A stretch of 64,000 nt of DNA from the NCBI RefSeq assembly GCF_020618775.1, contig NZ_JAESVB010000007.1, positions 62,001 to 126,000 on the forward strand, read 5' to 3'. Source of the stretch: Acidisoma silvae. GTDB lineage: Bacteria > Pseudomonadota > Alphaproteobacteria > Acetobacterales > Acetobacteraceae. Each line of letters starts with the position of its first letter. Position 1 is the first letter of the stretch. The translations under genes and the position numbers were made by a program. Positions 1 through 64,000 of the stretch are shown in pieces. The notes under the pieces were generated by a model, which saw only the letters and a program-made list of their open reading frames with translations, had not been told where the DNA came from and did no database searches.

Positions 1-233
1 AAATCGTCGCGGCCGAATATATCAAGGCCAGCGGCACCAAAAAGCCGGTCGTCGGCTTCATCGCCGGTGCGACCGCCCCTCCGGGCCGCCGCATGGGCCA
101 TGCCGGCGCGGTCATCAGCGGCGGCAAGGACACGGCCGCCGCCAAGACCGAAGCGATGCTGGAAGCCGGTATTCACGTCGCCGAGAGCCCGGCCTCGCTG
201 GGCAGCACCATGATCAAGGCGCTGGGCGGCTAA
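1..233 (+). CDS. sucD: Succinyl-CoA ligase (ADP-forming) alpha subunit, C-terminal part
   Basis: This is the 3' end of sucD; the 5' part lies outside the window. The reading frame gives [20 protein letters not shown] and ends in MIKALGG before TAA. The motif GRRMGHAGA holds the histidine that carries the phosphoryl group between succinyl phosphate and ADP/GDP, and AAAKTEAM follows as in the family. The enzyme interconverts succinyl-CoA and succinate in the TCA cycle. Location just before sucA-sucB-lpd matches the usual alphaproteobacterial TCA cluster (mdh-sucCD-sucAB-lpd). The 77 visible residues are intact. Confidence 0.95.
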
Positions 234-299
234 GCCAAAACTGAAAGCCCTATGTCCAGTCACGCAAATTAAGGCTGGAACAGGGCATTTCCATGCGTG

Positions 300-336
300 G
301 GAGGCAACCCAGGCGTTTGACTTCGTTGCCTCCTTA
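300..336 (+). terminator. Hairpin after sucD, probable terminator
   Basis: GGAGGCAAC (300-308) pairs perfectly with GTTGCCTCC (325-333), leaving a 16-nt loop, followed by a weak TTATC. It lies 67 bases past the sucD stop and could end or slow the sucCD transcript before sucA. The T tract is poor, so termination may be partial. Confidence 0.45.
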
Positions 337-401
337 TCAAGCCGTGCACACTATTTCTGAAGGGCGCCGGGGCTTATAGACTTCGGCCATCAAGCGGCGG
401 C

Positions 402-426
402 CCCGCCCTGATCGGGCGGGCTGTTT
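402..426 (+). terminator. GC hairpin with T tract just before sucA
   Basis: CCCGCCC (402-408) pairs with GGGCGGG (414-420) around loop TGATC, and CTGTTTT follows. It looks like a Rho-independent terminator, but it sits only about 15 bases before the sucA ribosome binding site, so it might act as an attenuator or an mRNA 5'-end structure separating sucCD from sucAB expression. Confidence 0.4.
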
Positions 427-440
427 TGAACGGAGCCCCC

Positions 441-3338
441 ATGCCAGGCGTCGATATCCTCGCCACCGCCTTTAACGGTGCGAACGCAGCCTTTATCGCC
501 GATCTTTATGCCCGCTGGGTGCGCGACCCGGCCTCCGTCGATCCCAGTTTCGGGACTTTGTTCGAAGCGCTGAACGACGAAGAGCGTCTGGTTCTGACCG
601 ACGCTTCCGGCGCATCCTGGGCGCCGCGCCATTGGGAGATCGAGGCTGACGGCCCGGCCTCCGCGCCCGCCGGCAAAAAAGCCGAAGCAGGTGCAAAGGC
701 GTCTCCCGGTATTCCGGCGTCCCGCGCGGAAGCCGCCGAGCATGCTCATGACGATACCATCAATTCCATCCGCGCGCTGATGCTCATCCGCTCCTATCGC
801 GTGCGCGGGCATCTGGCCGCCAAGCTCGATCCGCTGGGGCAGCAGGAACGCCGGAAGAACCCGGAACTTGATCCCGCAACCTATGGTTTCACGGCAGCGG
901 ATTACGACAAGCCGATTTTCATCGACAATCTTCTCGGGCGCCAGACTGCGACTCTTCAGGAAATTCTGAATATCCTGCAAGAAACGTATTGCGGTCATAT
1001 CGGCATCGAATTCATGCACATGCAGGACATGGCGCAGAAGGATTGGCTGCAACGCCGCATTGAAAACAGTTCCTGGCGCGCGCAGATTTCCGCCGAAATC
1101 AAGACGCAGCTTTTGCAGGAACTGACGGAGGCGGAAGCTTTCGAGGCCTTTTGCCAGAAGCGCTTCGTCGGCACCAAGCGCTTCGGCCTGGAAGGTGGCG
1201 AATCAACCATCCCGGCGCTGCACACCATTATCCGCACGGCCGCTCGCGATGCCGTGAGCGAAATCGTGATCGGCATGGCGCATCGCGGCCGCCTGAATAC
1301 ATTGGTCAATGTCGTGAAGAAGCCCTTCACGGCCGTCTTCAGCGAATTCGGCGGCGCCAGCTCCAAGCCCGATGACGTGCAGGGCTCGGGCGACGTGAAA
1401 TACCATCTCGGCACCTCGACCGATCTGGAGATCGAAGGCCGCAAGGTCCATCTGTCGCTACAGCCTAACCCGTCGCATCTGGAAGTGGTCGACCCCGTCG
1501 TGGTCGGCAAGGTGCGCGCGCGCCAGGACGAGGCCGGCGACACCCGCGGCCGCCGTTCGGTCATGGGCATCCTGCTGCATGGCGACGCCGCTTTTGCCGG
1601 CCAGGGTATCGTCTATGAGACGCTGGCGATGAGCCAGCTCATCGGCTACCGCACCGGCGGCACGGTGCATGTCATCACCAATAACCAGATCGGTTTCACG
1701 ACCATTCCGGCCCATGCCTATTCGGGCCTCTATTGCACCGATGTCGCGAAATCCGTGCAGTCCCCCATCCTGCATGTGAATGGCGACGACCCGGAAGCCG
1801 TCTATTTCGCTGCCAAGCTGCTGACCGAATTCCGCCAGGAATTCGGCAGCGATGTGGTGCTGGATATCGTCTGCTACCGCCGCCACGGCCATAACGAAGC
1901 GGACGAGCCTGCCTTCACGCAGCCCATCATGTATCGCGCCATCGACCAGCTGCGGACGACGCGCACGCTCTATGCCGCGAAGCTGGTGGCCGAAGGCGTG
2001 CTGAGCGAAGCCGGCGCCAAGGGCATCTGGGACAAGTTCACGACTAAGCTCGAAGAAGCCTTCGAGGCCGGCAAATCCTACCGCCCGAACAAGGCGGACT
2101 GGCTGGAAGGCAAGTGGACCGGCCTCAATCGCGGCGAGGATGACGAGACGCGGTCCGAGGAAACCACGGGTGTCGCACTCGACACGCTGCGCGAGGTCGG
2201 CGCCGCCATCTCCCGCGTGCCGGCCGACTTTAACGTCAACCCGAAGATCGCCCGCCAGCTGGAGGCCAAGAAGGTCGCCAGCGAAACCGGCGAAGGGATC
2301 GACTGGGCGACCGGCGAAGCGCTGGCCTATGGCACGCTGCTGCTGGACGGCCATCGCGTGCGCCTGTCGGGCGAAGACTGCCAGCGCGGCACCTTCAGCC
2401 AGCGTCATGCCGTGCTGATCGACCAGACCAACCAGAACGAATACACGCCGCTGAACAATATCCGCGACGGCCAGACCAAGATCGAGATCTACAACTCGCT
2501 GCTGTCGGAAGTCGGCGTGCTCGGCTTCGAATACGGCTATAGCGTTGCCGATCCGAAGACCCTGGTTCTGTGGGAAGCGCAGTTCGGCGATTTCGCCAAT
2601 GGCGCGCAGGCGGTGATCGACCAGTTCATCGCCAGCGGCGAGACCAAGTGGCTGCGCATGTCGGGCCTGACGCTGTTGCTGCCGCATGGCCAGGAAGGCC
2701 AGGGTCCGGAACATTCCTCCGCCCGCCTGGAACGCTATCTACAGCTGTGCGCCGAGAACAATATGCAGGTCTGCAACATCACGACGCCAGGCAATTACTT
2801 CCATGCCCTGCGCCGCCAGATGAAGCGCAACTACCGCAAGCCGCTGGTCATCATGACGCCGAAAAGCCTGCTGCGGCATAAGCTGGCGGTCTCGCCGCTC
2901 AGCGAAATGGCCGAGGGCACCAGCTTCCGCAAGGTCATCGGCGAGGTCGATACGCTGGTCGATAACGAAAAGGTTCGCCGCGTCGTCATCAGCACCGGCA
3001 AGGTCTATTACGATCTTCTCGCCGCCCGGCGCGAGCGTGCCATCGACGATGTGGCCCTGATCCGGCTGGAGCAGATCTATCCCTTCCCGGCCATGGGCCT
3101 GCGCACGCTGCTGCAAAGCTATCCGAACGCCGAGGTCGTGTGGTGCCAGGAAGAGCCCGAGAATAGTGGGGCCTGGACTTTCGTCGACCGCAGGCTGGAA
3201 CGCGTGCTGGTGGCGATTGACGCGCCGAGCAAGCGGCCGCGTTATGTCGGCCGCGAAGAAGCGGCCAGCCCGGCGACGGGTTCCGCCAAAGTCCATGCGA
3301 ACCAACAGGCGGCGCTGGTTGCCGCCGCTCTGCAATAA
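441..3338 (+). CDS. sucA: 2-oxoglutarate dehydrogenase E1 component
   Basis: Thiamine diphosphate-dependent E1 of the 2-oxoglutarate dehydrogenase complex. It decarboxylates 2-oxoglutarate and transfers the succinyl group to the lipoyl domains of E2. The 965 residues match the family length. Visible features are an N-terminal E2-contact segment ([13 protein letters not shown]), [14 protein letters not shown] in the ThDP domain, [23 protein letters not shown], and the transketolase-type C-terminal half with [21 protein letters not shown] start at ATG 441, preceded by GGAG with 5-nt spacing; an in-frame TTG lies 15 nt upstream. It is followed after 41 nt by sucB and then lpd, forming the OGDH operon. 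Confidence 0.97.
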
Positions 3339-3379
3339 CCGACGAACGCCGAGTTCAGTCAGTCCGATCAGGAGCGACG

Positions 3380-4909
3380 ATGCCGACCGAGATCAAGGTT
3401 CCCACGCTTGGTGAAAGCGTAACCTCCGCCACCATCGCCCGGTGGCTCAAGCAGGAGGGCGACACCGTGGCTGCGGATGAAGCCTTGGTTGAGCTGGAGA
3501 CCGACAAGGTGACGGTGGAAGTGCCTTCCCCGGTCGCCGGCACGCTTGGCGCGATCCTGCAGAAGGACGGCGCGGAGGTCGAAGTCGGCGCGGTGATCGG
3601 CGAGATTTCGGAAGCCGGCGGCGCCGCCAAGGCACCGGCGGCCTCCGCCCCCGAACCGGCGGCAGCCCCCGCCCCGGCCGCCGCGTCCGGCGGGTCGGTC
3701 GATATCGTGGTGCCGACGCTGGGCGAAAGCGTCACCACCGCCACCGTCTCGCGCTGGCTGAAGAAGGAGGGCGACAGCGTCGCCGCCGACGAGGCGCTGC
3801 TGGAGCTTGAGACGGATAAGGTCTCGGTCGAGGTGAATGCCCCGGCCGCCGGCACGCTCGGCAAAATCCTGGTGCAGGATGGCGGCGAAGTGGAAGTCGG
3901 CGCCGTGCTGGGTGCCATTGCCACCGGCGCCGGCGCCGCGCCAAAGCCCGCCGCCAAGCCCGATGCCGGCGTCAATCCGCCGCCGCCCGCGTCCGGCCCC
4001 GTGCCGCGCCCGGCAACCCCGGCCGCCGCCCCCTTCCCGGCCGCGCAGAAGCGCATGACGGAAACCGGCGTTTCGGCCAGCGATGTCGGCGCCGGGTCCG
4101 GCAAGGACGGCCGCATTACCAAGGGCGACGTGCTCGATTTCCTGTCCAAGCCGGTGCCCGCCAAAGCGGCTCCCGCTCCGGCCGCGAAAAGCGCCCGCCA
4201 GGACGAGCCGCGCGATGAGCGCGTGAAGATGACCCGCCTGCGCAAGACCATCGCCAACCGGCTGAAGGAAGCGCAGAACACGGCGGCCATGCTGACCACC
4301 TTCAACGAGGTGGATATGTCGGCGGCCATGGCGCTGCGCAGCCAGTATAAGGACGCTTTCGAGAAGAAGCATGGCGGCGTGCGCCTGGGCTTCATGTCCT
4401 TCTTCGTCCGCGCCTGCGTGGAAGGGCTGAAGGAATTCCCGGCGGTCAATGCCGAGATCGACGGCGACGACATCGTCTACAAGAACTACGTGCATATGGG
4501 CATCGCCGTCGGCGGCCCGAGCGGCCTTGTGGTGCCGGTGCTGCGTGACGCCGACAAGATGGGCTTCGCCCAGATCGAAGGTGCCATTTCCAGCTTCGGC
4601 AAGCGCGCGCGGGACGGCCAGCTTAAGCTCGACGAGCTGACGGGCGGCACCTTCAGCATCACCAATGGCGGCGTCTATGGGTCTTTGATGTCGACGCCGA
4701 TCCTCAACCCGCCGCAGGCCGCCATCCTGGGCATGCACAAGATCCAGGAACGCCCGGTCGCCATCGGCGGCAAGGTCGAAATCCGGCCGATGATGTATGT
4801 CGCGCTGACCTATGACCACCGCATCATCGACGGCAAGGAAGCCGTGTCGTTCCTGGTGCGGGTGAAGGAAAACATCGAAGACCCGCGCCGCCTGCTGCTG
4901 GGTCTGTAA
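3380..4909 (+). CDS. sucB: Dihydrolipoamide succinyltransferase (OGDH E2) with two lipoyl domains
   Basis: E2 core of the 2-oxoglutarate dehydrogenase complex; it transfers succinyl from lipoyl-lysine to CoA. Two lipoyl domains are visible: residues about 1-78 (ETDKVTVEV, lipoylated Lys in TDK) and about 100-178 (ETDKVSVEV), each followed by an Ala/Pro-rich linker. A peripheral subunit-binding domain lies near 224-255 ([20 protein letters not shown]). The catalytic domain ends with [15 protein letters not shown], containing the HxxxDG active site, and RRLLLGL. SucB usually carries one lipoyl domain (about 400 residues), so the 509-residue two-domain form is notable; lipoyl number resembles pyruvate dehydrogenase E2. 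Association with sucA and lpd favours the OGDH assignment. Confidence 0.93.
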
Positions 4910-4932
4910 GCCATCGCCTCTGACTGAACGCT

Positions 4933-5013
4933 GTCACCCGCGGGCCTGTCCCGCGGGTCTACCCCTCGACCGAACCAAAACGGGTAGATGCCCGGCTCAA
5001 GGCCGGGCATGAC
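4933..5013 (+). repeat. Palindromic intergenic element, copy 1
   Basis: Between sucB and lpd lies GTCACCCGCGGGCCTGT...CTACCC, a short spacer, then GGGTAGATGCCCGG...CCGGGCATGAC. The outer ends pair, and each arm also folds on itself. Both arms recur at 45589-45701, and shorter relatives lie at 7747-7772 and 62965-63042. This copy sits inside an operon, so it would form an mRNA hairpin between the E2 and E3 reading frames. Confidence 0.75.
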
Positions 5014-5037
5014 GATCGGTGTGTGTGGAGAGAAAAA

Positions 5038-6429
5038 ATGAGCGAAGCCTTCGACCTGATCGTCATCGGCTCCGGCCCCGGCGGCTATGTCTGCGCCATC
5101 CGCGCGGCCCAGCTCGGCCTGAAGGTCGCCTGCGTCGAAAAGCGCGAGACCCTGGGCGGCACCTGCCTCAATATCGGCTGCATCCCCTCCAAGGCGCTGC
5201 TGCAATCCTCCGAGAATTTCCATGAGGCCTCCGAGAGCTTCAAGGACCACGGCATCATCATCGACAGCGTCAAGCTGGATCTGGACCGCATGATGGCGCG
5301 CAAGCTGGAAGTCGTCAGCGCCAATACCAAGGGCGTCGAGTTCCTCTTCCGCAAAAACAAGGTCACCTGGCTGAAGGGCGAGGGCAAAATCCTGGGCGCC
5401 GGCCGCGTGGCGGTGGGCGAGACCGAATACGCGACCAAGGCCGTCGTGATTGCCACGGGCAGCGAAAGCACGCCCCTACCGGGCGTGGCCGTCGATGAGA
5501 CACGCATCGTCACCTCCACCGGCGCGCTGGAACTGTCCGCCGTGCCGAAGCATCTCGTCGTCATCGGCGCGGGTGTCATCGGCCTCGAACTCGGCAGCGT
5601 CTGGCGCAGGCTGGGCGCGGAAGTGACGGTCATTGAATTTCTGGACCGGATCGTGCCGACACTGGACGCCGATGTGGCCAAGGATTTCCAGCGCATCCTG
5701 GAAAAGCAGGGTCTCAGCTTCAAGCTCGGCGCCAAGGTTACCAAGGCCGAGACGACCGATACCGGCGTGACGTTGACGGTGGAGCCCGCCAAGGGCGGCG
5801 AGGCCCAGACGGTGGAAGCCGACGTTGTGCTGCTGGCCATCGGCCGCCGCGTCTTCGTGGACGGATTGGGTCTGGCGGATGCCGGCGTCGCGCTGGATGA
5901 TCGCGGACGGGTGGCGACGGACGCGCATTTCGCGACCAATGTGCCGGGCATCTATGCCATCGGCGATGTGCGCGTCGGGCCGATGCTGGCCCATAAGGCC
6001 GAGGACGAGGGTATCGCGGTTGCCGAAATCCTGGCCGGCCAGGCAGGGCATGTGAATTACGACGCCATTCCGTCCGTCATCTACACCTGGCCCGAGGTCT
6101 CCGCCGTCGGCAAGACCGAGGCCGAACTGAAGGCGGCGGGCGTTGCCTATACGATCGGCAAATTCCCTTTCTCGGCCAATGGCCGCGCGCGCGCCATCGG
6201 CACGACGGACGGCTATGTGAAGATTCTGGCGGATAAGGCGACGGATCGTCTGCTCGGCGCCCAGATCATCGGGCCCGATGCCGGCGGCCTGATCGCGGAA
6301 CTGGTGACGGCCATCGAATTCGGCGCTTCGGCCGAGGACGTGGCCCGCATCTGCCACGCCCATCCGACGCTCAGCGAAGCGGTGAAGGAAGCGGCATTGG
6401 CGGTGGACGGCCGGGCTATCCATATCTGA
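5038..6429 (+). CDS. lpdA: Dihydrolipoyl dehydrogenase (E3)
   Basis: FAD-dependent disulfide oxidoreductase that reoxidises dihydrolipoyl groups of E2 with NAD+. It has 463 residues. [15 protein letters not shown] is the FAD-binding Rossmann motif; [16 protein letters not shown] carries the redox disulfide Cys43/Cys48; [20 protein letters not shown] is the NAD-binding motif; YAIGDV lies near the second FAD contact; and the C-terminal [15 protein letters not shown] holds the His-Glu catalytic dyad. ATG 5038 is chosen because GGAG lies 7 nt upstream; a GTG lies 15 nt earlier. As third gene of the suc cluster it probably serves OGDH and may serve other lipoyl complexes. Confidence 0.96.
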
Positions 6430-6448
6430 TTGTCGCGCAGCTTAAACG

Positions 6449-6487
6449 CAAAGGGGCGGCTGGACATATGTCCGGCCGCCCCTTTTG
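6449..6487. terminator. Bidirectional terminator after lpdA
   Basis: GCAAAGGGGCGGC-TGGA and TCCGGCCGCCCCTTTTGC pair around CATATG. T-rich 3' ends exist on both strands. It would end the suc operon on the plus strand and the facing small gene on the minus strand. Confidence 0.85.
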
Positions 6488-6509
6488 CATTCAGCCCATC
6501 ATAGCAGCG

Positions 6510-6794
6510 TCAGACGATGGCGCTGCGCAGCTTCTTGCGTTTCGCCCCGGTGAACATGACCTGCCCGGAGGCAGCGACGGCCACCGCATTGGCCGGCTGC
6601 ACACCCGGCACCAGCTTCATGAATTCGGCGAAGGCACGACGCCCGGCCTCCCGCGACGGGAGATCAGACCCTACCTTCAAAGCCGCCTGAATAAGCGCCG
6701 CCAGTTCGCGGCGGCGGCCGAGCATGGAAGCCTCGGCATCTTCGGGTGCCAGCGTTATGGCACTTGCTAGAATTTTCGGATTCGAAATGCGCAT
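6510..6794 (-). CDS. Small hypothetical protein, 94 residues
   Basis: I do not recognise this family. The protein begins MRISNPKILASAITLAPEDA and ends AKRKKLRSAIV. It is predicted soluble, with an alanine-rich helical middle (RRRELAALIQAALKV, RAFAEFMKLV) and a basic tail. ATG 6794 is chosen because GAGGAG lies 9 nt before it; a GTG seven codons upstream is in frame but would place the ribosome site inside the gene. It is a single gene convergent with lpdA and divergent from the entericidin-like gene. No signal peptide or membrane segment is visible. Confidence 0.65.
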   Translation of the reverse strand: MRISNPKILASAITLAPEDAEASMLGRRRELAALIQAALKVGSDLPSREAGRRAFAEFMKLVPGVQPANAVAVAASGQVMFTGAKRKKLRSAIV

Positions 6795-6967
6795 CGGGAA
6801 CGTCTCCTCTTTCACATCCGATTTGTTTCAGCAGGATACATATGGTGACACCATCCAGCCTTTCTTAGAGACCCGCCAGCTTCTTGCAGGGCAGCTCCCT
6901 TCAATGTGAAATGCTGTTCTGCCCACCGGAGCGCCGCGCCGGATCGGGTGTCCACAAGGAGACTGCC

Positions 6968-7147
6968 GTGAAGACCAGGACTATGCCTGCCCCGATACCG
7001 TATCGCTTCCTGTTCCTGCTGGCTTTGGCTGCCGCCCTGGTCTTGAGCCTTGCGGGATGCAACACCATTTCCGGCGCAGGCCAGGATGTCGCCAATACCG
7101 GCCATGCCGTGAGCCACGCCGCCAATTCCGTCGAAAATCACCTGTAA
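6968..7147 (+). CDS. Entericidin-like small lipoprotein
   Basis: A 59-residue secreted lipoprotein. A signal peptide with hydrophobic core FLFLLALAAALVLSLAGC ends in a lipobox (LAGC), and the mature part NTISGAGQDVANTGHAVSHA closely resembles the entericidin A/B pattern (N-T-x-x-G-x-G-x-D). Entericidins are small membrane lipoproteins first described as a toxin/antidote pair linked to stationary-phase lysis; in most bacteria their role is unclear. The start is GTG 6968, preceded by AAGGAG at 6-nt spacing. The next gene, 21 nt downstream, also encodes a lipoprotein, so the two may be cotranscribed. Confidence 0.8.
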   Translation: MKTRTMPAPIPYRFLFLLALAAALVLSLAGCNTISGAGQDVANTGHAVSHAANSVENHL

Positions 7148-7168
7148 CCGCTCAGGCGGACAATTCCG

Positions 7169-7723
7169 ATGCATCAGCGACTGACGACCCTCGCCGCCTG
7201 CGGCCTGCTGGCGCTTGGCGGCTGCCTGCACCGGGATCTGCCGCCCGACACGGCGGTGATGCCGCCCGGCGCGCTCGGCACCAATGGCGATATCGATACC
7301 CGCGCCCTGGATATCGCGTCCTTCGACTTCACCCGCGCCATCATCGGCAATCCGGCCAAGGCGGCGACCGCCATCGCCGCCCTGGATTATATGGGCGGCG
7401 AGTTGAACAGCAGCCCGCGCTGGATCGACGTGGATGCGCTGACGCGCCTAGAGATGCTGGACTGGCGAAAGAGGATGCGGGCGCAGGTCGGCATCAGCGA
7501 AACCGCGCCGGCACAGGCCGTGCTTGATACGATGCTGGGACTGGCCCAGGCCTATCAGGCCAATGATCAGGCCGCCGTGCAGCGCCTGCTGGCCAGCCCG
7601 ATCTTCACCATCCCGCCCGATCAGGTCGCGGCCCGGCTCAACGATATTCCCTATAACGCCAACCTGAACGCGGTGACGACACAGGCCGACAGCGTTCTGG
7701 ACGATATCGGGGTGGCGGATTGA
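7169..7723 (+). CDS. Lipoprotein of unknown function
   Basis: A 184-residue protein with a short signal peptide and lipobox (RLTTLAACGLLALGGC), so the mature protein should be membrane-anchored at Cys19. The mature region is mostly helical and Ala-rich (ALDIASFDFTRAIIGNPAKA; ALDYMGGELNSSPRW; VLDTMLGLAQAYQAN), with no known catalytic motif. It follows the entericidin-like gene by 21 nt and likely shares its transcript. I do not recognise the family. Confidence 0.8.
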   Translation: MHQRLTTLAACGLLALGGCLHRDLPPDTAVMPPGALGTNGDIDTRALDIASFDFTRAIIGNPAKAATAIAALDYMGGELNSSPRWIDVDALTRLEMLDWRKRMRAQVGISETAPAQAVLDTMLGLAQAYQANDQAAVQRLLASPIFTIPPDQVAARLNDIPYNANLNAVTTQADSVLDDIGVAD

Positions 7724-7746
7724 CGGCCATGCGTCGTGGAAACGAC

Positions 7747-7772
7747 GTCATGCCCGCGAATGCGGGCATGAC
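7747..7772 (+). repeat. Palindromic intergenic element, short copy
   Basis: GTCATGCCCGC (7747-7757) and GCGGGCATGAC (7762-7772) form a perfect 11-bp inverted repeat around GAAT. The GTCATGCCCG end matches the outer ends of the elements at 4933-5013 and 45589-45701. It lies between convergent genes and may also act as a bidirectional transcription stop. Confidence 0.65.
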
Positions 7773-7833
7773 GGTTTGGGGAGACGCTTCATCTCAGGCT
7801 TAAAACGCGCGAGCGGCGCGGATTAGGCTGGCG

Positions 7834-8667
7834 TCAGGGTCTGGCGCCGGGTTCCGGCATCTTCAACCAGGCCGGCACGCGCGGCACCAGACGGGCGTCG
7901 CCCGCCAGAAGTGTCTCGGCGCCGTCCAGCACGTCCAGGCGCAAAACGGCGAGGCCCAGCGCCCCTGCGGAGGACCGCATGGTGCCGACATCGCGGCCCT
8001 CTGCCGTCAGGATAATGGTGCCCGGCGCAGGCGCCGCACCTTCGATCGCCACCGGCACCAGCCGGCGCTTGAGCAGGCCGCGATAGCGGGTGCGGGCCGT
8101 CAGCTCCTGCCCCATATAGCAGCCCTTGGTCCAGGAAATACCGCCAAGCTCGTCAAAGCCAGCTTCGAGAAGAACAGTTTTCTCGCGCTCCAGGTCGCGG
8201 GCGCCGTCCGGCAGGCCGAGCGCCAAGCGATGCGCGTCCCACTCCGCCAGCGTTGCGGTCACGGGCAGGCCGGCCCGGCTGAGGATACGAAACCCAGCCT
8301 CAGGCAGCCGCGCGTCGGCAGCGACCAGACCATCGGCCACATCCGGCGCTGCGCCCTCCCAGGCGGCCTGCACGACATAGTCGTCAGCGGTGACGGCAAC
8401 CTTGGCGCGCAGGCGAAAGCGCGACAGCCGCTTTATAAGATCCTCGCGCTGATCGGCCTCCACATCCAGCAGCAGCCGGTCGCCGTCCGCGATGATGAAG
8501 AATTCCGCCAGCCACTTGCCCTGCGGCGTCAGCAGCGCGGACCACAGCGCGCGGCCGGGTTCGGCCAGCGCCACGTCCTGGCTGACCAGACCTTGCAAGA
8601 AGGAGACGCGGTCTTCGCCGGTGACGGCGATGACGGCCCGATGATCCAGTGTCGCGATCCGGGTCAT
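7834..8667 (-). CDS. ygfZ: YgfZ/GcvT-like folate-binding protein
   Basis: A 277-residue member of the YgfZ (COG0354) branch of the GcvT-fold proteins, which use tetrahydrofolate and support assembly or repair of certain Fe-S enzymes. The family signature K-G-C-Y-x-G-Q-E appears as KGCYMGQELTARTRYRG near residues 181-197, with the conserved cysteine. The N-terminal DRVSFLQGLVSQDV is also typical. The start ATG 8667 follows GGGAG at 8 nt and overlaps the holC stop by 4 nt, so the two are translationally coupled. A cytoplasmic protein. Confidence 0.88.
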   Translation of the reverse strand: MTRIATLDHRAVIAVTGEDRVSFLQGLVSQDVALAEPGRALWSALLTPQGKWLAEFFIIADGDRLLLDVEADQREDLIKRLSRFRLRAKVAVTADDYVVQAAWEGAAPDVADGLVAADARLPEAGFRILSRAGLPVTATLAEWDAHRLALGLPDGARDLEREKTVLLEAGFDELGGISWTKGCYMGQELTARTRYRGLLKRRLVPVAIEGAAPAPGTIILTAEGRDVGTMRSSAGALGLAVLRLDVLDGAETLLAGDARLVPRVPAWLKMPEPGARP

Positions 8668-9113
8668 TGCTTGCGCTCCCATCCCTGTGGTCCCTGCTGC
8701 CAATAGCTGAGCGTATGGCCGCCATCCTTGGCCGCCACCCAGCGCCGGCGGGCGGCCGAGACGGCGGCGTCGTCATTCCCGTCGAACAGATCGAAGACGC
8801 GGTCGAATTTGTCCAGTTGCGCGGTCGACATGCCATCGATGAGGAAGATGAACCGCGCGCCGTTCGGCGCGTCCTCGTCCAGCAATGTCAGCCAGATCGG
8901 CTGCTGCGGCGCATGGCCCGTGGCGGCCGAGCCATGCGGCAGCCAATCGGGGTTCTGGCATTGCCAAAGCGCGGTATCGAGCGCGGCCAGACGCTCCTCG
9001 CTGCCGCAGAGGATGATGGCGCGCTGGCCGGCCGACAGGGTACGGCCCAGCAGCGCCGGCAGCACGTCCTGCGCCGTCGCGCGGGTCAGATGATAGAAGC
9101 CGATTTCGGCCAT
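8664..9113 (-). CDS. holC: DNA polymerase III chi subunit
   Basis: 149 residues, close to E. coli HolC (147). It begins MAEIGFYHLTRATAQDVLPA and contains RAIILCGSEERLAALDTALW, WLPHGSA and IWLTLLDED, as in the chi family. Chi links the clamp-loader (through psi) to single-stranded DNA-binding protein. The start ATG 9113 gives the family N terminus; the upstream in-frame extension is translation of the pepA-paralogue 3' end and is not real. It is 22 nt downstream of the pepA paralogue, an arrangement (pepA-holC) common in proteobacteria. Confidence 0.9.
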   Translation of the reverse strand: MAEIGFYHLTRATAQDVLPALLGRTLSAGQRAIILCGSEERLAALDTALWQCQNPDWLPHGSAATGHAPQQPIWLTLLDEDAPNGARFIFLIDGMSTAQLDKFDRVFDLFDGNDDAAVSAARRRWVAAKDGGHTLSYWQQGPQGWERKQ

Positions 9114-9135
9114 GGCCTTCAGCCTCCAAACGGTC

Positions 9136-10602
9136 TCAAGGGTGATCCGGGTCTTCGTAGCGAAGCGCGACAAGCTGATCGAACAGGCGCAGGCCGAAGG
9201 CCGTGGGGCCGGCCGGGTGACGGGCATCCGCCTCGTCCCGCGCATCGGTGCCGCCGATATCGATATGCGCCCAGGGCGTGTCGCCGACGAAACGGCTGAG
9301 AAAGGCCGCCGCCAGATTGGCGTCCGGCACCAGCTTGCCGGACAGGCATTGCTTGATATCGGCGATGTCGGAGCCCAGCGCGTCGCGATCACGGTCCGTC
9401 ATCGGCAGCCGCCAAAGCGGCTCGGAGACATTTTCGCCCGCCGCCGCCAGATTGGCGGCCAGCACGGTGTCATTGGCGTAGAATCCGGCCTTCTCATGGC
9501 CTAGCGCGACACCCACCGCATAGGTCAGCGTTGCGACATCCACCAAAGCGCGCGGCTTCAGATGGGTCACGGCATAGGACAGCGCATCCGCCAGAACCAG
9601 CCGCCCCTCGGCATCGGTATCGATGATTTCGACCGTCAGCCCGCTATGGCTGGGCAGCACGTCCCCGGGCCGATAGGAATCGCCGCCGGTCATATTCTCG
9701 GCCAGCGCCAGAACGGCCGAGACCGGTGCCGGGCTGTGGCGGCGAGCCAGCGCCATCATGGCGCCGGCGCAGACAGCCGCGCCGCCCATGTCACCGCGCA
9801 TATCCCACATACGGTCGGCCGATTTGATGGAAATGCCGCCGGTATCGAAGGTGATGCCCTTGCCGACGAAGGTAACGGGGGGTGCTGCCAGCGTGCCGGG
9901 CCAGCGCAGAATGACAAGGGCGGGTGGATTGGCAGACCCACGGCCGACGGCGGAAAGCAAGTTCAATCCCTTCCGCGCCAAAGCGCGGCCCTCGATCACC
10001 TCCACCGCGATACCGAATTTCTCCAAAGCCCGCAGGCGTTCGGCGAAGACCGCCGGCGTCAGCACGTTGGACGGGTCGGCGGTCAGCGTCTTGGCGAAGC
10101 AGACGGCCTCAAAAACAACCTTCGCCTCCGCAAAGCGCCGGCCTTCGCGTGCAGGGTCTTCCACCAGCAGATCGATCTTGTCGAGAAGGCAGGCGTCCTC
10201 CGTGCGTTCCCCCTGGCGATATTGCGGCATCCGCCAGGCCCGCAGCGCCGCCCCCAGGACCAGCGCCACCGACAGGCTGCGCGGCAGGCCGCGCCCGTCG
10301 ATCGCGATATGATGCTCGCGGGCCAGCGCGGCCGTGGCCGCCGCCCCGGCAGCCTCCGCCTCGGTCTCGGCCTCGGTTGCCTCCGGTCCCAGCCCCAGCA
10401 GCAGCACCTTGCGCCCGGCATAGCCGGGTGTCGGGGCATGGAGCAGCAAAACCTTGCCCTGTAGCCCCGTGAAGCCAGCCACGGCAGCCGCAGCGGCCAG
10501 ATCGCCCGGCAAAGCCCCCGGACGTACGGGCAAGATCAGCACGGTATGCGGCCCAAGGTCGGCAGGGCCGATCAGGGATAGGGCCGGTTGAGGAAACGGC
10601 AT
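9136..10602 (-). CDS. M17 leucyl aminopeptidase paralogue
   Basis: A 488-residue metallo-exopeptidase of family M17. The catalytic C-terminal half has VGKGITFDTGGISIKSADRM (Zn-binding Lys and Asp, catalytic Lys), RGDMGGAA (Zn Asp) and IDTDAEGRLVLADALSY (Asp, Glu, catalytic Arg), so all active-site residues are present. The usual Asn of NTDAEGR is Asp here. The N-terminal half is divergent and Ala-rich. It lies directly downstream of the canonical pepA (53-nt gap, same strand) and looks like an old tandem duplicate. It removes N-terminal residues from peptides in the cytoplasm; substrate preference cannot be read. Confidence 0.88.
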   Translation of the reverse strand: MPFPQPALSLIGPADLGPHTVLILPVRPGALPGDLAAAAAVAGFTGLQGKVLLLHAPTPGYAGRKVLLLGLGPEATEAETEAEAAGAAATAALAREHHIAIDGRGLPRSLSVALVLGAALRAWRMPQYRQGERTEDACLLDKIDLLVEDPAREGRRFAEAKVVFEAVCFAKTLTADPSNVLTPAVFAERLRALEKFGIAVEVIEGRALARKGLNLLSAVGRGSANPPALVILRWPGTLAAPPVTFVGKGITFDTGGISIKSADRMWDMRGDMGGAAVCAGAMMALARRHSPAPVSAVLALAENMTGGDSYRPGDVLPSHSGLTVEIIDTDAEGRLVLADALSYAVTHLKPRALVDVATLTYAVGVALGHEKAGFYANDTVLAANLAAAGENVSEPLWRLPMTDRDRDALGSDIADIKQCLSGKLVPDANLAAAFLSRFVGDTPWAHIDIGGTDARDEADARHPAGPTAFGLRLFDQLVALRYEDPDHP

Positions 10603-10655
10603 CGCGGAGCAGTCTTTCGTTCGTCTTGGTCAGGCAATCAGGCCAGACCTTGGGG

Positions 10656-12128
10656 TCAGCTCTCGTAATGCGCCCGGACAAGCTGATCGAGCAGGCGCAC
10701 GCCATAGGCGGTGGCACCCTTCGGCGTGATGGCCGTGTCCTTGCCGGACCAGGCGGTGCCGGCGATATCGAGATGCGCCCAGGGCTTGTCATTGACGAAG
10801 CGCTGGATGAACTGGGCCGCAATGACGGCGCTGCCGTAGCGGCCGCCGATATTCTTCATATCCGCGATATCGGACTTGATGGCGCGGTCATAGGCCTCGC
10901 CCAGCGGCATGCGCCACAGCTTCTCATCCGTTTCCAGCCCGGCGGCGAGCAGCTTCTGCGCCAGTTCGTCGTCATTGCTGAAGAGGCCGGCATGTTCCTG
11001 GCCGAGGGCAACGATAATCGCGCCGGTCAGGGTGGCGAGATTGACCATGAAGGCCGGATCGAATTTTTCCTGCGCGTACCACAGCACGTCGGCCAGCACG
11101 AGGCGGCCTTCGGCATCCGTGTTCAGCACTTCGATGGTCTGGCCGGAATAGCTGGTGACGACATCGCCCGGACGCTGCGCATTGCCGGAGACCATATTCT
11201 CCACAAGACCGACGATGCCCACGACATCCGTCTTAGCCTTGCGGCCCGCCAGCGCTGCCATGAGACCGATGACAGCGCCCGCGCCCGCCATGTCCCATTT
11301 CATGTCTTCCATCCCGGCCGCCGGCTTGATGGAAATGCCGCCGCTGTCGAAGGTGACGCCCTTGCCGACGAAGACCAGCGGCTTGCGCGCGCGGCGGGTG
11401 CCGGCGCCGTTCCACTGCATCACCACCATGCGGGGTTCCTGCACGCTGCCTTGGGCCACGCCCATCAGCGCGCCGAAGCCGAGCTTGGTCATTTCCTTCG
11501 GGCCGAGAATTTCAACCTTCACGCCGAGCTTGGTGAGTTCCTTGCAGCGCTCGGCCATCACCGTGGGCGTCAGGATATTGGCGGGCTCACTGACCAGATC
11601 GCGGGACAGGAAGATGCCTTCCGCGACCGCCTTGAGCGGCACGAAAGCGGCGCGCGCCTTGGTGGCATCGGCGACCTGCACGGCAATCCCCGCCAGCTTC
11701 GGCTTGTCTTCCAGCTTTTCCTTGGTGCGGTAGCGGTCGAACCGGTAGCTGCGCAGGGTCGCGCCATAGGCGATATGAGCGGCGTCAGCGCCGGGAATGC
11801 CTTCCGCGACGATCGTCACCTGGGCTTCCGCCGCGAGCGCGGCGGCAATGCTGCCACCGGCCTCCTGCAAGACGCTGTCCTTGAGGTCGGCGCGTTTGCC
11901 GATGCCATAGGCCAGAACCCGCGTCAGCCCGGCGACGGGCGCGAACAGCAATGCCGTCTTGCCCTTCTGGCCTTTAAAGCCCGCAACCTCCAAACCCCGC
12001 AGAATGGCGCCGCCCGAAGCCTCGTTCAGCGCGCCGGCGATGCCGGACAGCTGCTCATCCTCGGCCAGCAGCAGAACGACCGCGCCGGTCTTGGGTGCGG
12101 CAAGCTTGGAGAAGGCGACGTCGAGCAT
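10656..12128 (-). CDS. pepA: Leucyl aminopeptidase
   Basis: A 490-residue cytosol aminopeptidase (M17). Visible are FVGKGVTFDSGGISIKPAAG, MKWDMAGAGAV, and VLNTDAEGRLVLADVLWYAQ, with the two-Zn ligands, catalytic Lys and Arg intact. It begins MLDVAFSKLAAPKTGAVVLL. It heads a minus-strand set pepA, pepA paralogue, holC, ygfZ with short gaps, divergent from cysQ. PepA proteins also bind DNA in E. coli, but nothing here indicates that function. Confidence 0.94.
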   Translation of the reverse strand: MLDVAFSKLAAPKTGAVVLLLAEDEQLSGIAGALNEASGGAILRGLEVAGFKGQKGKTALLFAPVAGLTRVLAYGIGKRADLKDSVLQEAGGSIAAALAAEAQVTIVAEGIPGADAAHIAYGATLRSYRFDRYRTKEKLEDKPKLAGIAVQVADATKARAAFVPLKAVAEGIFLSRDLVSEPANILTPTVMAERCKELTKLGVKVEILGPKEMTKLGFGALMGVAQGSVQEPRMVVMQWNGAGTRRARKPLVFVGKGVTFDSGGISIKPAAGMEDMKWDMAGAGAVIGLMAALAGRKAKTDVVGIVGLVENMVSGNAQRPGDVVTSYSGQTIEVLNTDAEGRLVLADVLWYAQEKFDPAFMVNLATLTGAIIVALGQEHAGLFSNDDELAQKLLAAGLETDEKLWRMPLGEAYDRAIKSDIADMKNIGGRYGSAVIAAQFIQRFVNDKPWAHLDIAGTAWSGKDTAITPKGATAYGVRLLDQLVRAHYES

Positions 12129-12256
12129 GAAGGGATCCTTGAGCTTCCATCACCGCGCGAGATGGGCGGCGCGGCGGATACGGGAGATGGTCGATATGCA
12201 ACACTAACAGCAACGCCAGGCTTTGCCATGCCACCCGGCCCGTCTATCATCGGTCT

Positions 12257-13036
12257 ATGACCTATCGCCCTTCGGATGAAGCCCTGCTGCATTTGGCGGC
12301 AGCCCTCGCGGATCGTGCCGGCGCGCTGATTCTCGATATCCGCGCGCGCGGGATGTCGGTGGACCGCAAGGCCGACCGGTCCCTGGTGACGGATGCCGAT
12401 GCCGCCGCCGAAGCGCTGATCCTGGACGGGCTGCGCCGCGCCGACCCGACCGTGCCGGTGATCGCCGAGGAAGAGCAGGCGGCCGGCATCGCGCCAGACG
12501 CCGAGCATGAATTCTGGCTGGTCGATCCGCTGGACGGCACGCGGGACTTCGTCGCCGGGCTGGATGATTTCGCGGTCAATATCGGTCTGGTGCGCCATGG
12601 CGAGCCGGTTCTGGGCGTGGTCGGCGTGCCGGCGCTGGGACAGGTCTATCTCGGCATGAAGGATTTCGGCGCTTTCCGCCGGGATGTTGCTGGCGAGACG
12701 CCGATCACCGCCCGCAGACCGCCGCCGGAAGGCATGACCCTGGTGGTGTCGCGCTTTCACGGTGACTGGCAGCCGGCGCTGCCGCCCGCGCTGGCGGGCC
12801 AGCCCACCGCCGCCACCATCCCGATGGGCTCGGCCGCCAAATTCTGCCGCATCGCGGAGGGCGTGGCCGATTTCTATCCCCGGCGTGGCCGCACGATGGA
12901 ATGGGACACCGCAGCCCCGCAGGCGCTGGTGGAAGCCGCCGGCGGCCATGTCTGCCGCCTGGATGACGGCACGCGCCTGACCTATGGCAAGGCCGGCTGG
13001 GAAAATCCCGGCTTCTTCTGCATGGGCCGGAGTTGA
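12257..13036 (+). CDS. cysQ: 3'(2'),5'-bisphosphate nucleotidase (inositol monophosphatase family)
   Basis: 259 residues. Motifs of the Mg-dependent inositol monophosphatase-like superfamily are VTDADAAAE, IAEEEQ, DPLDGTRDFVAGLDDFAVNIG (metal ligands; the DGTRDF form is typical of CysQ) and EWDTAAPQALVEAAGG near the C terminus. CysQ hydrolyses adenosine 3',5'-bisphosphate (PAP) left by sulfate assimilation. It is divergent from pepA and overlaps or abuts the next gene, suggesting one transcript with the threonylcarbamoyl-AMP synthase. An inositol-phosphatase activity cannot be excluded. Confidence 0.88.
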   Translation: MTYRPSDEALLHLAAALADRAGALILDIRARGMSVDRKADRSLVTDADAAAEALILDGLRRADPTVPVIAEEEQAAGIAPDAEHEFWLVDPLDGTRDFVAGLDDFAVNIGLVRHGEPVLGVVGVPALGQVYLGMKDFGAFRRDVAGETPITARRPPPEGMTLVVSRFHGDWQPALPPALAGQPTAATIPMGSAAKFCRIAEGVADFYPRRGRTMEWDTAAPQALVEAAGGHVCRLDDGTRLTYGKAGWENPGFFCMGRS

Positions 13037-13038
13037 GC

Positions 13039-14010
13039 TTGGAGACGCTGCGCCTGGCCGATGACGAGGCCGGTCTGGCCAGGGCAGCCGCCCTGCTGCG
13101 CGGAGGCGCGCTTGTCGCCTTCCCGACCGAGACCGTCTATGGGCTGGGCGCGGATGCGAGCGACGCTGCTGCCGTCGCCGGCATCTATGCCGCGAAAGAC
13201 CGGCCGAGCTTCAATCCGCTGATCGCCCACTACGCCAGCGCGGACGCCGCCTTCACCGATGTCGTGCCGACGCCCTTGGCGGAACAACTGGCGGCGGCCT
13301 TCTGGCCCGGACCGCTCACCCTGGTTCTGCCGCGCCAGCCCGATTGCCGGGTGGCGGAGATTACCGGCGCGGGTCTGGCGACCCAGGCCGTGCGCGTGCC
13401 TGCGCATCCCCTGGCGCATCGGCTGCTGCAAGCTGTCGGCCGGCCTGTCGCCGCGCCCTCGGCCAATCGCTCGGGCCGGGTCAGCCCCACGACCGCCGCC
13501 CATGTGCTGGACGGGCTTGCCGGGCGTATCGCGGCCGTCATCGATGGCGGCCCCTGCGCGGTCGGGCTGGAATCGACGGTGCTGGACCTGTCGGGTGACC
13601 GCCCGGCCCTGCTGCGGGCGGGCGGCGTGACGCTGGAGATGCTGCTGGCCCATGCGCGGGATATTCTGGTGCCGGACAGTGCCGATCAGACCGCGCCGCG
13701 CTCCCCCGGCCAGTTGCTGGCGCATTACGCGCCTCGTCTGCCGCTGCGGCTGGCGGCCGAGACGGTGGCGGCCGACGAAGCCCTGCTTGCCTTCGGCCCC
13801 CCTCTGCCCGGCGCCGGCGCTGTCTTCAACCTTAGCGCGGCCGGCGACCTGACCGAGGCGGCCGCGCAACTTTTCGCGGGGTTGCGGGCGCTCGATACGC
13901 TCGGCCAAAGCCAGGGCTTGCGCGGAATCGCGGCCATGGCCGTGCCGAATCGCGAAATCGGATGCGCGATCAACGACCGCCTGCGGCGCGCGGCGCACCC
14001 GGCCAAGTGA
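13039..14010 (+). CDS. L-threonylcarbamoyladenylate synthase (Sua5 type)
   Basis: 323 residues with a YrdC domain at about 8-190 (FPTETVYGLGADA, KDRPSFNPLIAHY, FWPGPLTLVL, RVPAHPLAHRLL, PSANRSGRVSPT, ESTVLDLSGD) and a C-terminal Sua5 domain, so it is the Sua5 rather than the short TsaC form. It makes threonylcarbamoyl-AMP from Thr, bicarbonate and ATP for the t6A37 modification of ANN-decoding tRNAs. No ATG is available; TTG 13039 is preferred because GGAG sits 6 nt upstream. A TTG at 13033 overlaps the cysQ stop (TTGA) and is the alternative. Confidence 0.9.
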   Translation: METLRLADDEAGLARAAALLRGGALVAFPTETVYGLGADASDAAAVAGIYAAKDRPSFNPLIAHYASADAAFTDVVPTPLAEQLAAAFWPGPLTLVLPRQPDCRVAEITGAGLATQAVRVPAHPLAHRLLQAVGRPVAAPSANRSGRVSPTTAAHVLDGLAGRIAAVIDGGPCAVGLESTVLDLSGDRPALLRAGGVTLEMLLAHARDILVPDSADQTAPRSPGQLLAHYAPRLPLRLAAETVAADEALLAFGPPLPGAGAVFNLSAAGDLTEAAAQLFAGLRALDTLGQSQGLRGIAAMAVPNREIGCAINDRLRRAAHPAK

Positions 14011-14089
14011 CGGAAACCGGCCAAGTAACCATTGATCGCGGACGGCCCGCTCCGCATTATGCCGCCATGCGTAACCCGGATCATTTCTG

Positions 14090-17000
14090 ATGGATGGCCA
14101 ATTCGAATCTGAGATGGAGACCGGGCTCGATTCCGTTGCCTTCGCCGTCATCGCGCAGAGCGGGCTTTTCGATCTTGCCTGGTACTGCACGACCTATAAG
14201 GCAGCGCCGGCAACCGCATTGCAGCATTGGGCAACGATCGGCTGGCGTCAGGGCCTGCAACCCAATTTCTATTTCGATACGAATTGGTACTTGACCTATT
14301 ACGAGGATGTGGCGTCCACCGGCCATAATCCGCTGGTGCATTACATCCAGTTCGGAGAGCGCGAAGGACGGCGGCCGTCCGAACTCTTCGATCCGGTCTG
14401 GTATCGCGAAACCTTTCTGATCGGCGCTGATCAGCTTTGTCTCGCCCACTATCTACGCGAAAGGCTGACGGGGCGCGTTAATCCCAATCCTGATTTCGAC
14501 ACCAGTTTCTATCTCGAAACTTATGCCGATGTCGCGTCGGCGGGCCTTGATGCCTTCATCCATTTCATGGACCTGGGCTTCCGGGAGGATCGCGACCCGT
14601 CCCCCGATTTCGATACCGGCTTCTATCGCAGCCGCTATCTGCGCCTGCAGCCGGGGGTCAACCCGCTGCTGGACTATCAGCGACGGCGGGGCGAGACCGG
14701 GGTCTATCCCAAGCGCCCGCTGCGGGAAGCGACCATCCCCGGGGAGATTGCCCGCTTCAACCGCCCCGGCGAGGCTTTCGAGCCTTTCGAGCCCCTGCCC
14801 GCCGGCACGCCTGTCCGTGTCCGCGCCTTGGCCTATTACCTGCCGCAATATCACCCTATGCCCGAGAACAATGCCTGGTGGGGGCAAGGCTTCACGGAAT
14901 GGACCAATCTGTCGCGCGGCATGCCGCGCTTTTCCGGCCATTACCAGCCGCGCACGCCGCGTGACCTCGGCCATTATACGCTGGATAACCCCGAGACGCT
15001 GCGCCGGCAGATCGACATGGCGCAGGCCGCCGGCCTTGGCGGGTTCATCTTCTATTTCTACTGGTTCAACGGCCATCGGCTAATGGAAAAGCCGCTGGAC
15101 ATCCTGCTTTCCGACCGCAGCCTGGACATGCCCTTCTGCCTGATGTGGGCGAACGAGAACTGGACGCGCCGCTGGGACGGGCATGACGAGCAGGTTCTGA
15201 TCAGCCAGGACTACCGGCCGAGCGAGGACGAGGATCTGGTGCGCACCTTCGGCCGCCATTTCGCCGATCCGCGCTATATCCGCCTGGAAGGACGGCCGGT
15301 GCTGATGATCTACCGGCCCGGGCTGATCCCCGAAGCGCGGCAGACCATCGCCCGCTGGCGCCGCCTGTTCCGCGACCTTTGCCAGGAAGACCCCATCCTG
15401 GTCATGGGCCAGGGGTTCGATTCCATCGACCCGGCGGAATACGGGTTGGATGCGGCTATCGAATTTCCGCCGCACAAACTCACCGCCAGCCTGCCCAAGA
15501 TCAATGCCAGCCTGGAATGGCTGGACATGGAAGCCAAGAACCATGTCGTCAGCTATCAGGACACGGTCGCGGTGTCGCTCGCCGAACCCCGGCCGTCCTT
15601 TCCGCTGATCAAGACCGCCGTGCCGTCCTGGGACAATGACGCGCGGCGCGAAGGGCGCGGCATGGTGCTGCATGGCAGCACGCCGGCCGATTTCGGCGAG
15701 TGGGTTGCGGCCCTGGTGCGCGATGCCGAGGCCAACCCGGTCTTCGGCGAGCCCATCATTTGCATCAATGCCTGGAACGAATGGGCCGAAGGCGCCTATC
15801 TGGAGCCGGACCTGCATTTCGGCTCCGCCTATCTCAACGCGCTCTCCCGCGCCGTCAGCGCGGAAACGCCCGACATCGCCCATGGCAAGCTTCTGCTGGT
15901 CGGCCATGACGCGCATCGGCACGGCGCGCAGACCCTGCTTCTGGCCATCGCCCGGAACCTGAAGCGCCTGCACGGCGTCGTGGTCGAATTCCTGCTGCTG
16001 GACGGCGGCCCGATGGTGCCGGATTATGATGCCGTGGCACCCGTCACCGTGCTGACACGCGCCGCCGATCTCCCTCTTGAGGCGGCCAAGCTGGCGGCGC
16101 GCGGCTTCCGCCGCGCCATTATCAATACGGTCGCGGCGGGCGGCGCCTGCCCGATCCTGGAAAGCGCGGAGATCGCGACCGTGCTGCTGGTGCACGAACT
16201 GCCCAGCCTGATCCGGGAAAAGAACCTCACGCAACTGGCGCGGCGCGGCCTGACCGCCGCACGGCACGTCGTCTTTCCGGCCGCCATCGTGCGTGACGGG
16301 CTGTTGCAGCTTCTGACGCTGCCGGGCGAGGATTTTCTGCCCAAGACGCTGATCAAGCCGCAGGGCATCTACCAGACCTTGCCCTTCGATGCGGCGCGGC
16401 GCGCGGCGTCCCGCAAGACGCTCGGCATTCCGCCCAAGGCGCCGCTGTTTCTCAATGTCGGCTATGCCGATATGCGCAAGGGTTTCGACCTCTTCCTGCA
16501 AGTGTGGGCGAAGGTGCAGACGGTCGCGCCAGACGCGCATCTGGCCTGGGCCGGCAATATGGACCGCGAGCTGACCAGCTATTTCGAGCCTGAGATCACC
16601 GCCGCCAAGGCGACCGGCCGCTTTCATCTGCTGGGGTTCCGCCGCGATGTGGAAGTGCTGTTTTCGGCGGCCGATGTCTTCGTGCTGACCTCACGCGAAG
16701 ACCCCTTCCCGTCCACCGTGCTGGAAGCGCTGAGTGCCGGCATTCCGACCGTGGCCTTCGCGGGATCGGGCGGCATTCCGGAACTGATCGCAGCCCACGA
16801 CGCGGGCCAGGTGGTGCCGCGTGGCGATGTGGCGGCCATGGCGGATGCCGCCGTAGCGCTGTCCTCGGTCAAGGACGCCGCCACGCGCACGCGGCGCGCG
16901 CGCCTGTCGGCCGTCGCCCGGCAGGAGTTCAGTTTCCAGCGCTACACGGAAACGCTGATCGACCTGACCGACGCGGCCCTGGTCAGCCTGTCCGTGGCCG

Positions 17001-17827
17001 TCCCCAACTACAATTACGCCCGGCATCTGCCGGCGCGGCTGGAGACGATCTTTCAGCAATGGAACCCGGTGCGGGAGGTGCTCCTGCTGGACGATTGCTC
17101 GACCGATGACAGTATCGCGGTCGCGGAAGCGACGGCGGCAGAGGCCGAGCGCGCCGTGACCATCATCGCCAATACCGAGAATTCCGGCTCTGTCTTCGCG
17201 CAATGGCGCCGCGCCGCCGAGGCCGCGACGGGTGAGTTTATCTGGATCGCCGAGGCCGATGACGAAAGCGATCCGCGCTTCCTCAGCCATTGCCTGCGGC
17301 GGCTGAAGGCCAATCCCGATACCGTCATGGCCTTCAGCGACAGCGTCGCCATCGACCAGGACGGCACCATCCTCAGCGACAGCTACAAGGCCTATTACAA
17401 CCGCGCCGCCCCCGGCCTGCTGGAGATCGACGGTGATTTCGCCGGGCGCGATTTCCTGAAACGCTGCCTGTCTGAACGCAACCTGATCCTCAATGTCAGC
17501 GGCGTGCTGTGGCGGCGGCAGGCGCTGCTGGCGGCCCTCGACCGATGCGGCGACAAGCTGCGGGACTTCAAGGTGGCCGGTGACTGGTATCTCTATGCCG
17601 ATATCCTGAGCCAGCCGGCGGCGCGCATCGCCTATCTGGCCGAGCCGCTGAACCGCCACCGGCGGCATCAGAGCAGCGTTACCCACGCGCTGGACGGGCG
17701 CCGCCATGTCGATGAAATCGCCGAGGTGCAGGCTTTCATCGCCAAGCGGTTGAAGCTCGACGCAAAGGTGAAGCGGCGGCAGGCGATCTATCTGGACGAA
17801 ATCACCGAGCAGCTCATCCTGCACTGA
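14090..17827 (+). CDS. Multidomain glycan enzyme: N-terminal repeats, GH99-like (WbsX), GT4 and GT2
   Basis: A 1245-residue fusion. Residues about 20-235 hold five FD-x-x-W/F-Y units spaced roughly 36-40 residues (FDLAWY, FDTNWY, FDPVWY, FDTSFY, FDTGFY), most ending in H-Y/W-x3-G-x-R/E. A GH99-like WbsX domain spans about 242-585 (YYLPQYHPMPENN, GFTEWTNLSRG, WANENWTRRWDG, NAWNEWAEGAYLEP). A GT4-type domain covers about 590-955 (FLNVGYADMRKGFD, SREDPFPSTVLEALSAG). A GT2 domain covers about 965-1200 (LSVAVPNYNYARHLP, DDCSTDDS, WIAEADDES). Such proteins act in O-antigen or exopolysaccharide assembly. No signal peptide or membrane segment is seen. It is monocistronic, away from other polysaccharide genes. 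Confidence 0.85.
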   Translation: MDGQFESEMETGLDSVAFAVIAQSGLFDLAWYCTTYKAAPATALQHWATIGWRQGLQPNFYFDTNWYLTYYEDVASTGHNPLVHYIQFGEREGRRPSELFDPVWYRETFLIGADQLCLAHYLRERLTGRVNPNPDFDTSFYLETYADVASAGLDAFIHFMDLGFREDRDPSPDFDTGFYRSRYLRLQPGVNPLLDYQRRRGETGVYPKRPLREATIPGEIARFNRPGEAFEPFEPLPAGTPVRVRALAYYLPQYHPMPENNAWWGQGFTEWTNLSRGMPRFSGHYQPRTPRDLGHYTLDNPETLRRQIDMAQAAGLGGFIFYFYWFNGHRLMEKPLDILLSDRSLDMPFCLMWANENWTRRWDGHDEQVLISQDYRPSEDEDLVRTFGRHFADPRYIRLEGRPVLMIYRPGLIPEARQTIARWRRLFRDLCQEDPILVMGQGFDSIDPAEYGLDAAIEFPPHKLTASLPKINASLEWLDMEAKNHVVSYQDTVAVSLAEPRPSFPLIKTAVPSWDNDARREGRGMVLHGSTPADFGEWVAALVRDAEANPVFGEPIICINAWNEWAEGAYLEPDLHFGSAYLNALSRAVSAETPDIAHGKLLLVGHDAHRHGAQTLLLAIARNLKRLHGVVVEFLLLDGGPMVPDYDAVAPVTVLTRAADLPLEAAKLAARGFRRAIINTVAAGGACPILESAEIATVLLVHELPSLIREKNLTQLARRGLTAARHVVFPAAIVRDGLLQLLTLPGEDFLPKTLIKPQGIYQTLPFDAARRAASRKTLGIPPKAPLFLNVGYADMRKGFDLFLQVWAKVQTVAPDAHLAWAGNMDRELTSYFEPEITAAKATGRFHLLGFRRDVEVLFSAADVFVLTSREDPFPSTVLEALSAGIPTVAFAGSGGIPELIAAHDAGQVVPRGDVAAMADAAVALSSVKDAATRTRRARLSAVARQEFSFQRYTETLIDLTDAALVSLSVAVPNYNYARHLPARLETIFQQWNPVREVLLLDDCSTDDSIAVAEATAAEAERAVTIIANTENSGSVFAQWRRAAEAATGEFIWIAEADDESDPRFLSHCLRRLKANPDTVMAFSDSVAIDQDGTILSDSYKAYYNRAAPGLLEIDGDFAGRDFLKRCLSERNLILNVSGVLWRRQALLAALDRCGDKLRDFKVAGDWYLYADILSQPAARIAYLAEPLNRHRRHQSSVTHALDGRRHVDEIAEVQAFIAKRLKLDAKVKRRQAIYLDEITEQLILH

Positions 17828-17847
17828 CGCGAAAGCCATCAGGCGTC

Positions 17848-17859
17848 CCAAGCGCTTGG
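17848..17859. promoter_or_regulatory. LacI-type operator candidate
   Basis: CCAAGCGCTTGG is a perfect 12-bp palindrome centred on CG, the shape of LacI/GalR-family operators (A-A-G-C-G-C-T-T core). It lies about 186 nt upstream of the sugar ABC operon and 21 nt past the glycosyltransferase stop. No LacI-family gene is in the window, so the regulator would be encoded elsewhere. Confidence 0.45.
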
Positions 17860-17887
17860 TGGCGGTCGACACGAAACGATCCGATTT

Positions 17888-17924
17888 ATGCGCCTTGTCT
17901 CTGGACAAAGGCCGAAAGGCGCAT
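17888..17924 (+). other. Nested inverted repeat upstream of the sugar ABC operon
   Basis: ATGCGCCTT (17888-17896) pairs with AAGGCGCAT (17916-17924), and an inner TTGTC/GACAA pair lies within the 19-nt loop. There is no T tract, so it is either a weak end to the glycosyltransferase transcript or a regulatory dyad. Confidence 0.4.
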
Positions 17925-18044
17925 GATGCTATGCGCTGACCGATAGAACATCGGCAGACGTCCGCAAAAAACGCCTAAAAACGACAATACGCCAAGACTG
18001 TCCGCGAAAACACGTCCGTAGAGACAACCGGGGGGAACTTGACC

Positions 18045-19142
18045 ATGACGATTCATGCCACGCGTCGACATCTATTGCAGACGGCCGGCCTCGGCCTTGC
18101 CGCCGTGCCGCTGATGGTTGCGCGACCGAGCTTCGCGCAAAGTTCGGGCAAGACCTACAAGATTGCGCTGTCCAATTCCTATATCGGCAATAAATGGCGC
18201 CTGGAGATGGAAAACGTCTTCAAGGCGGCGCTCGCCATGGACCCGTTCAAGACCGAGGTCGTGGGCTCGATCTATAATTCCGGCAATGACGTCAGCAAGC
18301 AGTCGCAGCAGATGTCGAATATGATCGCCGAACGCGTCGACGCCATCGTCATCGATGCGGCCTCGCCCACCGCGCTGAACGGCATCATTCATCAGGCGAC
18401 ATCACGCGGCATTCTGGTCGTGAGCTTCGACAGCGGCGTCACCGCGCCCTCCGCCATCAAGGTCAATATCAGCCAGTATGATCTGGGCAAAGGCTGGGCC
18501 GAATGGATCGTGAAACAGATCAACGGCCAGGGTAACGTCATCATGGTGACGGGCGTGGCCGGCACCGAGGTCGATCTGGACCGCAACAAGGGTGCCGACA
18601 GCGTCTGGGCGCAGCATCCCGGCATCAAGGTCGTCAACCGCTTCACCGGCATGTGGGACAGTTCCACCGCCGAGCGCAACACGGCTGCCGTTCTGCCGTC
18701 GCTGCCCAAGATCGACGCCATCTGGTGCCAGGGCGGCACGGATGGCGTGCTGAAGGCCTTCATCTCCGCCAACCGCCCGCTGCCGCCGACCGCCGGCGAA
18801 GCGGAAAACGGCTTCCGCAAGATGATGCTGGGCATCGGCGGCCATACCGTCACCGGCTATTCCGCCGGCAGCCCGCCCTATCTGTCCCTGATGGCGCTGG
18901 AACTGGCCCGTCGTATCCTCAACGGAACCTATCCGAAGAAGAATATCGACGTGCCGAACGTCTTCCTGTCCAATGCCGATCTGAAACTCGGGGTTAACGT
19001 CTTCGCTGACCAGCCCGACAGTTTCTTCGATGACTTCACGGCGGGCGGCCCGACCTCGCCGGTCGATATCTGCGCTCAGGCGGCGATCGACGGCAGCGCC
19101 TGCACGGATCAGAAACTCATCATCAACCTGCCGGCAGCCTGA
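18045..19142 (+). CDS. Sugar ABC transporter substrate-binding protein (CUT2 type)
   Basis: A 365-residue periplasmic binding protein of the ribose/galactose type. The N terminus carries twin arginines and a hydrophobic stretch (ATRRHLLQTAGLGLAAVPLM, cleavage near SFAQ), so Tat export is likely. The mature part has YKIALSNSYIGNKWRLEM, a DAIVIDAASPTALNGII segment and VVSFDSGV, typical of this fold. ATG 18045 follows GGGGGA at good spacing; a TTG lies 6 nt upstream. It leads an operon with one double-NBD ATPase and two permeases. The ligand cannot be read from sequence, and no sugar kinase or isomerase is adjacent. Confidence 0.88.
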   Translation: MTIHATRRHLLQTAGLGLAAVPLMVARPSFAQSSGKTYKIALSNSYIGNKWRLEMENVFKAALAMDPFKTEVVGSIYNSGNDVSKQSQQMSNMIAERVDAIVIDAASPTALNGIIHQATSRGILVVSFDSGVTAPSAIKVNISQYDLGKGWAEWIVKQINGQGNVIMVTGVAGTEVDLDRNKGADSVWAQHPGIKVVNRFTGMWDSSTAERNTAAVLPSLPKIDAIWCQGGTDGVLKAFISANRPLPPTAGEAENGFRKMMLGIGGHTVTGYSAGSPPYLSLMALELARRILNGTYPKKNIDVPNVFLSNADLKLGVNVFADQPDSFFDDFTAGGPTSPVDICAQAAIDGSACTDQKLIINLPAA

Positions 19143-19144
19143 TC

Positions 19145-20644
19145 GTGACCATTGCCGCTGTCGAAGCGGTCGATATCGGCAAAGCCTATGGCGGTGTCGC
19201 GGCGCTGACGAAAGCGTCCTTCACCGCCCAAGCCGGCGAGGTTCATGCCCTCGTCGGCGAAAACGGCGCCGGCAAATCGACCCTGATCAAGATCATGGGC
19301 GGCCGCGTGCGGCCCGATAGCGGAGAAATCCGCATCGGCGGCCAGGCGGTCTCGCTTAACGGGCCGCAGGCCGCGCATCACCTCGGCGCCTGGACCGTGT
19401 TTCAGGAACTGACGCTGCTGCCCTGGATGACGGTCGCGGAAAACCTGTTGCTGCAACAGGAGCCGCGCAGCTCCCTAGGCCTCATCAGTCGACAGGCGAC
19501 ACTGCGCGACGCGGATGCACTGCTGGCGCGATACGGCGTCATGCATATCGACCCGCGCGCGCTGGTCGAGGATATTTCGCTGGCCGAGCGGCAGACCGTG
19601 GAAATCGTCCGCGCTGTCTCCCACGCGCCGAAAATCCTGTTCCTGGATGAGCCGACATCCTCGCTGGTGGAACGCGAGGTGGAATGGCTGTTCGGGCAGA
19701 TCCGCCGCCTGCGCGAACAAGGGTGCAGCATCGTCTTCACCTCCCACCGCTGGGCAGAAATCCGCAGCATTGCCGACCGCATCACCATCTTTCGCGGCGG
19801 CGCCGATGTCGGCACTTTCACCGATATCGATGAAGACGAGGCCGTGCGGCTGATGACCGGACGGCGGGTGGAAGCGCTATACCCGCCCCTCACCCCGCGC
19901 CCCGCCGCAGCGCCGGTGATGCTGGAAGCGCGCAGCCTATCCGGCCCCAATCTGCGCCAGGTTTCTTTCGCGCTGCATCAGGGCGAGGTTCTGGGGGTCG
20001 GCGGTCTGGCCGGACACGGCCACCGGGAATTGTTCCGCACCGTTTTCGGCGATGCCCATGCCAGCGGCGGCACTTTGACCGTGCAAGGAAAAGAAAAGAA
20101 ATTCCGCTCGCCGCGCGCGGCGATTGCCAGCGGCATCGCCCTGGTGCCGGAAGATCGCAAGACCGAGGGCCTGCTGCTGCGCATGAGCGTGCGGGACAAT
20201 GCCTCCCTCGCCATCCTGAAGCGCCTGACGCGCTTCGGCATTCTGAAGCCGCAGGAAGAGCGCCGCGCGGCGCAGCATGTGGTGGACAGCCTGCGCGTGC
20301 GCACGGCCGGCATCGGCCTTGCCGTCGGCGCGCTGTCGGGCGGCAATCAGCAGAAGGTGCTGCTCGGCCGCTGGCTGGAGACGGAATGCCAGATTCTTCT
20401 TCTGTATGACGTGACGCGCGGCGTTGATGTGGCGACCAAGCATGAAATCTACGAGCTGGTCGCCTCACTGGCCCGCTCCGGTCATGCCATCCTGTTCTAT
20501 TCCAGCGATGCCGAAGAACTGGCGCATCTCTGCCACCGTGTCCTCGTCATGCGCGAGGGCGTGGTCGCGGCTGAATTGCACGCCCCCGGCATCACGGCCG
20601 AGGACATCGTCTCCGCCGCCGTGCGCGACCATCGCGCCGCCTGA
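19145..20644 (+). CDS. Sugar ABC transporter ATP-binding protein (double NBD, RbsA/MglA-like)
   Basis: 499 residues with two nucleotide-binding domains. NBD1 has GENGAGKSTLIK (Walker A), LAERQTVEIVRA and FLDEPTSSL (Walker B). NBD2 has the degenerate Walker A usual for this family (GVGGLAGHGHRELF), LSGGNQQKVLLGRW as signature, and LLLYDVTRGVDVATK where LDEPTRGID is usual, so the Walker B Asp-Glu is replaced by Tyr-Asp. One intact and one defective site is a known pattern in this class. Start is GTG 19145, two bases after the binding-protein stop. Confidence 0.9.
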   Translation: MTIAAVEAVDIGKAYGGVAALTKASFTAQAGEVHALVGENGAGKSTLIKIMGGRVRPDSGEIRIGGQAVSLNGPQAAHHLGAWTVFQELTLLPWMTVAENLLLQQEPRSSLGLISRQATLRDADALLARYGVMHIDPRALVEDISLAERQTVEIVRAVSHAPKILFLDEPTSSLVEREVEWLFGQIRRLREQGCSIVFTSHRWAEIRSIADRITIFRGGADVGTFTDIDEDEAVRLMTGRRVEALYPPLTPRPAAAPVMLEARSLSGPNLRQVSFALHQGEVLGVGGLAGHGHRELFRTVFGDAHASGGTLTVQGKEKKFRSPRAAIASGIALVPEDRKTEGLLLRMSVRDNASLAILKRLTRFGILKPQEERRAAQHVVDSLRVRTAGIGLAVGALSGGNQQKVLLGRWLETECQILLLYDVTRGVDVATKHEIYELVASLARSGHAILFYSSDAEELAHLCHRVLVMREGVVAAELHAPGITAEDIVSAAVRDHRAA

Positions 20645-20650
20645 GAAGAT

Positions 20651-21667
20651 TTGAGCACAAAGATGCCCATACCCGAAACCATCCTGGCAGCCAGCGGCCC
20701 GCGCCGCTCCCGTCTGTCGCACGCGCTGACGCAGAATATCGGCCTGGCGCTGGTCGTCGCGCTGCTGGTCGCCTGCATCATCCTCTATTGCGGGCTTTAT
20801 ATCGCGACCCAGCATCGCCTGCCCGGCGGCTATGAGCTGACCTCGACGCTGAACAATACCATGCCGCTGGCCTTCGCGGCCTTGGCCCAGACTTTGGTTG
20901 TGCTGACACGCGGCATCGACCTCTCGGTCGGCGGCGTCATCGATCTGACGAATGCGGTGGCAGCCCTGACACTGATGGGCGGGCCGGTTTCGACCACGAT
21001 CTGGACCATCGCCATCCTGGGTATCGGTGCGCTATGCGGCCTGCTCAACGGCGTGCTGGTCGCGGTCGGGCGGTTGCAGCCCATTCTGGTGACGCTGTCG
21101 ACGCTGTCGATCTTCCAGGGCATCGCCATCAAAATTCTGCCGCAGCCGGGCGGCGCCATGCCGCCGGGCTTCACCGGCGTGCTGGCCAACCCGAATGTGC
21201 CGCTGTCGCTGATCTATATTCCGCTCATCGGCATCCTATGGGCCATCTTCCGCCGCACGCGCCTGGGCGTCTCGGTCTTTGCCATCGGCAATGACGCGAT
21301 GGCGGCCAGCAGCCATGGCATTTCCGTCAAACGGACGACGATCCTGGCCTATATGCTGGGCGGCGTCGCTTCCGCCTGCGCCGGGCTGTTTCTGGCGGCG
21401 AACGCGACCGCCGGCGACGCCACCACGGGCGACACCTATACGCTCACCTCCATCGTCGCCGCCGTGCTGGGCGGTGTCAGCCTGTTCGGCGGACGCGGCA
21501 GCGGGCTCGGCGCGCTGTTCGGCGCCTTCGTCACCGTCATGGTCGTGAACATCCTGTTCTTCGCCCATATCGATCCGCTGTATCAGACCTTCTACGAGGG
21601 CCTGTTCCTGCTCGCCGCGGTGATTGCCGCCAATGTCATCGGTCAGATCGTGAGGCGCCGGCGATGA
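20651..21667 (+). CDS. Sugar ABC transporter permease 1
   Basis: A 338-residue polytopic membrane protein of the RbsC type: many hydrophobic segments, with the signature AQTLVVLTRGIDLSVGGVIDL followed by NG at the usual place (GLLNGVLVAVGRLQPILVTL) and AAVLGGVSLFGGRGSGLGAL near the end. TTG 20651 is given as start; ATG 20663 (MPIPETIL) is equally possible. It is 6 nt after the ATPase and overlaps the second permease by 4 nt. Confidence 0.87.
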   Translation: MSTKMPIPETILAASGPRRSRLSHALTQNIGLALVVALLVACIILYCGLYIATQHRLPGGYELTSTLNNTMPLAFAALAQTLVVLTRGIDLSVGGVIDLTNAVAALTLMGGPVSTTIWTIAILGIGALCGLLNGVLVAVGRLQPILVTLSTLSIFQGIAIKILPQPGGAMPPGFTGVLANPNVPLSLIYIPLIGILWAIFRRTRLGVSVFAIGNDAMAASSHGISVKRTTILAYMLGGVASACAGLFLAANATAGDATTGDTYTLTSIVAAVLGGVSLFGGRGSGLGALFGAFVTVMVVNILFFAHIDPLYQTFYEGLFLLAAVIAANVIGQIVRRRR

Positions 21668-22641
21668 GTGCCGCCACAACCCGTAAGCAGCCCTTCCTCA
21701 ACCGGGAACGGCGCCGCATTCTGTATGCCTTCCTGGCCGGCATCATCCTGTTCATCATCGGCGAACTGGTGCGACCGGGCTTTGCCAGCCCCAGCGGCAT
21801 CCGCGCCATTCTTGTCGTGGCTTCCTTCGTCGGCATCGTAGCCGCCGGGCAGACTTTCGTCATTCTCATCGGCGGCATCGACCTCTCGGTGCCATGGGTG
21901 CTGAATGCGGGCGCCATCCTGATGGTGACAAGCTCGCTCGGCCATGACGCGCGGGCGATACCGGCGCTGGCGCTGACGCTGGGCATGGGGGCAGCGGTCG
22001 GCGCGCTGAACGGCGCGGGCGTGGCACTTCTGGGCATTCCAGCCGTGGTGATGACGCTGGCCATGAACGGCATCATGCAGGGGCTGACGCTGGGCCTGTC
22101 GGGCGGCATGACCTGTACAAGCTGCGGTGCCTATGCTCCGCCCGTGGTGCAGGCGGCCGTGCATCACAGCTTCCTGGGCCTGCCCATCGTGCTGTGGATC
22201 TGGATCGCCATCATCATCGTGGTGTCCTTCCTGCTGGCCATGACGCGCTTCGGACGGATGACCTATACGGTCGGCAATAACGCGCGGGCCAGCCACCTAG
22301 CCGGCATCCATGTCTCGGGCGTGACCATCGTGCTGTATGCGCTGAGCGGCTTCTTCTCCGCGCTCGCCGGCATCATGCTGGTGGGTTTCGGCGGACAGGC
22401 GGCGCTCGGCATGGGCGACCCCTATCTGTTCCAGTCCATCGCCGCCGTCGTCATCGGCGGCGTCTATATCCTGGGCGGGCGTGGCCATTACCTTGGCTCG
22501 GTGGCCGGGGCCATCAGCCTGACCGTGCTGGTGAGCGTGCTGCTGGCCTTCAACATGCCGGATTACGGCCGCAGCATCGTCTATGGCGTGGTGATCCTGG
22601 CGCTGCTGCTGCTGTATGGCCGCGAGGAAGAGAACGGCTGA
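21664..22641 (+). CDS. Sugar ABC transporter permease 2
   Basis: A 325-residue RbsC-type permease, paralogous to the gene before it. Visible are GQTFVILIGGIDLSVPWVLN, a typical GALNGAGVALLGIPAVVMTLA loop, and IAAVVIGGVYILGGRGHYLGS. The ATG overlaps the previous stop (ATGA), so translation is coupled. Two different permeases suggest a heterodimeric channel. This is the last gene of the operon; a 13-bp hairpin follows. Confidence 0.87.
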   Translation: MSAATTRKQPFLNRERRRILYAFLAGIILFIIGELVRPGFASPSGIRAILVVASFVGIVAAGQTFVILIGGIDLSVPWVLNAGAILMVTSSLGHDARAIPALALTLGMGAAVGALNGAGVALLGIPAVVMTLAMNGIMQGLTLGLSGGMTCTSCGAYAPPVVQAAVHHSFLGLPIVLWIWIAIIIVVSFLLAMTRFGRMTYTVGNNARASHLAGIHVSGVTIVLYALSGFFSALAGIMLVGFGGQAALGMGDPYLFQSIAAVVIGGVYILGGRGHYLGSVAGAISLTVLVSVLLAFNMPDYGRSIVYGVVILALLLLYGREEENG

Positions 22642-22655
22642 TAAGGCGGTCTCCG

Positions 22656-22693
22656 CTATCTGCGGGTCAGGACGTCACAAGACCCGCAGATAG
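22656..22693. terminator. 13-bp hairpin between convergent genes
   Basis: CTATCTGCGGGTC (22656-22668) pairs perfectly with GACCCGCAGATAG (22681-22693) over a 12-nt loop. It follows the sugar ABC operon and overlaps the last codons of the facing minus-strand gene. There is no T tract on either side. Confidence 0.55.
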
Positions 22694-22872
22694 ACGGAAA
22701 ACCCGATGGCCATGACGGGGTAAAGCAGGCAGCCCGTCACCAGCAGAAACGCGGCGAGTTTGCCGAAGACGCCAGCCAGCCGGCGCATGCGGCCGCCGCT
22801 GCCGCTTGTCACCCGATCGATGTCATCGGCGGCCAGATAGTCCGCCCGCGCGGCCTGAACGAAATCCGACAT
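22675..22872 (-). CDS. Small single-span membrane protein, 65 residues
   Basis: Begins MSDFVQAARADYLAADDIDR and ends with one hydrophobic segment (LAAFLLVTGCLLYPVMAIGF) and a short tail VYLRVL. I do not recognise the family. ATG 22872 lies 2 nt after the stop of the upstream small gene, so the two form a unit. Its end codons lie in the right arm of the 22656-22693 hairpin. The acidic N-terminal half is likely cytoplasmic, but orientation is not certain. Confidence 0.7.
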   Translation of the reverse strand: MSDFVQAARADYLAADDIDRVTSGSGGRMRRLAGVFGKLAAFLLVTGCLLYPVMAIGFSVYLRVL

Positions 22873-22874
22873 GG

Positions 22875-23099
22875 CTAATGGGCCGCCGGCGCCGCGACAA
22901 AGGCGCCACTGGTGTCGCCGCATTGCGGCGTCCCGAAAGACGTCCATTGCGATATCAGCAGGCCCAGGCTGATGCCGATGAAAAGCGCGGTCGATGTCCA
23001 GAAAGCCAGTTTCAACACCGGATGGCGCGGCAGGCTGAATTCGTCACCGTGATCGGGTGACGGGCTCTGGGCAGGCAGACCGGTCATGATGGAACTCAT
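22875..23099 (-). CDS. Small single-span membrane protein, 74 residues
   Basis: Begins MSSIMTGLPAQSPSPDHGDE; one membrane segment LAFWTSTALFIGISLGLLIS is followed by a polar tail with a single Cys (QCGDTSGAF). ATG 23099 has GGAGGAG 9 nt upstream, a strong site that excludes the longer upstream start. It is first gene of a two-gene minus-strand unit, divergent from the DUF3313-type lipoprotein across a promoter with a TetR-type palindrome. Function unknown. Confidence 0.7.
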   Translation of the reverse strand: MSSIMTGLPAQSPSPDHGDEFSLPRHPVLKLAFWTSTALFIGISLGLLISQWTSFGTPQCGDTSGAFVAAPAAH

Positions 23100-23142
23100 C
23101 CGCAAAAACTCCTCCGGAACAGGACGTGGCGTCACGTCTATA

Positions 23143-23161
23143 AACCGTCTGTATTGTTTTT
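23143..23161 (+). promoter_or_regulatory. Motif shared with the tetR promoter, copy A
   Basis: AACCGTCTGTATTGTTTTT matches 15 of 19 bases of the motif at 23982-24000 before the TetR gene. It lies 9 nt before the 23170 palindrome, in the divergent promoter region between the small membrane genes and the lipoprotein gene. Confidence 0.45.
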
Positions 23162-23169
23162 ATTTATAA

Positions 23170-23183
23170 ACCGACTAGACGGT
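23170..23183. promoter_or_regulatory. TetR-type operator candidate
   Basis: ACCGACTAGACGGT is an inverted repeat (ACCG...CGGT around CTAG, with A/A mismatches), inside an A+T-rich divergent promoter. A half-site ACCGTCTG lies just upstream (23144-23151). TetR-family repressors bind dyads of this kind, and a tetR gene lies 0.9 kb downstream. It could control both the lipoprotein gene (start 55 nt away) and the small membrane pair. Confidence 0.5.
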
Positions 23184-23238
23184 CTGGTCAAGCGACGCTA
23201 AGGATCGGGACATCATCACCGGATCGGACATCCCCATC

Positions 23239-23964
23239 ATGCCCACAATCTCCACCAACTTTGATAAATCGTCGTTTCATCCCATTATTTTCCTCAGACG
23301 GGCGACGGCGCTTTCCGTCATCGGTCTGGTCGCCGGCTGCGCCGGCCAGCATGTGACCGAGACGGGCTTTCTGCCCAATTACGGCGCCATGCAGCACACG
23401 CCCGGCCATAGCGACGATCTTATCTACGTAGCGCCGCAACTGGCCCAGAGCCGATACGACAAGGTCATGGTGGCACCGGTGGCGTGGCGGCCCGTGAAGG
23501 GCGCCGCGCATCTCACGCCCGCGCAGATCGACCGCATGAGCACGGCCTTCCGCGACGATATCGTCAAAGCCTTAAGCCCGCACTACACCATCATCGACGG
23601 CAGCGATTGCGGAGACTGCGCCGGCGTCATCAAAGTGGCGGCCGCCATTACCGATCTGCGGCGCAGCCAGTGGTATTACAATGCCGTGCCGATGGTCGTC
23701 GGCATGGGGGCCGCCGCCGCAGGCGGCATGGCGCCGCCCATCCCGCCGCCGGCGCCCGGTGGCGCGAGCGAGGAACTGATGGCGACGGATGCGCGGACCG
23801 GAGACGTTCTGGTTGAGGTGGCAACCTACAACAACGGCATGCCCTGGAATTTCATGGGCCAGTGGCTGCCCTACGGCCATGCCAAGCGCGCTTTCTCTCT
23901 GTCCTCGAAACTGCTGGCGACCGAATTGACCAAAGCTAATGCGCAGGTCGCCGCCGCCAATTGA
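23239..23964 (+). CDS. DUF3313-like lipoprotein
   Basis: A 241-residue lipoprotein. The N terminus ends in a lipobox (ALSVIGLVAGC), and TETGFLPNYGAMQHTPG followed by DLIYVAPQLAQSRYDKVMVAPV resembles the DUF3313 pattern (SGFL-x-DY..., Y-x-KV-x-x-x-PV). The middle has Cys-x2-Cys in DCGDCAGVIKVAAAITDLR and a Gly/Pro-rich hydrophobic stretch. The C-terminal part ends in alternating helices. Family function is unknown. It stands between a divergent pair of membrane proteins and a TetR regulator, and probably responds to that regulator. Confidence 0.7.
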   Translation: MPTISTNFDKSSFHPIIFLRRATALSVIGLVAGCAGQHVTETGFLPNYGAMQHTPGHSDDLIYVAPQLAQSRYDKVMVAPVAWRPVKGAAHLTPAQIDRMSTAFRDDIVKALSPHYTIIDGSDCGDCAGVIKVAAAITDLRRSQWYYNAVPMVVGMGAAAAGGMAPPIPPPAPGGASEELMATDARTGDVLVEVATYNNGMPWNFMGQWLPYGHAKRAFSLSSKLLATELTKANAQVAAAN

Positions 23965-23981
23965 GGCGGCAGATCAAAGCG

Positions 23982-24000
23982 AACCGGTCGGATTGTTTTT
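23982..24000 (+). promoter_or_regulatory. Motif shared with the lipoprotein promoter, copy B
   Basis: AACCGGTCGGATTGTTTTT, 76 nt before the tetR start, resembles the motif at 23143-23161. Shared upstream sequence before the regulator and its neighbour suggests autoregulation. Confidence 0.4.
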
Positions 24001-24075
24001 GCATGTCGCCTGATGCTAGGGCATAGAGCCCAATGCCTCAGCGTCAGGTCGGCACGCGACCGTCAGGAAAAACTC

Positions 24076-24717
24076 ATGGATAATGCCAGCCGATCCGAGC
24101 GCACGCGCAATGCGATCCTCGATGCGGCCCTGACCGTCATCGCCCGCGAAGGCGCGGGCCGGCTGACGCTGGACGCCATCGTGCGCGAAAGCGGCATCAG
24201 CAAGGGCGGTCTGATGCATCAGTTCCGCAGCAAGGAACTGGTGCTACAGGCGCTGCTTCAACGGCACAGCGATCATTTCGCGCAATTCAAGAGCGATTTT
24301 CTGGCCGCCAATGAGGCGGCACTGCCGCAGCCTGAACTCGCGGCGCAGATTGCGGTGCTACGCGAAGGCACGACGACCGGAAGTTCCCTGTTCTACGCGC
24401 TGATCGGGGCGGCGGCTGAGGAGCCGAGCCGGTTGGAGAGCATGCGGGCCGGCATCATGCAGGCTTTGAAAAAAGTGGATGCCGAGACGGATAACAAGGA
24501 CTGCGCCCATCTGCGTCTGGTGGCGGCCTGGGGGCTCAACCTGACGACGCTGCTGGGCCTGTCGCCCTTCTCCCCGGAAGAGCGCGAAACATTATTCGAC
24601 CGTCTTCAGGATGCGCAATTCTGGGATGGCGCCGGCGCTAAAAAGACGAAGCCGGTGAAGGCCGAGAAAACAAAGCCTGACACCGGCAAGAAGCCCAAGC
24701 CCCGCGCCGGCCGCTGA
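24076..24717 (+). CDS. TetR/AcrR-family transcriptional regulator
   Basis: 213 residues. The N-terminal helix-turn-helix is clear: RTRNAILDAALTVIAREGAG, then LDAIVRESGISKGGLMHQF and RSKELVLQALL. The C-terminal ligand domain is helical and ends in a Lys/Pro-rich tail (KPVKAEKTKPDTGKKPKPRA) unusual for the family. ATG 24076 has AGGA 8 nt upstream; the longer in-frame start has none. It likely represses its own promoter and the adjacent lipoprotein/membrane genes, given the shared motif. The effector is unknown. Confidence 0.88.
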   Translation: MDNASRSERTRNAILDAALTVIAREGAGRLTLDAIVRESGISKGGLMHQFRSKELVLQALLQRHSDHFAQFKSDFLAANEAALPQPELAAQIAVLREGTTTGSSLFYALIGAAAEEPSRLESMRAGIMQALKKVDAETDNKDCAHLRLVAAWGLNLTTLLGLSPFSPEERETLFDRLQDAQFWDGAGAKKTKPVKAEKTKPDTGKKPKPRAGR

Positions 24718-24721
24718 CAAT

Positions 24722-24748
24722 AAGCCCGCGGCATAACGCCGCGGGCAT
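24722..24748. terminator. GC-rich hairpin between convergent genes
   Basis: GCCCGCGGC (24724-24732) and GCCGCGGGC (24738-24746) pair perfectly around ATAAC, between the stops of tetR and the Hint protein gene. There is no T tract. Confidence 0.5.
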
Positions 24749-24763
24749 CGTATAGCTGAAGGC

Positions 24764-27409
24764 TCAACTCGCCCAAAGGCGCTGCTGTTCACGCATTTCT
24801 ACACGAACGGCCAAGGCGGACCGCACTGCCGCCACCTCCGGTCCCGTCACCCGCAGCGGCGCGTAACCCCGTGCATCCATGACCAGAGCAATGTCGCGGG
24901 CCTCGGAGCCGAAAGCCGGGTGCAGGGCCGTAGGCGTTTCGGCATTCGCGAAACTGCTGGCATCACCGGTGTTGAGGTAGCTCTCCACCGGCAGGTCTTC
25001 CGCCAGGATGATGAGATGCTGCGCCAGTTCGACATGGAAATAGGTGATGGAATCGACCTCGACCTGACGAATCATCGTGCCGTTCATCAGATGCTTGACC
25101 GGGATCAGCACGCCAGCCGCGAAAATCGCATGGTCCGGTGAAAGGCGCAGGTCGCGCTGCGGTACGCCCGGGCCAAAGGCATGCGCTTCGACCAGGACCG
25201 GCCAGACTTTGGCGGGTGCCGGATGGCGGCGGCAGTCGACATTCCGATGTCCGATCCATTGGATCGGCATGGACCGACCATCTTCAATAATCGCATGATC
25301 GCCGAGGGTGAGGTCTTCAACAGCGACTGGCCCACGCTTCGTCATGATGTGCGTGCCGGCGGCGAAGCATGGCACGTCCACGACACCGATAACGGTGCCC
25401 GATCCTGTATCGGGGGTGAGATTGAATGTGGTGTCTGTGTAATCGCCTGCGAGTTGCAGCGCGTAGCTGGACCCACCTTCCGTCACCGTCAGCACATCCG
25501 TGCTCGCATTCAGCGCCACCGTGCCGGAACTGGTGAACGCCACCGTCATCAGGTCGATCTCGTCCGAAGCGCCGAAACCGCTGATTACCGTCGTCGGCAT
25601 CGTTGTCGCGCTGATCTCAAGCAAACCTGGGCCGCTGCCGACGAAGGTCACCCCTCCGGTCAGACGGCCACCGCTCGTCAGTTCCAGCGTGCCGCCGGCA
25701 ATCTCCGTCGCGCTCGCAACGGCCAGGCTTGATCCAATAGAATCGCCAACCGCCTCCAGGCCACCGCTGCTAACAACAACGCCCGTTGCTACGCCACCGT
25801 TGTATACAAGGACGGAACCATCGAGAACCGTGCCGCCAACAGCCGAGCCACCCGACGAGATATATACAAGACCGTCTTGAACATCCGCATCGACCGCAGT
25901 CCCTCCTGAAGAGACATACAGCAATCCCAGATCTCCCCCGAAACCGCTCAGAATGCCGACAATTGTATTACTTGCTACACCGCCGGCAGAAACCGTCTCA
26001 GAACCGAATTCGAGCTTGGTATCGCTGCTCACGCCACCGGAATAGACCGTCTGTGTTCCTTGAACGGTCGAATCCAGCGCCGATCCACCATTCAAAACCG
26101 TCTGCGAACCGCCCACGTCCACCACAGCGTCAACCGCAGCCCCATAGACTTGCTCATCGCCATAGGTGCTGATCACCGTGCCGCTCGCGATACCGCCGCT
26201 TAGAACATCGTCCAGACCACGGGACAGAACCACCGTGCTGATCTCCGTCCCGCCCGCCGACACATAGGCAATGCCGCCGGCACTCACCACCGTCAGATCG
26301 GCCAAGCCACCGGACAGAACATTCAGCACATCGCCGTTGCTCAGAACCAGACCGGAACTGACCGTGCCATAAGAAATCGTGGTCGTGCTGCCATTGTCGA
26401 TCTGAATGACGGTACCAGATGCGGTATCCCGCGTCAGATTGAAGGTAGTGCCTGTATAGTCGCCATCGAGTTGCAAACTGTAGCTGGAACCGCCTTCCGT
26501 CACCGTCAGCACATCCGTGCTCGTATTCAGCGCCACCGTGCCGGAATTGGTGAAGGCCACCGTCGTCAGATCGATCTCGTCCGAAGCACCGAAACCGCTG
26601 ACCACCGTCGTCGGCATCGTCGATGTGTCAATCTCCAGCAAGCCGGGGCCGCTGCCGGTGAAGGTGACGCCACCCGTGAGGCTGCCACCGCTCGTCAGTT
26701 CCAGCGTACCACCGGCAATCTCCGCCGCGCTCGCAACGGCCAGGCTTGATCCAATAGAATCGCCAACCGCCTCCAGGCCACCGCTGCTAACAACAACGCC
26801 CGTTGCGACGCCACCGTTGTATACAAGGACGGAACCATCGAGAACCGTGCCGCCAACAGCCGAGCCACCCGACGAGATATATACAAGACCGTCTTGAACA
26901 TCCGCATCGACCGCAGTCCCTCCTGAAGAGACATACAGCAATCCCAGATCTCCCCCGAAACCGCTCAGAATGCCAACAATTGTATTACTCGCTACACCGC
27001 CGGCAGAAACCGTCTCAGAACCGAATTCGAGCTTGGTATCGCTGCTCACGCCACCGGAATAGACCGTCTGTGTTCCTTGAACGGTCGAATCCAGCGCCGA
27101 TCCACCATTCAAAACCGTCTGTGAACCGCCCACGTCCACCACAGCGTCAACCGCAGCCCCATAGACTTGCTCATCGCCATAGGTGCTGATCACCGTGCCG
27201 CTCGCGATACCGCCGCTTAGAACATCGTCCAGACCACGGGACAGAACCACCGTGCTGATCTCCGTCCCGCCCGCCGACACATAGGCAATGCCGCCAGCAC
27301 TCACCACCGTCAGATCGGCCGTGCCGCCCGATAATACGTCCAGCACATCGCCGCTGCTCAGAACCAGGCCGGAACTGACCGTGCCATAAGAAATCGTGGT
27401 GTCAGACAT
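24764..27409 (-). CDS. AIDA-like repeat protein with C-terminal Hint domain
   Basis: 881 residues. Residues 1-678 are two copies of a 339-residue unit rich in Gly/Ser/Thr/Val, each made of short AIDA-type repeats (x-V-x-S-G-G-x-A-x2-T-x-V: VLSGGTADLTVVSAGG, VLNGGSALDSTV, VSSGGTAVDADV) that should fold as a beta-helix. Residues about 684-830 form a Hint_2-type domain (CFAAGTHIMTKRGPVAVEDL, IQWIGHR, LSPDHAIF, NGTMIRQ). Family members are thought to be surface or secreted proteins; the Hint domain here has no C-extein, so self-cleavage is possible but unproven. No signal peptide or autotransporter barrel is seen. No secretion gene lies nearby. Confidence 0.85.
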   Translation of the reverse strand: MSDTTISYGTVSSGLVLSSGDVLDVLSGGTADLTVVSAGGIAYVSAGGTEISTVVLSRGLDDVLSGGIASGTVISTYGDEQVYGAAVDAVVDVGGSQTVLNGGSALDSTVQGTQTVYSGGVSSDTKLEFGSETVSAGGVASNTIVGILSGFGGDLGLLYVSSGGTAVDADVQDGLVYISSGGSAVGGTVLDGSVLVYNGGVATGVVVSSGGLEAVGDSIGSSLAVASAAEIAGGTLELTSGGSLTGGVTFTGSGPGLLEIDTSTMPTTVVSGFGASDEIDLTTVAFTNSGTVALNTSTDVLTVTEGGSSYSLQLDGDYTGTTFNLTRDTASGTVIQIDNGSTTTISYGTVSSGLVLSNGDVLNVLSGGLADLTVVSAGGIAYVSAGGTEISTVVLSRGLDDVLSGGIASGTVISTYGDEQVYGAAVDAVVDVGGSQTVLNGGSALDSTVQGTQTVYSGGVSSDTKLEFGSETVSAGGVASNTIVGILSGFGGDLGLLYVSSGGTAVDADVQDGLVYISSGGSAVGGTVLDGSVLVYNGGVATGVVVSSGGLEAVGDSIGSSLAVASATEIAGGTLELTSGGRLTGGVTFVGSGPGLLEISATTMPTTVISGFGASDEIDLMTVAFTSSGTVALNASTDVLTVTEGGSSYALQLAGDYTDTTFNLTPDTGSGTVIGVVDVPCFAAGTHIMTKRGPVAVEDLTLGDHAIIEDGRSMPIQWIGHRNVDCRRHPAPAKVWPVLVEAHAFGPGVPQRDLRLSPDHAIFAAGVLIPVKHLMNGTMIRQVEVDSITYFHVELAQHLIILAEDLPVESYLNTGDASSFANAETPTALHPAFGSEARDIALVMDARGYAPLRVTGPEVAAVRSALAVRVEMREQQRLWAS
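25376..26392 (-). repeat. 1017-bp tandem repeat, second unit
   Basis: Second copy of the unit inside the AIDA/Hint gene (339 codons). The spacing of matching words, for example GTGCCATAAG at 26364 and 27381, is 1017 bp. The part encoding the AIDA repeats (about 25735-26245) differs from its partner at only a few, mainly silent, positions, while the part next to the Hint domain has diverged more. Confidence 0.9.
26393..27409 (-). repeat. 1017-bp tandem repeat, first unit
   Basis: First copy, encoding the N-terminal 339 residues. Roughly 20 residue differences separate the copies, almost all in the first 35 and last 110 residues of the unit; the centre of about 190 residues is identical. Confidence 0.9.
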
Positions 27410-27426
27410 AAGCGAGACGGCCTTCC

Positions 27427-27441
27427 CAAGATTGTATCTTG
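27427..27441. promoter_or_regulatory. Dyad near the AIDA/Hint gene start
   Basis: CAAGAT-TGT-ATCTTG, a perfect 6-bp inverted repeat 18 nt upstream of the ATG, in a leader far richer in A+T than the flanking genes. It is placed where a repressor could block the promoter or where the mRNA 5' end could fold. Confidence 0.4.
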
Positions 27442-27509
27442 ATCAACAAACACAAAATTTTGAAAACGTATTAAATTGATCTGGCATTGATATGCGTATT
27501 TTCATTTTA

Positions 27510-27528
27510 GAGTGAGCTATCTTCACTC
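27510..27528. promoter_or_regulatory. Second dyad upstream of the AIDA/Hint gene
   Basis: GAGTGA-GCTATCT-TCACTC, a perfect 6-bp inverted repeat with 7-nt spacer about 100 nt upstream of the gene. The size and spacing suit an activator or repressor site. The binding protein is unknown. Confidence 0.4.
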
Positions 27529-27604
27529 GTAAAGCTGCCCAATCAAAATCGAGCAAACTGCGACTTAGCCTTTGGCTTCTCTTTTTGAAATAGTTCTAAA
27601 ACAA

Positions 27605-27640
27605 AAAAAGCCCCGCACCTTCCTGTGCGGGGCTTTTCAG
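27605..27640 (-). terminator. Terminator of the CHRD gene
   Basis: On the minus strand AGCCCCGCAC and GTGCGGGGCT pair around a 6-nt loop, followed by TTTTTTT. It ends the CHRD transcript before the AIDA/Hint promoter region. Confidence 0.9.
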
Positions 27641-27656
27641 AACATCCGGCGAGCAA

Positions 27657-28121
27657 TCAGTTGCTCGGTTGCACGTTCAACTGGCCGCGGATTTCGCCGC
27701 CCGGGAAAGCCTGGGTATGCAGGTTGACGTAGTAAAGGCCGCCGAGAAGCTGCGAGACCTGATCCAGCGTCAGCGTCGCCTTGCCCGCGAAGGGGCTGGG
27801 GAAAGGCGGCGTGAAGGGAACCACCACCGGCGCGTCCATGCCCGGCGTCGCGGGGCCGTGGATATGCGCGGCCAGAACCGGGCCGGACAGGCCGGCATAG
27901 TCGACCTGCCAGCTCAAAGTTTCGGTCGCAGGATCATAGGTGGCCGTCACATGGCCGATGCCGGTCGGCGGAGCGCCGGTAACGGGCACCAGCTTCGCCG
28001 TCAGCGTCACCGGATCGGCATGGGCGGCGGACAGGCCGGCAAGCCCGGCCACGGCGAAGGCGGCCACGGCCGCGAAGGACAGAAGCCCGCGCCGGCTGGA
28101 TGAAACGATGGACTGCTTCAT
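27657..28121 (-). CDS. CHRD-domain exported protein
   Basis: 154 residues. The signal peptide contains SSSRRGLLSFAAVAAFAVAG with cleavage near SAAHA; twin Arg suggests possible Tat export. The mature part is one CHRD domain: LTAKLVPVTGAPPTGIGHVT, ATYDPATETLSWQVDYAGLS, AAHIHGPATPGMDAPVVV, and YYVNLHTQAFPGGEIRGQL, which fits the conserved H-I-H-x-G and Y-x-N-x-H-T-x3-P-x-G-E-I-R-G-Q pattern. Bacterial CHRD proteins are periplasmic with poorly known roles. ATG 28121 follows AAGGAAG. Monocistronic, with its own terminator. Confidence 0.88.
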   Translation of the reverse strand: MKQSIVSSSRRGLLSFAAVAAFAVAGLAGLSAAHADPVTLTAKLVPVTGAPPTGIGHVTATYDPATETLSWQVDYAGLSGPVLAAHIHGPATPGMDAPVVVPFTPPFPSPFAGKATLTLDQVSQLLGGLYYVNLHTQAFPGGEIRGQLNVQPSN

Positions 28122-28230
28122 GAACTCTTCCTTGGTCTGAAACGACAGGCACATACGCGCCGGAAACTCTACATGAACCATCCTGCCCTAAAGCGATATG
28201 ACAGGATGATTACCGGGCGTTTTTATACGC

Positions 28231-29442
28231 TTAAGCCGCCTGACGACCCAAGGCCGCAAAGATTGCGGTCAGCGCCGCGATGAGGTCATCCATCATCGCC
28301 TCGGTATGCAGCGGCGTCGGCGTCAGCCGCAGGCGCTCGGTGCCGCGCGGCACGGTCGGGTAATTGATCGGCGTCGCGTAATGGCCGTGACGTTCCAGCA
28401 GCAGACGGCTGACCTCGCGGCACAGATCGGCGTCGCGGATCATCAGCGGCACGATATGGCTGACGGAGGGCATGCGCGGCAGGCCGGCCGCATCCAGCTT
28501 GGCCTTCAGCAATTCCGCATTGGCGAAAAGCGTCGCGCGCCGCGCATCGTCACGGCGGATCTGCCGGATGCTGGTCAGCGCCGCCCCCACCACGGCCGGC
28601 GGCAGCGAGGTGGTGAAGATGAAGCCGGGGGCGGTGGAACGGATGAAGTCGATCACCACGGCATCGCCCGCGACATAGCCGCCATGGGCGCCGAAAGCCT
28701 TGGCCAGCGTGCCTTCGATGATGGTCAGGCGATGCGCGACACCGTCACGCTCCGACACGCCGCCGCCCGTCGGGCCATACATGCCGACGGCATGAACCTC
28801 GTCCAGATAGGTCAGCGCGCCGTATTTGTCGGCGAGGTCGCAGATGGCGCCGATGGGCGCGATATCGGCATCCATGGAATAGACGCTTTCGAAGGCGATC
28901 AGCTTCGGCGCATCGGCCGGCGCTGCGGCCAGCAGCGCTTCCAGATGCGCCAGATCATTATGGCGGAAGACGTGGCAGGTGGCCGGGCTGTTCTTGATGC
29001 CCGCGATCATCGAGGCGTGGTTCTTCTCATCCGAAAAGCAGATGAAGCCCGGCAGGCTGCGCAGGATGGCATTCAGCGTCGCCTGATTGGAGACGAAGCC
29101 CGAGCTGAACAGCAGCGCGGCTTCACGGCCATGCAGACTGGCGAGTTCGGCTTCCAGCGCATCATGCAGCGGCGAGGTGCCGCCGATATTGCGCGTGCCG
29201 CCCGCCCCGGCGCCCAGATGCTCCAGCGCATCGCGCCCGCCGGCGATGACTGCGGGATCGACACCCATGCCGAGATAGTCATTGGCTGACCAGACGGTGA
29301 CGGGCCGGGTCTCTCCGCCGATCTCCATGCGATAGACCGGAAAAGTCGAAGCCTCGCGCTGCAAGGGCGTGAAGTGCCGGTAACGGCCCTGGGCCTTGAT
29401 GTCCGCCAGATGGGCTTGGCAATGGGTGATAAAATCGGTCAT
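28231..29442 (-). CDS. hemA: 5-aminolevulinate synthase
   Basis: PLP enzyme that condenses glycine with succinyl-CoA to 5-aminolevulinate, the first step of C4-route haem synthesis found in alphaproteobacteria. It has 403 residues. It shows [82 protein letters not shown] and [15 protein letters not shown] with the PLP lysine near residue 248. The downstream CHRD gene starts 109 nt further on and is probably separate. Upstream, a divergent region shared with bioY contains an FNR-type box 111 nt from the start, matching known oxygen control of hemA in purple bacteria. Confidence 0.96.
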
Positions 29443-29552
29443 TCGGCAATTCTCCCGCAGCGCACAATAAGCGCGTGGCGCCCCGGCGCGGCACCTGTCT
29501 GGGCGAATGCCAGCCGCCCTTCACAGCCATAGCATAGGCACGCCGGCGGACC

Positions 29553-29566
29553 CTGATCCAGATCAA
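29553..29566. promoter_or_regulatory. FNR/FixK-type box between hemA and bioY
   Basis: CTGATCCAGATCAA matches the FNR consensus TTGAT-N4-ATCAA at 9 of 10 positions. It lies 111 nt upstream of hemA and 190 nt upstream of bioY. FnrL control of hemA by oxygen is known in Rhodobacter; here it is inferred from the site alone. No fnr gene is in the window. Confidence 0.6.
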
Positions 29567-29579
29567 AACATCCCTCTTT

Positions 29580-29601
29580 CCGCCGATTCGGGCGGCTTTT
29601 T
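29580..29601 (+). terminator. Hairpin with T tract in the bioY leader
   Basis: CCGCC (29580-29584) pairs with GGCGG (29591-29595), followed by CTTTTTG. It looks like a short terminator 155 nt before bioY. Nothing visible needs ending here on the plus strand, so it may attenuate the bioY transcript. The rest of the 313-nt hemA-bioY gap shows no gene. Confidence 0.4.
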
Positions 29602-29755
29602 GCGATGCCGCGCGCAGGACTTGCTTGCGCGCCAGCGCGCGGACAGGCAGCATGGGGGCCTCTCGCGGTGCGTGAAGAACAAGGCCTAAGCTGCACTCGC
29701 TGCACTGAAAGCTCAGCCTGGCTGCCCGCCCGCCCCTGCCGTTTTGGAGTTGCCC

Positions 29756-30322
29756 ATGCCCGCACAGGCGAAGACCATCCCCGCCGGACGCATCCGGCCG
29801 AATAGCCTGCCCTTGCCGCTGAAAGCGGTCGCGATCGGCCTCGGCGTCTGCCTTATCGCCGCCGCCGCGCATATTTCGATCCCCTTCTGGCCGGTGTCCA
29901 TGACCATGCAGAGCGGCACCATCCTGCTGCTCTCGGCCGTCTATGGCAGCGGCCTCGCGGAAGCGACCTTGGCCGCCTATCTGGTCGCCGGCGCGCTGGG
30001 CCTGCCGGTCTTCACCTCGGGCGCGGGGCTTGCCTATCTGGTCGGCCCGACGGGCGGCTATCTGTTCGGCTTCCTCGCCGCCTCGGCGCTGATGGGCTAT
30101 TGCGCCTCGCGCGGCATCATGCGCGGCTGGCTCGGCACCATCGCCGCTTTCATCGCCGGCATCGCCGTCATCTATGTGCCCGGCATCGCCTGGCTCGCCG
30201 TGCTGTTCGGCGCGCAGAAGGCGCTGGCTTTCGGCCTGGTTCCCTTCCTGCCGGCTGAGGCGACCAAGCTGGCCATGGCGGTTCTGCTCTATCGTTCCGG
30301 CCGCATGCTGCGCGCCAGCTAA
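29756..30322 (+). CDS. bioY: Biotin transporter BioY
   Basis: 188 residues with about six hydrophobic segments. It has the BioY features: HISIPFWPVSMTMQSGTILL (PVP/T-x2-T-x-Q type loop), LGLPVFTSGAGLAYLVGPTG and GGYLFGFLAASALMGY. BioY is the substrate-binding membrane component of the energy-coupling-factor biotin transporter; many proteobacterial forms work without local BioM/BioN, as here. ATG 29756 has GGAG 6 nt upstream; a TTG lies 12 nt earlier. Monocistronic, ended by a strong terminator. Confidence 0.92.
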   Translation: MPAQAKTIPAGRIRPNSLPLPLKAVAIGLGVCLIAAAAHISIPFWPVSMTMQSGTILLLSAVYGSGLAEATLAAYLVAGALGLPVFTSGAGLAYLVGPTGGYLFGFLAASALMGYCASRGIMRGWLGTIAAFIAGIAVIYVPGIAWLAVLFGAQKALAFGLVPFLPAEATKLAMAVLLYRSGRMLRAS

Positions 30323-30341
30323 GCGGGCATCATCGCGCTGT

Positions 30342-30381
30342 AAAAAAAAGCCGCGTCCGGCATTCGGACGCGGCTTTTTTA
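30342..30381. terminator. Bidirectional terminator between bioY and tRNA-His
   Basis: AAAAAAGCCGCGTCCG and CGGACGCGGCTTTTTT pair around GCATT, with A/T tracts on both sides. It ends bioY (+) and the tRNA-His transcript (-). Confidence 0.92.
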
Positions 30382-30458
30382 TTGGATGCGCGCACGAGCG
30401 CCGATGCGGCGTCCCACGCGGTCTAGCCACTGTTTTGGGAAGAAAAAGACAGGGCGAC

Positions 30459-30535
30459 TGGGGCGATCGATGGGGCTCGAACCCACGGCATCCAAGACCA
30501 CAACCTGGCGCTCTACCAACTGAGCTACGACCGCC
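30459..30535 (-). tRNA. tRNA-His (GTG)
   Basis: On the minus strand: G(-1), acceptor GCGGTCG paired with CGATCGC, D arm GCTCAGTTGGTAGAGC, anticodon stem CCAGG/CTTGG with loop TTGTGGT (anticodon GTG), T arm GTGGG-TTCGAGC-CCCAT, and encoded CCA. The extra 5' G opposite C73 is the histidine identity element. Confidence 0.95.
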
Positions 30536-30596
30536 ACCCTGTCTGCGGCTGCCTTGATCTTGTCATCAAAGCGCCGAGGACCGCCGTTTAGACCGA

Positions 30597-31796
30597 TCAG
30601 TCCGCGGCCGTCAACGCCGCTTGCGCGGTTTTCTGCCCCGCGCCGAAGTAGCGGGTCAGGCGCGTAATCGCCTCATCCAGAACATGGGTCTGCTTGCAGA
30701 AGGCAAAGCGCACATGATGGCGCGGCTTTTCGCCCGCATAGAAGGCTGAAAGCGGAATGGCGACGACACCCGCCCGCTCCGCCAGCTTCATGCAGAAAGC
30801 GGCGTCGTCGCCGTCCGAATCGAGCGCGGCGTAGTCAGCCAGCACGAAATAGCTGCCGCCTGAGGGCAGCGTCTTGAAGCCGGCCGCCGTCAGCCCCGTC
30901 ACCAGATGGTCGCGCTGCGCCTGCAAATCGGCCGAGAGGCCGGCGAAATAGGCGTCGTCCTTGGCCAGACCCAGGGCGACGGCGCGCTGAAGATTAGGCG
31001 CGGTGGTGAAGGTCAGATTCTGATGCGCCTTGGCGACCACGCCCATCAGCGCCGCCGGGCCGGTGATATAGCCGACCTTCCAGCCGGTCAGGCTGAAAGT
31101 CTTGCCGGCGGAACCGATACGCAGGCACCGCTCGCGCATGCCCGGCAGGGTCATCAGCGGAATATGGCGCAACCCGTCGAAAACGAGATGCTCATAGACC
31201 TCGTCACAGACGGCATAGGCATCGTGCTGCTCCAGAAGCGACGCGATGAAGCCCAGTTCCTCGGCCGAAAAGACCTTGCCGATCGGGTTCATCGGGCTGT
31301 TGAGCAGAATGGCCTTGGTCTTCGGGCCGAAGGCGGCGGCCAGTTCGGCGCGCGGCAATTCCCATTCCGGCGGCGCGAGGCGCACCAGTTTCGGCACCCC
31401 GCCCAGAAGTTTCACGACCGGCAGGTAGGTGTCGTACAGTGGCTCGATCAGCACGACCTCGTCGCCCGGATCGATCAGCGCCATCAGGGACGCAGTGATG
31501 GCCTCGGTCGCGCCTGAGGTAACGACGACCTCACGGTCGGCATCGATATCGAGCCCGTAGAAGCGCTGATTGGCGGCGGCCACGGCCTGACGCAGTTCCG
31601 GCACGCCGGTCAGCGGCGGATACTGGTTGCGCCCGTCCTGCAACGCGGCGGCGGCGGCGGCCACGACATCGGCCGGGCCTTCGGTATCGGGAAAACCCTG
31701 GCCGAGATTGATCGCCTGATGGCGGACGGCCAAGGCGGACATGACCGTGAAAATCGTCGTTCCCGTATTGGCAAGCAGGCTATTGGCTGGCTTCAC
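30597..31796 (-). CDS. Class I/II PLP aminotransferase
   Basis: 399 residues, fold type I. Key motifs: INLGQGFPDTEGP, NQYPPLTGVPELRQAVA, TSGATEAITASLMALI, LNSPMNPIGKVFS (Asn contacting PLP), CDEVYEHLVFDG (Asp/Tyr), and SAGKTFSLTGWKVGY with the PLP Lys near residue 231. It resembles the YbdL methionine / kynurenine-oxoglutarate transaminase group, so methionine or an aromatic keto acid is a plausible substrate, but this is not certain. GTG 31796 is chosen over an upstream ATG because GGGAG lies 7 nt before it. It is divergent from glnB and lies just upstream of tRNA-His on the same strand. Confidence 0.85.
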   Translation of the reverse strand: MKPANSLLANTGTTIFTVMSALAVRHQAINLGQGFPDTEGPADVVAAAAAALQDGRNQYPPLTGVPELRQAVAAANQRFYGLDIDADREVVVTSGATEAITASLMALIDPGDEVVLIEPLYDTYLPVVKLLGGVPKLVRLAPPEWELPRAELAAAFGPKTKAILLNSPMNPIGKVFSAEELGFIASLLEQHDAYAVCDEVYEHLVFDGLRHIPLMTLPGMRERCLRIGSAGKTFSLTGWKVGYITGPAALMGVVAKAHQNLTFTTAPNLQRAVALGLAKDDAYFAGLSADLQAQRDHLVTGLTAAGFKTLPSGGSYFVLADYAALDSDGDDAAFCMKLAERAGVVAIPLSAFYAGEKPRHHVRFAFCKQTHVLDEAITRLTRYFGAGQKTAQAALTAAD

Positions 31797-32437
<641 letters not shown>

Positions 32438-32448
32438 CTCCGAAAGAC

Positions 32449-32509
32449 TGGCCGAAGCGGCCATGCCCCAGCGCATGGCCATATGATCCGGTCTGTGTCA
32501 CAGCAGACC
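32449..32509 (+). other. Dyad cluster in the glnB-glnA gap
   Basis: Three inverted repeats lie in the 106-nt gap: TGGCCG-AAG-CGGCCA (32449-32463), GGCCATG-N8-CATGGCC (32459-32480), which overlaps the first, and a GGTCTG...CAGACC dyad (32490-32509) containing CTGTG-T-CACAG. The first two are mutually exclusive folds. They could make a partial terminator or an mRNA processing site that sets the glnA/glnB ratio, or hold a second regulator site. Confidence 0.4.
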
Positions 32510-32543
32510 ACCACGCTTAAAACGCATGAATGAGGATTTCAGG

Positions 32544-33968
32544 ATGGCGAGTGAGTCCCTGACGGGTGTTCAGAAGGTCATGGCAATGATCCAGGAACAT
32601 TCAGTCGAATATGTGGATCTGCGCTTCACCGATATGAAGGGCAAGTGGCAGCACACCGCCCAGCATGTGTCGACGATCGACGAAGATTCCTTCGTTGACG
32701 GCATCATGTTCGACGGTTCGTCGATCGCCGGCTGGAAGGCGATCAACGAGAGCGACATGATCCTGATGCCGGACGCGGATACCGCCGTCATGGATCCCTT
32801 CACCGCCAAGCCGCAGCTGATCCTGTTCTGCGACATCGTGGAACCCTCCACCGGCCAGGGCTATACCCGCGACCCGCGTTCGACCGCGAAGCGCGTTGAG
32901 GAATACCTGAAGACGACCGGTATCGGCGACACCATCGTGGTCGGCGCGGAAGCCGAGTTCTTCATCTTCGACAGCGTCAAGTTCGGCACGGGCGGCAATT
33001 TCGGCACCTACCAGCTCGACAGCATCGAAGGCCCCGGCTCGTCCCTGAAGGACTATCCGGAAGGCAATATGGGCCATCGCCCGTCCGTCAAGGGCGGCTA
33101 TTTCCCGGTCGCCCCGGTTGACGGCGATGTCGACCTGCGCGCCGAGATGCTCTCCACCATGGGCGAGATGGGCCTCATCATCGAGAAGCACCATCATGAA
33201 GTGGCGCAGAGCCAGCACGAACTGGGCACCCGGTTCCAGACGCTGACGAAGATGGCCGACGACATGCAGATCTATAAGTACTGCGTGCACAACGTCGCCC
33301 ACAGCTACGGCAAGACGGCCACCTTCATGCCGAAGCCGATCTATGGCGATAACGGCTCGGGCATGCATACCCACCAGTCCATCTGGAAGGACGGCAAGCC
33401 GCTCTTCGCGGGCAACGGCTACGCCGATCTGTCCGAAATGTGTCTGTATTTCATCGGCGGCATCATCAAGCACGCGAAGGCCATCAACGCCTTCACCAAT
33501 CCGTCGACGAACAGCTACAAGCGCCTGATCCCGGGCTTCGAAGCCCCCGTGCTGCTCGCCTATTCGGCGCGCAACCGGTCGGCCTCCTGCCGCATCCCCT
33601 ACACGACCAGCCCGAAGGCCAAGCGCGTCGAAGTCCGCTTCCCCGACCCGACCGCGAACCCCTATCTGGCCTATTCGGCGATCGCCATGGCCGGCATCGA
33701 CGGCATCAAGAACAAGATCCATCCGGGCGACGCCATGGACAAGGATCTGTACGACCTGCCGCCGGAAGAGCTGAAGGAAATCCCGACCGTTTGCGGCAGC
33801 CTGCGCGAAGCGCTGGACAACCTCGCCGCCGACCATGACTTCCTGCTGCAGGGCGATGTCTTCACGAAGGACATGATCGAAGCTTACATCGAGCTGAAAT
33901 ACAAGGAAGTGTACCGCTTCGAGCACACGCCGCACCCGGTCGAGTTCGAGATGTACTACTCCGTCTAA
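32544..33968 (+). CDS. glnA: Glutamine synthetase type I
   Basis: 474 residues, GSI-beta type. Visible are the beta-grasp N domain ([24 protein letters not shown]), EAEFFIFD metal ligands, [42 protein letters not shown], and [18 protein letters not shown]. Tyr403 in [15 protein letters not shown] is the adenylylation site, showing control by GlnE and PII. It makes glutamine from glutamate, ammonia and ATP as a dodecamer in the cytoplasm. ATG 32544 (MASESLTG) is preferred with GAGG 9 nt upstream; ATG 32526 is the alternative. It lies 106 nt after glnB. Confidence 0.97.
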
Positions 33969-33987
33969 ATCGCTCTCGCGATTGAGA

Positions 33988-34024
33988 CAAAAAAGGGGCG
34001 CCCTTCGCGGGGCGCCCCTTTTGC
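33988..34024. terminator. Terminator after glnA
   Basis: AAAAGGGGCGCCC and GGGCGCCCCTTTT pair around a short loop near TTCGCG, with A/T flanks on both strands, so it serves glnA and the small facing gene. Confidence 0.9.
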
Positions 34025-34050
34025 GTTTCAGCCGATCCCATCGGACAGCG

Positions 34051-34185
34051 TCAGTCCTTTTTGGCGCTGCCCTTGGTGGGCAGAGGCGGCGCCTGCTTGA
34101 AGGGGGACTGCGACGGCGCCAGCGTCTTCTTGTCCGCTTTCGGCTTCTTGGGCTCGCGCCCACCTTTGTCACGACCTTTGGCCAT
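34051..34185 (-). CDS. Small lysine-rich protein, 44 residues
   Basis: MAKGRDKGGREPKKPKADKK followed by a Pro/Gln/Lys tail ending GSAKKD. The protein is very basic and probably disordered. Short proteins of the form MAKG(R/K)DKGGREPKKPK occur in alphaproteobacteria and I recognise the pattern, but the role is unknown; nucleic-acid binding is a guess. ATG 34185 has GAGGAG upstream. A longer reading frame extends upstream without a convincing start. Confidence 0.7.
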   Translation of the reverse strand: MAKGRDKGGREPKKPKADKKTLAPSQSPFKQAPPLPTKGSAKKD

Positions 34186-34355
34186 GCTGCGTCTCCTCGG
34201 CTGTTGTCTATCGTGCCGCAGGCGGAGGCGTGCCACCCGCTGCGTGAGGGGGCGCGGCCAATGCTCTGCGCCAGCCATCAGCTGGAACGCCAACCTGTCA
34301 CACGGGCGGTCTGGACGCCATGCCTGTTACAGCAAGACCGGCCGTGTCCGGCGTC

Positions 34356-35327
34356 TCAATGCAGGCGCGGCCCCTTCAGCAGCTGATGACGGTCGACGGT
34401 CGCGATAGGCACGCGCAGCTCGCGCTCGTCGCGCTGCACGGAGAGCGTAACCCTGGCCCCCGCCGTGCCGCGCCCCCGCACCGACCGCCAGAGATGGGCA
34501 AGGCTGAGAATCTCCTCCCCGTCCAGCGCCAGCACCTGATCGCCCTGGCGCAGACCAGCAAGATCCGCCGGGCCACCTTCAGCGACACCACCGATCAGCA
34601 CCCGCTCCTCCTCCTCCATGGCATAGATGCCGAGCCAGGGCGTACCCGGGCGATTGACGCGGCCGTAGCGCGTCAGATCGCCGAAGACGGAATGCAGCAG
34701 ATCGATCGGCACGACCATGTTCATATCGAGCCGGTTTCCCCGCGCGTCGTCCTGCTGCAGGCTGAGCGAGCCGATGCCGAGCAGCTTGGCCTCACGGCTG
34801 ATGAGGGCGGCGCCACCCCAGAAGGGATGAGCGGGCGCGGTAAAAAAGGCGTCGTCGAGCAGATATTCCCAATAGCCCGCGAATTCCTGTCGGCCGACGA
34901 TGCGCGTCTCGATCGCCATGCGACGACCGCCGGCGGAGGCGAAAATGGCCGGCTGGCCGAGCTCGACCTGCGCGCTCTGGCCGAGTTCCATGGCCTGGAC
35001 CTTCAGACGGCCGAGGGGCTGCACCAGGCCGAAGCCGGTTTCCGCGTCATAGGCCAGCGCATGGCCGGGCAGCAGCTGGCCGTCCCCGGCCGTGATCCAG
35101 ATCGTTTCGGCCTCGGCCACCAGATAGCCGATGGTTAGGATCAGCCCGTCATCGCGGATGACGACGCCAGACCCCTCCCGCTCCGTCCCGAGCGCCGAGG
35201 CTGTGAAAGCGTCCGCCGGCGCGGTGACGCGCAGGCTGACGATCGCCGCCAGGGCCGTCTCCAGATCGAAGGCGTAATGCGCCGGATCGGGCTGCAGCTC
35301 GGTGGGGATGGAACTACCCTTAGGCAT
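34356..35327 (-). CDS. HtrA/DegP-like pseudoprotease with PDZ domain
   Basis: 323 residues: a trypsin-like S1C domain (about 45-215) and a PDZ domain (about 230-312; WLGIYAMEEEERVLIGGVAE, GPADLAGLRQGDQVLALDGE). All three catalytic positions are changed. ILTIGYLV replaces ILTNxHVV (His to Tyr68), DAETGFGLV replaces DxxTDLAVL (Asp to Gly98), and HPFWGGAAL replaces NxGNSGGPL (Ser to Trp170). It should therefore not be a serine protease. There is no signal peptide, unlike DegP/DegQ, so a cytoplasmic scaffold or peptide-binding role is possible. ATG 35327 follows GGAG at 8 nt. The reading frame is intact, so it is not a decaying pseudogene by that measure. Confidence 0.82.
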   Translation of the reverse strand: MPKGSSIPTELQPDPAHYAFDLETALAAIVSLRVTAPADAFTASALGTEREGSGVVIRDDGLILTIGYLVAEAETIWITAGDGQLLPGHALAYDAETGFGLVQPLGRLKVQAMELGQSAQVELGQPAIFASAGGRRMAIETRIVGRQEFAGYWEYLLDDAFFTAPAHPFWGGAALISREAKLLGIGSLSLQQDDARGNRLDMNMVVPIDLLHSVFGDLTRYGRVNRPGTPWLGIYAMEEEERVLIGGVAEGGPADLAGLRQGDQVLALDGEEILSLAHLWRSVRGRGTAGARVTLSVQRDERELRVPIATVDRHQLLKGPRLH

Positions 35328-35461
35328 AATCACTGCTCCGGATCAGCAAGTCAGGCGGTGCAAGACCAGGGACGGCCGCCGGACCTCATATGGTCGGAAC
35401 AGACAATGATGTCGGCCAAGCCGGCGTGCAACCGTCATGCCCGTGCCGAGACGACATCGCG

Positions 35462-37330
35462 TCATGCTCCGCCAAGCACATCCCTCAACTTGCGTGCCAG
35501 TTCGTCAATGGTGAAGGGTTTGGAGAGAAGATGCACGCCCGGATCGATGATGCCGTTGTGAACGACCGCATTGCGCGTATAGCCCGAGGCGAAGAGCACG
35601 CGCAGCCCGGGACGGCGTCGGCCGGCCGCCTCCGCCAATTGGCGGCCGTTCATCTGCGGCATCATCACATCCGTCAGAAGCACCGCGATATCGGGATGCG
35701 CGTCCAGCAAAGGCAGGGCCTCGGCGCCGCTTGCGGCTTCCAGCACCGTGTAGCCCAGTTCCCGCAGGGTCTCGGCCGTCACTTGCCGCACGGGCGCTTC
35801 GTCATCCACGACCAGGATCACCGTTCCAGCCTCGCCCATGGGCAAGCTGGCCGCCAGGCGCGCAGGCTGGTCTGACGCCGCCGCGCCGATATGACGCGGC
35901 AGATAGACCTTCATCGTGGTCCCCTGGCCGATCTCAGAATAGATCTTGATGTGACCATTCGATTGCTTGACGAAACCATAGACCTGCGACAGGCCGAGGC
36001 CGGTGCCTTTGCCGACGCCCTTGGTGGTGAAGAAGGGGTCGAAGGCACGGGCCATGATGTCGGGCTTCATGCCGCTGCCCGTATCGGTAATCGCGACCAG
36101 GACATATTGCCCGGCCCGGCATTCCGGATTGGCGGCCGCATAGGCGTCATCCAGATGCGCGTTCGAGGTTTCGATCGTCAGCCGCCCACCATCCTGCATC
36201 GCGTCCCGCGCGTTGATCGCGAGATTGAGCAGGGCATTCTCCAACTGGTTGGAATCGGCGAAGACCGGCCAAAGCCCGCCGGCCAGCACGGTTTCCAGGG
36301 CAACGGACCCGCCCATGGCGTGACGCAGCAATTCCGACGTGCTGGACACGAAACGATTGACGTCGAGATAGCGCGGCGCCAGGGATTGCTGACGCGAAAA
36401 GGCGAGCATCCGCTGGGTGACGGTGGCGGCATTGCCGGCCGCCTCCTCTGCCGCCTCGATATACCGGGCCAGACCGGTTTCGCCACGATCATGGCGCCGC
36501 TTGAAGACAGCGAGACTGCCGATGATAACCGCCAGCATATTGTTCAGGTCGTGCGCGAGGCCGCCGGCCAATTGGCCGAGGGATTCCATCTTCTGTATCT
36601 GCCGGAGCTGTGTCTCGGCCTGTTCGCGCTGCCGCGTCTGCGACAGAATTTCCGCATTGGCGCGCCGGACTGCCGCCGCCGCCGCCGCCGTTTCTCCGAG
36701 GGCGCGCAGAAGATACCAGATGATCAGGACCGCCGTGGCGAAGAGCACGACGGATGTCACGACAACGATGACGCGCAGCAGGATGGCGTAGGACGCCAGC
36801 CGCTGGTCCAGTACCGCGATGCGCTCGTCTTCCCTGTGGGTGAGGGTCGCGATCTGGCCCCGGATGGCATCCATTTTGTCGATGCCGAGATTGCTGTGCA
36901 CGATAGCGATGGCGCTTGTCTGATTGCCGGCGCGGTAGAGGACGATCGTGGTATTCAGCTCCGTCATCTTTGCCGTCACGGTCGTGGCCAGCGTATCGAA
37001 AGCCTGCCGCGGGGACCGGCTCGCGCCCGCACTGCGTTCGAGCGCCGCGATATCGGCAGACACCTTGCCGACAGCAGCCTTATACGGTTGCAGATAGCGG
37101 GGATCGCCGGTCAGCAGATAGCCCCGCTGCCCCGTCTCGTCATCGACCACCGTTTGCAACAGAGACAGAAGCATCCATTTGCGGTGGTCGGCGGCTTCGC
37201 TTTCGCTGCGCGCGCCATGCGCGACCTGCAAAAAGGCAAAAGCACCGATCGTCATGACCAGCAGCAGAGCAAAAACCGATAGAACGGCGGCGAGGCCGTA
37301 GCGGGATTGCGTTCGCGGAAGCTCTATCAT
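35462..37330 (-). CDS. CHASE3 hybrid sensor histidine kinase
   Basis: 622 residues. TM1 about 13-35, an extracytoplasmic CHASE3 domain about 40-180 (DDETGQRGYLLTGDPRYLQP), TM2 about 182-206, then a coiled linker. HisKA-like region with phospho-acceptor His260 in LAGGLAHDLNNMLAVIIGSL, HATPase with NLAINARDAM (N box), ITDTGSGM (G1) and GKGTGLGLSQVYGFV (G2), and a C-terminal receiver about 500-620 (VILVVDDEAPVRQV, phospho-Asp554 in LLTDVMMPQMNG, KPF). No separate response regulator is adjacent, so the output partner is elsewhere. The signal is unknown. Confidence 0.92.
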   Translation of the reverse strand: MIELPRTQSRYGLAAVLSVFALLLVMTIGAFAFLQVAHGARSESEAADHRKWMLLSLLQTVVDDETGQRGYLLTGDPRYLQPYKAAVGKVSADIAALERSAGASRSPRQAFDTLATTVTAKMTELNTTIVLYRAGNQTSAIAIVHSNLGIDKMDAIRGQIATLTHREDERIAVLDQRLASYAILLRVIVVVTSVVLFATAVLIIWYLLRALGETAAAAAAVRRANAEILSQTRQREQAETQLRQIQKMESLGQLAGGLAHDLNNMLAVIIGSLAVFKRRHDRGETGLARYIEAAEEAAGNAATVTQRMLAFSRQQSLAPRYLDVNRFVSSTSELLRHAMGGSVALETVLAGGLWPVFADSNQLENALLNLAINARDAMQDGGRLTIETSNAHLDDAYAAANPECRAGQYVLVAITDTGSGMKPDIMARAFDPFFTTKGVGKGTGLGLSQVYGFVKQSNGHIKIYSEIGQGTTMKVYLPRHIGAAASDQPARLAASLPMGEAGTVILVVDDEAPVRQVTAETLRELGYTVLEAASGAEALPLLDAHPDIAVLLTDVMMPQMNGRQLAEAAGRRRPGLRVLFASGYTRNAVVHNGIIDPGVHLLSKPFTIDELARKLRDVLGGA

Positions 37331-37454
37331 CAGACTCGGCTGGACAAGGAAATAGCGGCGCGGCGGCGTGCGGGTCGGGTCGATCGAACCGATTGCAGAA
37401 GCTATAACACCGCCGCGACGATAACGGTACCCATCCGGCTGATGATTGCCAGCC

Positions 37455-37487
37455 GCGCTTCGCCGGGCTAAAAGCCCGGCGAAGCGC
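37455..37487. other. Perfect 15-bp inverted repeat upstream of tRNA-Thr
   Basis: GCGCTTCGCCGGGCT (37455-37469) pairs without mismatch with AGCCCGGCGAAGCGC (37473-37487) around AAA. There is no T tract. It stands between the histidine kinase start (-) and tRNA-Thr (+) and could be a terminator-like insulator, a repeat remnant or a cruciform. Confidence 0.6.
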
Positions 37488-37517
37488 CAAAGCCTTGCCG
37501 GCTGTGGCCAGCCGAGC

Positions 37518-37592
37518 GCCGGGTTAGCACAGTGGTAGTGCAGCGGTTTTGTAAACCGAAGGTCGGGGGTTCAAATCCCTCACCCGGCACCA
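37518..37592 (+). tRNA. tRNA-Thr (TGT)
   Basis: Acceptor GCCGGGT pairs with ACCCGGC, discriminator A, CCA encoded. D arm TAGCACAGTGGTAGTGC, anticodon loop TTTGTAA (anticodon TGT), T arm GGGGG-TTCAAAT-CCCTC. It ends 2 nt from the stop codon of the convergent membrane protein. Confidence 0.95.
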
Positions 37593-37594
37593 GC

Positions 37595-38494
37595 TCACTC
37601 CCGCGCATGAGAGAGAGCGGTCAGCGGCACCGGGGCCAGAAGCAGGCCGATGGCCCAGCCGAGATAGAAGCGCCCGTCGATCCAGCCTTCTTCCGGCGTA
37701 TAGGCGCCGAGCCAATGCAGGCCCGTCAGGCTGCTCAAACCGGCCAGAAGCAGGGCAAGGACCGGCGCGATCGGGCAAAGATACAGTAGAGGCCGCGTGG
37801 CGCGGCGGAAGAACCCGGCCACCGGCCCACGCGGCCATTGCCGATACCCCCAGGCCAAAATGGCGACAGCGGGCAATTCCGTCGTCAGCCATTCCGCGAT
37901 GTTCCAGGAAAAGACCAGCGCCGCGGCCAGGGGCGAAGCGACAGCCAGCAGGCCGCAGACCCATGCCAGCGCGCCACGCCCGATGGTGAGCCACGCCAGG
38001 GTGATGCAGAAAGGCACGATGGTCCAGGCACCGGCCAGATTCAGCCCGGCAGCCAGACCGGCCCGCCGCGCGGCATTGTCTGCCGCATGGGCCGCCAGAA
38101 CATCGGTGATGGCGTCATGCAGGCAGACCGAGGCGAAGGCGAAAGCCAGGCCGATGGCGGCACGGAAAATCAGGCCGTAGGGATGCGCGTCATCCTCGTG
38201 CGTCTGCACAGACGGATGGGCATGGCGCCCCCGCTGCATCCAGCGATGGCGCAGCCTTTCCATGGCCGGCTCGATACAGAAGGCAAGGATGAGGCCGACC
38301 AGCAGGGCCGATACGACATCGGCGACATCCAGATCGGCGATGACCGATTTAAGCCCGCGCCAGATGAATTCCGGCGTCGCCGCGCAGACGGCCACCCAAA
38401 GGGACGCGACAAGACTATTGGCGGCCTGCAACGGCACGGGCTGCCGCAACCTGGGACGGTCCGGTGACGGGGCGACGGGCACAGGTGGTTTCAT
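37595..38494 (-). CDS. Polytopic membrane protein of unknown function
   Basis: 299 residues with about seven hydrophobic segments, for example VVSALLVGLILAFCIEPAME, AAIGLAFAFASVCLHDAITD, IVPFCITLAWLTIGRGALAW and LYLCPIAPVLALLLAGLSSL. A His-containing loop (GRHAHPSVQTHEDDAHPYG) lies between the second and third segments. I do not recognise the family. ATG 38494 gives MKPPVPVAPSP; a TTG lies 24 nt upstream. It is convergent with tRNA-Thr. Confidence 0.7.
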   Translation of the reverse strand: MKPPVPVAPSPDRPRLRQPVPLQAANSLVASLWVAVCAATPEFIWRGLKSVIADLDVADVVSALLVGLILAFCIEPAMERLRHRWMQRGRHAHPSVQTHEDDAHPYGLIFRAAIGLAFAFASVCLHDAITDVLAAHAADNAARRAGLAAGLNLAGAWTIVPFCITLAWLTIGRGALAWVCGLLAVASPLAAALVFSWNIAEWLTTELPAVAILAWGYRQWPRGPVAGFFRRATRPLLYLCPIAPVLALLLAGLSSLTGLHWLGAYTPEEGWIDGRFYLGWAIGLLLAPVPLTALSHARE

Positions 38495-38630
38495 CAATCC
38501 CGCATGGTGCGTCTGCAAGCAAAGCCCCTGTGACGGAGACGCTTATCCCGACCGCGCTATCCCCCTGCGCTCCTGAGACGGGATCGGCCGCTGGCGAAAC
38601 GGACCACGGCCGACCGTCCCAGTCAACGCA

Positions 38631-39080
38631 TCAGTAGGAGCCGGCAGCTGCCGCGCCCAGAACGGCACCGATAATGCCGCTGGTGATCGCGACCAGCATG
38701 TACTGGTTGTTGTAATAGACCCATTGCTGGCCAGGCGGCGGCGCATAGAGACCGTGATGATGATGCCAATCGTTTACGACGCGGCGCTGGCCGGGCGGCA
38801 CGTCGAAGCGCTGTCCCTGACGCCATCCGCCCGGACCCGGGCCATGCATGCCAGGACCGCCCGGCGGGCCAGGGGGACGTCCACCCGGACCATGATCGCC
38901 GCCCGGACCACCCGGACCATGGTCGCCACCCTGGCCATGTCCACCACCGGGGCCGCCGCCACCGGGGCCGCCATGTCCCTGTTGCGGGGGCGGCGGGCCG
39001 CCCGGACCGCTCTGCGCGAAAGCGGCCACCGGGCTGGCCATGAGGGACGCCGCGACCGCGGCGATAAGAAAGCGTTTCAT
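38631..39080 (-). CDS. RcnB-like exported protein with Gly/Pro/His-rich region
   Basis: 149 residues. A signal peptide (MKRFLIAAVAASLMASPVAA, cleavage at AFAQ) precedes about 70 residues of HGPGG/GGDHGPGG repeats with many His, then a RcnB-type tail: QGQRFDVPPGQRRVVNDWHH, YAPPPGQQWVYYNNQYMLVA and a final hydrophobic segment. RcnB in E. coli is a periplasmic protein needed for nickel/cobalt homeostasis; the His-rich part here suggests metal binding. No rcnA efflux gene is nearby, so function is inferred only from resemblance. Confidence 0.75.
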   Translation of the reverse strand: MKRFLIAAVAASLMASPVAAFAQSGPGGPPPPQQGHGGPGGGGPGGGHGQGGDHGPGGPGGDHGPGGRPPGPPGGPGMHGPGPGGWRQGQRFDVPPGQRRVVNDWHHHHGLYAPPPGQQWVYYNNQYMLVAITSGIIGAVLGAAAAGSY

Positions 39081-39391
39081 AAACCAAATCCTCGTCATGA
39101 GCTTGTCCCTGAGATCGGGTGATATCCGGCGGTGACAAGCGCCCGAACAGGCCAGCAGGGGAAGAAACCGCCTCATATGCGGTCCCATCTGCTTTTATTG
39201 TTCGCCTAAACAATAACTTAGGGGCTGTCTGCGCACATCACGCCCAAGGGCATCGAAGCCACGCGGGCAATGCGCGCCTCAGGCCCTTTTTCCGCCATGC
39301 TTCTGCGCAGCGCTCGATTGTGGGGGGTCAAGATCCATGGCATGGATGTGTGGACAAGTTATTATTCTCCAGCCGGACAGAGTATCACCTG
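39081..39391. other. Intergenic region between rcnB-like gene and small exported gene (311 nt)
   Basis: No gene is visible. It contains the upstream region of the minus-strand RcnB-like gene and the promoter of the plus-strand small gene, with a conspicuous dyad at 39196-39215 in a locally A+T-rich stretch. Confidence 0.5.
39196..39215. promoter_or_regulatory. 7-bp dyad, operator candidate
   Basis: TATTGTT-CGCCTA-AACAATA is a perfect inverted repeat with a 6-nt spacer. It lies 116 nt upstream of the RcnB-like gene and 177 nt upstream of the small exported gene. The form TTGTT-N6-AACAA suits a dimeric repressor; the regulator is unknown. Confidence 0.45.
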
Positions 39392-39640
39392 ATGAAAGTT
39401 CTGGGATTGACCCTTCTTCTGGCCGCTGCCGTTCTGGGCCATCAGGCTCAGGCCAGCTGCACGGAGGCCGAAAAGCTGGCGATGAACCATAACGGTGCCG
39501 ATCCGACCAAGCCCGGCACCATCGGCGGCTGCGGCACGGGGCAATACAAAGCGAACCAGTACCAGTCCAATCAGGATCTGAAGCGCAACAAGAAGATTAT
39601 GAAGGGCACCAACGGCCTGGGCACGCAGCACGCCTTCTGA
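39392..39640 (+). CDS. Small exported protein, 82 residues
   Basis: A signal peptide MKVLGLTLLLAAAVLGHQAQA is followed by a short mature chain with two Cys (SCTEAEKLAMN, TIGGCGTGQYKAN) and a polar C-terminal part (QYQSNQDLKRNKKIMKGTNG). The Cys pair could form a disulfide in the periplasm. I do not recognise the family. It is divergent across 311 nt from the RcnB-like gene and convergent with greB. The ribosome site is weak. Confidence 0.65.
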   Translation: MKVLGLTLLLAAAVLGHQAQASCTEAEKLAMNHNGADPTKPGTIGGCGTGQYKANQYQSNQDLKRNKKIMKGTNGLGTQHAF

Positions 39641-39673
39641 ACCGAAGCGCAATTGCCGGGGGACGGCGCGCGG

Positions 39674-40195
39674 CTAGGGATAGGTGATGGCGATCACCTC
39701 GATCCGTTCTGGGCCGCGCGGCGTGCGCACCGTCACCTCATCCCCGCGCCGCGCCCGCAGCAGCGCCAGCGCGATGGGTGAGCCGATGCTGACCTTGCCC
39801 TGTGCCATATCGGCCTCGTCGACACCGACGATGGTGACGCTCTTCTCTTCGTCGCGGTCATTCGCGTAGGTCACGGTCGCGCCGAAAAATACGCGGTCGC
39901 GCTGGGTCTGGGCCGCCGCATCGACCACCTCGGCATAGGCCAGGCGGCGCGTCAGAAAGCGCAGGCGCCGGTCGATTTCGCGCAGGCGGCGCTTGCCTTC
40001 CTTGTAATCCGCATTTTCGCTGCGGTCGCCGTTGCCGGCCGCCCAGGCAACGATCTCGACGACGCGGTGGCGTTCCTCCCGCCGGGCCGCGCGCTCGGCC
40101 TCAAGCCGGGCGAACCCGGCGGGCGTCATATAGAACTTGCCGCCCGGAAGCTTGGGCGGACCTTCGTCCTCGTCATCCGCATCGTCAAATGCCAT
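39674..40195 (-). CDS. greB: Transcription elongation factor GreB
   Basis: 173 residues. After an acidic N-terminal leader (MAFDDADDEDEGPPKLP) the Gre coiled-coil begins: YMTPAGFARLEAERAARREE, AAGNGDRSENADYKEGKRRL (the conserved acidic loop D-R-S-E-N-A-D-Y that reaches the polymerase active site) and LREIDRRLRFLTRRL. The C-terminal FKBP-like domain has DRVFFGATVTYAND, GSPIALALL and RGDEVTVRTP. The GDRSENADYKEGKRRLREID wording is that of GreB rather than GreA. It restarts backtracked RNA polymerase by transcript cleavage. Confidence 0.9.
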   Translation of the reverse strand: MAFDDADDEDEGPPKLPGGKFYMTPAGFARLEAERAARREERHRVVEIVAWAAGNGDRSENADYKEGKRRLREIDRRLRFLTRRLAYAEVVDAAAQTQRDRVFFGATVTYANDRDEEKSVTIVGVDEADMAQGKVSIGSPIALALLRARRGDEVTVRTPRGPERIEVIAITYP

Positions 40196-40310
40196 CGTCT
40201 CGTCAATCCCACCAAGGCCGCCCCTGGCCGGTGTTAAGACGCCGCGCCGCCAAGTCAAGCGGCGCATTGCGCCGATGCCTCGTGCCAGTTTTTTACATTT
40301 TTGGACCCGC

Positions 40311-40331
40311 TACCATAATGTTTACATGGTA
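40311..40331. promoter_or_regulatory. Dyad upstream of the membrane PAS gene
   Basis: TACCAT-N9-ATGGTA is a 6-bp inverted repeat in an A+T-rich 239-nt gap between greB and the PAS-protein gene, 104 nt before the latter. It could be an operator. Confidence 0.35.
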
Positions 40332-40434
40332 TGAGACCAGGCAATTGCTCTAAGGGGGCAATGCCCGGACTCTCTATTTTTGTTTTTCTAACCTTGGTTA
40401 CATCATCAGGCATTTTTCAGGCACGCTGTTTTCG

Positions 40435-41181
40435 ATGAGCCTCGCAAAATTCTTCCGTCGCATGGGCGTCGTCATCATGTGGCTGACATCGGCCTATGTT
40501 GTCTTCACGATCCTGATTGCATTGACCGAACAGGGCCGGCCGACCAGCCAGATCTTTGCGACCAATATCGGCGAGCTTTTCTACCCGGAATGGTATGCGA
40601 GCCCGCTTGTCATTGCGGCGGTGAAAATTGCCGTCCTCGCCTATCCGGCGGCAGCCCTCGCCTATGGCATCGGCACGCTTCTCGCCTTCGGGCGGAACGA
40701 CAGGGCGGCCGTGACGGCGGGGCCGGCCGCAGCTTTGCCGCTGCAAGGCCCGATGGGCTTCGGCGCGCGCCCGGCTCTGGCATCGGCCCTGCCGCCCGCG
40801 TGGTCCAATTTCGATCTTTTGCCGCCTGAAGCGGCGGCATCCGCCCCCGTGCCGCGTGCCGAGGATGACGACAATCTTTGCATTCTCGATATGGCTTTGT
40901 TCATCCGCGCCGTCAGCCGCAACGCGGCCGCCGTGCTGGGCCTGCCCCCAAGCGCCCTCCAGCGGCGGCCCTTTACCAATTTCGTCTCGGCGGCGGATAT
41001 CGGCCAGCTTCACGCGACCTGGGACCGGTTGCTGAGCGACCCACAGGCCGTGATTCCGCTGCAACTGCACATGCGGCACGCGGGTGACGTCATGGTCGAT
41101 GTGGAGGCCATTTGCCGGGCGGGCCTGGGCGCCGATGGCCGGATCATCAGCATGACGCTGCGGACCTTGGCCAAGCACTGA
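40435..41181 (+). CDS. Membrane-anchored PAS-like protein
   Basis: 248 residues. Two hydrophobic segments (VVIMWLTSAYVVFTILIALT about 12-31; VIAAVKIAVLAYPAAALAYG about 59-78) are followed by an Ala/Pro linker and a PAS-like domain about 150-245 (MALFIRAVSRNAAAVLGLPP, RRPFTNFVSAADIGQLHATW, LHMRHAGDVMVDVEAICRAG). No kinase, cyclase or methyl-acceptor domain follows, so any signal must pass to a partner. Monocistronic. The ligand is unknown. Confidence 0.65.
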   Translation: MSLAKFFRRMGVVIMWLTSAYVVFTILIALTEQGRPTSQIFATNIGELFYPEWYASPLVIAAVKIAVLAYPAAALAYGIGTLLAFGRNDRAAVTAGPAAALPLQGPMGFGARPALASALPPAWSNFDLLPPEAAASAPVPRAEDDDNLCILDMALFIRAVSRNAAAVLGLPPSALQRRPFTNFVSAADIGQLHATWDRLLSDPQAVIPLQLHMRHAGDVMVDVEAICRAGLGADGRIISMTLRTLAKH

Positions 41182-41302
41182 CCCCGGCCGGTCGAACCGT
41201 CAGCCCTTCCCGCTGGAAGGCAAGCCGATACCGTTTTGAGGCTTGGCACGAAACATGCTGGGATGGTTTGCGCTCTCGCAACCGTTACCATGAGGCCAAA
41301 GC

Positions 41303-42343
41303 ATGAATCGTTTCGTTCAATACGCTCTTACGGCTCTACCTGCTCTGTTGCCCCTCGCCCCGGCAGCCCATGCCGCCGATCCGGGCGTGCTGCATATCTA
41401 CAACTGGACCGATTATACCTCGGCTGATCTGCTCAAGAAGTTTACCAAAGAGACCGGCATTAAGGTAACGCTCGATACCTATGATTCGAACGAAACGCTG
41501 CTCGCCAAGCTCAAGGCCGGCGGGTCCGGCTATGACATGATCATGGTTTCGAACGACTTCGTTAAAATCTTCATCGACCAGAAGCTGATCCAGCCGGTCG
41601 ACGCGTCCTCCATGCCGAATTTCCATTATCTCGACCCGCGCTGGCAGAAGCGCGACTGGGATCCGACCGCTGCCTATACCGTTCCCTGGCAGTGGGGTAC
41701 GACGTCCTTCGTCTATGACACCAAGGTCTATCCCGGCACCGTCGACAGCATGGCGACCCTCTTCACCCCGCCGGCCGTCTTCAAAGGCAAGATCGGCATG
41801 CTGGGCTCGCCGAGCGAAGTCATCAATTTCGCCCTCGCCGACCAAGGGGCGCAGCCCTGCTCCAGCGATCCGAAACTCATGAAGGCAACGCTGGCTTTGC
41901 TCGAAGCGCAGAAGCCTTTCGTGAAGGTCTATAATTCCGACGCGATCGACGACCGCATGGTTTCGGGCGAGACCACGATGAGCATGTCCTATTCGGGCGG
42001 TGCCGCGCGCATGCGCCAGAAGATTCCCACCATCCGCTATGTCTATCCCAAGGAAGGCGTGGTCGGCTGGATGGATAACCTGGCCGTGCCGGTCGGCGCG
42101 CCTGACCTGGAAAACGCCAAGAAGTTCATGAACTTCATGATGGACCCGCAGAATGCGGCGCTGGAGACGGAGTTCGCCCAGTATCAGAACGCCGTGCCGG
42201 ATTCCGCCAAGTATCTGCCGGCCAGCATCACGCAGGCGCCCGAATTCAACCCGCCCGCGAATGAGAAAATCGTCTTCTCGCCCGGCTGCGGCGTGCAGGC
42301 GACGAAATCCTTCGACCGTATCTGGACCCTGCTGCGCCAGTAA
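41303..42343 (+). CDS. Polyamine-type ABC transporter substrate-binding protein
   Basis: 346 residues of the PotD/PotF family. The signal peptide (YALTALPALLPLAPAAHA) is followed by LHIYNWTDYTSADLLKKFTK, YDSNETLLAKLKAGGSGYDM, VPWQWGTTSFVYD and a YVYPKEGVVGWMDNLAVP segment, all family hallmarks. Putrescine or spermidine is the likely ligand, although PotD-like proteins can take other cations. No ATPase or permease lies beside it: neighbours are the PAS protein and tRNA-Glu, so it would share a transporter encoded elsewhere or act in sensing. Confidence 0.88.
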   Translation: MNRFVQYALTALPALLPLAPAAHAADPGVLHIYNWTDYTSADLLKKFTKETGIKVTLDTYDSNETLLAKLKAGGSGYDMIMVSNDFVKIFIDQKLIQPVDASSMPNFHYLDPRWQKRDWDPTAAYTVPWQWGTTSFVYDTKVYPGTVDSMATLFTPPAVFKGKIGMLGSPSEVINFALADQGAQPCSSDPKLMKATLALLEAQKPFVKVYNSDAIDDRMVSGETTMSMSYSGGAARMRQKIPTIRYVYPKEGVVGWMDNLAVPVGAPDLENAKKFMNFMMDPQNAALETEFAQYQNAVPDSAKYLPASITQAPEFNPPANEKIVFSPGCGVQATKSFDRIWTLLRQ

Positions 42344-42349
42344 CGGCTC

Positions 42350-42380
42350 AATAACGGGGGCGCATGTCGCCCCCGTTATT
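42350..42380 (+). terminator. Terminator-like hairpin after the polyamine-binding protein
   Basis: AATAACGGGGGCG and CGCCCCCGTTATT pair perfectly (13 bp) around CATGT, 7 nt after the stop. The 3' side has TTATT but no long T run. Confidence 0.75.
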
Positions 42381-42449
42381 GCCTGATGGTCCGAGCTGTC
42401 TCCTGCGAGACAAGGCGTCGGAATGGCATAGTAATTTCAAGGAAAAGCT

Positions 42450-42525
42450 TGGCGTCCCATAGGGGATTCGAACCCCTGTTACCGCCGTGAGAGGGCGGTG
42501 TCCTAGGCCTCTAGACGAATGGGAC
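42450..42525 (-). tRNA. tRNA-Glu (CTC)
   Basis: On the minus strand: acceptor GTCCCAT with ATGGGAC, discriminator G, CCA encoded; D arm TCGTCTAGAGGCCTAGGA; anticodon stem CCGCC/GGCGG with loop CTCTCAC (anticodon CTC); T arm CAGGGG-TTCGAAT-CCCCT. Confidence 0.95.
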
Positions 42526-42746
42526 AGGCCTGCAAGCGCCTTTCGGCGTGGAGCGGGTCTATAAACACCTCATGCGGCAGGGGCAAGGGGCGATGCGCCG
42601 CTCCACGGGCTTTCCAGCTGCATGGCGGATAAGCGCCAAGGCTCGAACGGCGGCAATTTCGCACAGCGCAAAAAATTCTCACGAAAACAGGCCGGAGCGA
42701 TCACCTAATCGTTGCCCCCGGGGCAGTGCGGTGCACAATAGTGACC

Positions 42747-45578
42747 ATGGCAGACCAACATGCACCCGTGAGTGACGTCCCCTCCTCCCCCGAGCAGCCC
42801 GCGCATATCGCGGCGCTGGCCGTCGACCTGCTCGGCGTGATGAACAAGGCCCTGGTCCGCGCGACCGAAGACCCGTTCAGCAATCCGGTCATGACGACCG
42901 CGCTGGCCATTTCCCGCCGCATCGACCAGGGACACCTGACCGAATCCGACCTACAGGGTCTGGTCTGCTGGCTGCGGGACGAGGCCTGGCAGCAACGCGC
43001 CGCCCGGCTGGCCGATTACGTCGGCCTTTCCGCCGGCCAAGACCCGTCTGCCGCCATGCAGGGACTGGCTGCCCGCCTGGTACGGCCCGACCCCAATGAC
43101 AGCGCCGTGCCTTTCGCCGAGTTCCGCAAGGCGATCGAGCGCCCGCGTTTTTCTGCCGTCTTCACCGCGCATCCGACCTTCTCCCTGCCCTATGCCGTGG
43201 GGGACGCGCTGGCGCGTGCCGCCTCGGGCGAGGACAGCGCCGCCTGTTTCACCTCTCACCGCCCGCTGCCGGTGACACTGGAAGACGAATTCGACCAGGC
43301 CCATGCGGCCATCGCCCGTGGACGCGACGCGATCGACCTGCTGACCGGCGCCATTCTGGATGCCGCCCGCGGCATCTGGGCGCATCGCTGGCTGGACCTC
43401 GCCCCGCGCCCCGTCACGTTGACCAGCTGGGTCGGCTATGACACCGACGGCCGCACCGATATCGGCTGGTGGGATACGCTGCGCCTGCGTCTGCGCATGA
43501 AGCTGTATCAGTTGCAGCGTGTCGAAACGCAGCTGGCGCCGCTGCCGAGTGCCGCCGCCATTCTGGACCGCGTGCAGGTGGCGATTGCCGCCGTCGAGGA
43601 AGAAATCGCGGCCGCCCCCAATGGCACGGATGTCGATGCCGTCGGCACCTTCGGCCGCACGCTGATGCGCTTGCAGGACGCGGCGATGGTCACGCCCGAG
43701 CCGCTGCTGGCTTTGTTTCCGGCGGCGCTGGCCGCCGCCGATGAGGCCGAACAGCGGGCGCTGCTGATCGTCCGCGCCGGCCTCGTCTCCCATAATCTCG
43801 GCCTTGCGCATACGCATGTGCGGCTGAATTCGGCGCAATTGCATAATGCCGTACGCCAGCGCCTGGGCCTGGCCGATCCGCCGGCCGATCCGTCGCGCCG
43901 CCGCGTGCTGCTTGGCGCCATCAATACGGCGCTGGACGAGGTCAAGCCGGAAGCCATCAATTTCGGCACGCTGATGGCGGAACAGGCATCCGCCGCCCGG
44001 CTGATGATGACGGTCGTGCAGATGGTGAAGCATATCGACGGCGCGAGCCCGGTGCGCTTCCTGATCGCCGAAACCGAGACCGGCTATACGCTGCTGACCG
44101 CGCTCTATTTCGCAAAGCTCTTCGGCATCGAGGACAAGATCGAAATCAGCCCGCTGTTCGAAACGGCGGAGGCCCTGTCCCAGGGCGGCCGCATCATCGA
44201 GGAAGCGCTGCGCAGCCCGCATTACCGGGACTATCTGCGCCGCACCGGCAAGCTGGCCGTCCAATTCGGCTATTCCGATTCGGGCCGCTATGTCGGGCAG
44301 ATCGCCGCCACCTATCTGATCGAGCGGCTGCGGCTGAAGATCGCCGATGCCATGGTCAAGCATGGCCTCACGGATGTCGAACTGGTGCTGTTCGATACGC
44401 ATGGTGAAAGCATCGGGCGCGGCGCGCATCCGGGATCGCTGACCGACCGTCTGGCCTATCTGTCCCCCGCCGCCGGGCGCCGGGCTTTTGACGCCGCCGG
44501 CATCCGCTACCGTGAGGAAAGTGCCTTCCAGGGCGGCGACGGCTATATGCTGTTCGGCACGCCGGCTTTGGCATGCGCGACCATCCTCAAGATCGCCGAA
44601 TTCGCGCTGGGCAAGATGGATGAGGGTGACGACCCGATCTATCAGGACGCCGATTTCGCGGCCGATTTCTTCGCGACCATCCGGTCCAATATGGAAGAGC
44701 TGGTCGAAGACCCCGGCTATGCCGCCATCCTGGGCACTTTCGGCCCGGCGCTGATCGACCGCACCGGTTCGCGCCCGGCCGCGCGGCAGAGCGATACCTC
44801 GGGCGGGCCGGCCATTATCGGCCATCCGCGCGAATTGCGGGCCATCCCCAATAACGCGATCCTGCAACAGCTCGGCTGGTGCGCGAATACGCTACAGGGT
44901 CTGGGCCTGGCCGCCAGCCGCAACCCCGATGCGGTGACGGAACTGCGCCGCACCAGCCCGCGTTTCCGCCGCTCAATGGATTTCGCGTCCCACGCCATGC
45001 GCCATTCGCATCTGGATGTGCTGCGCGCGGTGGTGGAGACGCTGGACCCCGGCACCTGGCTGGACCGGGCCGGCCACAGCGTCATCCCCGGCCGGCGCGA
45101 AGCGCTGATGGCGGTCGCCAGCGGTTTGGAACAGCTCAATATCTGGTCGGACGTGCTGGCCATGTTCCGCCGCGTCCATGCCGATCATCTGGCGCTGCGG
45201 GCGGCCTGGGCGGATGCGCCGCAGATGGACGAGCGCGAGTTGCTGCTGCATGCGCTGCGCCTGGCCTGTATCCATCGCATCTGGATTCTGACGGCGATGA
45301 TTCCAGATTTCGCACCGCGTCTGGGCGTCATGCGCACCGGGTTGCAGCAGCGCCTGCTGCGGCTGGACGTGCCGGCAGCCTTGCAGACGCTGGGCCGCAT
45401 CTTCCCGAAAGCCCCGGACGAGACGACGGGCACCGATTTCGGCGAACCCGGAACCTCGGCCAATACGTTGGGCTATGGCCGCGAGCATGACGAGATATTC
45501 TCGCCCATCGCCCATTATTTCGCGCTGGTGCGCGAAATCAGCACGGCGGTCAGCCATGAGGTCGGCGCGTTCGGGTAG
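42747..45578 (+). CDS. Divergent phosphoenolpyruvate carboxylase-like protein
   Basis: 943 residues, close to PEPC length. Landmarks: FTAHPTFSLPYAVGDALARA with His142 (E. coli His138), SWVGYDTDGRTDIGWWDTLR near 229-248, VQFGYSDSGRYVGQIAATYL near 506-525, FDTHGESIGRGAHPGS near 549-564, FQGGDGYMLFGTPALA. Several PEPC-critical positions differ: TAHPTE to TAHPTF, GGDRDGNP to GYDTDGRT, GYSDSxKDxG to GYSDSGRYVG, HGRGGSxGRGG to DTHGESIGRGA, and the C-terminal NTG is missing. It is a PEPC homologue whose carboxylation of PEP to oxaloacetate is uncertain. ATG 42747 is chosen; an in-frame GTG lies 21 nt upstream. Confidence 0.8.
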   Translation: MADQHAPVSDVPSSPEQPAHIAALAVDLLGVMNKALVRATEDPFSNPVMTTALAISRRIDQGHLTESDLQGLVCWLRDEAWQQRAARLADYVGLSAGQDPSAAMQGLAARLVRPDPNDSAVPFAEFRKAIERPRFSAVFTAHPTFSLPYAVGDALARAASGEDSAACFTSHRPLPVTLEDEFDQAHAAIARGRDAIDLLTGAILDAARGIWAHRWLDLAPRPVTLTSWVGYDTDGRTDIGWWDTLRLRLRMKLYQLQRVETQLAPLPSAAAILDRVQVAIAAVEEEIAAAPNGTDVDAVGTFGRTLMRLQDAAMVTPEPLLALFPAALAAADEAEQRALLIVRAGLVSHNLGLAHTHVRLNSAQLHNAVRQRLGLADPPADPSRRRVLLGAINTALDEVKPEAINFGTLMAEQASAARLMMTVVQMVKHIDGASPVRFLIAETETGYTLLTALYFAKLFGIEDKIEISPLFETAEALSQGGRIIEEALRSPHYRDYLRRTGKLAVQFGYSDSGRYVGQIAATYLIERLRLKIADAMVKHGLTDVELVLFDTHGESIGRGAHPGSLTDRLAYLSPAAGRRAFDAAGIRYREESAFQGGDGYMLFGTPALACATILKIAEFALGKMDEGDDPIYQDADFAADFFATIRSNMEELVEDPGYAAILGTFGPALIDRTGSRPAARQSDTSGGPAIIGHPRELRAIPNNAILQQLGWCANTLQGLGLAASRNPDAVTELRRTSPRFRRSMDFASHAMRHSHLDVLRAVVETLDPGTWLDRAGHSVIPGRREALMAVASGLEQLNIWSDVLAMFRRVHADHLALRAAWADAPQMDERELLLHALRLACIHRIWILTAMIPDFAPRLGVMRTGLQQRLLRLDVPAALQTLGRIFPKAPDETTGTDFGEPGTSANTLGYGREHDEIFSPIAHYFALVREISTAVSHEVGAFG

Positions 45579-45588
45579 CAGGTCCACA

Positions 45589-45701
45589 GTCATCCGCGCA
45601 CCTGTTGCGCGGATCTATCCGATCGGGCGCCCAAAGGCTGTCGGGGCGCTCAATCGGGTAGATGCCCGGCATGAAGCGCGGCTGGCTAAGCCGGGCACGA
45701 C
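45589..45701 (+). repeat. Palindromic intergenic element, copy 2
   Basis: The left arm GTCATCCGCGCACCTGTTGC...TCTATCC resembles the left arm at 4933 (GTCACCCGCGGGCCTGTCCC...TCTACCC), and the right arm GGGTAGATGCCCGGC...AAGCCGGGCACGAC resembles the right arm ending at 5013. The insert between arms is longer. It lies between the PEPC-like gene and the ferredoxin gene, which converge. Confidence 0.75.
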
Positions 45702-45732
45702 AATTATAAGTAGTAAGACTCTGACTTAAGTC

Positions 45733-46062
45733 TCAGCCGCCGGCGTTGCGCGTGCCGCTCGGCAGCTTCACCACCAGACCGTCCAATTCGTCATTGATCA
45801 CGATCTGGCAGCCGAGGCGCGAGGTCTCTTCCAGGCCGAAGGCAAGGTCGAGCATGTCTTCCTCGTCCTCGGTCGGCGGGGTCAGCTTCTCGAACCAGTC
45901 CGGGTCGATGACGACATGGCAGGTGGAGCAGGCCAGCGACCCCTCGCAAGCGCCTTCAAGGTCAACGCCATGCTTATGGGCAACCTCCAGCACGGACAGC
46001 CCGACCGGCGCATCCACTTCGCGGGGCGTGCCATCGCGCTCGATGAAGGTCATCTTCGGCAT
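45733..46062 (-). CDS. fdx: [2Fe-2S] ferredoxin, ISC/adrenodoxin type
   Basis: 109 residues. Cys39, Cys45, Cys48 and Cys85 ([20 protein letters not shown]) match the C-x5-C-x2-C...C pattern of ISC ferredoxins, and the acidic stretch [14 protein letters not shown] is typical. Such ferredoxins give electrons to IscS/IscU Fe-S cluster assembly. The ATG overlaps the stop of the desulfurase gene upstream by one base (TGATG), so the two are coupled. It is the last gene of the cysE operon. Confidence 0.92.
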
Positions 46063-47228
46063 CAGCGTATCAATTCCTCTTCTGGGCTCAGCGCGGCAGC
46101 AATGAGCTGTGCCGCCGCCGCCTCTATCTCGGCGTCGGAGGTAAATCGTCCAATCCCGATACGCAAGCTGCGCTTTGCCGCATCCGGCGGCAGGCCGATG
46201 GCGGTCAGGACATGGCTGGCGCCGACCGTGCCGTCTGCCGCGCTAGTGCAGGCGGAACTGGACGACAGGCAGAGGTCCGGCAGATCGGCCAGAAGGGCCG
46301 CCGCCGTCCGGCGCGGAAAGGTCAGGCTGAGATTGCCGGCGACCCGGCTTTCGGCATGGCCGTTCAGCACCAGGCCGGGAATGCCGGCGCGCAGACCGGA
46401 CAGAAGCCTTTGCGCCTGCGCCTGAATTCTGGCGGTCTCGGCTGAGCCTTCGGCCTGCGCCAGATGCGCGGCCTTCCCCATGGCGATGATCAGCGGCACC
46501 GGCAGCGTGCCTGACCGCAATCCGCGCTCCTGCCCACCGCCCGCGACCAGCGATGCGATGCGCATCCTCGGGCGGCGGCGCAGATACAGCGCGCCGATGC
46601 CCTTCGGCCCGTACATTTTATGGCCGGAGAGCGAGAGGAGATCGGCCGGTATCTGACCGATATCGAGGGCGATGCGCCCGGCCGCCTGGGCGGCGTCGAC
46701 ATGAAAGGCCGCACCTGCGGTCTTCACCATGCGGCCAAGCACCGCCAGATCCTGCACCACGCCGATTTCGTTATTCACCGCCATGATCGAGACCAGAAGC
46801 GTCGGCACGGCCAGCGCCTGGGCCAGCACGGCCGGGTCCAGCAGGCCATCGGCTTGCACGGGCAGCACCACCGGCTCGAAGCCCTCATCGGCCAGGGCCA
46901 GGACCGGATCGAGCACGGCATGATGCTCGGTCGCCAGCGTGACGATGCGGCGACGGTCGTCGCCCATGCCGCGCGCAAACCGCGCTGCGCCAAGGATGGC
47001 GAGATTGTTCGATTCGGTGGCGCCGGAGGTGAAGATGATTTCGGCCGCCGATGCGCCGATCAGCGCCGCGACCTGGGCGCGGGCGATATCCACGGCATCC
47101 GCCGCATCACGGCCCATGCCGTGTTCGACACTGCCGGCATTGCCGAAACGCTCGGTAAACCAGGGCAGCATCTCGGCCAGCACGCGCGGATCGCAAGGCG
47201 TCGTCGCGTGATTGTCGAGATAGATCAT
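46062..47228 (-). CDS. Cysteine desulfurase (IscS/NifS family), second copy
   Basis: 388 residues, PLP fold type [21 protein letters not shown] opens it in standard IscS fashion; [63 protein letters not shown] with PLP Lys204, and [18 protein letters not shown] follow. The active-site cysteine is in [20 protein letters not shown]. It frees sulfur from cysteine as a persulfide for Fe-S clusters or thio-modification. Overlaps by 4 nt with the desulfurase before it and by 1 nt with ferredoxin after it. Of the two copies this looks more like IscS. Confidence 0.92.
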
Positions 47229-48340
47229 GCGGCGTCGGCGGGACGCGCCATCCGCGCCGCCATGGCCTGATAGGCCGCTATGAAAGCCAAGGCATCCGCC
47301 TCCGTCGCGTTCCAGGGCAAGGAAACGCGAATCGCCTGGGCCGATAGATCGCCCGCGCCCATCGCTTCCAGAACATGGCTGCGCGCCACCTTGCCGGAGG
47401 AACAGGCAGCCCCGGCTGACACCGAGATGCCGGCCAGATCGAGCGCGATGACTTGGGATTCCGCCCGCACGCCCGGCAAAGCCAGGCAGGTCGTATTGGG
47501 CAGACGCGCTGTCCCGCCGCCGATGACGATGGCACCGGCCGCGACCGCCGCCGCCTCCATCGCATCCCGCCAGGGCGCGAGGCGGGCGGCCGCTTCCGGC
47601 TGGCAGGCGATAGCCGCCGCCGCGAAACCGGCGATATTGGGCAGCGCATGGGTGCCGCCACGCCGCCCCCGCTCCTGACCGCCGCCCAGCGTCAACGGCT
47701 GCAAGCGATCCGCCGCGTCGGATGTCAGCAGCACGGCCCCTGCCCCGGGCGGACCGCCCAGCTTGTGGGCCGAGAGGGTGAGGCAATCGGCGCCGATGGC
47801 CGCAAAATCGACCGACAGTCGCCCGGCCCCCTGCACGGCATCGACATGAAAAGGCACGCCGGCATCGCGGCACAGGCGGGCGATATCGGCGACAGGCTGC
47901 ACCGCGCCGGTTTCGTTATTGGCCAGCATGACGGAGACGAGCGCCGGCTTTTCGGCCGCCAGAGCCGAGGCCAGGGCGTCGAGCGATATCTGCCCCTGCC
48001 CGTCCACCGGCAGCACGCCCGCGGTCTCGCCGGCGGCGGCGATGACGGCCGCGTGTTCGGTCGCGCCGCGCAGAACCCGCCCGCCACGCGCCAGGCCGTG
48101 AATGGCAATGGCATTGGCCTCCGTCCCGCCGGAGGTGAAGACCAGATTGCGGGACGAGCCGCCGAAGCGGCTGGCAATGGCTTCCCGCGCGTCTTCCAGA
48201 ATTTTGCGCGCCGCGCGCCCGTCGCCATGGATGGAGGATGGATTGCCCAGCGTATCCAGCGCGGCCATGACCGCCGCGCGTGCCTCGGGCCGTAGCGGCT
48301 CGGTCGCATTGGCATCCAGATAGACGCGCGCCCGCGCCAT
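47225..48340 (-). CDS. Cysteine desulfurase family protein, first copy
   Basis: 371 residues. It opens RVYLDANATEPLRPEARAAV (the usual DNxATTP is DANATEP), with TSGGTEANAIAIHGLA, TEHAAVI, NNETGAVQPV, FHVDAVQGAGRLSVD, LSAHKLGGPPGAGAVLL with PLP Lys193, GGGQERGRRGGT and active-site Cys in SVSAGAACSSGKVARSHVLE. It is shorter and more divergent than its downstream partner and lies 1 nt after the cysE stop. Its sulfur acceptor may differ (tRNA thiolation or another scaffold), but this cannot be read. Confidence 0.9.
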   Translation of the reverse strand: MARARVYLDANATEPLRPEARAAVMAALDTLGNPSSIHGDGRAARKILEDAREAIASRFGGSSRNLVFTSGGTEANAIAIHGLARGGRVLRGATEHAAVIAAAGETAGVLPVDGQGQISLDALASALAAEKPALVSVMLANNETGAVQPVADIARLCRDAGVPFHVDAVQGAGRLSVDFAAIGADCLTLSAHKLGGPPGAGAVLLTSDAADRLQPLTLGGGQERGRRGGTHALPNIAGFAAAAIACQPEAAARLAPWRDAMEAAAVAAGAIVIGGGTARLPNTTCLALPGVRAESQVIALDLAGISVSAGAACSSGKVARSHVLEAMGAGDLSAQAIRVSLPWNATEADALAFIAAYQAMAARMARPADAA

Positions 48341-48341
48341 G

Positions 48342-49022
48342 CTATTCGGCCGGTTCCAGGCTGGGCGTACCGGCCCGCGCCAGCACGCCGACCCGCGCCT
48401 CCAGCTCGGCCAATTCCGCGCGCAGACTCTCGATGTCATGCAGCAGTGGATCGACCGACATTTCCGAACAGGGCGTGCCATAGGCGTCGAAACAGGGTTT
48501 GGCGCGTCCCCGGTCCAGCACATTGGCCGGCGCCGCCACCATGGTGATGCCGGCCGGCACCGGCTTGATGACCAGCGCATTGGCACCGATCCGCGCGCCG
48601 TCGCCCACCGTGATATTGCCCAGCACCTTGGCGCCGGCGCCGATAATGACGTTATTGCCGATGGTCGGATGGCGCTTGCCGTGGCTGAGGCTGGTGCCGC
48701 CGAGCGTGACCTGATGGTACAGCGTCACGTCGTCGCCGACGATCGCGGTCTCCCCGATCACCAGGCCCATGCCGTGGTCGATGACCAGCCGCCGGCCAAG
48801 CCGCGCGGCAGGGTGGATTTCAATCCCGGTCAGCCAGCGGCTGAGATGGGCCGTGAACCGGGCAAGCGACGTCCATCGGGCAAGCCAAAGCGTCTGCGCC
48901 ACGCGGTGCCAGATGACCGCATGCAGGCCAGGATAGCAGAACAGAACCTCGGCCGTGGACCGGGCCGCAGGGTCGCGCTCGCGGTAGGCAGCGATGCTTT
49001 CCCGCAGAAACATAAAGGCCAT
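48342..49022 (-). CDS. cysE: Serine O-acetyltransferase
   Basis: 226 residues. N-terminal helical part ([37 protein letters not shown]) and left-handed beta-helix of hexapeptide repeats: [20 protein letters not shown] with the catalytic Asp-His, [52 protein letters not shown]. It makes O-acetylserine, the cysteine precursor. The C-terminal tail is longer than in short forms. First gene of an operon with two cysteine desulfurases and ferredoxin. ATG 49022 is chosen; a second ATG lies 9 nt downstream. Confidence 0.93.
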
Positions 49023-49388
49023 GCGACATTTCCATATGAATTCGGCAGCCCGGCACCCTATTATCACGTCCGTCCTGGACATTTGAAAGGCTTTGCCGGG
49101 GCAGCTGCCATCCCTTGATGCCTTCTTCCGCTTTCCCGTGTTCATGCCTGGGGCGGCGATGCCATTGCGTGTCGCTCAGGCTGCGGTCATCGCAAGTCAG
49201 CCTCCTTTGAAAGCGTCGCTCCGCTATGGCGGTGCGGCATGGCTGGTTTTCGATGCCTGGGAATTGAGGGAATCGCTTACGAATTAGGATGCAGCGGCGG
49301 AGGCGAGCCGTTATCGAAGGGGCTGACTTGTAAGGCCGCCCGGGCAACCGGGAGGCCCAATCGCTATCGAAGATAGGTTTAGAGCGCC
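49023..49388. other. Divergent promoter region, cysE / hydrolase (366 nt)
   Basis: No convincing gene. On the hydrolase side the leader holds two hairpins: GGCC-g-CCCGG with CCGGG-a-GGCC (49334-49357), and CTATC-GAA-GATAG (49364-49376) directly before the ribosome site. I looked for Fur, RirA and IscR-type palindromes and saw no clear one. Confidence 0.5.
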
Positions 49389-50054
49389 ATGCCTGAAGTG
49401 ATGTTCGCCGGCCCGGACGGTCGTTTGGAAGGCCGCTACCACCACAGCAAGGACACGGGCGCCCCTCTGGCACTCGTGCTTCACCCGCACCCGCTTCACG
49501 GCGGCACCATGAATAACCGTATCACCTATTCCATGTTCCAGGCTTTCCAGCGCCTGGGCTTTTCCGTGATGCGCTTCAATTTCCGTGGCGTCGGCCGCAG
49601 CCAAGGCCGCTATGACGGCGGCATCGGCGAGATCAGCGATGCCGCGGGCGCGCTGGACTGGATGCAGTCCGTCAACCCCAATTCCGGCGGCCTTTGGATC
49701 GCGGGCTATTCCTTCGGCGCTTTCGTCGGCATGCAGCTGCTGATGCGCCGCCCCGAAATCTCGGGCTGGATCAGCGTCGCGCCGCCGGCCACGCATTACG
49801 ATTTCGGATTCCTGGCCCCTTGTCCGACGGGCGGCCTGATGATCCACGGCGATGCCGATGAAATGGTGGTCGAGCCGGGCGTGCGGAAGCTGGTCGACAA
49901 GCTGAACACCCAGAAGGGCGTCTCGATCGACTATCGCGTCTATGAGGGTGCGGACCATGTGATGGCGAATTACGCCGACCGCATCGGCACCGACCTGGAA
50001 GAGTATGTGCGCCAGACCATGGCGCGGAAGCAGATGGCGCTGGCCGCCGACTGA
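49389..50054 (+). CDS. Alpha/beta hydrolase, COG2945 type
   Basis: 221 residues, single domain. LVLHPHPLHGGTMNNRIT provides the oxyanion region; FNFRGVGRSQGRYDGG is typical of this family; the nucleophile elbow is AGYSFGAF (G-x-S-x-G, Ser in YSFG); the acid lies near MIHGDADEMV, and the His in YEGADHVMANY. The triad is complete. The substrate is unknown; genes of this type often neighbour cysteine/Fe-S operons in alphaproteobacteria. Divergent from cysE. Confidence 0.87.
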   Translation: MPEVMFAGPDGRLEGRYHHSKDTGAPLALVLHPHPLHGGTMNNRITYSMFQAFQRLGFSVMRFNFRGVGRSQGRYDGGIGEISDAAGALDWMQSVNPNSGGLWIAGYSFGAFVGMQLLMRRPEISGWISVAPPATHYDFGFLAPCPTGGLMIHGDADEMVVEPGVRKLVDKLNTQKGVSIDYRVYEGADHVMANYADRIGTDLEEYVRQTMARKQMALAAD

Positions 50055-50079
50055 TCCGCATCACGCGGTTGCAGTATTT

Positions 50080-50117
50080 AAAAAGCCGGGTGGCGCGCAG
50101 GCGCCATCCGGCTTTTT
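50080..50117. terminator. Bidirectional terminator
   Basis: AAAAAGCCGG-GTGGCGC and GCGCCAT-CCGGCTTTTT pair around GCAG, between the convergent hydrolase and alpha-hydroxy-acid oxidase genes. Confidence 0.9.
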
Positions 50118-50128
50118 AGTGTCTAGGC

Positions 50129-51277
50129 CTAATTGAAATGCACCGCGCTGCGGCCGGCGGCGCGCAGCGCCGCCACGCTGCGCAGGCCCATCAAGGCCAG
50201 GGTCGAATCCAATTCGCCTGCCAGCAGGGCGATGGCGCGCGCCACACCGGCCTCGCCGCCCGCCGCCAGACCCCAGGCATAGGGCCGGCCGATGGAGACC
50301 GCCGAAGCGCCCAGGGCCAAGGCCAGCGCGATATGCCAGCCGCGCCGGAAACCGCCATCGACCAGCACATCCAGCCCGGCACCCACCGCCTCGGCGATCG
50401 CCGGCAGGGCCATGATGGTGGAGGACGCGCCATCCAACTGCCTTCCGCCATGGTTGGAAACGACGATGCCGTCCGCGCCCGCATCGACAGCACGCCGCGC
50501 GTCCTCGGGTTCCAGAATCCCCTTGATGACCAGCTTGCCCGGCCAGCGCCGGCGCAGCCAATCGACATCCGCCCAGGTCAAGGCCGGATCGATCTGCCGG
50601 GCCAGATTGCCCGCCTGCTCCATCACCCCACGGCCGAAACCGGCGGCGCGGGCATGACCGACTTCAGGCATGCCATCCCGGATCACGTCCCGGCACCAGG
50701 ACGGACGGCTGAGCATATTGGCCCATTGCCGCAGCGTCGGCCGGGTGAGGTTGCGGAAACCGTTGCGGACGTCGCGCTCCCGCGCCGGGGTCACGGCGGT
50801 ATCGACCGTCAGGAACAGCGCCTTTGCCCCTGCCGCCTCGGCCCGCGCGATCAGCACCTCGGTCAGCGCGCGGTCCTGCAACACGTAAAGCTGGGAATAG
50901 ATCGTGACGTCCGGATTTTCCCGCGTCACCTCGTCGATCGGGCGGATGGCGAAAGCGGAGATGCAGCTTGGCACGCCGGCGCGACCGGCCGCCCGCGCCG
51001 CGGCCACCTCGCCGCGCCGGCCGCACATGCCTAAGAAACCCAGCGGCCCCAGCATGAGCGGCAAGGCATGGCCGGCACCGAGGAATGAGGTGGAAAGGTC
51101 GCGTCCCGAGACATCGCGCAGCACATGCTGGCGCAGGCGCCAGCGCGCGAAATCACTTTCATTCGCCGCCCGCGTCAGCTCGCTGTTGGAGCCGCCATCG
51201 ACATAATCGAAAAAGATGCGCGGCAGGCGTCGTTCCGCCAGACGGCGCAGATCCTCGATATTATGGCAGTCCTTCAT
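50129..51277 (-). CDS. FMN-dependent alpha-hydroxy-acid oxidase/dehydrogenase
   Basis: 382 residues, TIM-barrel family of L-lactate dehydrogenase (LldD), mandelate dehydrogenase and glycolate oxidase. Visible are FFDYVDGGSNSELT, LMLGPLGFLG, YSQLYVLQDRAL, LTVDTAVTPARERDVRNGFR, KGILEPEDARRAVDAGADGI, SNHGGRQLDGASST (catalytic His and Arg) and VLVDGGFRRGWHIALALALG. The substrate is uncertain; the mid segment ARERDVRNGF is like mandelate/lactate enzymes. Its ATG overlaps the stop of the LysR gene (ATGA), so regulator and enzyme are one transcript. Confidence 0.9.
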   Translation of the reverse strand: MKDCHNIEDLRRLAERRLPRIFFDYVDGGSNSELTRAANESDFARWRLRQHVLRDVSGRDLSTSFLGAGHALPLMLGPLGFLGMCGRRGEVAAARAAGRAGVPSCISAFAIRPIDEVTRENPDVTIYSQLYVLQDRALTEVLIARAEAAGAKALFLTVDTAVTPARERDVRNGFRNLTRPTLRQWANMLSRPSWCRDVIRDGMPEVGHARAAGFGRGVMEQAGNLARQIDPALTWADVDWLRRRWPGKLVIKGILEPEDARRAVDAGADGIVVSNHGGRQLDGASSTIMALPAIAEAVGAGLDVLVDGGFRRGWHIALALALGASAVSIGRPYAWGLAAGGEAGVARAIALLAGELDSTLALMGLRSVAALRAAGRSAVHFN

Positions 51278-52200
51278 GAAGCCTTCCGTCCGCCGCGCCC
51301 CAGGCGCGTAATCATCCAGGTTCGAAACACGCTGATGGCCGGGTCACCCAGGTCTTCCGGATGCAGGGCCAGGTAATAGCCGTAGCCGTCCTCCGCCACC
51401 GCGTCATAGGGGGCGACGAGCCGGCCGGCCGCGATATCGGCCGCGAACATGTCCATATCGGCCAGCACGACCCCCTGCCCGGCCATGGCATATTGCACGG
51501 CCAACGTTACCGTTTCGAACGCCATGCCCCGCGTGACATCAAGCGAAAACCCGTGCGCGCGGGCGAAATGCGTCCAATGCGTGCCGATCGGCTGGCCCGG
51601 CACCTTCACATGCAGCAATTCCTGGCGGGCGAGGAAATCCGGCAGCGCGAGATCGGCCGCCTGCACCGCCACGGCCGGCGCGCAGACCGGACTGCCGCGC
51701 ACGGTCCAAAGCAGATCGCGCACCGTGTCGCCACCCTGCGGCCGGTCATAGACCACGGCCACATCGACCTCGGTTGGTGGCAGGCCGGTGCCGAGGCTGC
51801 TCGACACGTCGATCAGGATATCGGGGAATTCGCGCCGGAAATCGCCCAGGATCGGCAGTGCCACCTGATGCAGGAAACTGGGCGGCATATGGACGCGCAG
51901 GCGGCGCTGATGGCCGGCCTCCTCCTGCATGATGTCGTTCATGACCTCTTCCAGCCGGTCGAAGGATTTGCGCACCGCCGGCAGCAGCGCCGCCCCCGCC
52001 GGGGTCAAAGCAAGGCCCGAGGGTTTGCGCTCCAGCAGCGGACGGCCCAGCAGATCCTCCAGCGAGGCCACATGCCGGCTGAGGGCGGACTGCGACACGT
52101 GCAGAAGCTGCGCGCCACCGGTAAAGCTCAATTGGCGACCGACCGCCTCGAAGGCTCTGAGAGCGTTCAACGGCAGCCAGCGCCGGTTAATCACCGCCAT
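51274..52200 (-). CDS. LysR-family regulator (GcvA-like)
   Basis: 308 residues. N-terminal winged helix: LPLNALRAFEAVGRQLSFTG, AQLLHVSQSALSRHVASLED, LLGRPLLERKPSGLALTPAG. The C-terminal effector domain has LRVHMPPSFLHQVALPILGD and VDVAVVYDRPQGGDTV. The opening LPLNALRAFEA is typical of the GcvA-like group. It is cotranscribed with the downstream oxidase and likely controls it, and perhaps the divergent peptide ABC operon, in response to the hydroxy acid. A perfect palindrome lies 50 nt upstream. Confidence 0.9.
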   Translation of the reverse strand: MAVINRRWLPLNALRAFEAVGRQLSFTGGAQLLHVSQSALSRHVASLEDLLGRPLLERKPSGLALTPAGAALLPAVRKSFDRLEEVMNDIMQEEAGHQRRLRVHMPPSFLHQVALPILGDFRREFPDILIDVSSSLGTGLPPTEVDVAVVYDRPQGGDTVRDLLWTVRGSPVCAPAVAVQAADLALPDFLARQELLHVKVPGQPIGTHWTHFARAHGFSLDVTRGMAFETVTLAVQYAMAGQGVVLADMDMFAADIAAGRLVAPYDAVAEDGYGYYLALHPEDLGDPAISVFRTWMITRLGRGGRKAS

Positions 52201-52573
52201 GACGTCTCACCCATCACCCAAAAGCGCCGATTGGCGCCCTCCGCTATTGTCTAGGCATTTGCCTAGCGATCGTGCAAGGCATCGCAAGGCCATGCGCCCC
52301 CGCGCTGTTTTTGCCAGATCATTGGGCAAAAATCGCCTGTGGCATCATCCTTGCTGACCTTTGTCCCAGCCCGGCATTCGCCGGCTTTGATCGTCAACCG
52401 TTTCGCCATTTTCGCGTCCTGCCAGGAGCACGAGCCATACGAATTGACAACGGCGCATTTTCCGGCCGTGATCCTATTCCTGCAGCGCATAGGCGCTCGG
52501 CGTGAATTACCTAACTACGAAGTCGTTCCGCTTTCCCCGTCGTTTCCGACCAGGCCTTACCAAAGAGGGTGCA
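52201..52573. other. Divergent promoter region, lysR / peptide ABC operon (373 nt)
   Basis: Apart from the LysR-type palindrome near 52251-52266 I see no gene here. Short reading frames exist on both strands, but none has a good ribosome site plus recognisable product. The ABC ribosome site AGAGGG lies just before 52574. Confidence 0.5.
52251..52266. promoter_or_regulatory. LysR-type operator candidate
   Basis: CTAGGCATTTGCCTAG: perfect 7-bp arms around TT, in the form T-N11-A when flanks are included. It lies 51 nt upstream of the lysR start, where LysR regulators bind for autoregulation and divergent control. Confidence 0.6.
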
Positions 52574-54238
52574 ATGTCCAAAAGCGATAAGCTGATCTCT
52601 GCCGTGCGTCGAAACCTGTCAGAGGTCGAAAACGATCTCATGGACAATGCCCTCGCGGGGCAAGTCAACCGACGTGGCTTCCTGATGCACGGCACGCGGC
52701 TTGGCCTGTCGCTGCCGCTGCTCGGCGCGCTGGGCGGCGCCATGGGCATGGCCGCCCCCCGCCGCGCCCAGGCGGCCGGCACCATGGGCGGCACGCTGCG
52801 CATTGCCATGACGGTTCCGGCCGGCGCCATCGACCCCGTTACCATCGCCGATGACGGCGGCCTGATGGTGATGATGCAATCAGCCGAGTTTCTGTGCGCG
52901 CTCAATCCGGATTCCACGCTGCGCCCGGTGCTGGCGACAAGCTGGTCCCCCAATCAGGACGGTTCCGTCTGGACCTTCAAAATCCGCCAGGGCGTAAAAT
53001 TCTCGAACGGCGAGCCGCTGAACGCGGATGCCGTGGTGACGAGCGTGGAGAGACTGGTCAACCCTAAGAACGCATCCAACGCGCTGTCGGCCTTCAAGGG
53101 CGTGCTGTCGCCCGGATCGTCGCATAAGGTTGACGACTATACGGTCGAATTCCATCTCGATGCGCCCAGCGGCAATTTCCCCTATACGCTGTCCTCCGAC
53201 AACTACAACATGGTTATCCTGCCTGCGAACTATTCGGGCGGCTTCGAACAGAGCTTTGTCGGCACCGGCCCCTTCAAGCTCGAAAAATACATCCCAAAAG
53301 TCGGCTGCTCCTTCATCCGCAATGAGGCCTATTGGGGACCGAAAGCCTTCCTCGACCGCGTGGAATTCACCTTCTACACGGATATGCAGCCGCAGGTTCT
53401 GGCCTTGCAGGGCGGTCAGGTCGATATGCTGGCGCAGATGCCGGTCGCGGCCGGCCGCGCCATTCTGCATGACCCGCAATTCAACGTCATCCGTTGCAAG
53501 TCGAGCGCGCATGAGCAGGTGCATATGCAATGCGATGCCGGTCCGTTCAAGGACAAGCGCGTGCGCCAGGCGCTGGCGCTCTCCATCAACCGCAAGGCGC
53601 TGGTGAAGGGCCTGTTCCAGGGTTACGCCGATATCGGCAATGACAGCCCCTTCTGTCCGGCCTTCCCCTCGACCGATACATCCGTGCCGCAACGCGACAT
53701 CGACCTGAAAAAGGCGCGCGCGCTTCTGGAACAGGCGGGCGTCGGCCACGGCTTCTCCGTCACGCTGACCACCGAACAGTTTCTGGAAATCCCCGACTAT
53801 GCCGTGCTGATCGCGAGTTTCGCGAAAAAGATCGGCATCGACATCAAGCTGCATGTGGAAAGCCAGGATGCCTATTACGGCAAGGCCGTGCCCGGCCAGT
53901 CCGACTGGCTGGACGTGCCGCTGGGCATTACCGATTACGGCAATCGCGGCGTGCCCAATGTCTTCCTCAATGCGCCGCTGACCAGCAGCGGCACCTGGAA
54001 TGCGGCGCGCTTCAAGAACCCGACCTATGACGGGCTTGTCACCGATTACGTCAAGGCGCTGGACCTGTCCGGCCAGCGTGCCGTTTCCGGCAAGATCGAG
54101 GAACTGCTGCTGGATGAGACGCCGGTGATCTTCGGCTATTTCTACAATTACCTTTATGCCACCTCGAAGGCCGTTTCCGGCGTTCTGCCGGTGGGCGATC
54201 GGCCCTTCCTGCAAACCGTCAGCATCAGCCAGACTTAA
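52574..54238 (+). CDS. Peptide/nickel-type ABC transporter substrate-binding protein
   Basis: 554 residues (SBP_bac_5 family). The signal region is of Tat type (NRRGFLMHGTRLGLSLPLLG) preceded by a long polar N-region. The mature protein has GTLRIAMTVPAGAIDPVTIA, LRPVLATSWSPNQDGSVWTF, IRQGVKFSNGEPLNADAVV and DKRVRQALALSINRKALVKG, all family marks. Periplasmic; substrates of the family include peptides, nickel and opines. ATG 52574 has AGAGGG upstream. First gene of a four-gene operon. Confidence 0.9.
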   Translation: MSKSDKLISAVRRNLSEVENDLMDNALAGQVNRRGFLMHGTRLGLSLPLLGALGGAMGMAAPRRAQAAGTMGGTLRIAMTVPAGAIDPVTIADDGGLMVMMQSAEFLCALNPDSTLRPVLATSWSPNQDGSVWTFKIRQGVKFSNGEPLNADAVVTSVERLVNPKNASNALSAFKGVLSPGSSHKVDDYTVEFHLDAPSGNFPYTLSSDNYNMVILPANYSGGFEQSFVGTGPFKLEKYIPKVGCSFIRNEAYWGPKAFLDRVEFTFYTDMQPQVLALQGGQVDMLAQMPVAAGRAILHDPQFNVIRCKSSAHEQVHMQCDAGPFKDKRVRQALALSINRKALVKGLFQGYADIGNDSPFCPAFPSTDTSVPQRDIDLKKARALLEQAGVGHGFSVTLTTEQFLEIPDYAVLIASFAKKIGIDIKLHVESQDAYYGKAVPGQSDWLDVPLGITDYGNRGVPNVFLNAPLTSSGTWNAARFKNPTYDGLVTDYVKALDLSGQRAVSGKIEELLLDETPVIFGYFYNYLYATSKAVSGVLPVGDRPFLQTVSISQT

Positions 54239-54264
54239 CGGACGACAGGGAGGCGACTGCCAGC

Positions 54265-55224
54265 ATGGGTCTTTATCGCGCGATTTTCTACCGGCTCGTC
54301 CTGGCGGTCGTCACTCTTCTGCTGCTCAGCGTCATCGTCTTCGCGGGATGCCAGATTCTGCCGGGCGATGTGGGGCGCGCGATCCTCGGCCCCTTTGCCG
54401 ACGCGCGCGCCGTGCAGGCGCTGAACCATCAACTCGGCATCGACCGTCCGTTGCTGGTGCAATACTGGAGTTGGATCAGCGGCATGGTGCGCGGGAATAT
54501 GGGCATGTCCTATACCTATCGCGCGCCCGTGGCGCCTTTCGTCATCCACGCGGTGCTGAACTCCATGAAGCTCGCCGCCATCGCCTTTATCCTGGTCGTG
54601 CCGCTTGGCATTCTGGGCGGTGTCGTCGCCGCGCTGAAGGCCAATAGCTGGATCGACCGCACCATCGTCATTGCCGGACTGTCGGCGACCGTGGTGCCGG
54701 AATTCGTCTCCGGCATCGTCTTCATCATGGTCTTCAGCATCTGGCTGCATATCCTGCCGCTGACCGGCACGGCGCCGCGCGGCGCCGGCCCGGTGACGCA
54801 GATCTATTACCTGCTGATGCCCTCCATTCCGCTGTTCATGATCCTGTTCGGCTATATCGCCCGCATGGCGCGCGCCGGCATGATCGAAGCCCTGCACTCG
54901 GACTATACGCGCACGGCCGTGCTGAAAGGCCTGTCGCGCCGCCAGGTGATCTGGCGCCATGTCATGCGCAATGCGCTGCTGCCGACCATTACCGTCATCG
55001 CCACCCAATGCGGCTATCTCATCGGCGGTCTGGTGGTGGTGGAAACGCTGTTCAACTACCACGGCATCGGCAGCCTGATCTTTTCGGCCGCCAAGGCGAA
55101 GGATTTCCCGATGCTCGCCGCCGGCATCCTCGTCATCGGCACCGTCTATGTCACCGTCAACCTGATTGCCGATCTGCTCTATTCCGCGCTCAATCCGCGC
55201 ATCTCCTTCGGAGGCAGCCGATGA
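54265..55224 (+). CDS. Peptide ABC transporter permease (DppB type)
   Basis: 319 residues with about six membrane segments. The N-terminal FYRLVLAVVTLLLLSVIVFA and DVGRAILGPFADARAVQALN, then LGIDRPLLVQYWSWISGMVR, are standard; YIARMARAGMIEALHSDYTR, TAVLKGLSRRQVIWRHVMRN is the EAA-type loop contacting the ATPase. It lies 26 nt after the binding protein and overlaps the next permease by 4 nt. Confidence 0.92.
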   Translation: MGLYRAIFYRLVLAVVTLLLLSVIVFAGCQILPGDVGRAILGPFADARAVQALNHQLGIDRPLLVQYWSWISGMVRGNMGMSYTYRAPVAPFVIHAVLNSMKLAAIAFILVVPLGILGGVVAALKANSWIDRTIVIAGLSATVVPEFVSGIVFIMVFSIWLHILPLTGTAPRGAGPVTQIYYLLMPSIPLFMILFGYIARMARAGMIEALHSDYTRTAVLKGLSRRQVIWRHVMRNALLPTITVIATQCGYLIGGLVVVETLFNYHGIGSLIFSAAKAKDFPMLAAGILVIGTVYVTVNLIADLLYSALNPRISFGGSR

Positions 55225-56108
55225 GCGCCCATGCCGCGGACAGCCCGGCCGCGCCCGCGCCGGCAATGGAAACACCCAAGCGCATCTGGCGCGAGCGCAG
55301 CGCGATGCTGCTGCGCTCGGCGCCTTTCGTGGTCGGCATGCTGATCCTGATCTTCTGGGTGCTGATGGCCATCATCGGCCCCTGGATCGTGCCTTACGGC
55401 GCCGACGACACCGACCTGCTGAACACGCTGACGCCGCCGGCCGCCGACCATTGGTTCGGCACCGATCAATTCGGCCGTGACGTCTTTTCCCGCGTCATCG
55501 TGGGCTCCCGCGATATCCTGATCGTGGCGCCGCTCGCGACCCTGCTCGGCACCCTGGTCGGCACCGTGCTGGGCCTTGTCACCGGCTATGCGCGCGGCCT
55601 GACGGATGATGTCGTCAGCCGCATCGTGGAAGCCTTTCTGGCGCTGCCGCTGCTGATTTTGGCCATGCTGGTGATCACCGCGCTGGGTGCGTCCAACGCC
55701 ACCGTCATCATCGTCATCGGCCTGTCCTTCGGCCTTGTCGTCGGGCGCACGGTGCGCGCGGCAGTGCTGGGCGAACGCGACCTGGATTACGTCGCCGCCG
55801 CCAATCTGCGCGGCGAAAGACCGGCCTATATCCTGTTCGTCGAAATCCTGCCGAATATCCTGCCGCCGATCCTGGTGGAGACGACGGTGCGCCTGGGCTA
55901 CGCCATCTTCACCGTCGCCTCGCTGAGTTTCCTCGGCCTCGGCATTCAGCCGCCCTCGCCCGACTGGGGACTTTCGATTTCGCAGAATTACGGCCTGATC
56001 GGCGGCGGCTTCTGGTGGACGGTGCTGTTCTACGCGCTGGCCATCGGCAGCCTGGTCGTCGGCGTCAACCTGACAGCAGATGGTGTGCAATCGGTGATCG
56101 ATGCTTGA
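55221..56108 (+). CDS. Peptide ABC transporter permease (DppC type)
   Basis: 295 residues. A short Ala/Pro leader precedes FVVGMLILIFWVLMAIIGPW; HWFGTDQFGRDVFSRVIVGS is the family hallmark, and YVAAANLRGERPAYILFVEI, LPNILPPILVETTVRLGYAI forms the EAA loop. ATG 55221 has GGAGG just upstream and overlaps the dppB-like stop (ATGA). Confidence 0.92.
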   Translation: MSAHAADSPAAPAPAMETPKRIWRERSAMLLRSAPFVVGMLILIFWVLMAIIGPWIVPYGADDTDLLNTLTPPAADHWFGTDQFGRDVFSRVIVGSRDILIVAPLATLLGTLVGTVLGLVTGYARGLTDDVVSRIVEAFLALPLLILAMLVITALGASNATVIIVIGLSFGLVVGRTVRAAVLGERDLDYVAAANLRGERPAYILFVEILPNILPPILVETTVRLGYAIFTVASLSFLGLGIQPPSPDWGLSISQNYGLIGGGFWWTVLFYALAIGSLVVGVNLTADGVQSVIDA

Positions 56109-58137
56109 CGCTCTAAGCCCCATGCAGGACGCAACCGCCGCCGCGCTCGAGGTTCGCGATCTCGACATCGCCTATCGCGTGCGCCGCCGCGACCGGCAGG
56201 TCATTCGCGGCCTCTCCTTCCGCATCGGCCAGGGCGAGACCTTCGGCCTTGTCGGTGAATCCGGCTGCGGCAAATCGACCGTCGCCCTGGCCGTCACCCG
56301 CTATCTGCCCGAAAACGGCCGCGTGCGCACCGGCTCCATCCATATCGGCGGCCAGGATGCACTGGCCATGCAGGGCGAAGCGCTGCGACAGTTCCGCACG
56401 CGCAGCATTTCCATGGTCTATCAGGATCCGGGCCGCGCGCTGAACCCGTCCATTCGCATCGGCGCGCAGCTGGCCGAGGTTTTCGAAGTTGCCGGCGTGC
56501 CGGCATCCGAACGCATGGACCGGGTGGAGGCCATTCTGGGCCGCGTGCGCATCGTCGATGCCGGGCGCGTCATGGGCCGCTATCCGCACGAATTGTCGGG
56601 CGGCATGTTGCAGCGCGTCGTCATCGCCATGGCGCTGGCCGTGGACCCGACGCTGCTTATTCTGGATGAGCCGACAACCGCGCTGGACGCGACGGTGGAA
56701 GCCGAGGTGCTGGACCTGATCGAGACCCTGCGTGCGGAGATGGGCAGTTCCGTTCTGTTCATCGGCCATAACCTGGCCGTGATCCGCCGCATGTGCGCCC
56801 GCGTCGGCGTGCTTTATGCCGGCACGCTGGTCGAGGAAGGACCGACGCGGGAGATTTTCAGCCATCCCCGCCACCCCTATACGGTCGGCCTGCTGCGCTG
56901 CCTGCCGCGTCCGGGCCTGTCCAAGCACCAGACCCGGCTCGACACCATTCCGGGCTTTCTGCCCACCAGCCTGGCCGATGTTAAGGGCTGCGTCTTCGCC
57001 CCGCGCTGCGGCCTGGCCCAGGATATCTGCCACACGACCGAGCCGCCGCTGATCCCGGTCGCGGAAGGCCGTGTCAGCCGCTGCCATTTTCATGAACAGG
57101 CGCCAAACCTGCCGCGCACCACGCCGCCCGCGCCGCCCACCAATCGCAAAAAAATCCCGGCCTTCCGGCCCGTCATCCGCGCCGACAATATCAGCAAGAC
57201 CTTCGGTAGCGCCGCCGCACCGGTCTATGCCTTGCGCGATGTCTCGGTCGAAATCTGGCCCGGCGAGACGCTGGGACTGGTGGGGGAATCCGGCAGCGGC
57301 AAGACGACGCTGGCGAAACTTCTGATGGGCCTGACGCCGCCGGACGAAAAGGGCATCATCGAACTCAACGGTCAGAAGCTGGCGCATCGGGCCACCGCAC
57401 GTCAGCCGGCGGAGCTGGAAGCGCTGCAAATCGTCTTCCAGAATCCGGATGCGGCGCTCAACCGCAGCCAGACCATTCGCGGCATCATCAGCCGGCCGAT
57501 GAAGAAGCTGGGCGGCTATCGCGGCGCGGCGCTGACCGAACGGCTGAGCGGCCTGATGAGCCATATCCGGCTTGCCGAGCGCTATCTGCCCATGCGGCCG
57601 CGCCAATTGTCGGGCGGATTGAAGCAGCGCGTGGCCATTGCCCGCGCCTTCGCGGGCGACCCGCGCATCGTCGTCTGCGATGAGCCGACATCCGCGCTGG
57701 ACGTGTCCGTACAGGCGGCGATCCTCAACCTGCTGGCCGATCTGCAGGCGGAACAGGGCGTCAGCTATCTGTTCGTCTCTCACGACCTGCGCGTCGTGCG
57801 CTATATTTCGGACCGCATCGCCGTTCTGTATCTGGGGCGGCTGATGGAAATCGGCCCGGCGGAGGCGGTCTTCAACGGGCCGCATCACCCCTATACGGAA
57901 AGCCTGATGGCGGCCTCGGCGGCCGAGGAAGCCAGCGGCCAGCTGCGGCTGAAGGGGGAAATTCCCAGCGCCATGCGCCCGCCCTCAGGCTGCGTCTTTC
58001 ACACCCGCTGTCCGCGCAAGATCGGCACCATTTGCGAGACGACGGAGCCCGAACTGGTGCAGCGCGAAGGCGACCACGGCATCCGCTGCCATCTCGACCT
58101 GGACCAGATGGGCCGGACGGTAACGGTTGAGGCGTAA
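56101..58137 (+). CDS. Fused peptide ABC transporter ATPase (DppD-DppF type)
   Basis: 678 residues with two complete NBDs. NBD1 (about 10-330): GESGCGKSTVALAV, MVYQDPGRALNPS, LSGGMLQRVVIAMAL, LLILDEPTTALDATVE, and the oligopeptide C-terminal region with four Cys (VFAPRCGLAQDICHT). NBD2 (about 355-670): GESGSGKTTLAKLLMG, IVFQNPDAALNRSQT, LSGGLKQRVAIARAF, VVCDEPTSALDVSVQ, and FHTRCPRKIGTICETTEP. Both sites look competent. The ATG lies 8 nt inside the upstream permease gene. Last gene of the transporter operon. Confidence 0.93.
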   Translation: MLDALSPMQDATAAALEVRDLDIAYRVRRRDRQVIRGLSFRIGQGETFGLVGESGCGKSTVALAVTRYLPENGRVRTGSIHIGGQDALAMQGEALRQFRTRSISMVYQDPGRALNPSIRIGAQLAEVFEVAGVPASERMDRVEAILGRVRIVDAGRVMGRYPHELSGGMLQRVVIAMALAVDPTLLILDEPTTALDATVEAEVLDLIETLRAEMGSSVLFIGHNLAVIRRMCARVGVLYAGTLVEEGPTREIFSHPRHPYTVGLLRCLPRPGLSKHQTRLDTIPGFLPTSLADVKGCVFAPRCGLAQDICHTTEPPLIPVAEGRVSRCHFHEQAPNLPRTTPPAPPTNRKKIPAFRPVIRADNISKTFGSAAAPVYALRDVSVEIWPGETLGLVGESGSGKTTLAKLLMGLTPPDEKGIIELNGQKLAHRATARQPAELEALQIVFQNPDAALNRSQTIRGIISRPMKKLGGYRGAALTERLSGLMSHIRLAERYLPMRPRQLSGGLKQRVAIARAFAGDPRIVVCDEPTSALDVSVQAAILNLLADLQAEQGVSYLFVSHDLRVVRYISDRIAVLYLGRLMEIGPAEAVFNGPHHPYTESLMAASAAEEASGQLRLKGEIPSAMRPPSGCVFHTRCPRKIGTICETTEPELVQREGDHGIRCHLDLDQMGRTVTVEA

Positions 58138-58184
58138 AGGGTTCTTTACTGGCAAGCGCTGCGCCGATTTCGTATATTGGCGGC

Positions 58185-58373
58185 ATGGACAAATCGCCTG
58201 ACACCGCTCCCGCTGACTGGCTGGCTGTGCTCGAGGAAAGCGATGCCGATATCGCCGCCGGCCGCGTCGTTGCCGGCGATACGGTGATGCGTGATCTCAA
58301 GGACGGTATAGTCAGGCTTGAGAATAAACTCAGCGCTGGACGGGCGAAGCGCGGAACTCACGGTCGCGCTTGA
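58185..58373 (+). CDS. Antitoxin of a ParE-type toxin-antitoxin pair
   Basis: 62 residues, acidic then basic: MDKSPDTAPADWLAVLEESD, ADIAAGRVVAGDTVMRDLKD, GIVRLENKLSAGRAKRGTHG. The size, the ADIAAGRVV phrase and the position directly before a ParE-like gene (TTGA overlap) fit a type II antitoxin that binds the toxin with its C-terminal part. No clear DNA-binding motif is visible. It follows the peptide transporter by 47 nt. Confidence 0.7.
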   Translation: MDKSPDTAPADWLAVLEESDADIAAGRVVAGDTVMRDLKDGIVRLENKLSAGRAKRGTHGRA

Positions 58374-58666
58374 TTGGCTTTACCGCCCGTGCGGCGCGCC
58401 AACTTCAAGACTTACGCCAACATTTTGAATATCTTGAGCGTAATGAGGCTCTCAAGGGCCTGATAACGGCTATCGGCGAAGCCATTGAGATTATCGAAAC
58501 GCAACCCGGAAACGGACACCCCTTTCCTCGCCCCTATCCACAACTTGCGCGGGCAGGACGCTTGTGGGTCAAAGCAGGGCGATATTGGGTCGGTTACCGC
58601 CTGAGCAGGCCACCGGTGATCGTGGCGGTCTTTTACGATCAGGCCGATATCCCAGGACACTTGTGA
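58370..58666 (+). CDS. RelE/ParE-family toxin
   Basis: 98 residues. IGFTARAARQLQDLRQHFEY opens as in ParE (F/Y-x-x-x-A-x-x-D/Q-L-x-x-I); GHPFPRPYPQLARAGRLWVK and YWVGYRLSRPPVIVAVFYDQ match the strand region R-x-L-x-V-x-x-Y-x-I-x-Y-x-v, and a final DQADIP resembles H-x-R-x-P. ParE toxins act on DNA gyrase and RelE on ribosome-bound mRNA; which applies is unknown. The start is TTG 58370 overlapping the antitoxin stop. Confidence 0.75.
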   Translation: MIGFTARAARQLQDLRQHFEYLERNEALKGLITAIGEAIEIIETQPGNGHPFPRPYPQLARAGRLWVKAGRYWVGYRLSRPPVIVAVFYDQADIPGHL

Positions 58667-58679
58667 TGGTGGATCACGC

Positions 58680-59498
58680 TCACTGCCCCGGCTTCGGGTA
58701 ATCCATCGTCTCCACCGCCATGGTCAGCGCCTGGAAAGGCTCGACCGAGACATGGCTTGAGCCGAGAAAGGGATTGTCGAGCAGCACGATCACCACCAGC
58801 ACGAGGCCGATGGACGCCCCCAGCAGGCCGACCATGGCCGCATGCATCGCCAATCGTGCCGCCCCGAACAGGCAGCTGAATCCGATCAGAATGGCCGCGC
58901 CGATGGTGAGATTCCACCAGACCACGGCAGGCAGATCGGATTCGGCGGCATGGAAGCGGCCGCGCCGCACGTCATACAGTTTGCGCAAAGTCTCCAGCAT
59001 CGTGCTTTGGGCCGCGAGGCCGCTGCCGTCGGCAGGCTTGTAGCCGACAAGAGCCAGATGAAAACTGTCCAGAATGCGCCAGCCTTTGAGATGCGCTGGC
59101 ATCGCCGCCTCCATATGCGGCCATTCCTTCTGCACCACCGTTTCGGTGTAATCGAACAGATCCTGCCGCAATTGCAGCGCCAGGCCCGGCGGCAGGCTGA
59201 TGGTGTCGCGATACAGATCGTCCACCATATTCGCTTCCGTCTGCACAAGGTTGCCGACCTCGGCATAGCTTTCCCAGACGGCGACGGCGATGAAGGCCAG
59301 CAGCACGGCATAGATGACGCCGACGATGGCGAGCACGAAACCGGCCAGATCGTTATGCTGGCTGCGCAAACCATGCGGAATGATGGCATGCGCCACAAAC
59401 AGCGCGGCGACCGCCAGCGCGGCCGCCCCCACAACCGCGATCAGCACGGCCGCCGCCGTCGGCATCAGGCATAGCCATTGCGCAAAACCGGTCAGCAT
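58680..59498 (-). CDS. DUF4239 (bestrophin-like) membrane protein
   Basis: 272 residues with four hydrophobic segments: two N-terminal (LCLMPTAAAVLIAVVGAAAL; GFVLAIVGVIYAVLLAFIAV) and two C-terminal (LTIGAAILIGFSCLFGAARL; MVGLLGASIGLVLVVIVLLD). Between them is a soluble helical part with EANMVDDLYRDTISLP. NDLAGFVLAIVGVIYAVLLA plus VAVWESYAEV is the DUF4239 pattern. A channel role is suggested by the family relation to bestrophins but not shown. ATG 59498 (MLTGFAQ) is chosen. Confidence 0.82.
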   Translation of the reverse strand: MLTGFAQWLCLMPTAAAVLIAVVGAAALAVAALFVAHAIIPHGLRSQHNDLAGFVLAIVGVIYAVLLAFIAVAVWESYAEVGNLVQTEANMVDDLYRDTISLPPGLALQLRQDLFDYTETVVQKEWPHMEAAMPAHLKGWRILDSFHLALVGYKPADGSGLAAQSTMLETLRKLYDVRRGRFHAAESDLPAVVWWNLTIGAAILIGFSCLFGAARLAMHAAMVGLLGASIGLVLVVIVLLDNPFLGSSHVSVEPFQALTMAVETMDYPKPGQ

Positions 59499-59616
59499 TG
59501 GGGCGGTCCCTTTCCGTCTCTGCCGGACCATACGCGAAACGTACCGGCCGCGTTACCTTGACCGCCGGAACCGAACCGGCCTTGATGATGGCGCATGAAC
59601 ACGCCTGGGAGGCGGG

Positions 59617-60324
59617 ATGCCATCCACTGCCCTGCCCTTCGGCGATGCCGGCTTCTACCGCACGGTGCTGCTCGCCTTTTCGGCGCTCTTCGCGATCGTC
59701 AATCCCGTCGTCAATGCCATCATCTTCGGCCAGATCACGGCTGACCGCAGCCATGCCGAGCGCCTGCGCCTGGCGCGCCGCGTCGGCCTTTACTCCCTGG
59801 GCCTGCTGCTGTTTTCGCTGTGGGTCAGTTCCTATGTGCTGAACTTCTTCGGCATCTCGCTCGGCGCCCTACAGGTGGCCGGTGGACTGATCATCGCCGT
59901 CGGCGCGTGGCGCCTGCTGCACGCGCCCGAACAGCGGGAGGCGCTGAAGGAAAGCCAGGCGCATCAGGACGGCCGCACGGTCGCGGCCGAGAACGTCAAT
60001 GACATCGCCTTCTTCCCGGTCAGCATTCCCTTCACCATAGGGCCGGGCACCATCTCGCTCTGCATCACGCTGAGCGCGGACCGGCCGGACAATGGCACCG
60101 CCTTGCCTTATCTGCTGGCATTGACGCTGGCAGCCGTGCTGATGGCGATCACCATCTGGGTCATCTTCAGCTTCGCGGACCGGCTGGCCTCCTTCCTCGG
60201 CCGCACCGGCGCGCGCGCCATCACCCGTTTGTTTGCCCTGCTGCTGCTCTGCATCGGCGTGCAGATCATCGCCGGTGGCGTCGAGACACTGCTGCTGCCG
60301 GTTATCGCGGCCGTGAAAGGCTGA
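59617..60324 (+). CDS. MarC-family integral membrane protein, copy 1
   Basis: 235 residues, six membrane segments. LLAFSALFAIVNPVVNAIIF (family P-[IVL]-x-N), SHAERLRLARRVGLYSLGLL, FFGISLGALQVAGGLIIAVG, FFPVSIPFTIGPGTISLCIT and LFALLLLCIGVQIIAGGVET are all typical. MarC was once linked to antibiotic resistance; its transport role is unclear. It is 8 nt upstream of a second MarC gene. Confidence 0.9.
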   Translation: MPSTALPFGDAGFYRTVLLAFSALFAIVNPVVNAIIFGQITADRSHAERLRLARRVGLYSLGLLLFSLWVSSYVLNFFGISLGALQVAGGLIIAVGAWRLLHAPEQREALKESQAHQDGRTVAAENVNDIAFFPVSIPFTIGPGTISLCITLSADRPDNGTALPYLLALTLAAVLMAITIWVIFSFADRLASFLGRTGARAITRLFALLLLCIGVQIIAGGVETLLLPVIAAVKG

Positions 60325-60332
60325 GCCGGGCG

Positions 60333-61037
60333 ATGCAGCTGCTCCCCGCGCTCAGCACCTTCTCCACCCTCCCGGAAGGCCTGCTGCTCGGCTTCCCGGC
60401 GCTGTTCTCGATCACCGATCCGATCGGCAATGCCGTGCTGTTCAGCCAGATGGCGGCCGACCGCAGCCCGGCCGAACGCCGGCTTATCGCCATCCGCGTC
60501 GGCCTCTACGCGGCCGTCATCCTGTTGGCCGCCCTCTGGGCAGGCTCACCCGTGCTGCATTTCTTCGGCGTGACGCTGCCGGCGCTGAAAGTCGGCGGCG
60601 GGCTGGTGGTGGCCGCCAATGGCTGGCGGCTGCTCTTTGCCGAGGAGCCGACGGACGCGGACCCGCAAAAGGATGCACTGCCGGACGAGCGGCCGGCCGC
60701 GGCGGATTTCGCCTTCTTTCCCATCACCATGCCGCTGGTGGTCGGCCCGGGCGCCATCTCGGTCGCTATCACGCTCGGCGCGGCGCCGCCGGCCGGATCA
60801 CACTATCCCTATCTCGTCGGCGTTTCGCTGGCGGCGCTGATCGTCTGCATCATCGTGGCCCTGCTGTTCCGCTCGGCCGAGGTCATCGGCCGCGTGCTGG
60901 GGCCGGCGGGCTCGCGCGCCGTCAAACGGCTGGTGGCACTGCTGCTGATGTCCATCGGCGTGCAGATCATCGCCCTCGGCCTGCAAGCCATGCTGATCCC
61001 CTTCGTGCAGAGCGCGGTCCACGGCATCGCCCTGTAA
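60333..61037 (+). CDS. MarC-family integral membrane protein, copy 2
   Basis: 234 residues, paralogue of the preceding gene. FPALFSITDPIGNAVLFSQM, FFGVTLPALKVGGGLVVAAN, FFPITMPLVVGPGAISVAIT and VALLLMSIGVQIIALGLQAM match position by position. The two genes arose by tandem duplication and may form a hetero-oligomer. Confidence 0.9.
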   Translation: MQLLPALSTFSTLPEGLLLGFPALFSITDPIGNAVLFSQMAADRSPAERRLIAIRVGLYAAVILLAALWAGSPVLHFFGVTLPALKVGGGLVVAANGWRLLFAEEPTDADPQKDALPDERPAAADFAFFPITMPLVVGPGAISVAITLGAAPPAGSHYPYLVGVSLAALIVCIIVALLFRSAEVIGRVLGPAGSRAVKRLVALLLMSIGVQIIALGLQAMLIPFVQSAVHGIAL

Positions 61038-61062
61038 CCGTCACGCAGCCCCCCTTGCGTCC

Positions 61063-62943
61063 ATGACGAAGCCCATGGAGAAGAGGAACCCAGACCGCAG
61101 GAGACCCAAAACAGTGCCCTTCAAGAAAGCACGGATTGCGATCCCCGCCCTGATCGTGCTGGCCGCCGCGGCGGCTGGCGGTTCCCAGCTTTGGGCCGAA
61201 CATCAGGCGCATGTCACCGTCAACGAGACGCTGGCGAACCTGCCCGGCGGTGCCACCGGCCGTTACGACGACCTGCACTATAACCTGTTCACGCACACCT
61301 TGCGGCTCTACGGCCTGTCCATCGCCCGCGCCGGCCAGCCGCAGATCGCGATCCGGAAATTGGTCGTCCATCACCTCAGCGGCGACGGCTCGGTCGCGAA
61401 CCCGTTCCGGTCCCGCATGATCAATCTGGTCGGCCTCGACCTCTGGCGCGGGACCGATCACATCAAAATCGGCGACGGCACCGCGAAAGACGTGGCGATC
61501 CTCGCCCCCGGCATGCCCGTTCCCGCCGGCACACCCCGCTGGCTGACCGCCCCCGAAGACGGCACGCCGATCATGGTCGGGTCGCTGACCGCCAATACCA
61601 TCAGCGACGAACGGGGCATGAGCATCGTCGCCCTGTCGCTTGCCGGCTATCAGTCCGGCCAGCTGCGCGACATCAGCCTGAACCAATATGCCGACAAGGA
61701 CGGCAATACGGTGCAGAACGCGGCCGCGACGGCGGTCGATCTCGACGGGCTGGACCGCGTCTTCAACCCTGCCCGCTATACGCCGGGCGCCGAAACCTGG
61801 ACGGCGCCGCGCCCCTTGCTCGGCCATCTTGAGATTGCCGGCCTGGCCGCCAAGGACGCGCATGGCGACAGCCGTTTCGATCATTTGACCCTCGACGGCC
61901 TTACGGGTCGGCCCTTCCTGGCCGCACCCGAGCCTGAGACGGTCAAAACGGCAGCCTTTGCCCGCGACGCGCTGGAAGCGATCGGCATCGGCAATGCGAC
62001 GCTGGTCAATCTCACCGCCCAGGACAGCCGCACGGCAGCCATTGCCAAGATCGAGCATATCTCCGTCACCGGCTATGCGGATGGCGCGCTGGGGCGCTTC
62101 ACCATCGGCCATGTCACCGTGCAGCAGCATGACAAGACCACGGCCAGCCTCGGGCATTTCGAACTCAGCGGTTTGAACGTGACGACCCTGCTGCATGCGC
62201 CGGCCGATGCCTCGATGGATCAGATGGTGGCCCTGGCCCAGAATGGCGGGGCCAAGATTGCAAGCTTCCAGCTGACGGACGCCGCCGTGCCGCTGCCGGA
62301 CGGCGGTGGCACCGTGACCTTGAAGACCTTGCAGGACAGCGTGACCTACGGCCCGTCCATACAGACGGATATGTCCCTGAACGGTCTCAGCATTCCCGCC
62401 TCGGCCACGCCGGACCTGCAGCAGCTGTTGCAACCGCTGGGCGTCGATTTGCTGGTGCTTTCCGCGGCCGAACGCGGCAGCTACGACGCCGCGCATGGCG
62501 ATACCCATATCGACGAGTCAAAGATATCGGCCGAGGGCCTGGGCAGCGTCAGCCTCAGCGGCACGTTCACAAACCTGCCGCGCACCATGCCGACGAGTGA
62601 TGACTACGCCGCGGCGCTCGGCAAGACCGGCATCGGCGCCTTCCACTTGAGTTTCAGCAATGAAACCCTGGTGCAGAAGATCATCGCCATGCTGGCGAAA
62701 GAAGGCGGCAAGACGCCGGCCGACATCACCGACAGCGCCCACGCGGCCGCTGCCTTCGCGGCTGCCGCACTGGTGCCGGGACAGGCGGATGCCGGTACCC
62801 AGATCTCGAATTTCATCGATAATCCGAAGGTGCTGACGCTGACGGCAGCGCCGGCGGCGCCGGTGCCGCTGTCCACCTTCATGAGCCCGGACACACTCCA
62901 TGCCGGCCAGGCCGCGCTGAATCTGACGTTGTCGGCGGAGTAA
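61063..62943 (+). CDS. Membrane-anchored periplasmic protein of unknown function
   Basis: 626 residues. A basic N terminus and one membrane segment (IAIPALIVLAAAAAGGSQLW) are followed by a long region rich in beta strands, with repeated LxxLxxLGLxLxxGxx-like phrases (YNLFTHTLRLYGLSIARAG, FHLSFSNETLVQKIIAMLAK). It recalls AsmA/YdgA-type periplasmic proteins, but I cannot assign a family. Start is uncertain: ATG 61063, ATG 61075 or GTG 61114; the GTG has GGAG 10 nt upstream and starts just before the membrane segment. Same strand as the MarC pair, 25 nt after it. Confidence 0.7.
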   Translation: MTKPMEKRNPDRRRPKTVPFKKARIAIPALIVLAAAAAGGSQLWAEHQAHVTVNETLANLPGGATGRYDDLHYNLFTHTLRLYGLSIARAGQPQIAIRKLVVHHLSGDGSVANPFRSRMINLVGLDLWRGTDHIKIGDGTAKDVAILAPGMPVPAGTPRWLTAPEDGTPIMVGSLTANTISDERGMSIVALSLAGYQSGQLRDISLNQYADKDGNTVQNAAATAVDLDGLDRVFNPARYTPGAETWTAPRPLLGHLEIAGLAAKDAHGDSRFDHLTLDGLTGRPFLAAPEPETVKTAAFARDALEAIGIGNATLVNLTAQDSRTAAIAKIEHISVTGYADGALGRFTIGHVTVQQHDKTTASLGHFELSGLNVTTLLHAPADASMDQMVALAQNGGAKIASFQLTDAAVPLPDGGGTVTLKTLQDSVTYGPSIQTDMSLNGLSIPASATPDLQQLLQPLGVDLLVLSAAERGSYDAAHGDTHIDESKISAEGLGSVSLSGTFTNLPRTMPTSDDYAAALGKTGIGAFHLSFSNETLVQKIIAMLAKEGGKTPADITDSAHAAAAFAAAALVPGQADAGTQISNFIDNPKVLTLTAAPAAPVPLSTFMSPDTLHAGQAALNLTLSAE

Positions 62944-62964
62944 GGGCGCTGGGTTTAAAAAGCC

Positions 62965-63042
62965 GTCATCCCCGGGCTTGACCCGGGGATCCATCTTTGG
63001 GCGCCAAAACGTATGGATCCTCGGGTCAAGCCCGAGGATGAC
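62965..63042. repeat. Palindromic intergenic element, long-arm copy
   Basis: GTCATCCCCGGGCTTGACCC...GGATCCAT pairs with ATGGATCC...GGGTCAAGCCCGAGGATGAC over nearly 30 bp, with a loop of about 18 nt. Its ends (GTCATCC / GGATGAC) match the other copies. It lies between convergent genes. Confidence 0.75.
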
Positions 63043-63085
63043 AATGGTAAATCTGCGTCGGCAGATTACGACCGAGACCGAAGGC

Positions 63086-64000
63086 TCAGCCTTCGGCGTC
63101 GTTCGCGAAACTATCGACGATCTTGCTCAGGAAACGGCGGAACAGCGCGGCCTCGTGGGGCGACAGCGCCGCCAGAACCTTGTCCTCGATACCGCTGATC
63201 TCAGTGGTCACGGCAGCCAGAGCGGCTTCGCCTTCCTCGGTCAGGCTGATCGTGCCGCCTTCCGGCGTCAGCAGCAGATGCCGCTCCGACAGATCCTCGA
63301 CCAAAGCCAGAATCGAATTCTCCTGATCCGGACCGGCCCATTCCTCCAGCTCATCGAGCGTCAGATCGGCTTCGGAGACGCTGCGCAGCACTTCGAATTC
63401 CGGCAGGGAAATCGTCGCTTCACTGAGGTCTTCCTCAACCTGACGGATCAGCCCGTCCTCGGCGCGCACCAGCAGTTCCGAGACCAGCGCGGGCGCGATC
63501 TTGGTTTCGGTGACACTCGCCGGCGGCTCGTTGCGCACGAACAGGCCGTAACGGCCGCCATGGAAGGCGAGCGGGGCATGATCGTCATGGTCGAATGCAT
63601 CGACCTCGCCGACGAGAATGTAATGGTCGCCGGCTTCGTGACGGAAAGCCGTGCGGCACTGAAAACGCGCCGCCGCGCCTTTGAGCAGGGGGACATCGCC
63701 CTGGCCGCGCTCGATATCGATGCCGGCGAACTTGTCCGTGCCCGACTTCGCGAAACGGCCGGAGAGCTGTTCCTGATCGGCGGCCAGGATATGCACGGCG
63801 AAATGCTCGGCCTGCATGAAGGCGGCAAGGCTGGAGGAGTTCTTGCCGATGCTCCACAGGATCATCGGCGGATCGAGCGAGACCGAATTGAAGCTATTGG
63901 CGGTGACGCCGACATCGCTGCCGTCTGCCGCGCGGGCGGTGATGACGGTGACGCCGGTCGCGAAGGAGCCGAGCGCGTTGCGGAACTGGCGGGCGCGGTC
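63086..64000 (-). CDS. Flavin reductase with MarR-like C-terminal domain (5' end outside window)
   Basis: 305 residues visible; the N terminus lies beyond the window. RQFRNALGSFATGVTVITAR, GVTANSFNSVSLDPPMILWS and AVHILAADQEQLSGRFAKSG are the flavin reductase fold (FMN:NAD(P)H, HpaC type), with FQCRTAFRHEAGDHYILVGE near its end. After about residue 165 a winged-helix-like tail follows: VSELLVRAEDGLIRQVEEDL, LLLTPEGGTISLTEEGEAAL, VLAALSPHEAALFRRFLSKI, as in MarR. The reductase of Acinetobacter 4-hydroxyphenylacetate hydroxylase has this layout, where the MarR-like part is autoinhibitory and binds the aromatic substrate. The oxygenase partner is not visible. Confidence 0.85.
   Translation of the reverse strand, partial: DRARQFRNALGSFATGVTVITARAADGSDVGVTANSFNSVSLDPPMILWSIGKNSSSLAAFMQAEHFAVHILAADQEQLSGRFAKSGTDKFAGIDIERGQGDVPLLKGAAARFQCRTAFRHEAGDHYILVGEVDAFDHDDHAPLAFHGGRYGLFVRNEPPASVTETKIAPALVSELLVRAEDGLIRQVEEDLSEATISLPEFEVLRSVSEADLTLDELEEWAGPDQENSILALVEDLSERHLLLTPEGGTISLTEEGEAALAAVTTEISGIEDKVLAALSPHEAALFRRFLSKIVDSFANDAEG

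Follow-up and report, generated by a model that had tools for sequence, protein, structure and literature searches.

The gene at 34356 to 35327 on the reverse strand of the window, i.e. the whole stretch of 64,000 nucleotides that was analysed, encodes an HtrA-like protein whose sequence indicates that the catalytic triad is lost, that this loss is conserved in its family, that the gene is under purifying selection and that a signal peptide is lacking. Judged by its sequence and its predicted structure, the protein is an HtrA-type pseudoprotease, a protein whose fold is kept under selection without the triad. The explanation that we consider probable is that of an ancient HtrA pseudoprotease which has been relocated to the cytoplasm, where it would bind a partner through the remodelled active-site region and the PDZ domain. 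The features on which the following account draws are these:

34356..35327, reverse strand: gene of the HtrA-fold pseudoprotease, 323 amino acids, stop included, ATG start
34773..35174, reverse strand: trypsin-like (chymotrypsin-fold) domain, residues 52-185; Pfam Trypsin_2, E 3.8e-14
35124..35126, reverse strand: codon of Tyr68 at the site of the catalytic His, from the family alignment
35034..35036, reverse strand: codon of Gly98 at the site of the catalytic Asp, from the family alignment
34863..34892, reverse strand: RQEFAGYWEY segment, residues 146-155, a predicted hairpin at the place of HtrA loop L3
34815..34823, reverse strand: Phe169-Trp170-Gly171, where GNSGG has Gly-Asn-Ser (site of the former oxyanion loop with the nucleophile), from the alignments
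34404..34637, reverse strand: PDZ domain, residues 231-308; Pfam PDZ_2, E 1.5e-12
34359..34364, reverse strand: Leu-His tail at the C-terminus, typical of the branch that lacks signal peptides

An HtrA-like protein with both domains readable had been recognized in the first-pass annotation, and the Trypsin_2 and PDZ_2 matches confirm this; Trypsin_2 and PDZ models are the only Pfam matches in the 323-residue protein at E values up to 1. The PDZ domain opens with a conserved PWLG (P230-G233), of which W231 is present in 189 and G233 in all 191 of the family members described below. The scores obtained with the NCBIfam HtrA models lie far under the respective cut-offs, e.g. 63.7 against 422.95 bits for DegS. 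In its own genome (5.4 Mb, 82 contigs) the protein is the sole close copy. Four further matches at E 0.001 or better have 27 to 33% identity, and the two that were inspected are HtrAs with GNSGG. An open frame of 272 amino acids on the opposite strand (34320-35138, forward) overlies the gene, with matches found in 177 loci; it is probably a mere shadow of a conserved gene in GC-rich DNA. A promoter and terminator scan at the pseudoprotease gene gave no signal above that of shuffled sequences.

The structure was modelled with AlphaFold2 from 36 alignment rows (mean pLDDT 86.3, pTM 0.85), with residues 163-169 under pLDDT 50. The predicted arrangement is a chymotrypsin fold followed by a PDZ domain, as in HtrA proteins. 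VIA-align superimposed the model on MucD with Z 24.6 over 263 residues (rmsd 5.9) and on the protease domain of DegP (3mh5_A) with Z 22.1 over 184 residues (rmsd 2.7). The high rmsd of the whole chain probably reflects a differing setting of the two domains in the model. All 50 structural matches listed are HtrA-type entries (Z 21.7-24.6), and the best Foldseek match is DegP (E 1.5e-21). Strands at 138-149 and 152-157 give the segment around Trp153-Glu154-Tyr155 (WEY) the form of a hairpin, at the place of HtrA loop L3.

Relatives of the protein are numerous. A contig scan of genomes yielded at least 577, and 80 loci with 51-69% identity were retained. With a limit of E 1e-40, 65 of 289 genomes sampled from the class were positive, and 20 of these had two matches; with a limit of E 1e-30, 35 of 398 genomes sampled from the phylum were positive, of which 33 belong to this class and 2 to a different one. 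Among the nearer genomes 24 of 60 were positive, including all five of the genus, the window genome counted. After removal of loci above E 1e-30 and of identical proteins, 213 tblastn loci were reduced to 191 distinct members, 188 of them complete. Because similarity to the window protein was the basis on which members were collected, with a bias to the Acetobacteraceae and their neighbours, counts among them are not unbiased frequencies. The family is sharply set off from other matches: in 115 class genomes, searched to E 1e-8, the listed matches score either at least 269 bits (family) or at most 92 bits (others), the best 19 first-look candidates having been scored in the larger genomes. The sole exception among the listed matches is a partial one of 118 bits that stops six bases before a contig end.

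A FastTree tree was calculated from the 191 members and 19 triad-bearing HtrAs from outside the family, namely the 16 best-scoring complete ones and three selected lower-scoring ones; a partial family match cut by a contig end (L228) was excluded. The family forms a single clade, whose stem measures 1.36 substitutions per site. Clade A comprises 161 members, among them the window protein; the other 30, two of which branch singly at the base, are collectively called clade B. On sequence grounds, this is a real, conserved and discrete HtrA family without the catalytic residues.

The fate of the catalytic residues was determined with a profile derived from the 19 triad-bearing HtrAs of the class, to which the 191 members were aligned. 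At the His column 189 of the 191 members have Tyr and one has Phe, and at the Asp column 190 have Gly; the remaining member, L204, is partial and does not cover either site. For the Ser column, 171 of the 191 members could be resolved, with Gly in 115, Ser in 35, Ala in 7, a gap in 7, Trp in 4 and other residues in 3, and residue 171 of the family alignment is Gly in 142, Ser in 36 and Ala in 8 members (n = 191). In the window protein the His-Asp-Ser triad is thus absent, with Tyr68, Gly98 and Gly171 at the three sites. It had previously been stated that His, Asp and Ser align to Tyr68, Gly98 and Trp170. The first two assignments stand; the third was off by one, since HMMER comparison with PDB chains, a joint MAFFT alignment and the profile all bring the serine to Gly171 and the asparagine of GNSGG to Trp170, and only 4 of the 191 members place Trp at the serine in the profile. 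Likewise, the oxyanion loop GNSGG is not present, as had been claimed, but the register of its replacement is FWGGA at residues 169-173, with Trp170 in the place of Asn. In chymotrypsin numbering, Trp170 would correspond to Asn194 and Phe169 to the oxyanion Gly193. All 19 HtrAs outside the family retain His, Asp and Ser in the MAFFT alignment and are presumably active; no intermediate with part of a triad occurs among these 16 best-scoring and three lower-scoring proteins.

The loss of classical catalysis is therefore well supported by the alignments. It is very unlikely that the protein has nevertheless remained a peptidase that employs non-canonical residues, such as His167 and Ser187. The two would presumably sit near the old specificity pocket (by chymotrypsin numbering) and are well kept in clade A, His167 in 158 of 161 members and Ser187 in 99%, and Ser occupies the nucleophile site in 36 of all 191 members. 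Yet His167, found in 171 of the 191 members, is present in just 13 of the 30 of clade B, and residue 169, at the position of the oxyanion Gly, is one of Phe, Asn, His and Ser in 151 of the 161 proteins of clade A, with Gly in only 11 of 191 in the profile. Moreover, the classical His and Asp are gone in all members covering the sites, which applies equally to the 31 of 161 clade A members that have Ser at the nucleophile site. His167 and Ser187 could belong to other chemistry.

That the gene is a decaying one without function is scarcely credible, even though all three catalytic residues are lost. dN/dS, calculated by NG86, ranged from 0.040 to 0.234 in 13 pairs, which contradicts decay; in comparison with G657, the nearest relative among the loci compared, the window gene shows 132 synonymous and 25 non-synonymous differences. 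Against four relatives (G657, G655, L006, taken as G656, and G658) the ratios of the window gene are 0.040, 0.234, 0.192 and 0.201, and those of a triad-bearing HtrA of the same genus in the same comparisons are 0.093, 0.207, 0.273 and 0.199, all of them rough, as dS approaches or exceeds 1 in several cases. Selection on the gene is purifying and similar to that on the triad-bearing HtrA. In-frame stops were not seen in the listed matches of the class, phylum and nearer-genome searches, and the gene occurs in all five genomes of the genus. The earlier view that the protein is maintained is upheld by the low dN/dS and the lack of inner stops, and the relaxed selection that would have spoken against it was not found.

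The lost residues have been replaced by a signature of the family's own. Residue 170 is aromatic in 189 of the 191 members (Trp in 177, Phe in 11, Tyr in 1) and His in 2, and it is Trp in all 161 members of clade A. In L211 and L212, the two members that belong to a different class of the phylum, His stands in place of Trp170. W153, E154 and Y155 are each invariant (191/191), as is Gly172, and F149 and Gly151 are found in 190 and 189 members, respectively. Mean column identity in the family is 0.86 for segment 146-156, 0.79 for the loop 163-173 and 0.57 for the PDZ domain; the corresponding values for the 19 triad-bearing HtrAs are 0.55, 0.94 and 0.48. As 163-173 is conserved in both sets, it is segment 146-156 that is special to the family, and since 163-173 is even more conserved in the triad-bearing HtrAs, strong conservation around the old active site does not by itself indicate a new one. 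The PDZ domain, which is better kept here than in the triad-bearing HtrAs, may weigh more than the ranking by conservation suggests.

The conservation of 146-156 and 163-173 above that of the PDZ domain would also fit a cleft that has become a site for a small molecule or a metal, in which case the protein would serve as a sensor or ligand carrier and not as a protein scaffold. A precedent is MamO, which is described in the available part of its source as a repurposed HtrA that binds metal with two surface histidines (PMC4794232), and the resemblance to it would be partial. No His column, however, is invariant among the 191 members; the best is position 167, with His in the proportions given above, so a family-wide metal site based on His is unlikely. 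We regard such a small-molecule or metal site as unlikely overall.

The protein would depart from DegP and DegQ in its location, as the first-pass annotation had proposed when it noted the lack of a signal peptide and placed the protein in the cytoplasm. Counted from the ATG the protein has 323 amino acids and the whole open frame only 328, which leaves no room for a signal peptide hidden further upstream in frame; nor was the N-terminus flagged by the hydropathy window, admittedly a crude signal-peptide test. Without a signal peptide the protein should work in the cytoplasm, and to this extent the sequence bears out the proposed location. HtrAs are known chiefly as proteases of the periplasm or of organelles, and those of the DegP/DegS type are exported and act in the periplasm. 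By the same test, a signal-peptide-like N-terminus occurs in none of the 161 clade A members at the called starts, in two if an upstream extension is read and in a third, L023, with a longer upstream stretch. In clade B it occurs in 20 of 30, to which seven are added if the start is moved upstream (27/30). Genomes with two copies have one of each branch in all 16 cases covered, out of the 20 two-copy genomes of the class. The exported state is probably the older one, given that HtrAs of the DegP/DegS type are exported and that the two basal members have signal-like N-termini; this order is tentative because the stem is very long and the support near the root modest (0.60 to 0.99). One branch, that of the window protein, thus appears to have left the periplasm.

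The two branches also differ in their C-termini. Among the 158 complete proteins of clade A, 134 end in His, a residue that makes up 1.8% of the total, and 110 in Leu-His; in clade B, 23 of 30 end in [ST]-[YFL]. PDZ ligands are hydrophobic or aromatic C-termini, of which the clade B tail is reminiscent. One may then ask whether the protein regulates HtrA-type proteins, itself included, by joining or docking on them with its conserved tail as the PDZ ligand. The branch-specific tails speak in favour of such a regulator, as does the inactive protease domain of plant Deg7, which according to the available part of the source joins in trimerization (PMC3473262). The idea is nonetheless quite improbable: the tails are common by descent, so the counts are not independent events, and the window protein, without a signal peptide, has only cytoplasmic partners within reach and would not meet HtrAs of the DegP/DegS type, which are periplasmic.

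A more elaborate form of the cytoplasmic pseudoprotease that we prefer would take the two branches as a compartment-matched pair of dead HtrAs. In an exported ancestor catalysis would have been lost and loop L3 and the oxyanion loop remodelled to a fixed binding surface formed by WEY and Trp170, after which a cytoplasmic branch arose through loss of the signal peptide; the branch tags, LH inside and [ST]-[YFL] outside, would be built-in PDZ ligands that gate a trimer or dock partners. This proposal is speculative and we attach little probability to it; if it were true, a periplasmic stress-sensing scaffold would have been re-used in the cytoplasm.

The gene neighbourhood is variable. A CHASE3 hybrid kinase is encoded upstream on the same strand (35462-37330) and had been pointed out as a neighbour. 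Among the loci compared, this upstream placement on the same strand is confined to the window genome and G657 (the G655 contig ends before that point), so that a link to the kinase is not supported. A related kinase lies within 2.6 kb in eight other loci, immediately downstream in the same orientation in L100 and L135 and on the opposite strand in the other six, and is also seen in some further loci. Downstream of the pseudoprotease gene there follow an open reading frame of 80 amino acids (34051-34293, reverse strand) and two genes on the other strand, which by their sequences we take to be glnA and glnB; glnA adjoins the pseudoprotease gene in only the window genome, G657 and G655 among the loci compared. 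The product of the 80-residue frame is rich in Lys and Pro, and its last 44 residues have homologues in G657 (95%) and G655 (79%), of the same genus.

Clustering of 196 loci with a simple ORF caller revealed no family-wide neighbour, nor did that of 81 distant loci of clade A together with the 30 of clade B. A gene of the metallo-beta-lactamase fold, a domain confirmed in L022 (1446-2141), shares the strand of the pseudoprotease in 21 of the 161 loci of clade A; in 19 of the 21 its start is estimated at -33 to +41 bases relative to the point where the pseudoprotease match ends, and 4 satisfy a stricter range of -10 to +120. It was rejected as a general partner because its best homologue in the window genome is on another contig, C1. 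In nine loci of one family of the class an alpha/beta-hydrolase gene begins 15-90 bases after the pseudoprotease, for example Abhydrolase_2 at 398-1621 on the reverse strand of L163. Neighbour clusters in the 30 clade B loci comprise Sel1 repeats (5 loci, domain confirmed in L142), GGDEF-EAL (6, L127) and, on the other strand, a UvrD-type helicase (7, L122). Nothing in these neighbourhoods points to a single pathway.

With PDZ retained and the former active-site region conserved, a role as adaptor or scaffold is a reasonable inference from the sequence. Since the same loss is common to many relatives in one large class, the dead enzyme is probably kept for a different job inside the cell. Both the chymotrypsin fold and a single HtrA-type PDZ domain would have been kept, and classical serine-protease chemistry is not expected. 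Tyr68, His167, Trp170 and the WEY hairpin would make the former catalytic cleft a fixed surface to which a protein segment or a ligand binds, and the PDZ groove would take up a C-terminus, perhaps that of a client or of the neighbouring subunit in a trimer. The trimer, the binding and the scaffold function are what we infer for the protein at work.

This family occurs in Alphaproteobacteria, in 65 of the 289 class genomes sampled, and the catalytic His and Asp have vanished from every member that covers the sites. The conserved replacement signature makes the function of a dead HtrA directly testable by point mutation. Among 25 plasmid matches listed, five are annotated as S1C family serine protease and one as signal protein PDZ, the rest being unannotated there; such names hide the loss of catalysis. 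No literature on the pseudoprotease family was found by title or abstract start in open-licence papers, in phrase searches that miss synonyms. HtrA pseudoproteases as a kind are already known. In the literature searched, descriptions of this family, of its signature of replaced residues and of its shift between compartments appear to be lacking.

Among the known cases, the inactive plant Deg proteins, such as Deg16 and the second domain of Deg7, are alike in having HtrA-type domains with mutated triads, where "inactive" in the available part of the source means that at least one triad residue is mutated or missing (PMC3473262). This likeness is drawn from the description given there, and the hosts are plants as opposed to bacteria here (PMC3473262). 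Another known case is MamO of magnetotactic bacteria, likewise an alphaproteobacterial HtrA-type pseudoprotease, with loop L1 off the trypsin consensus (PMC4794232). As far as the available part of that source goes, MamO has His and Asp in place (H116, D149), Thr for Ser and a TauE domain (PMC4794232). The window protein, unlike MamO, has lost His and Asp, and a TauE membrane domain was not found in its 323 residues with Pfam at E values up to 1. With the HtrAs of MEROPS family S1C, i.e. DegS, DegP, DegQ, MucD and HhoA, it shares the chymotrypsin fold and the HtrA-type PDZ domain, and like DegS it has one PDZ domain. It departs from them in that His, Asp and Ser, the GNSGG loop and the signal peptide are gone and in its differing segment 146-156.
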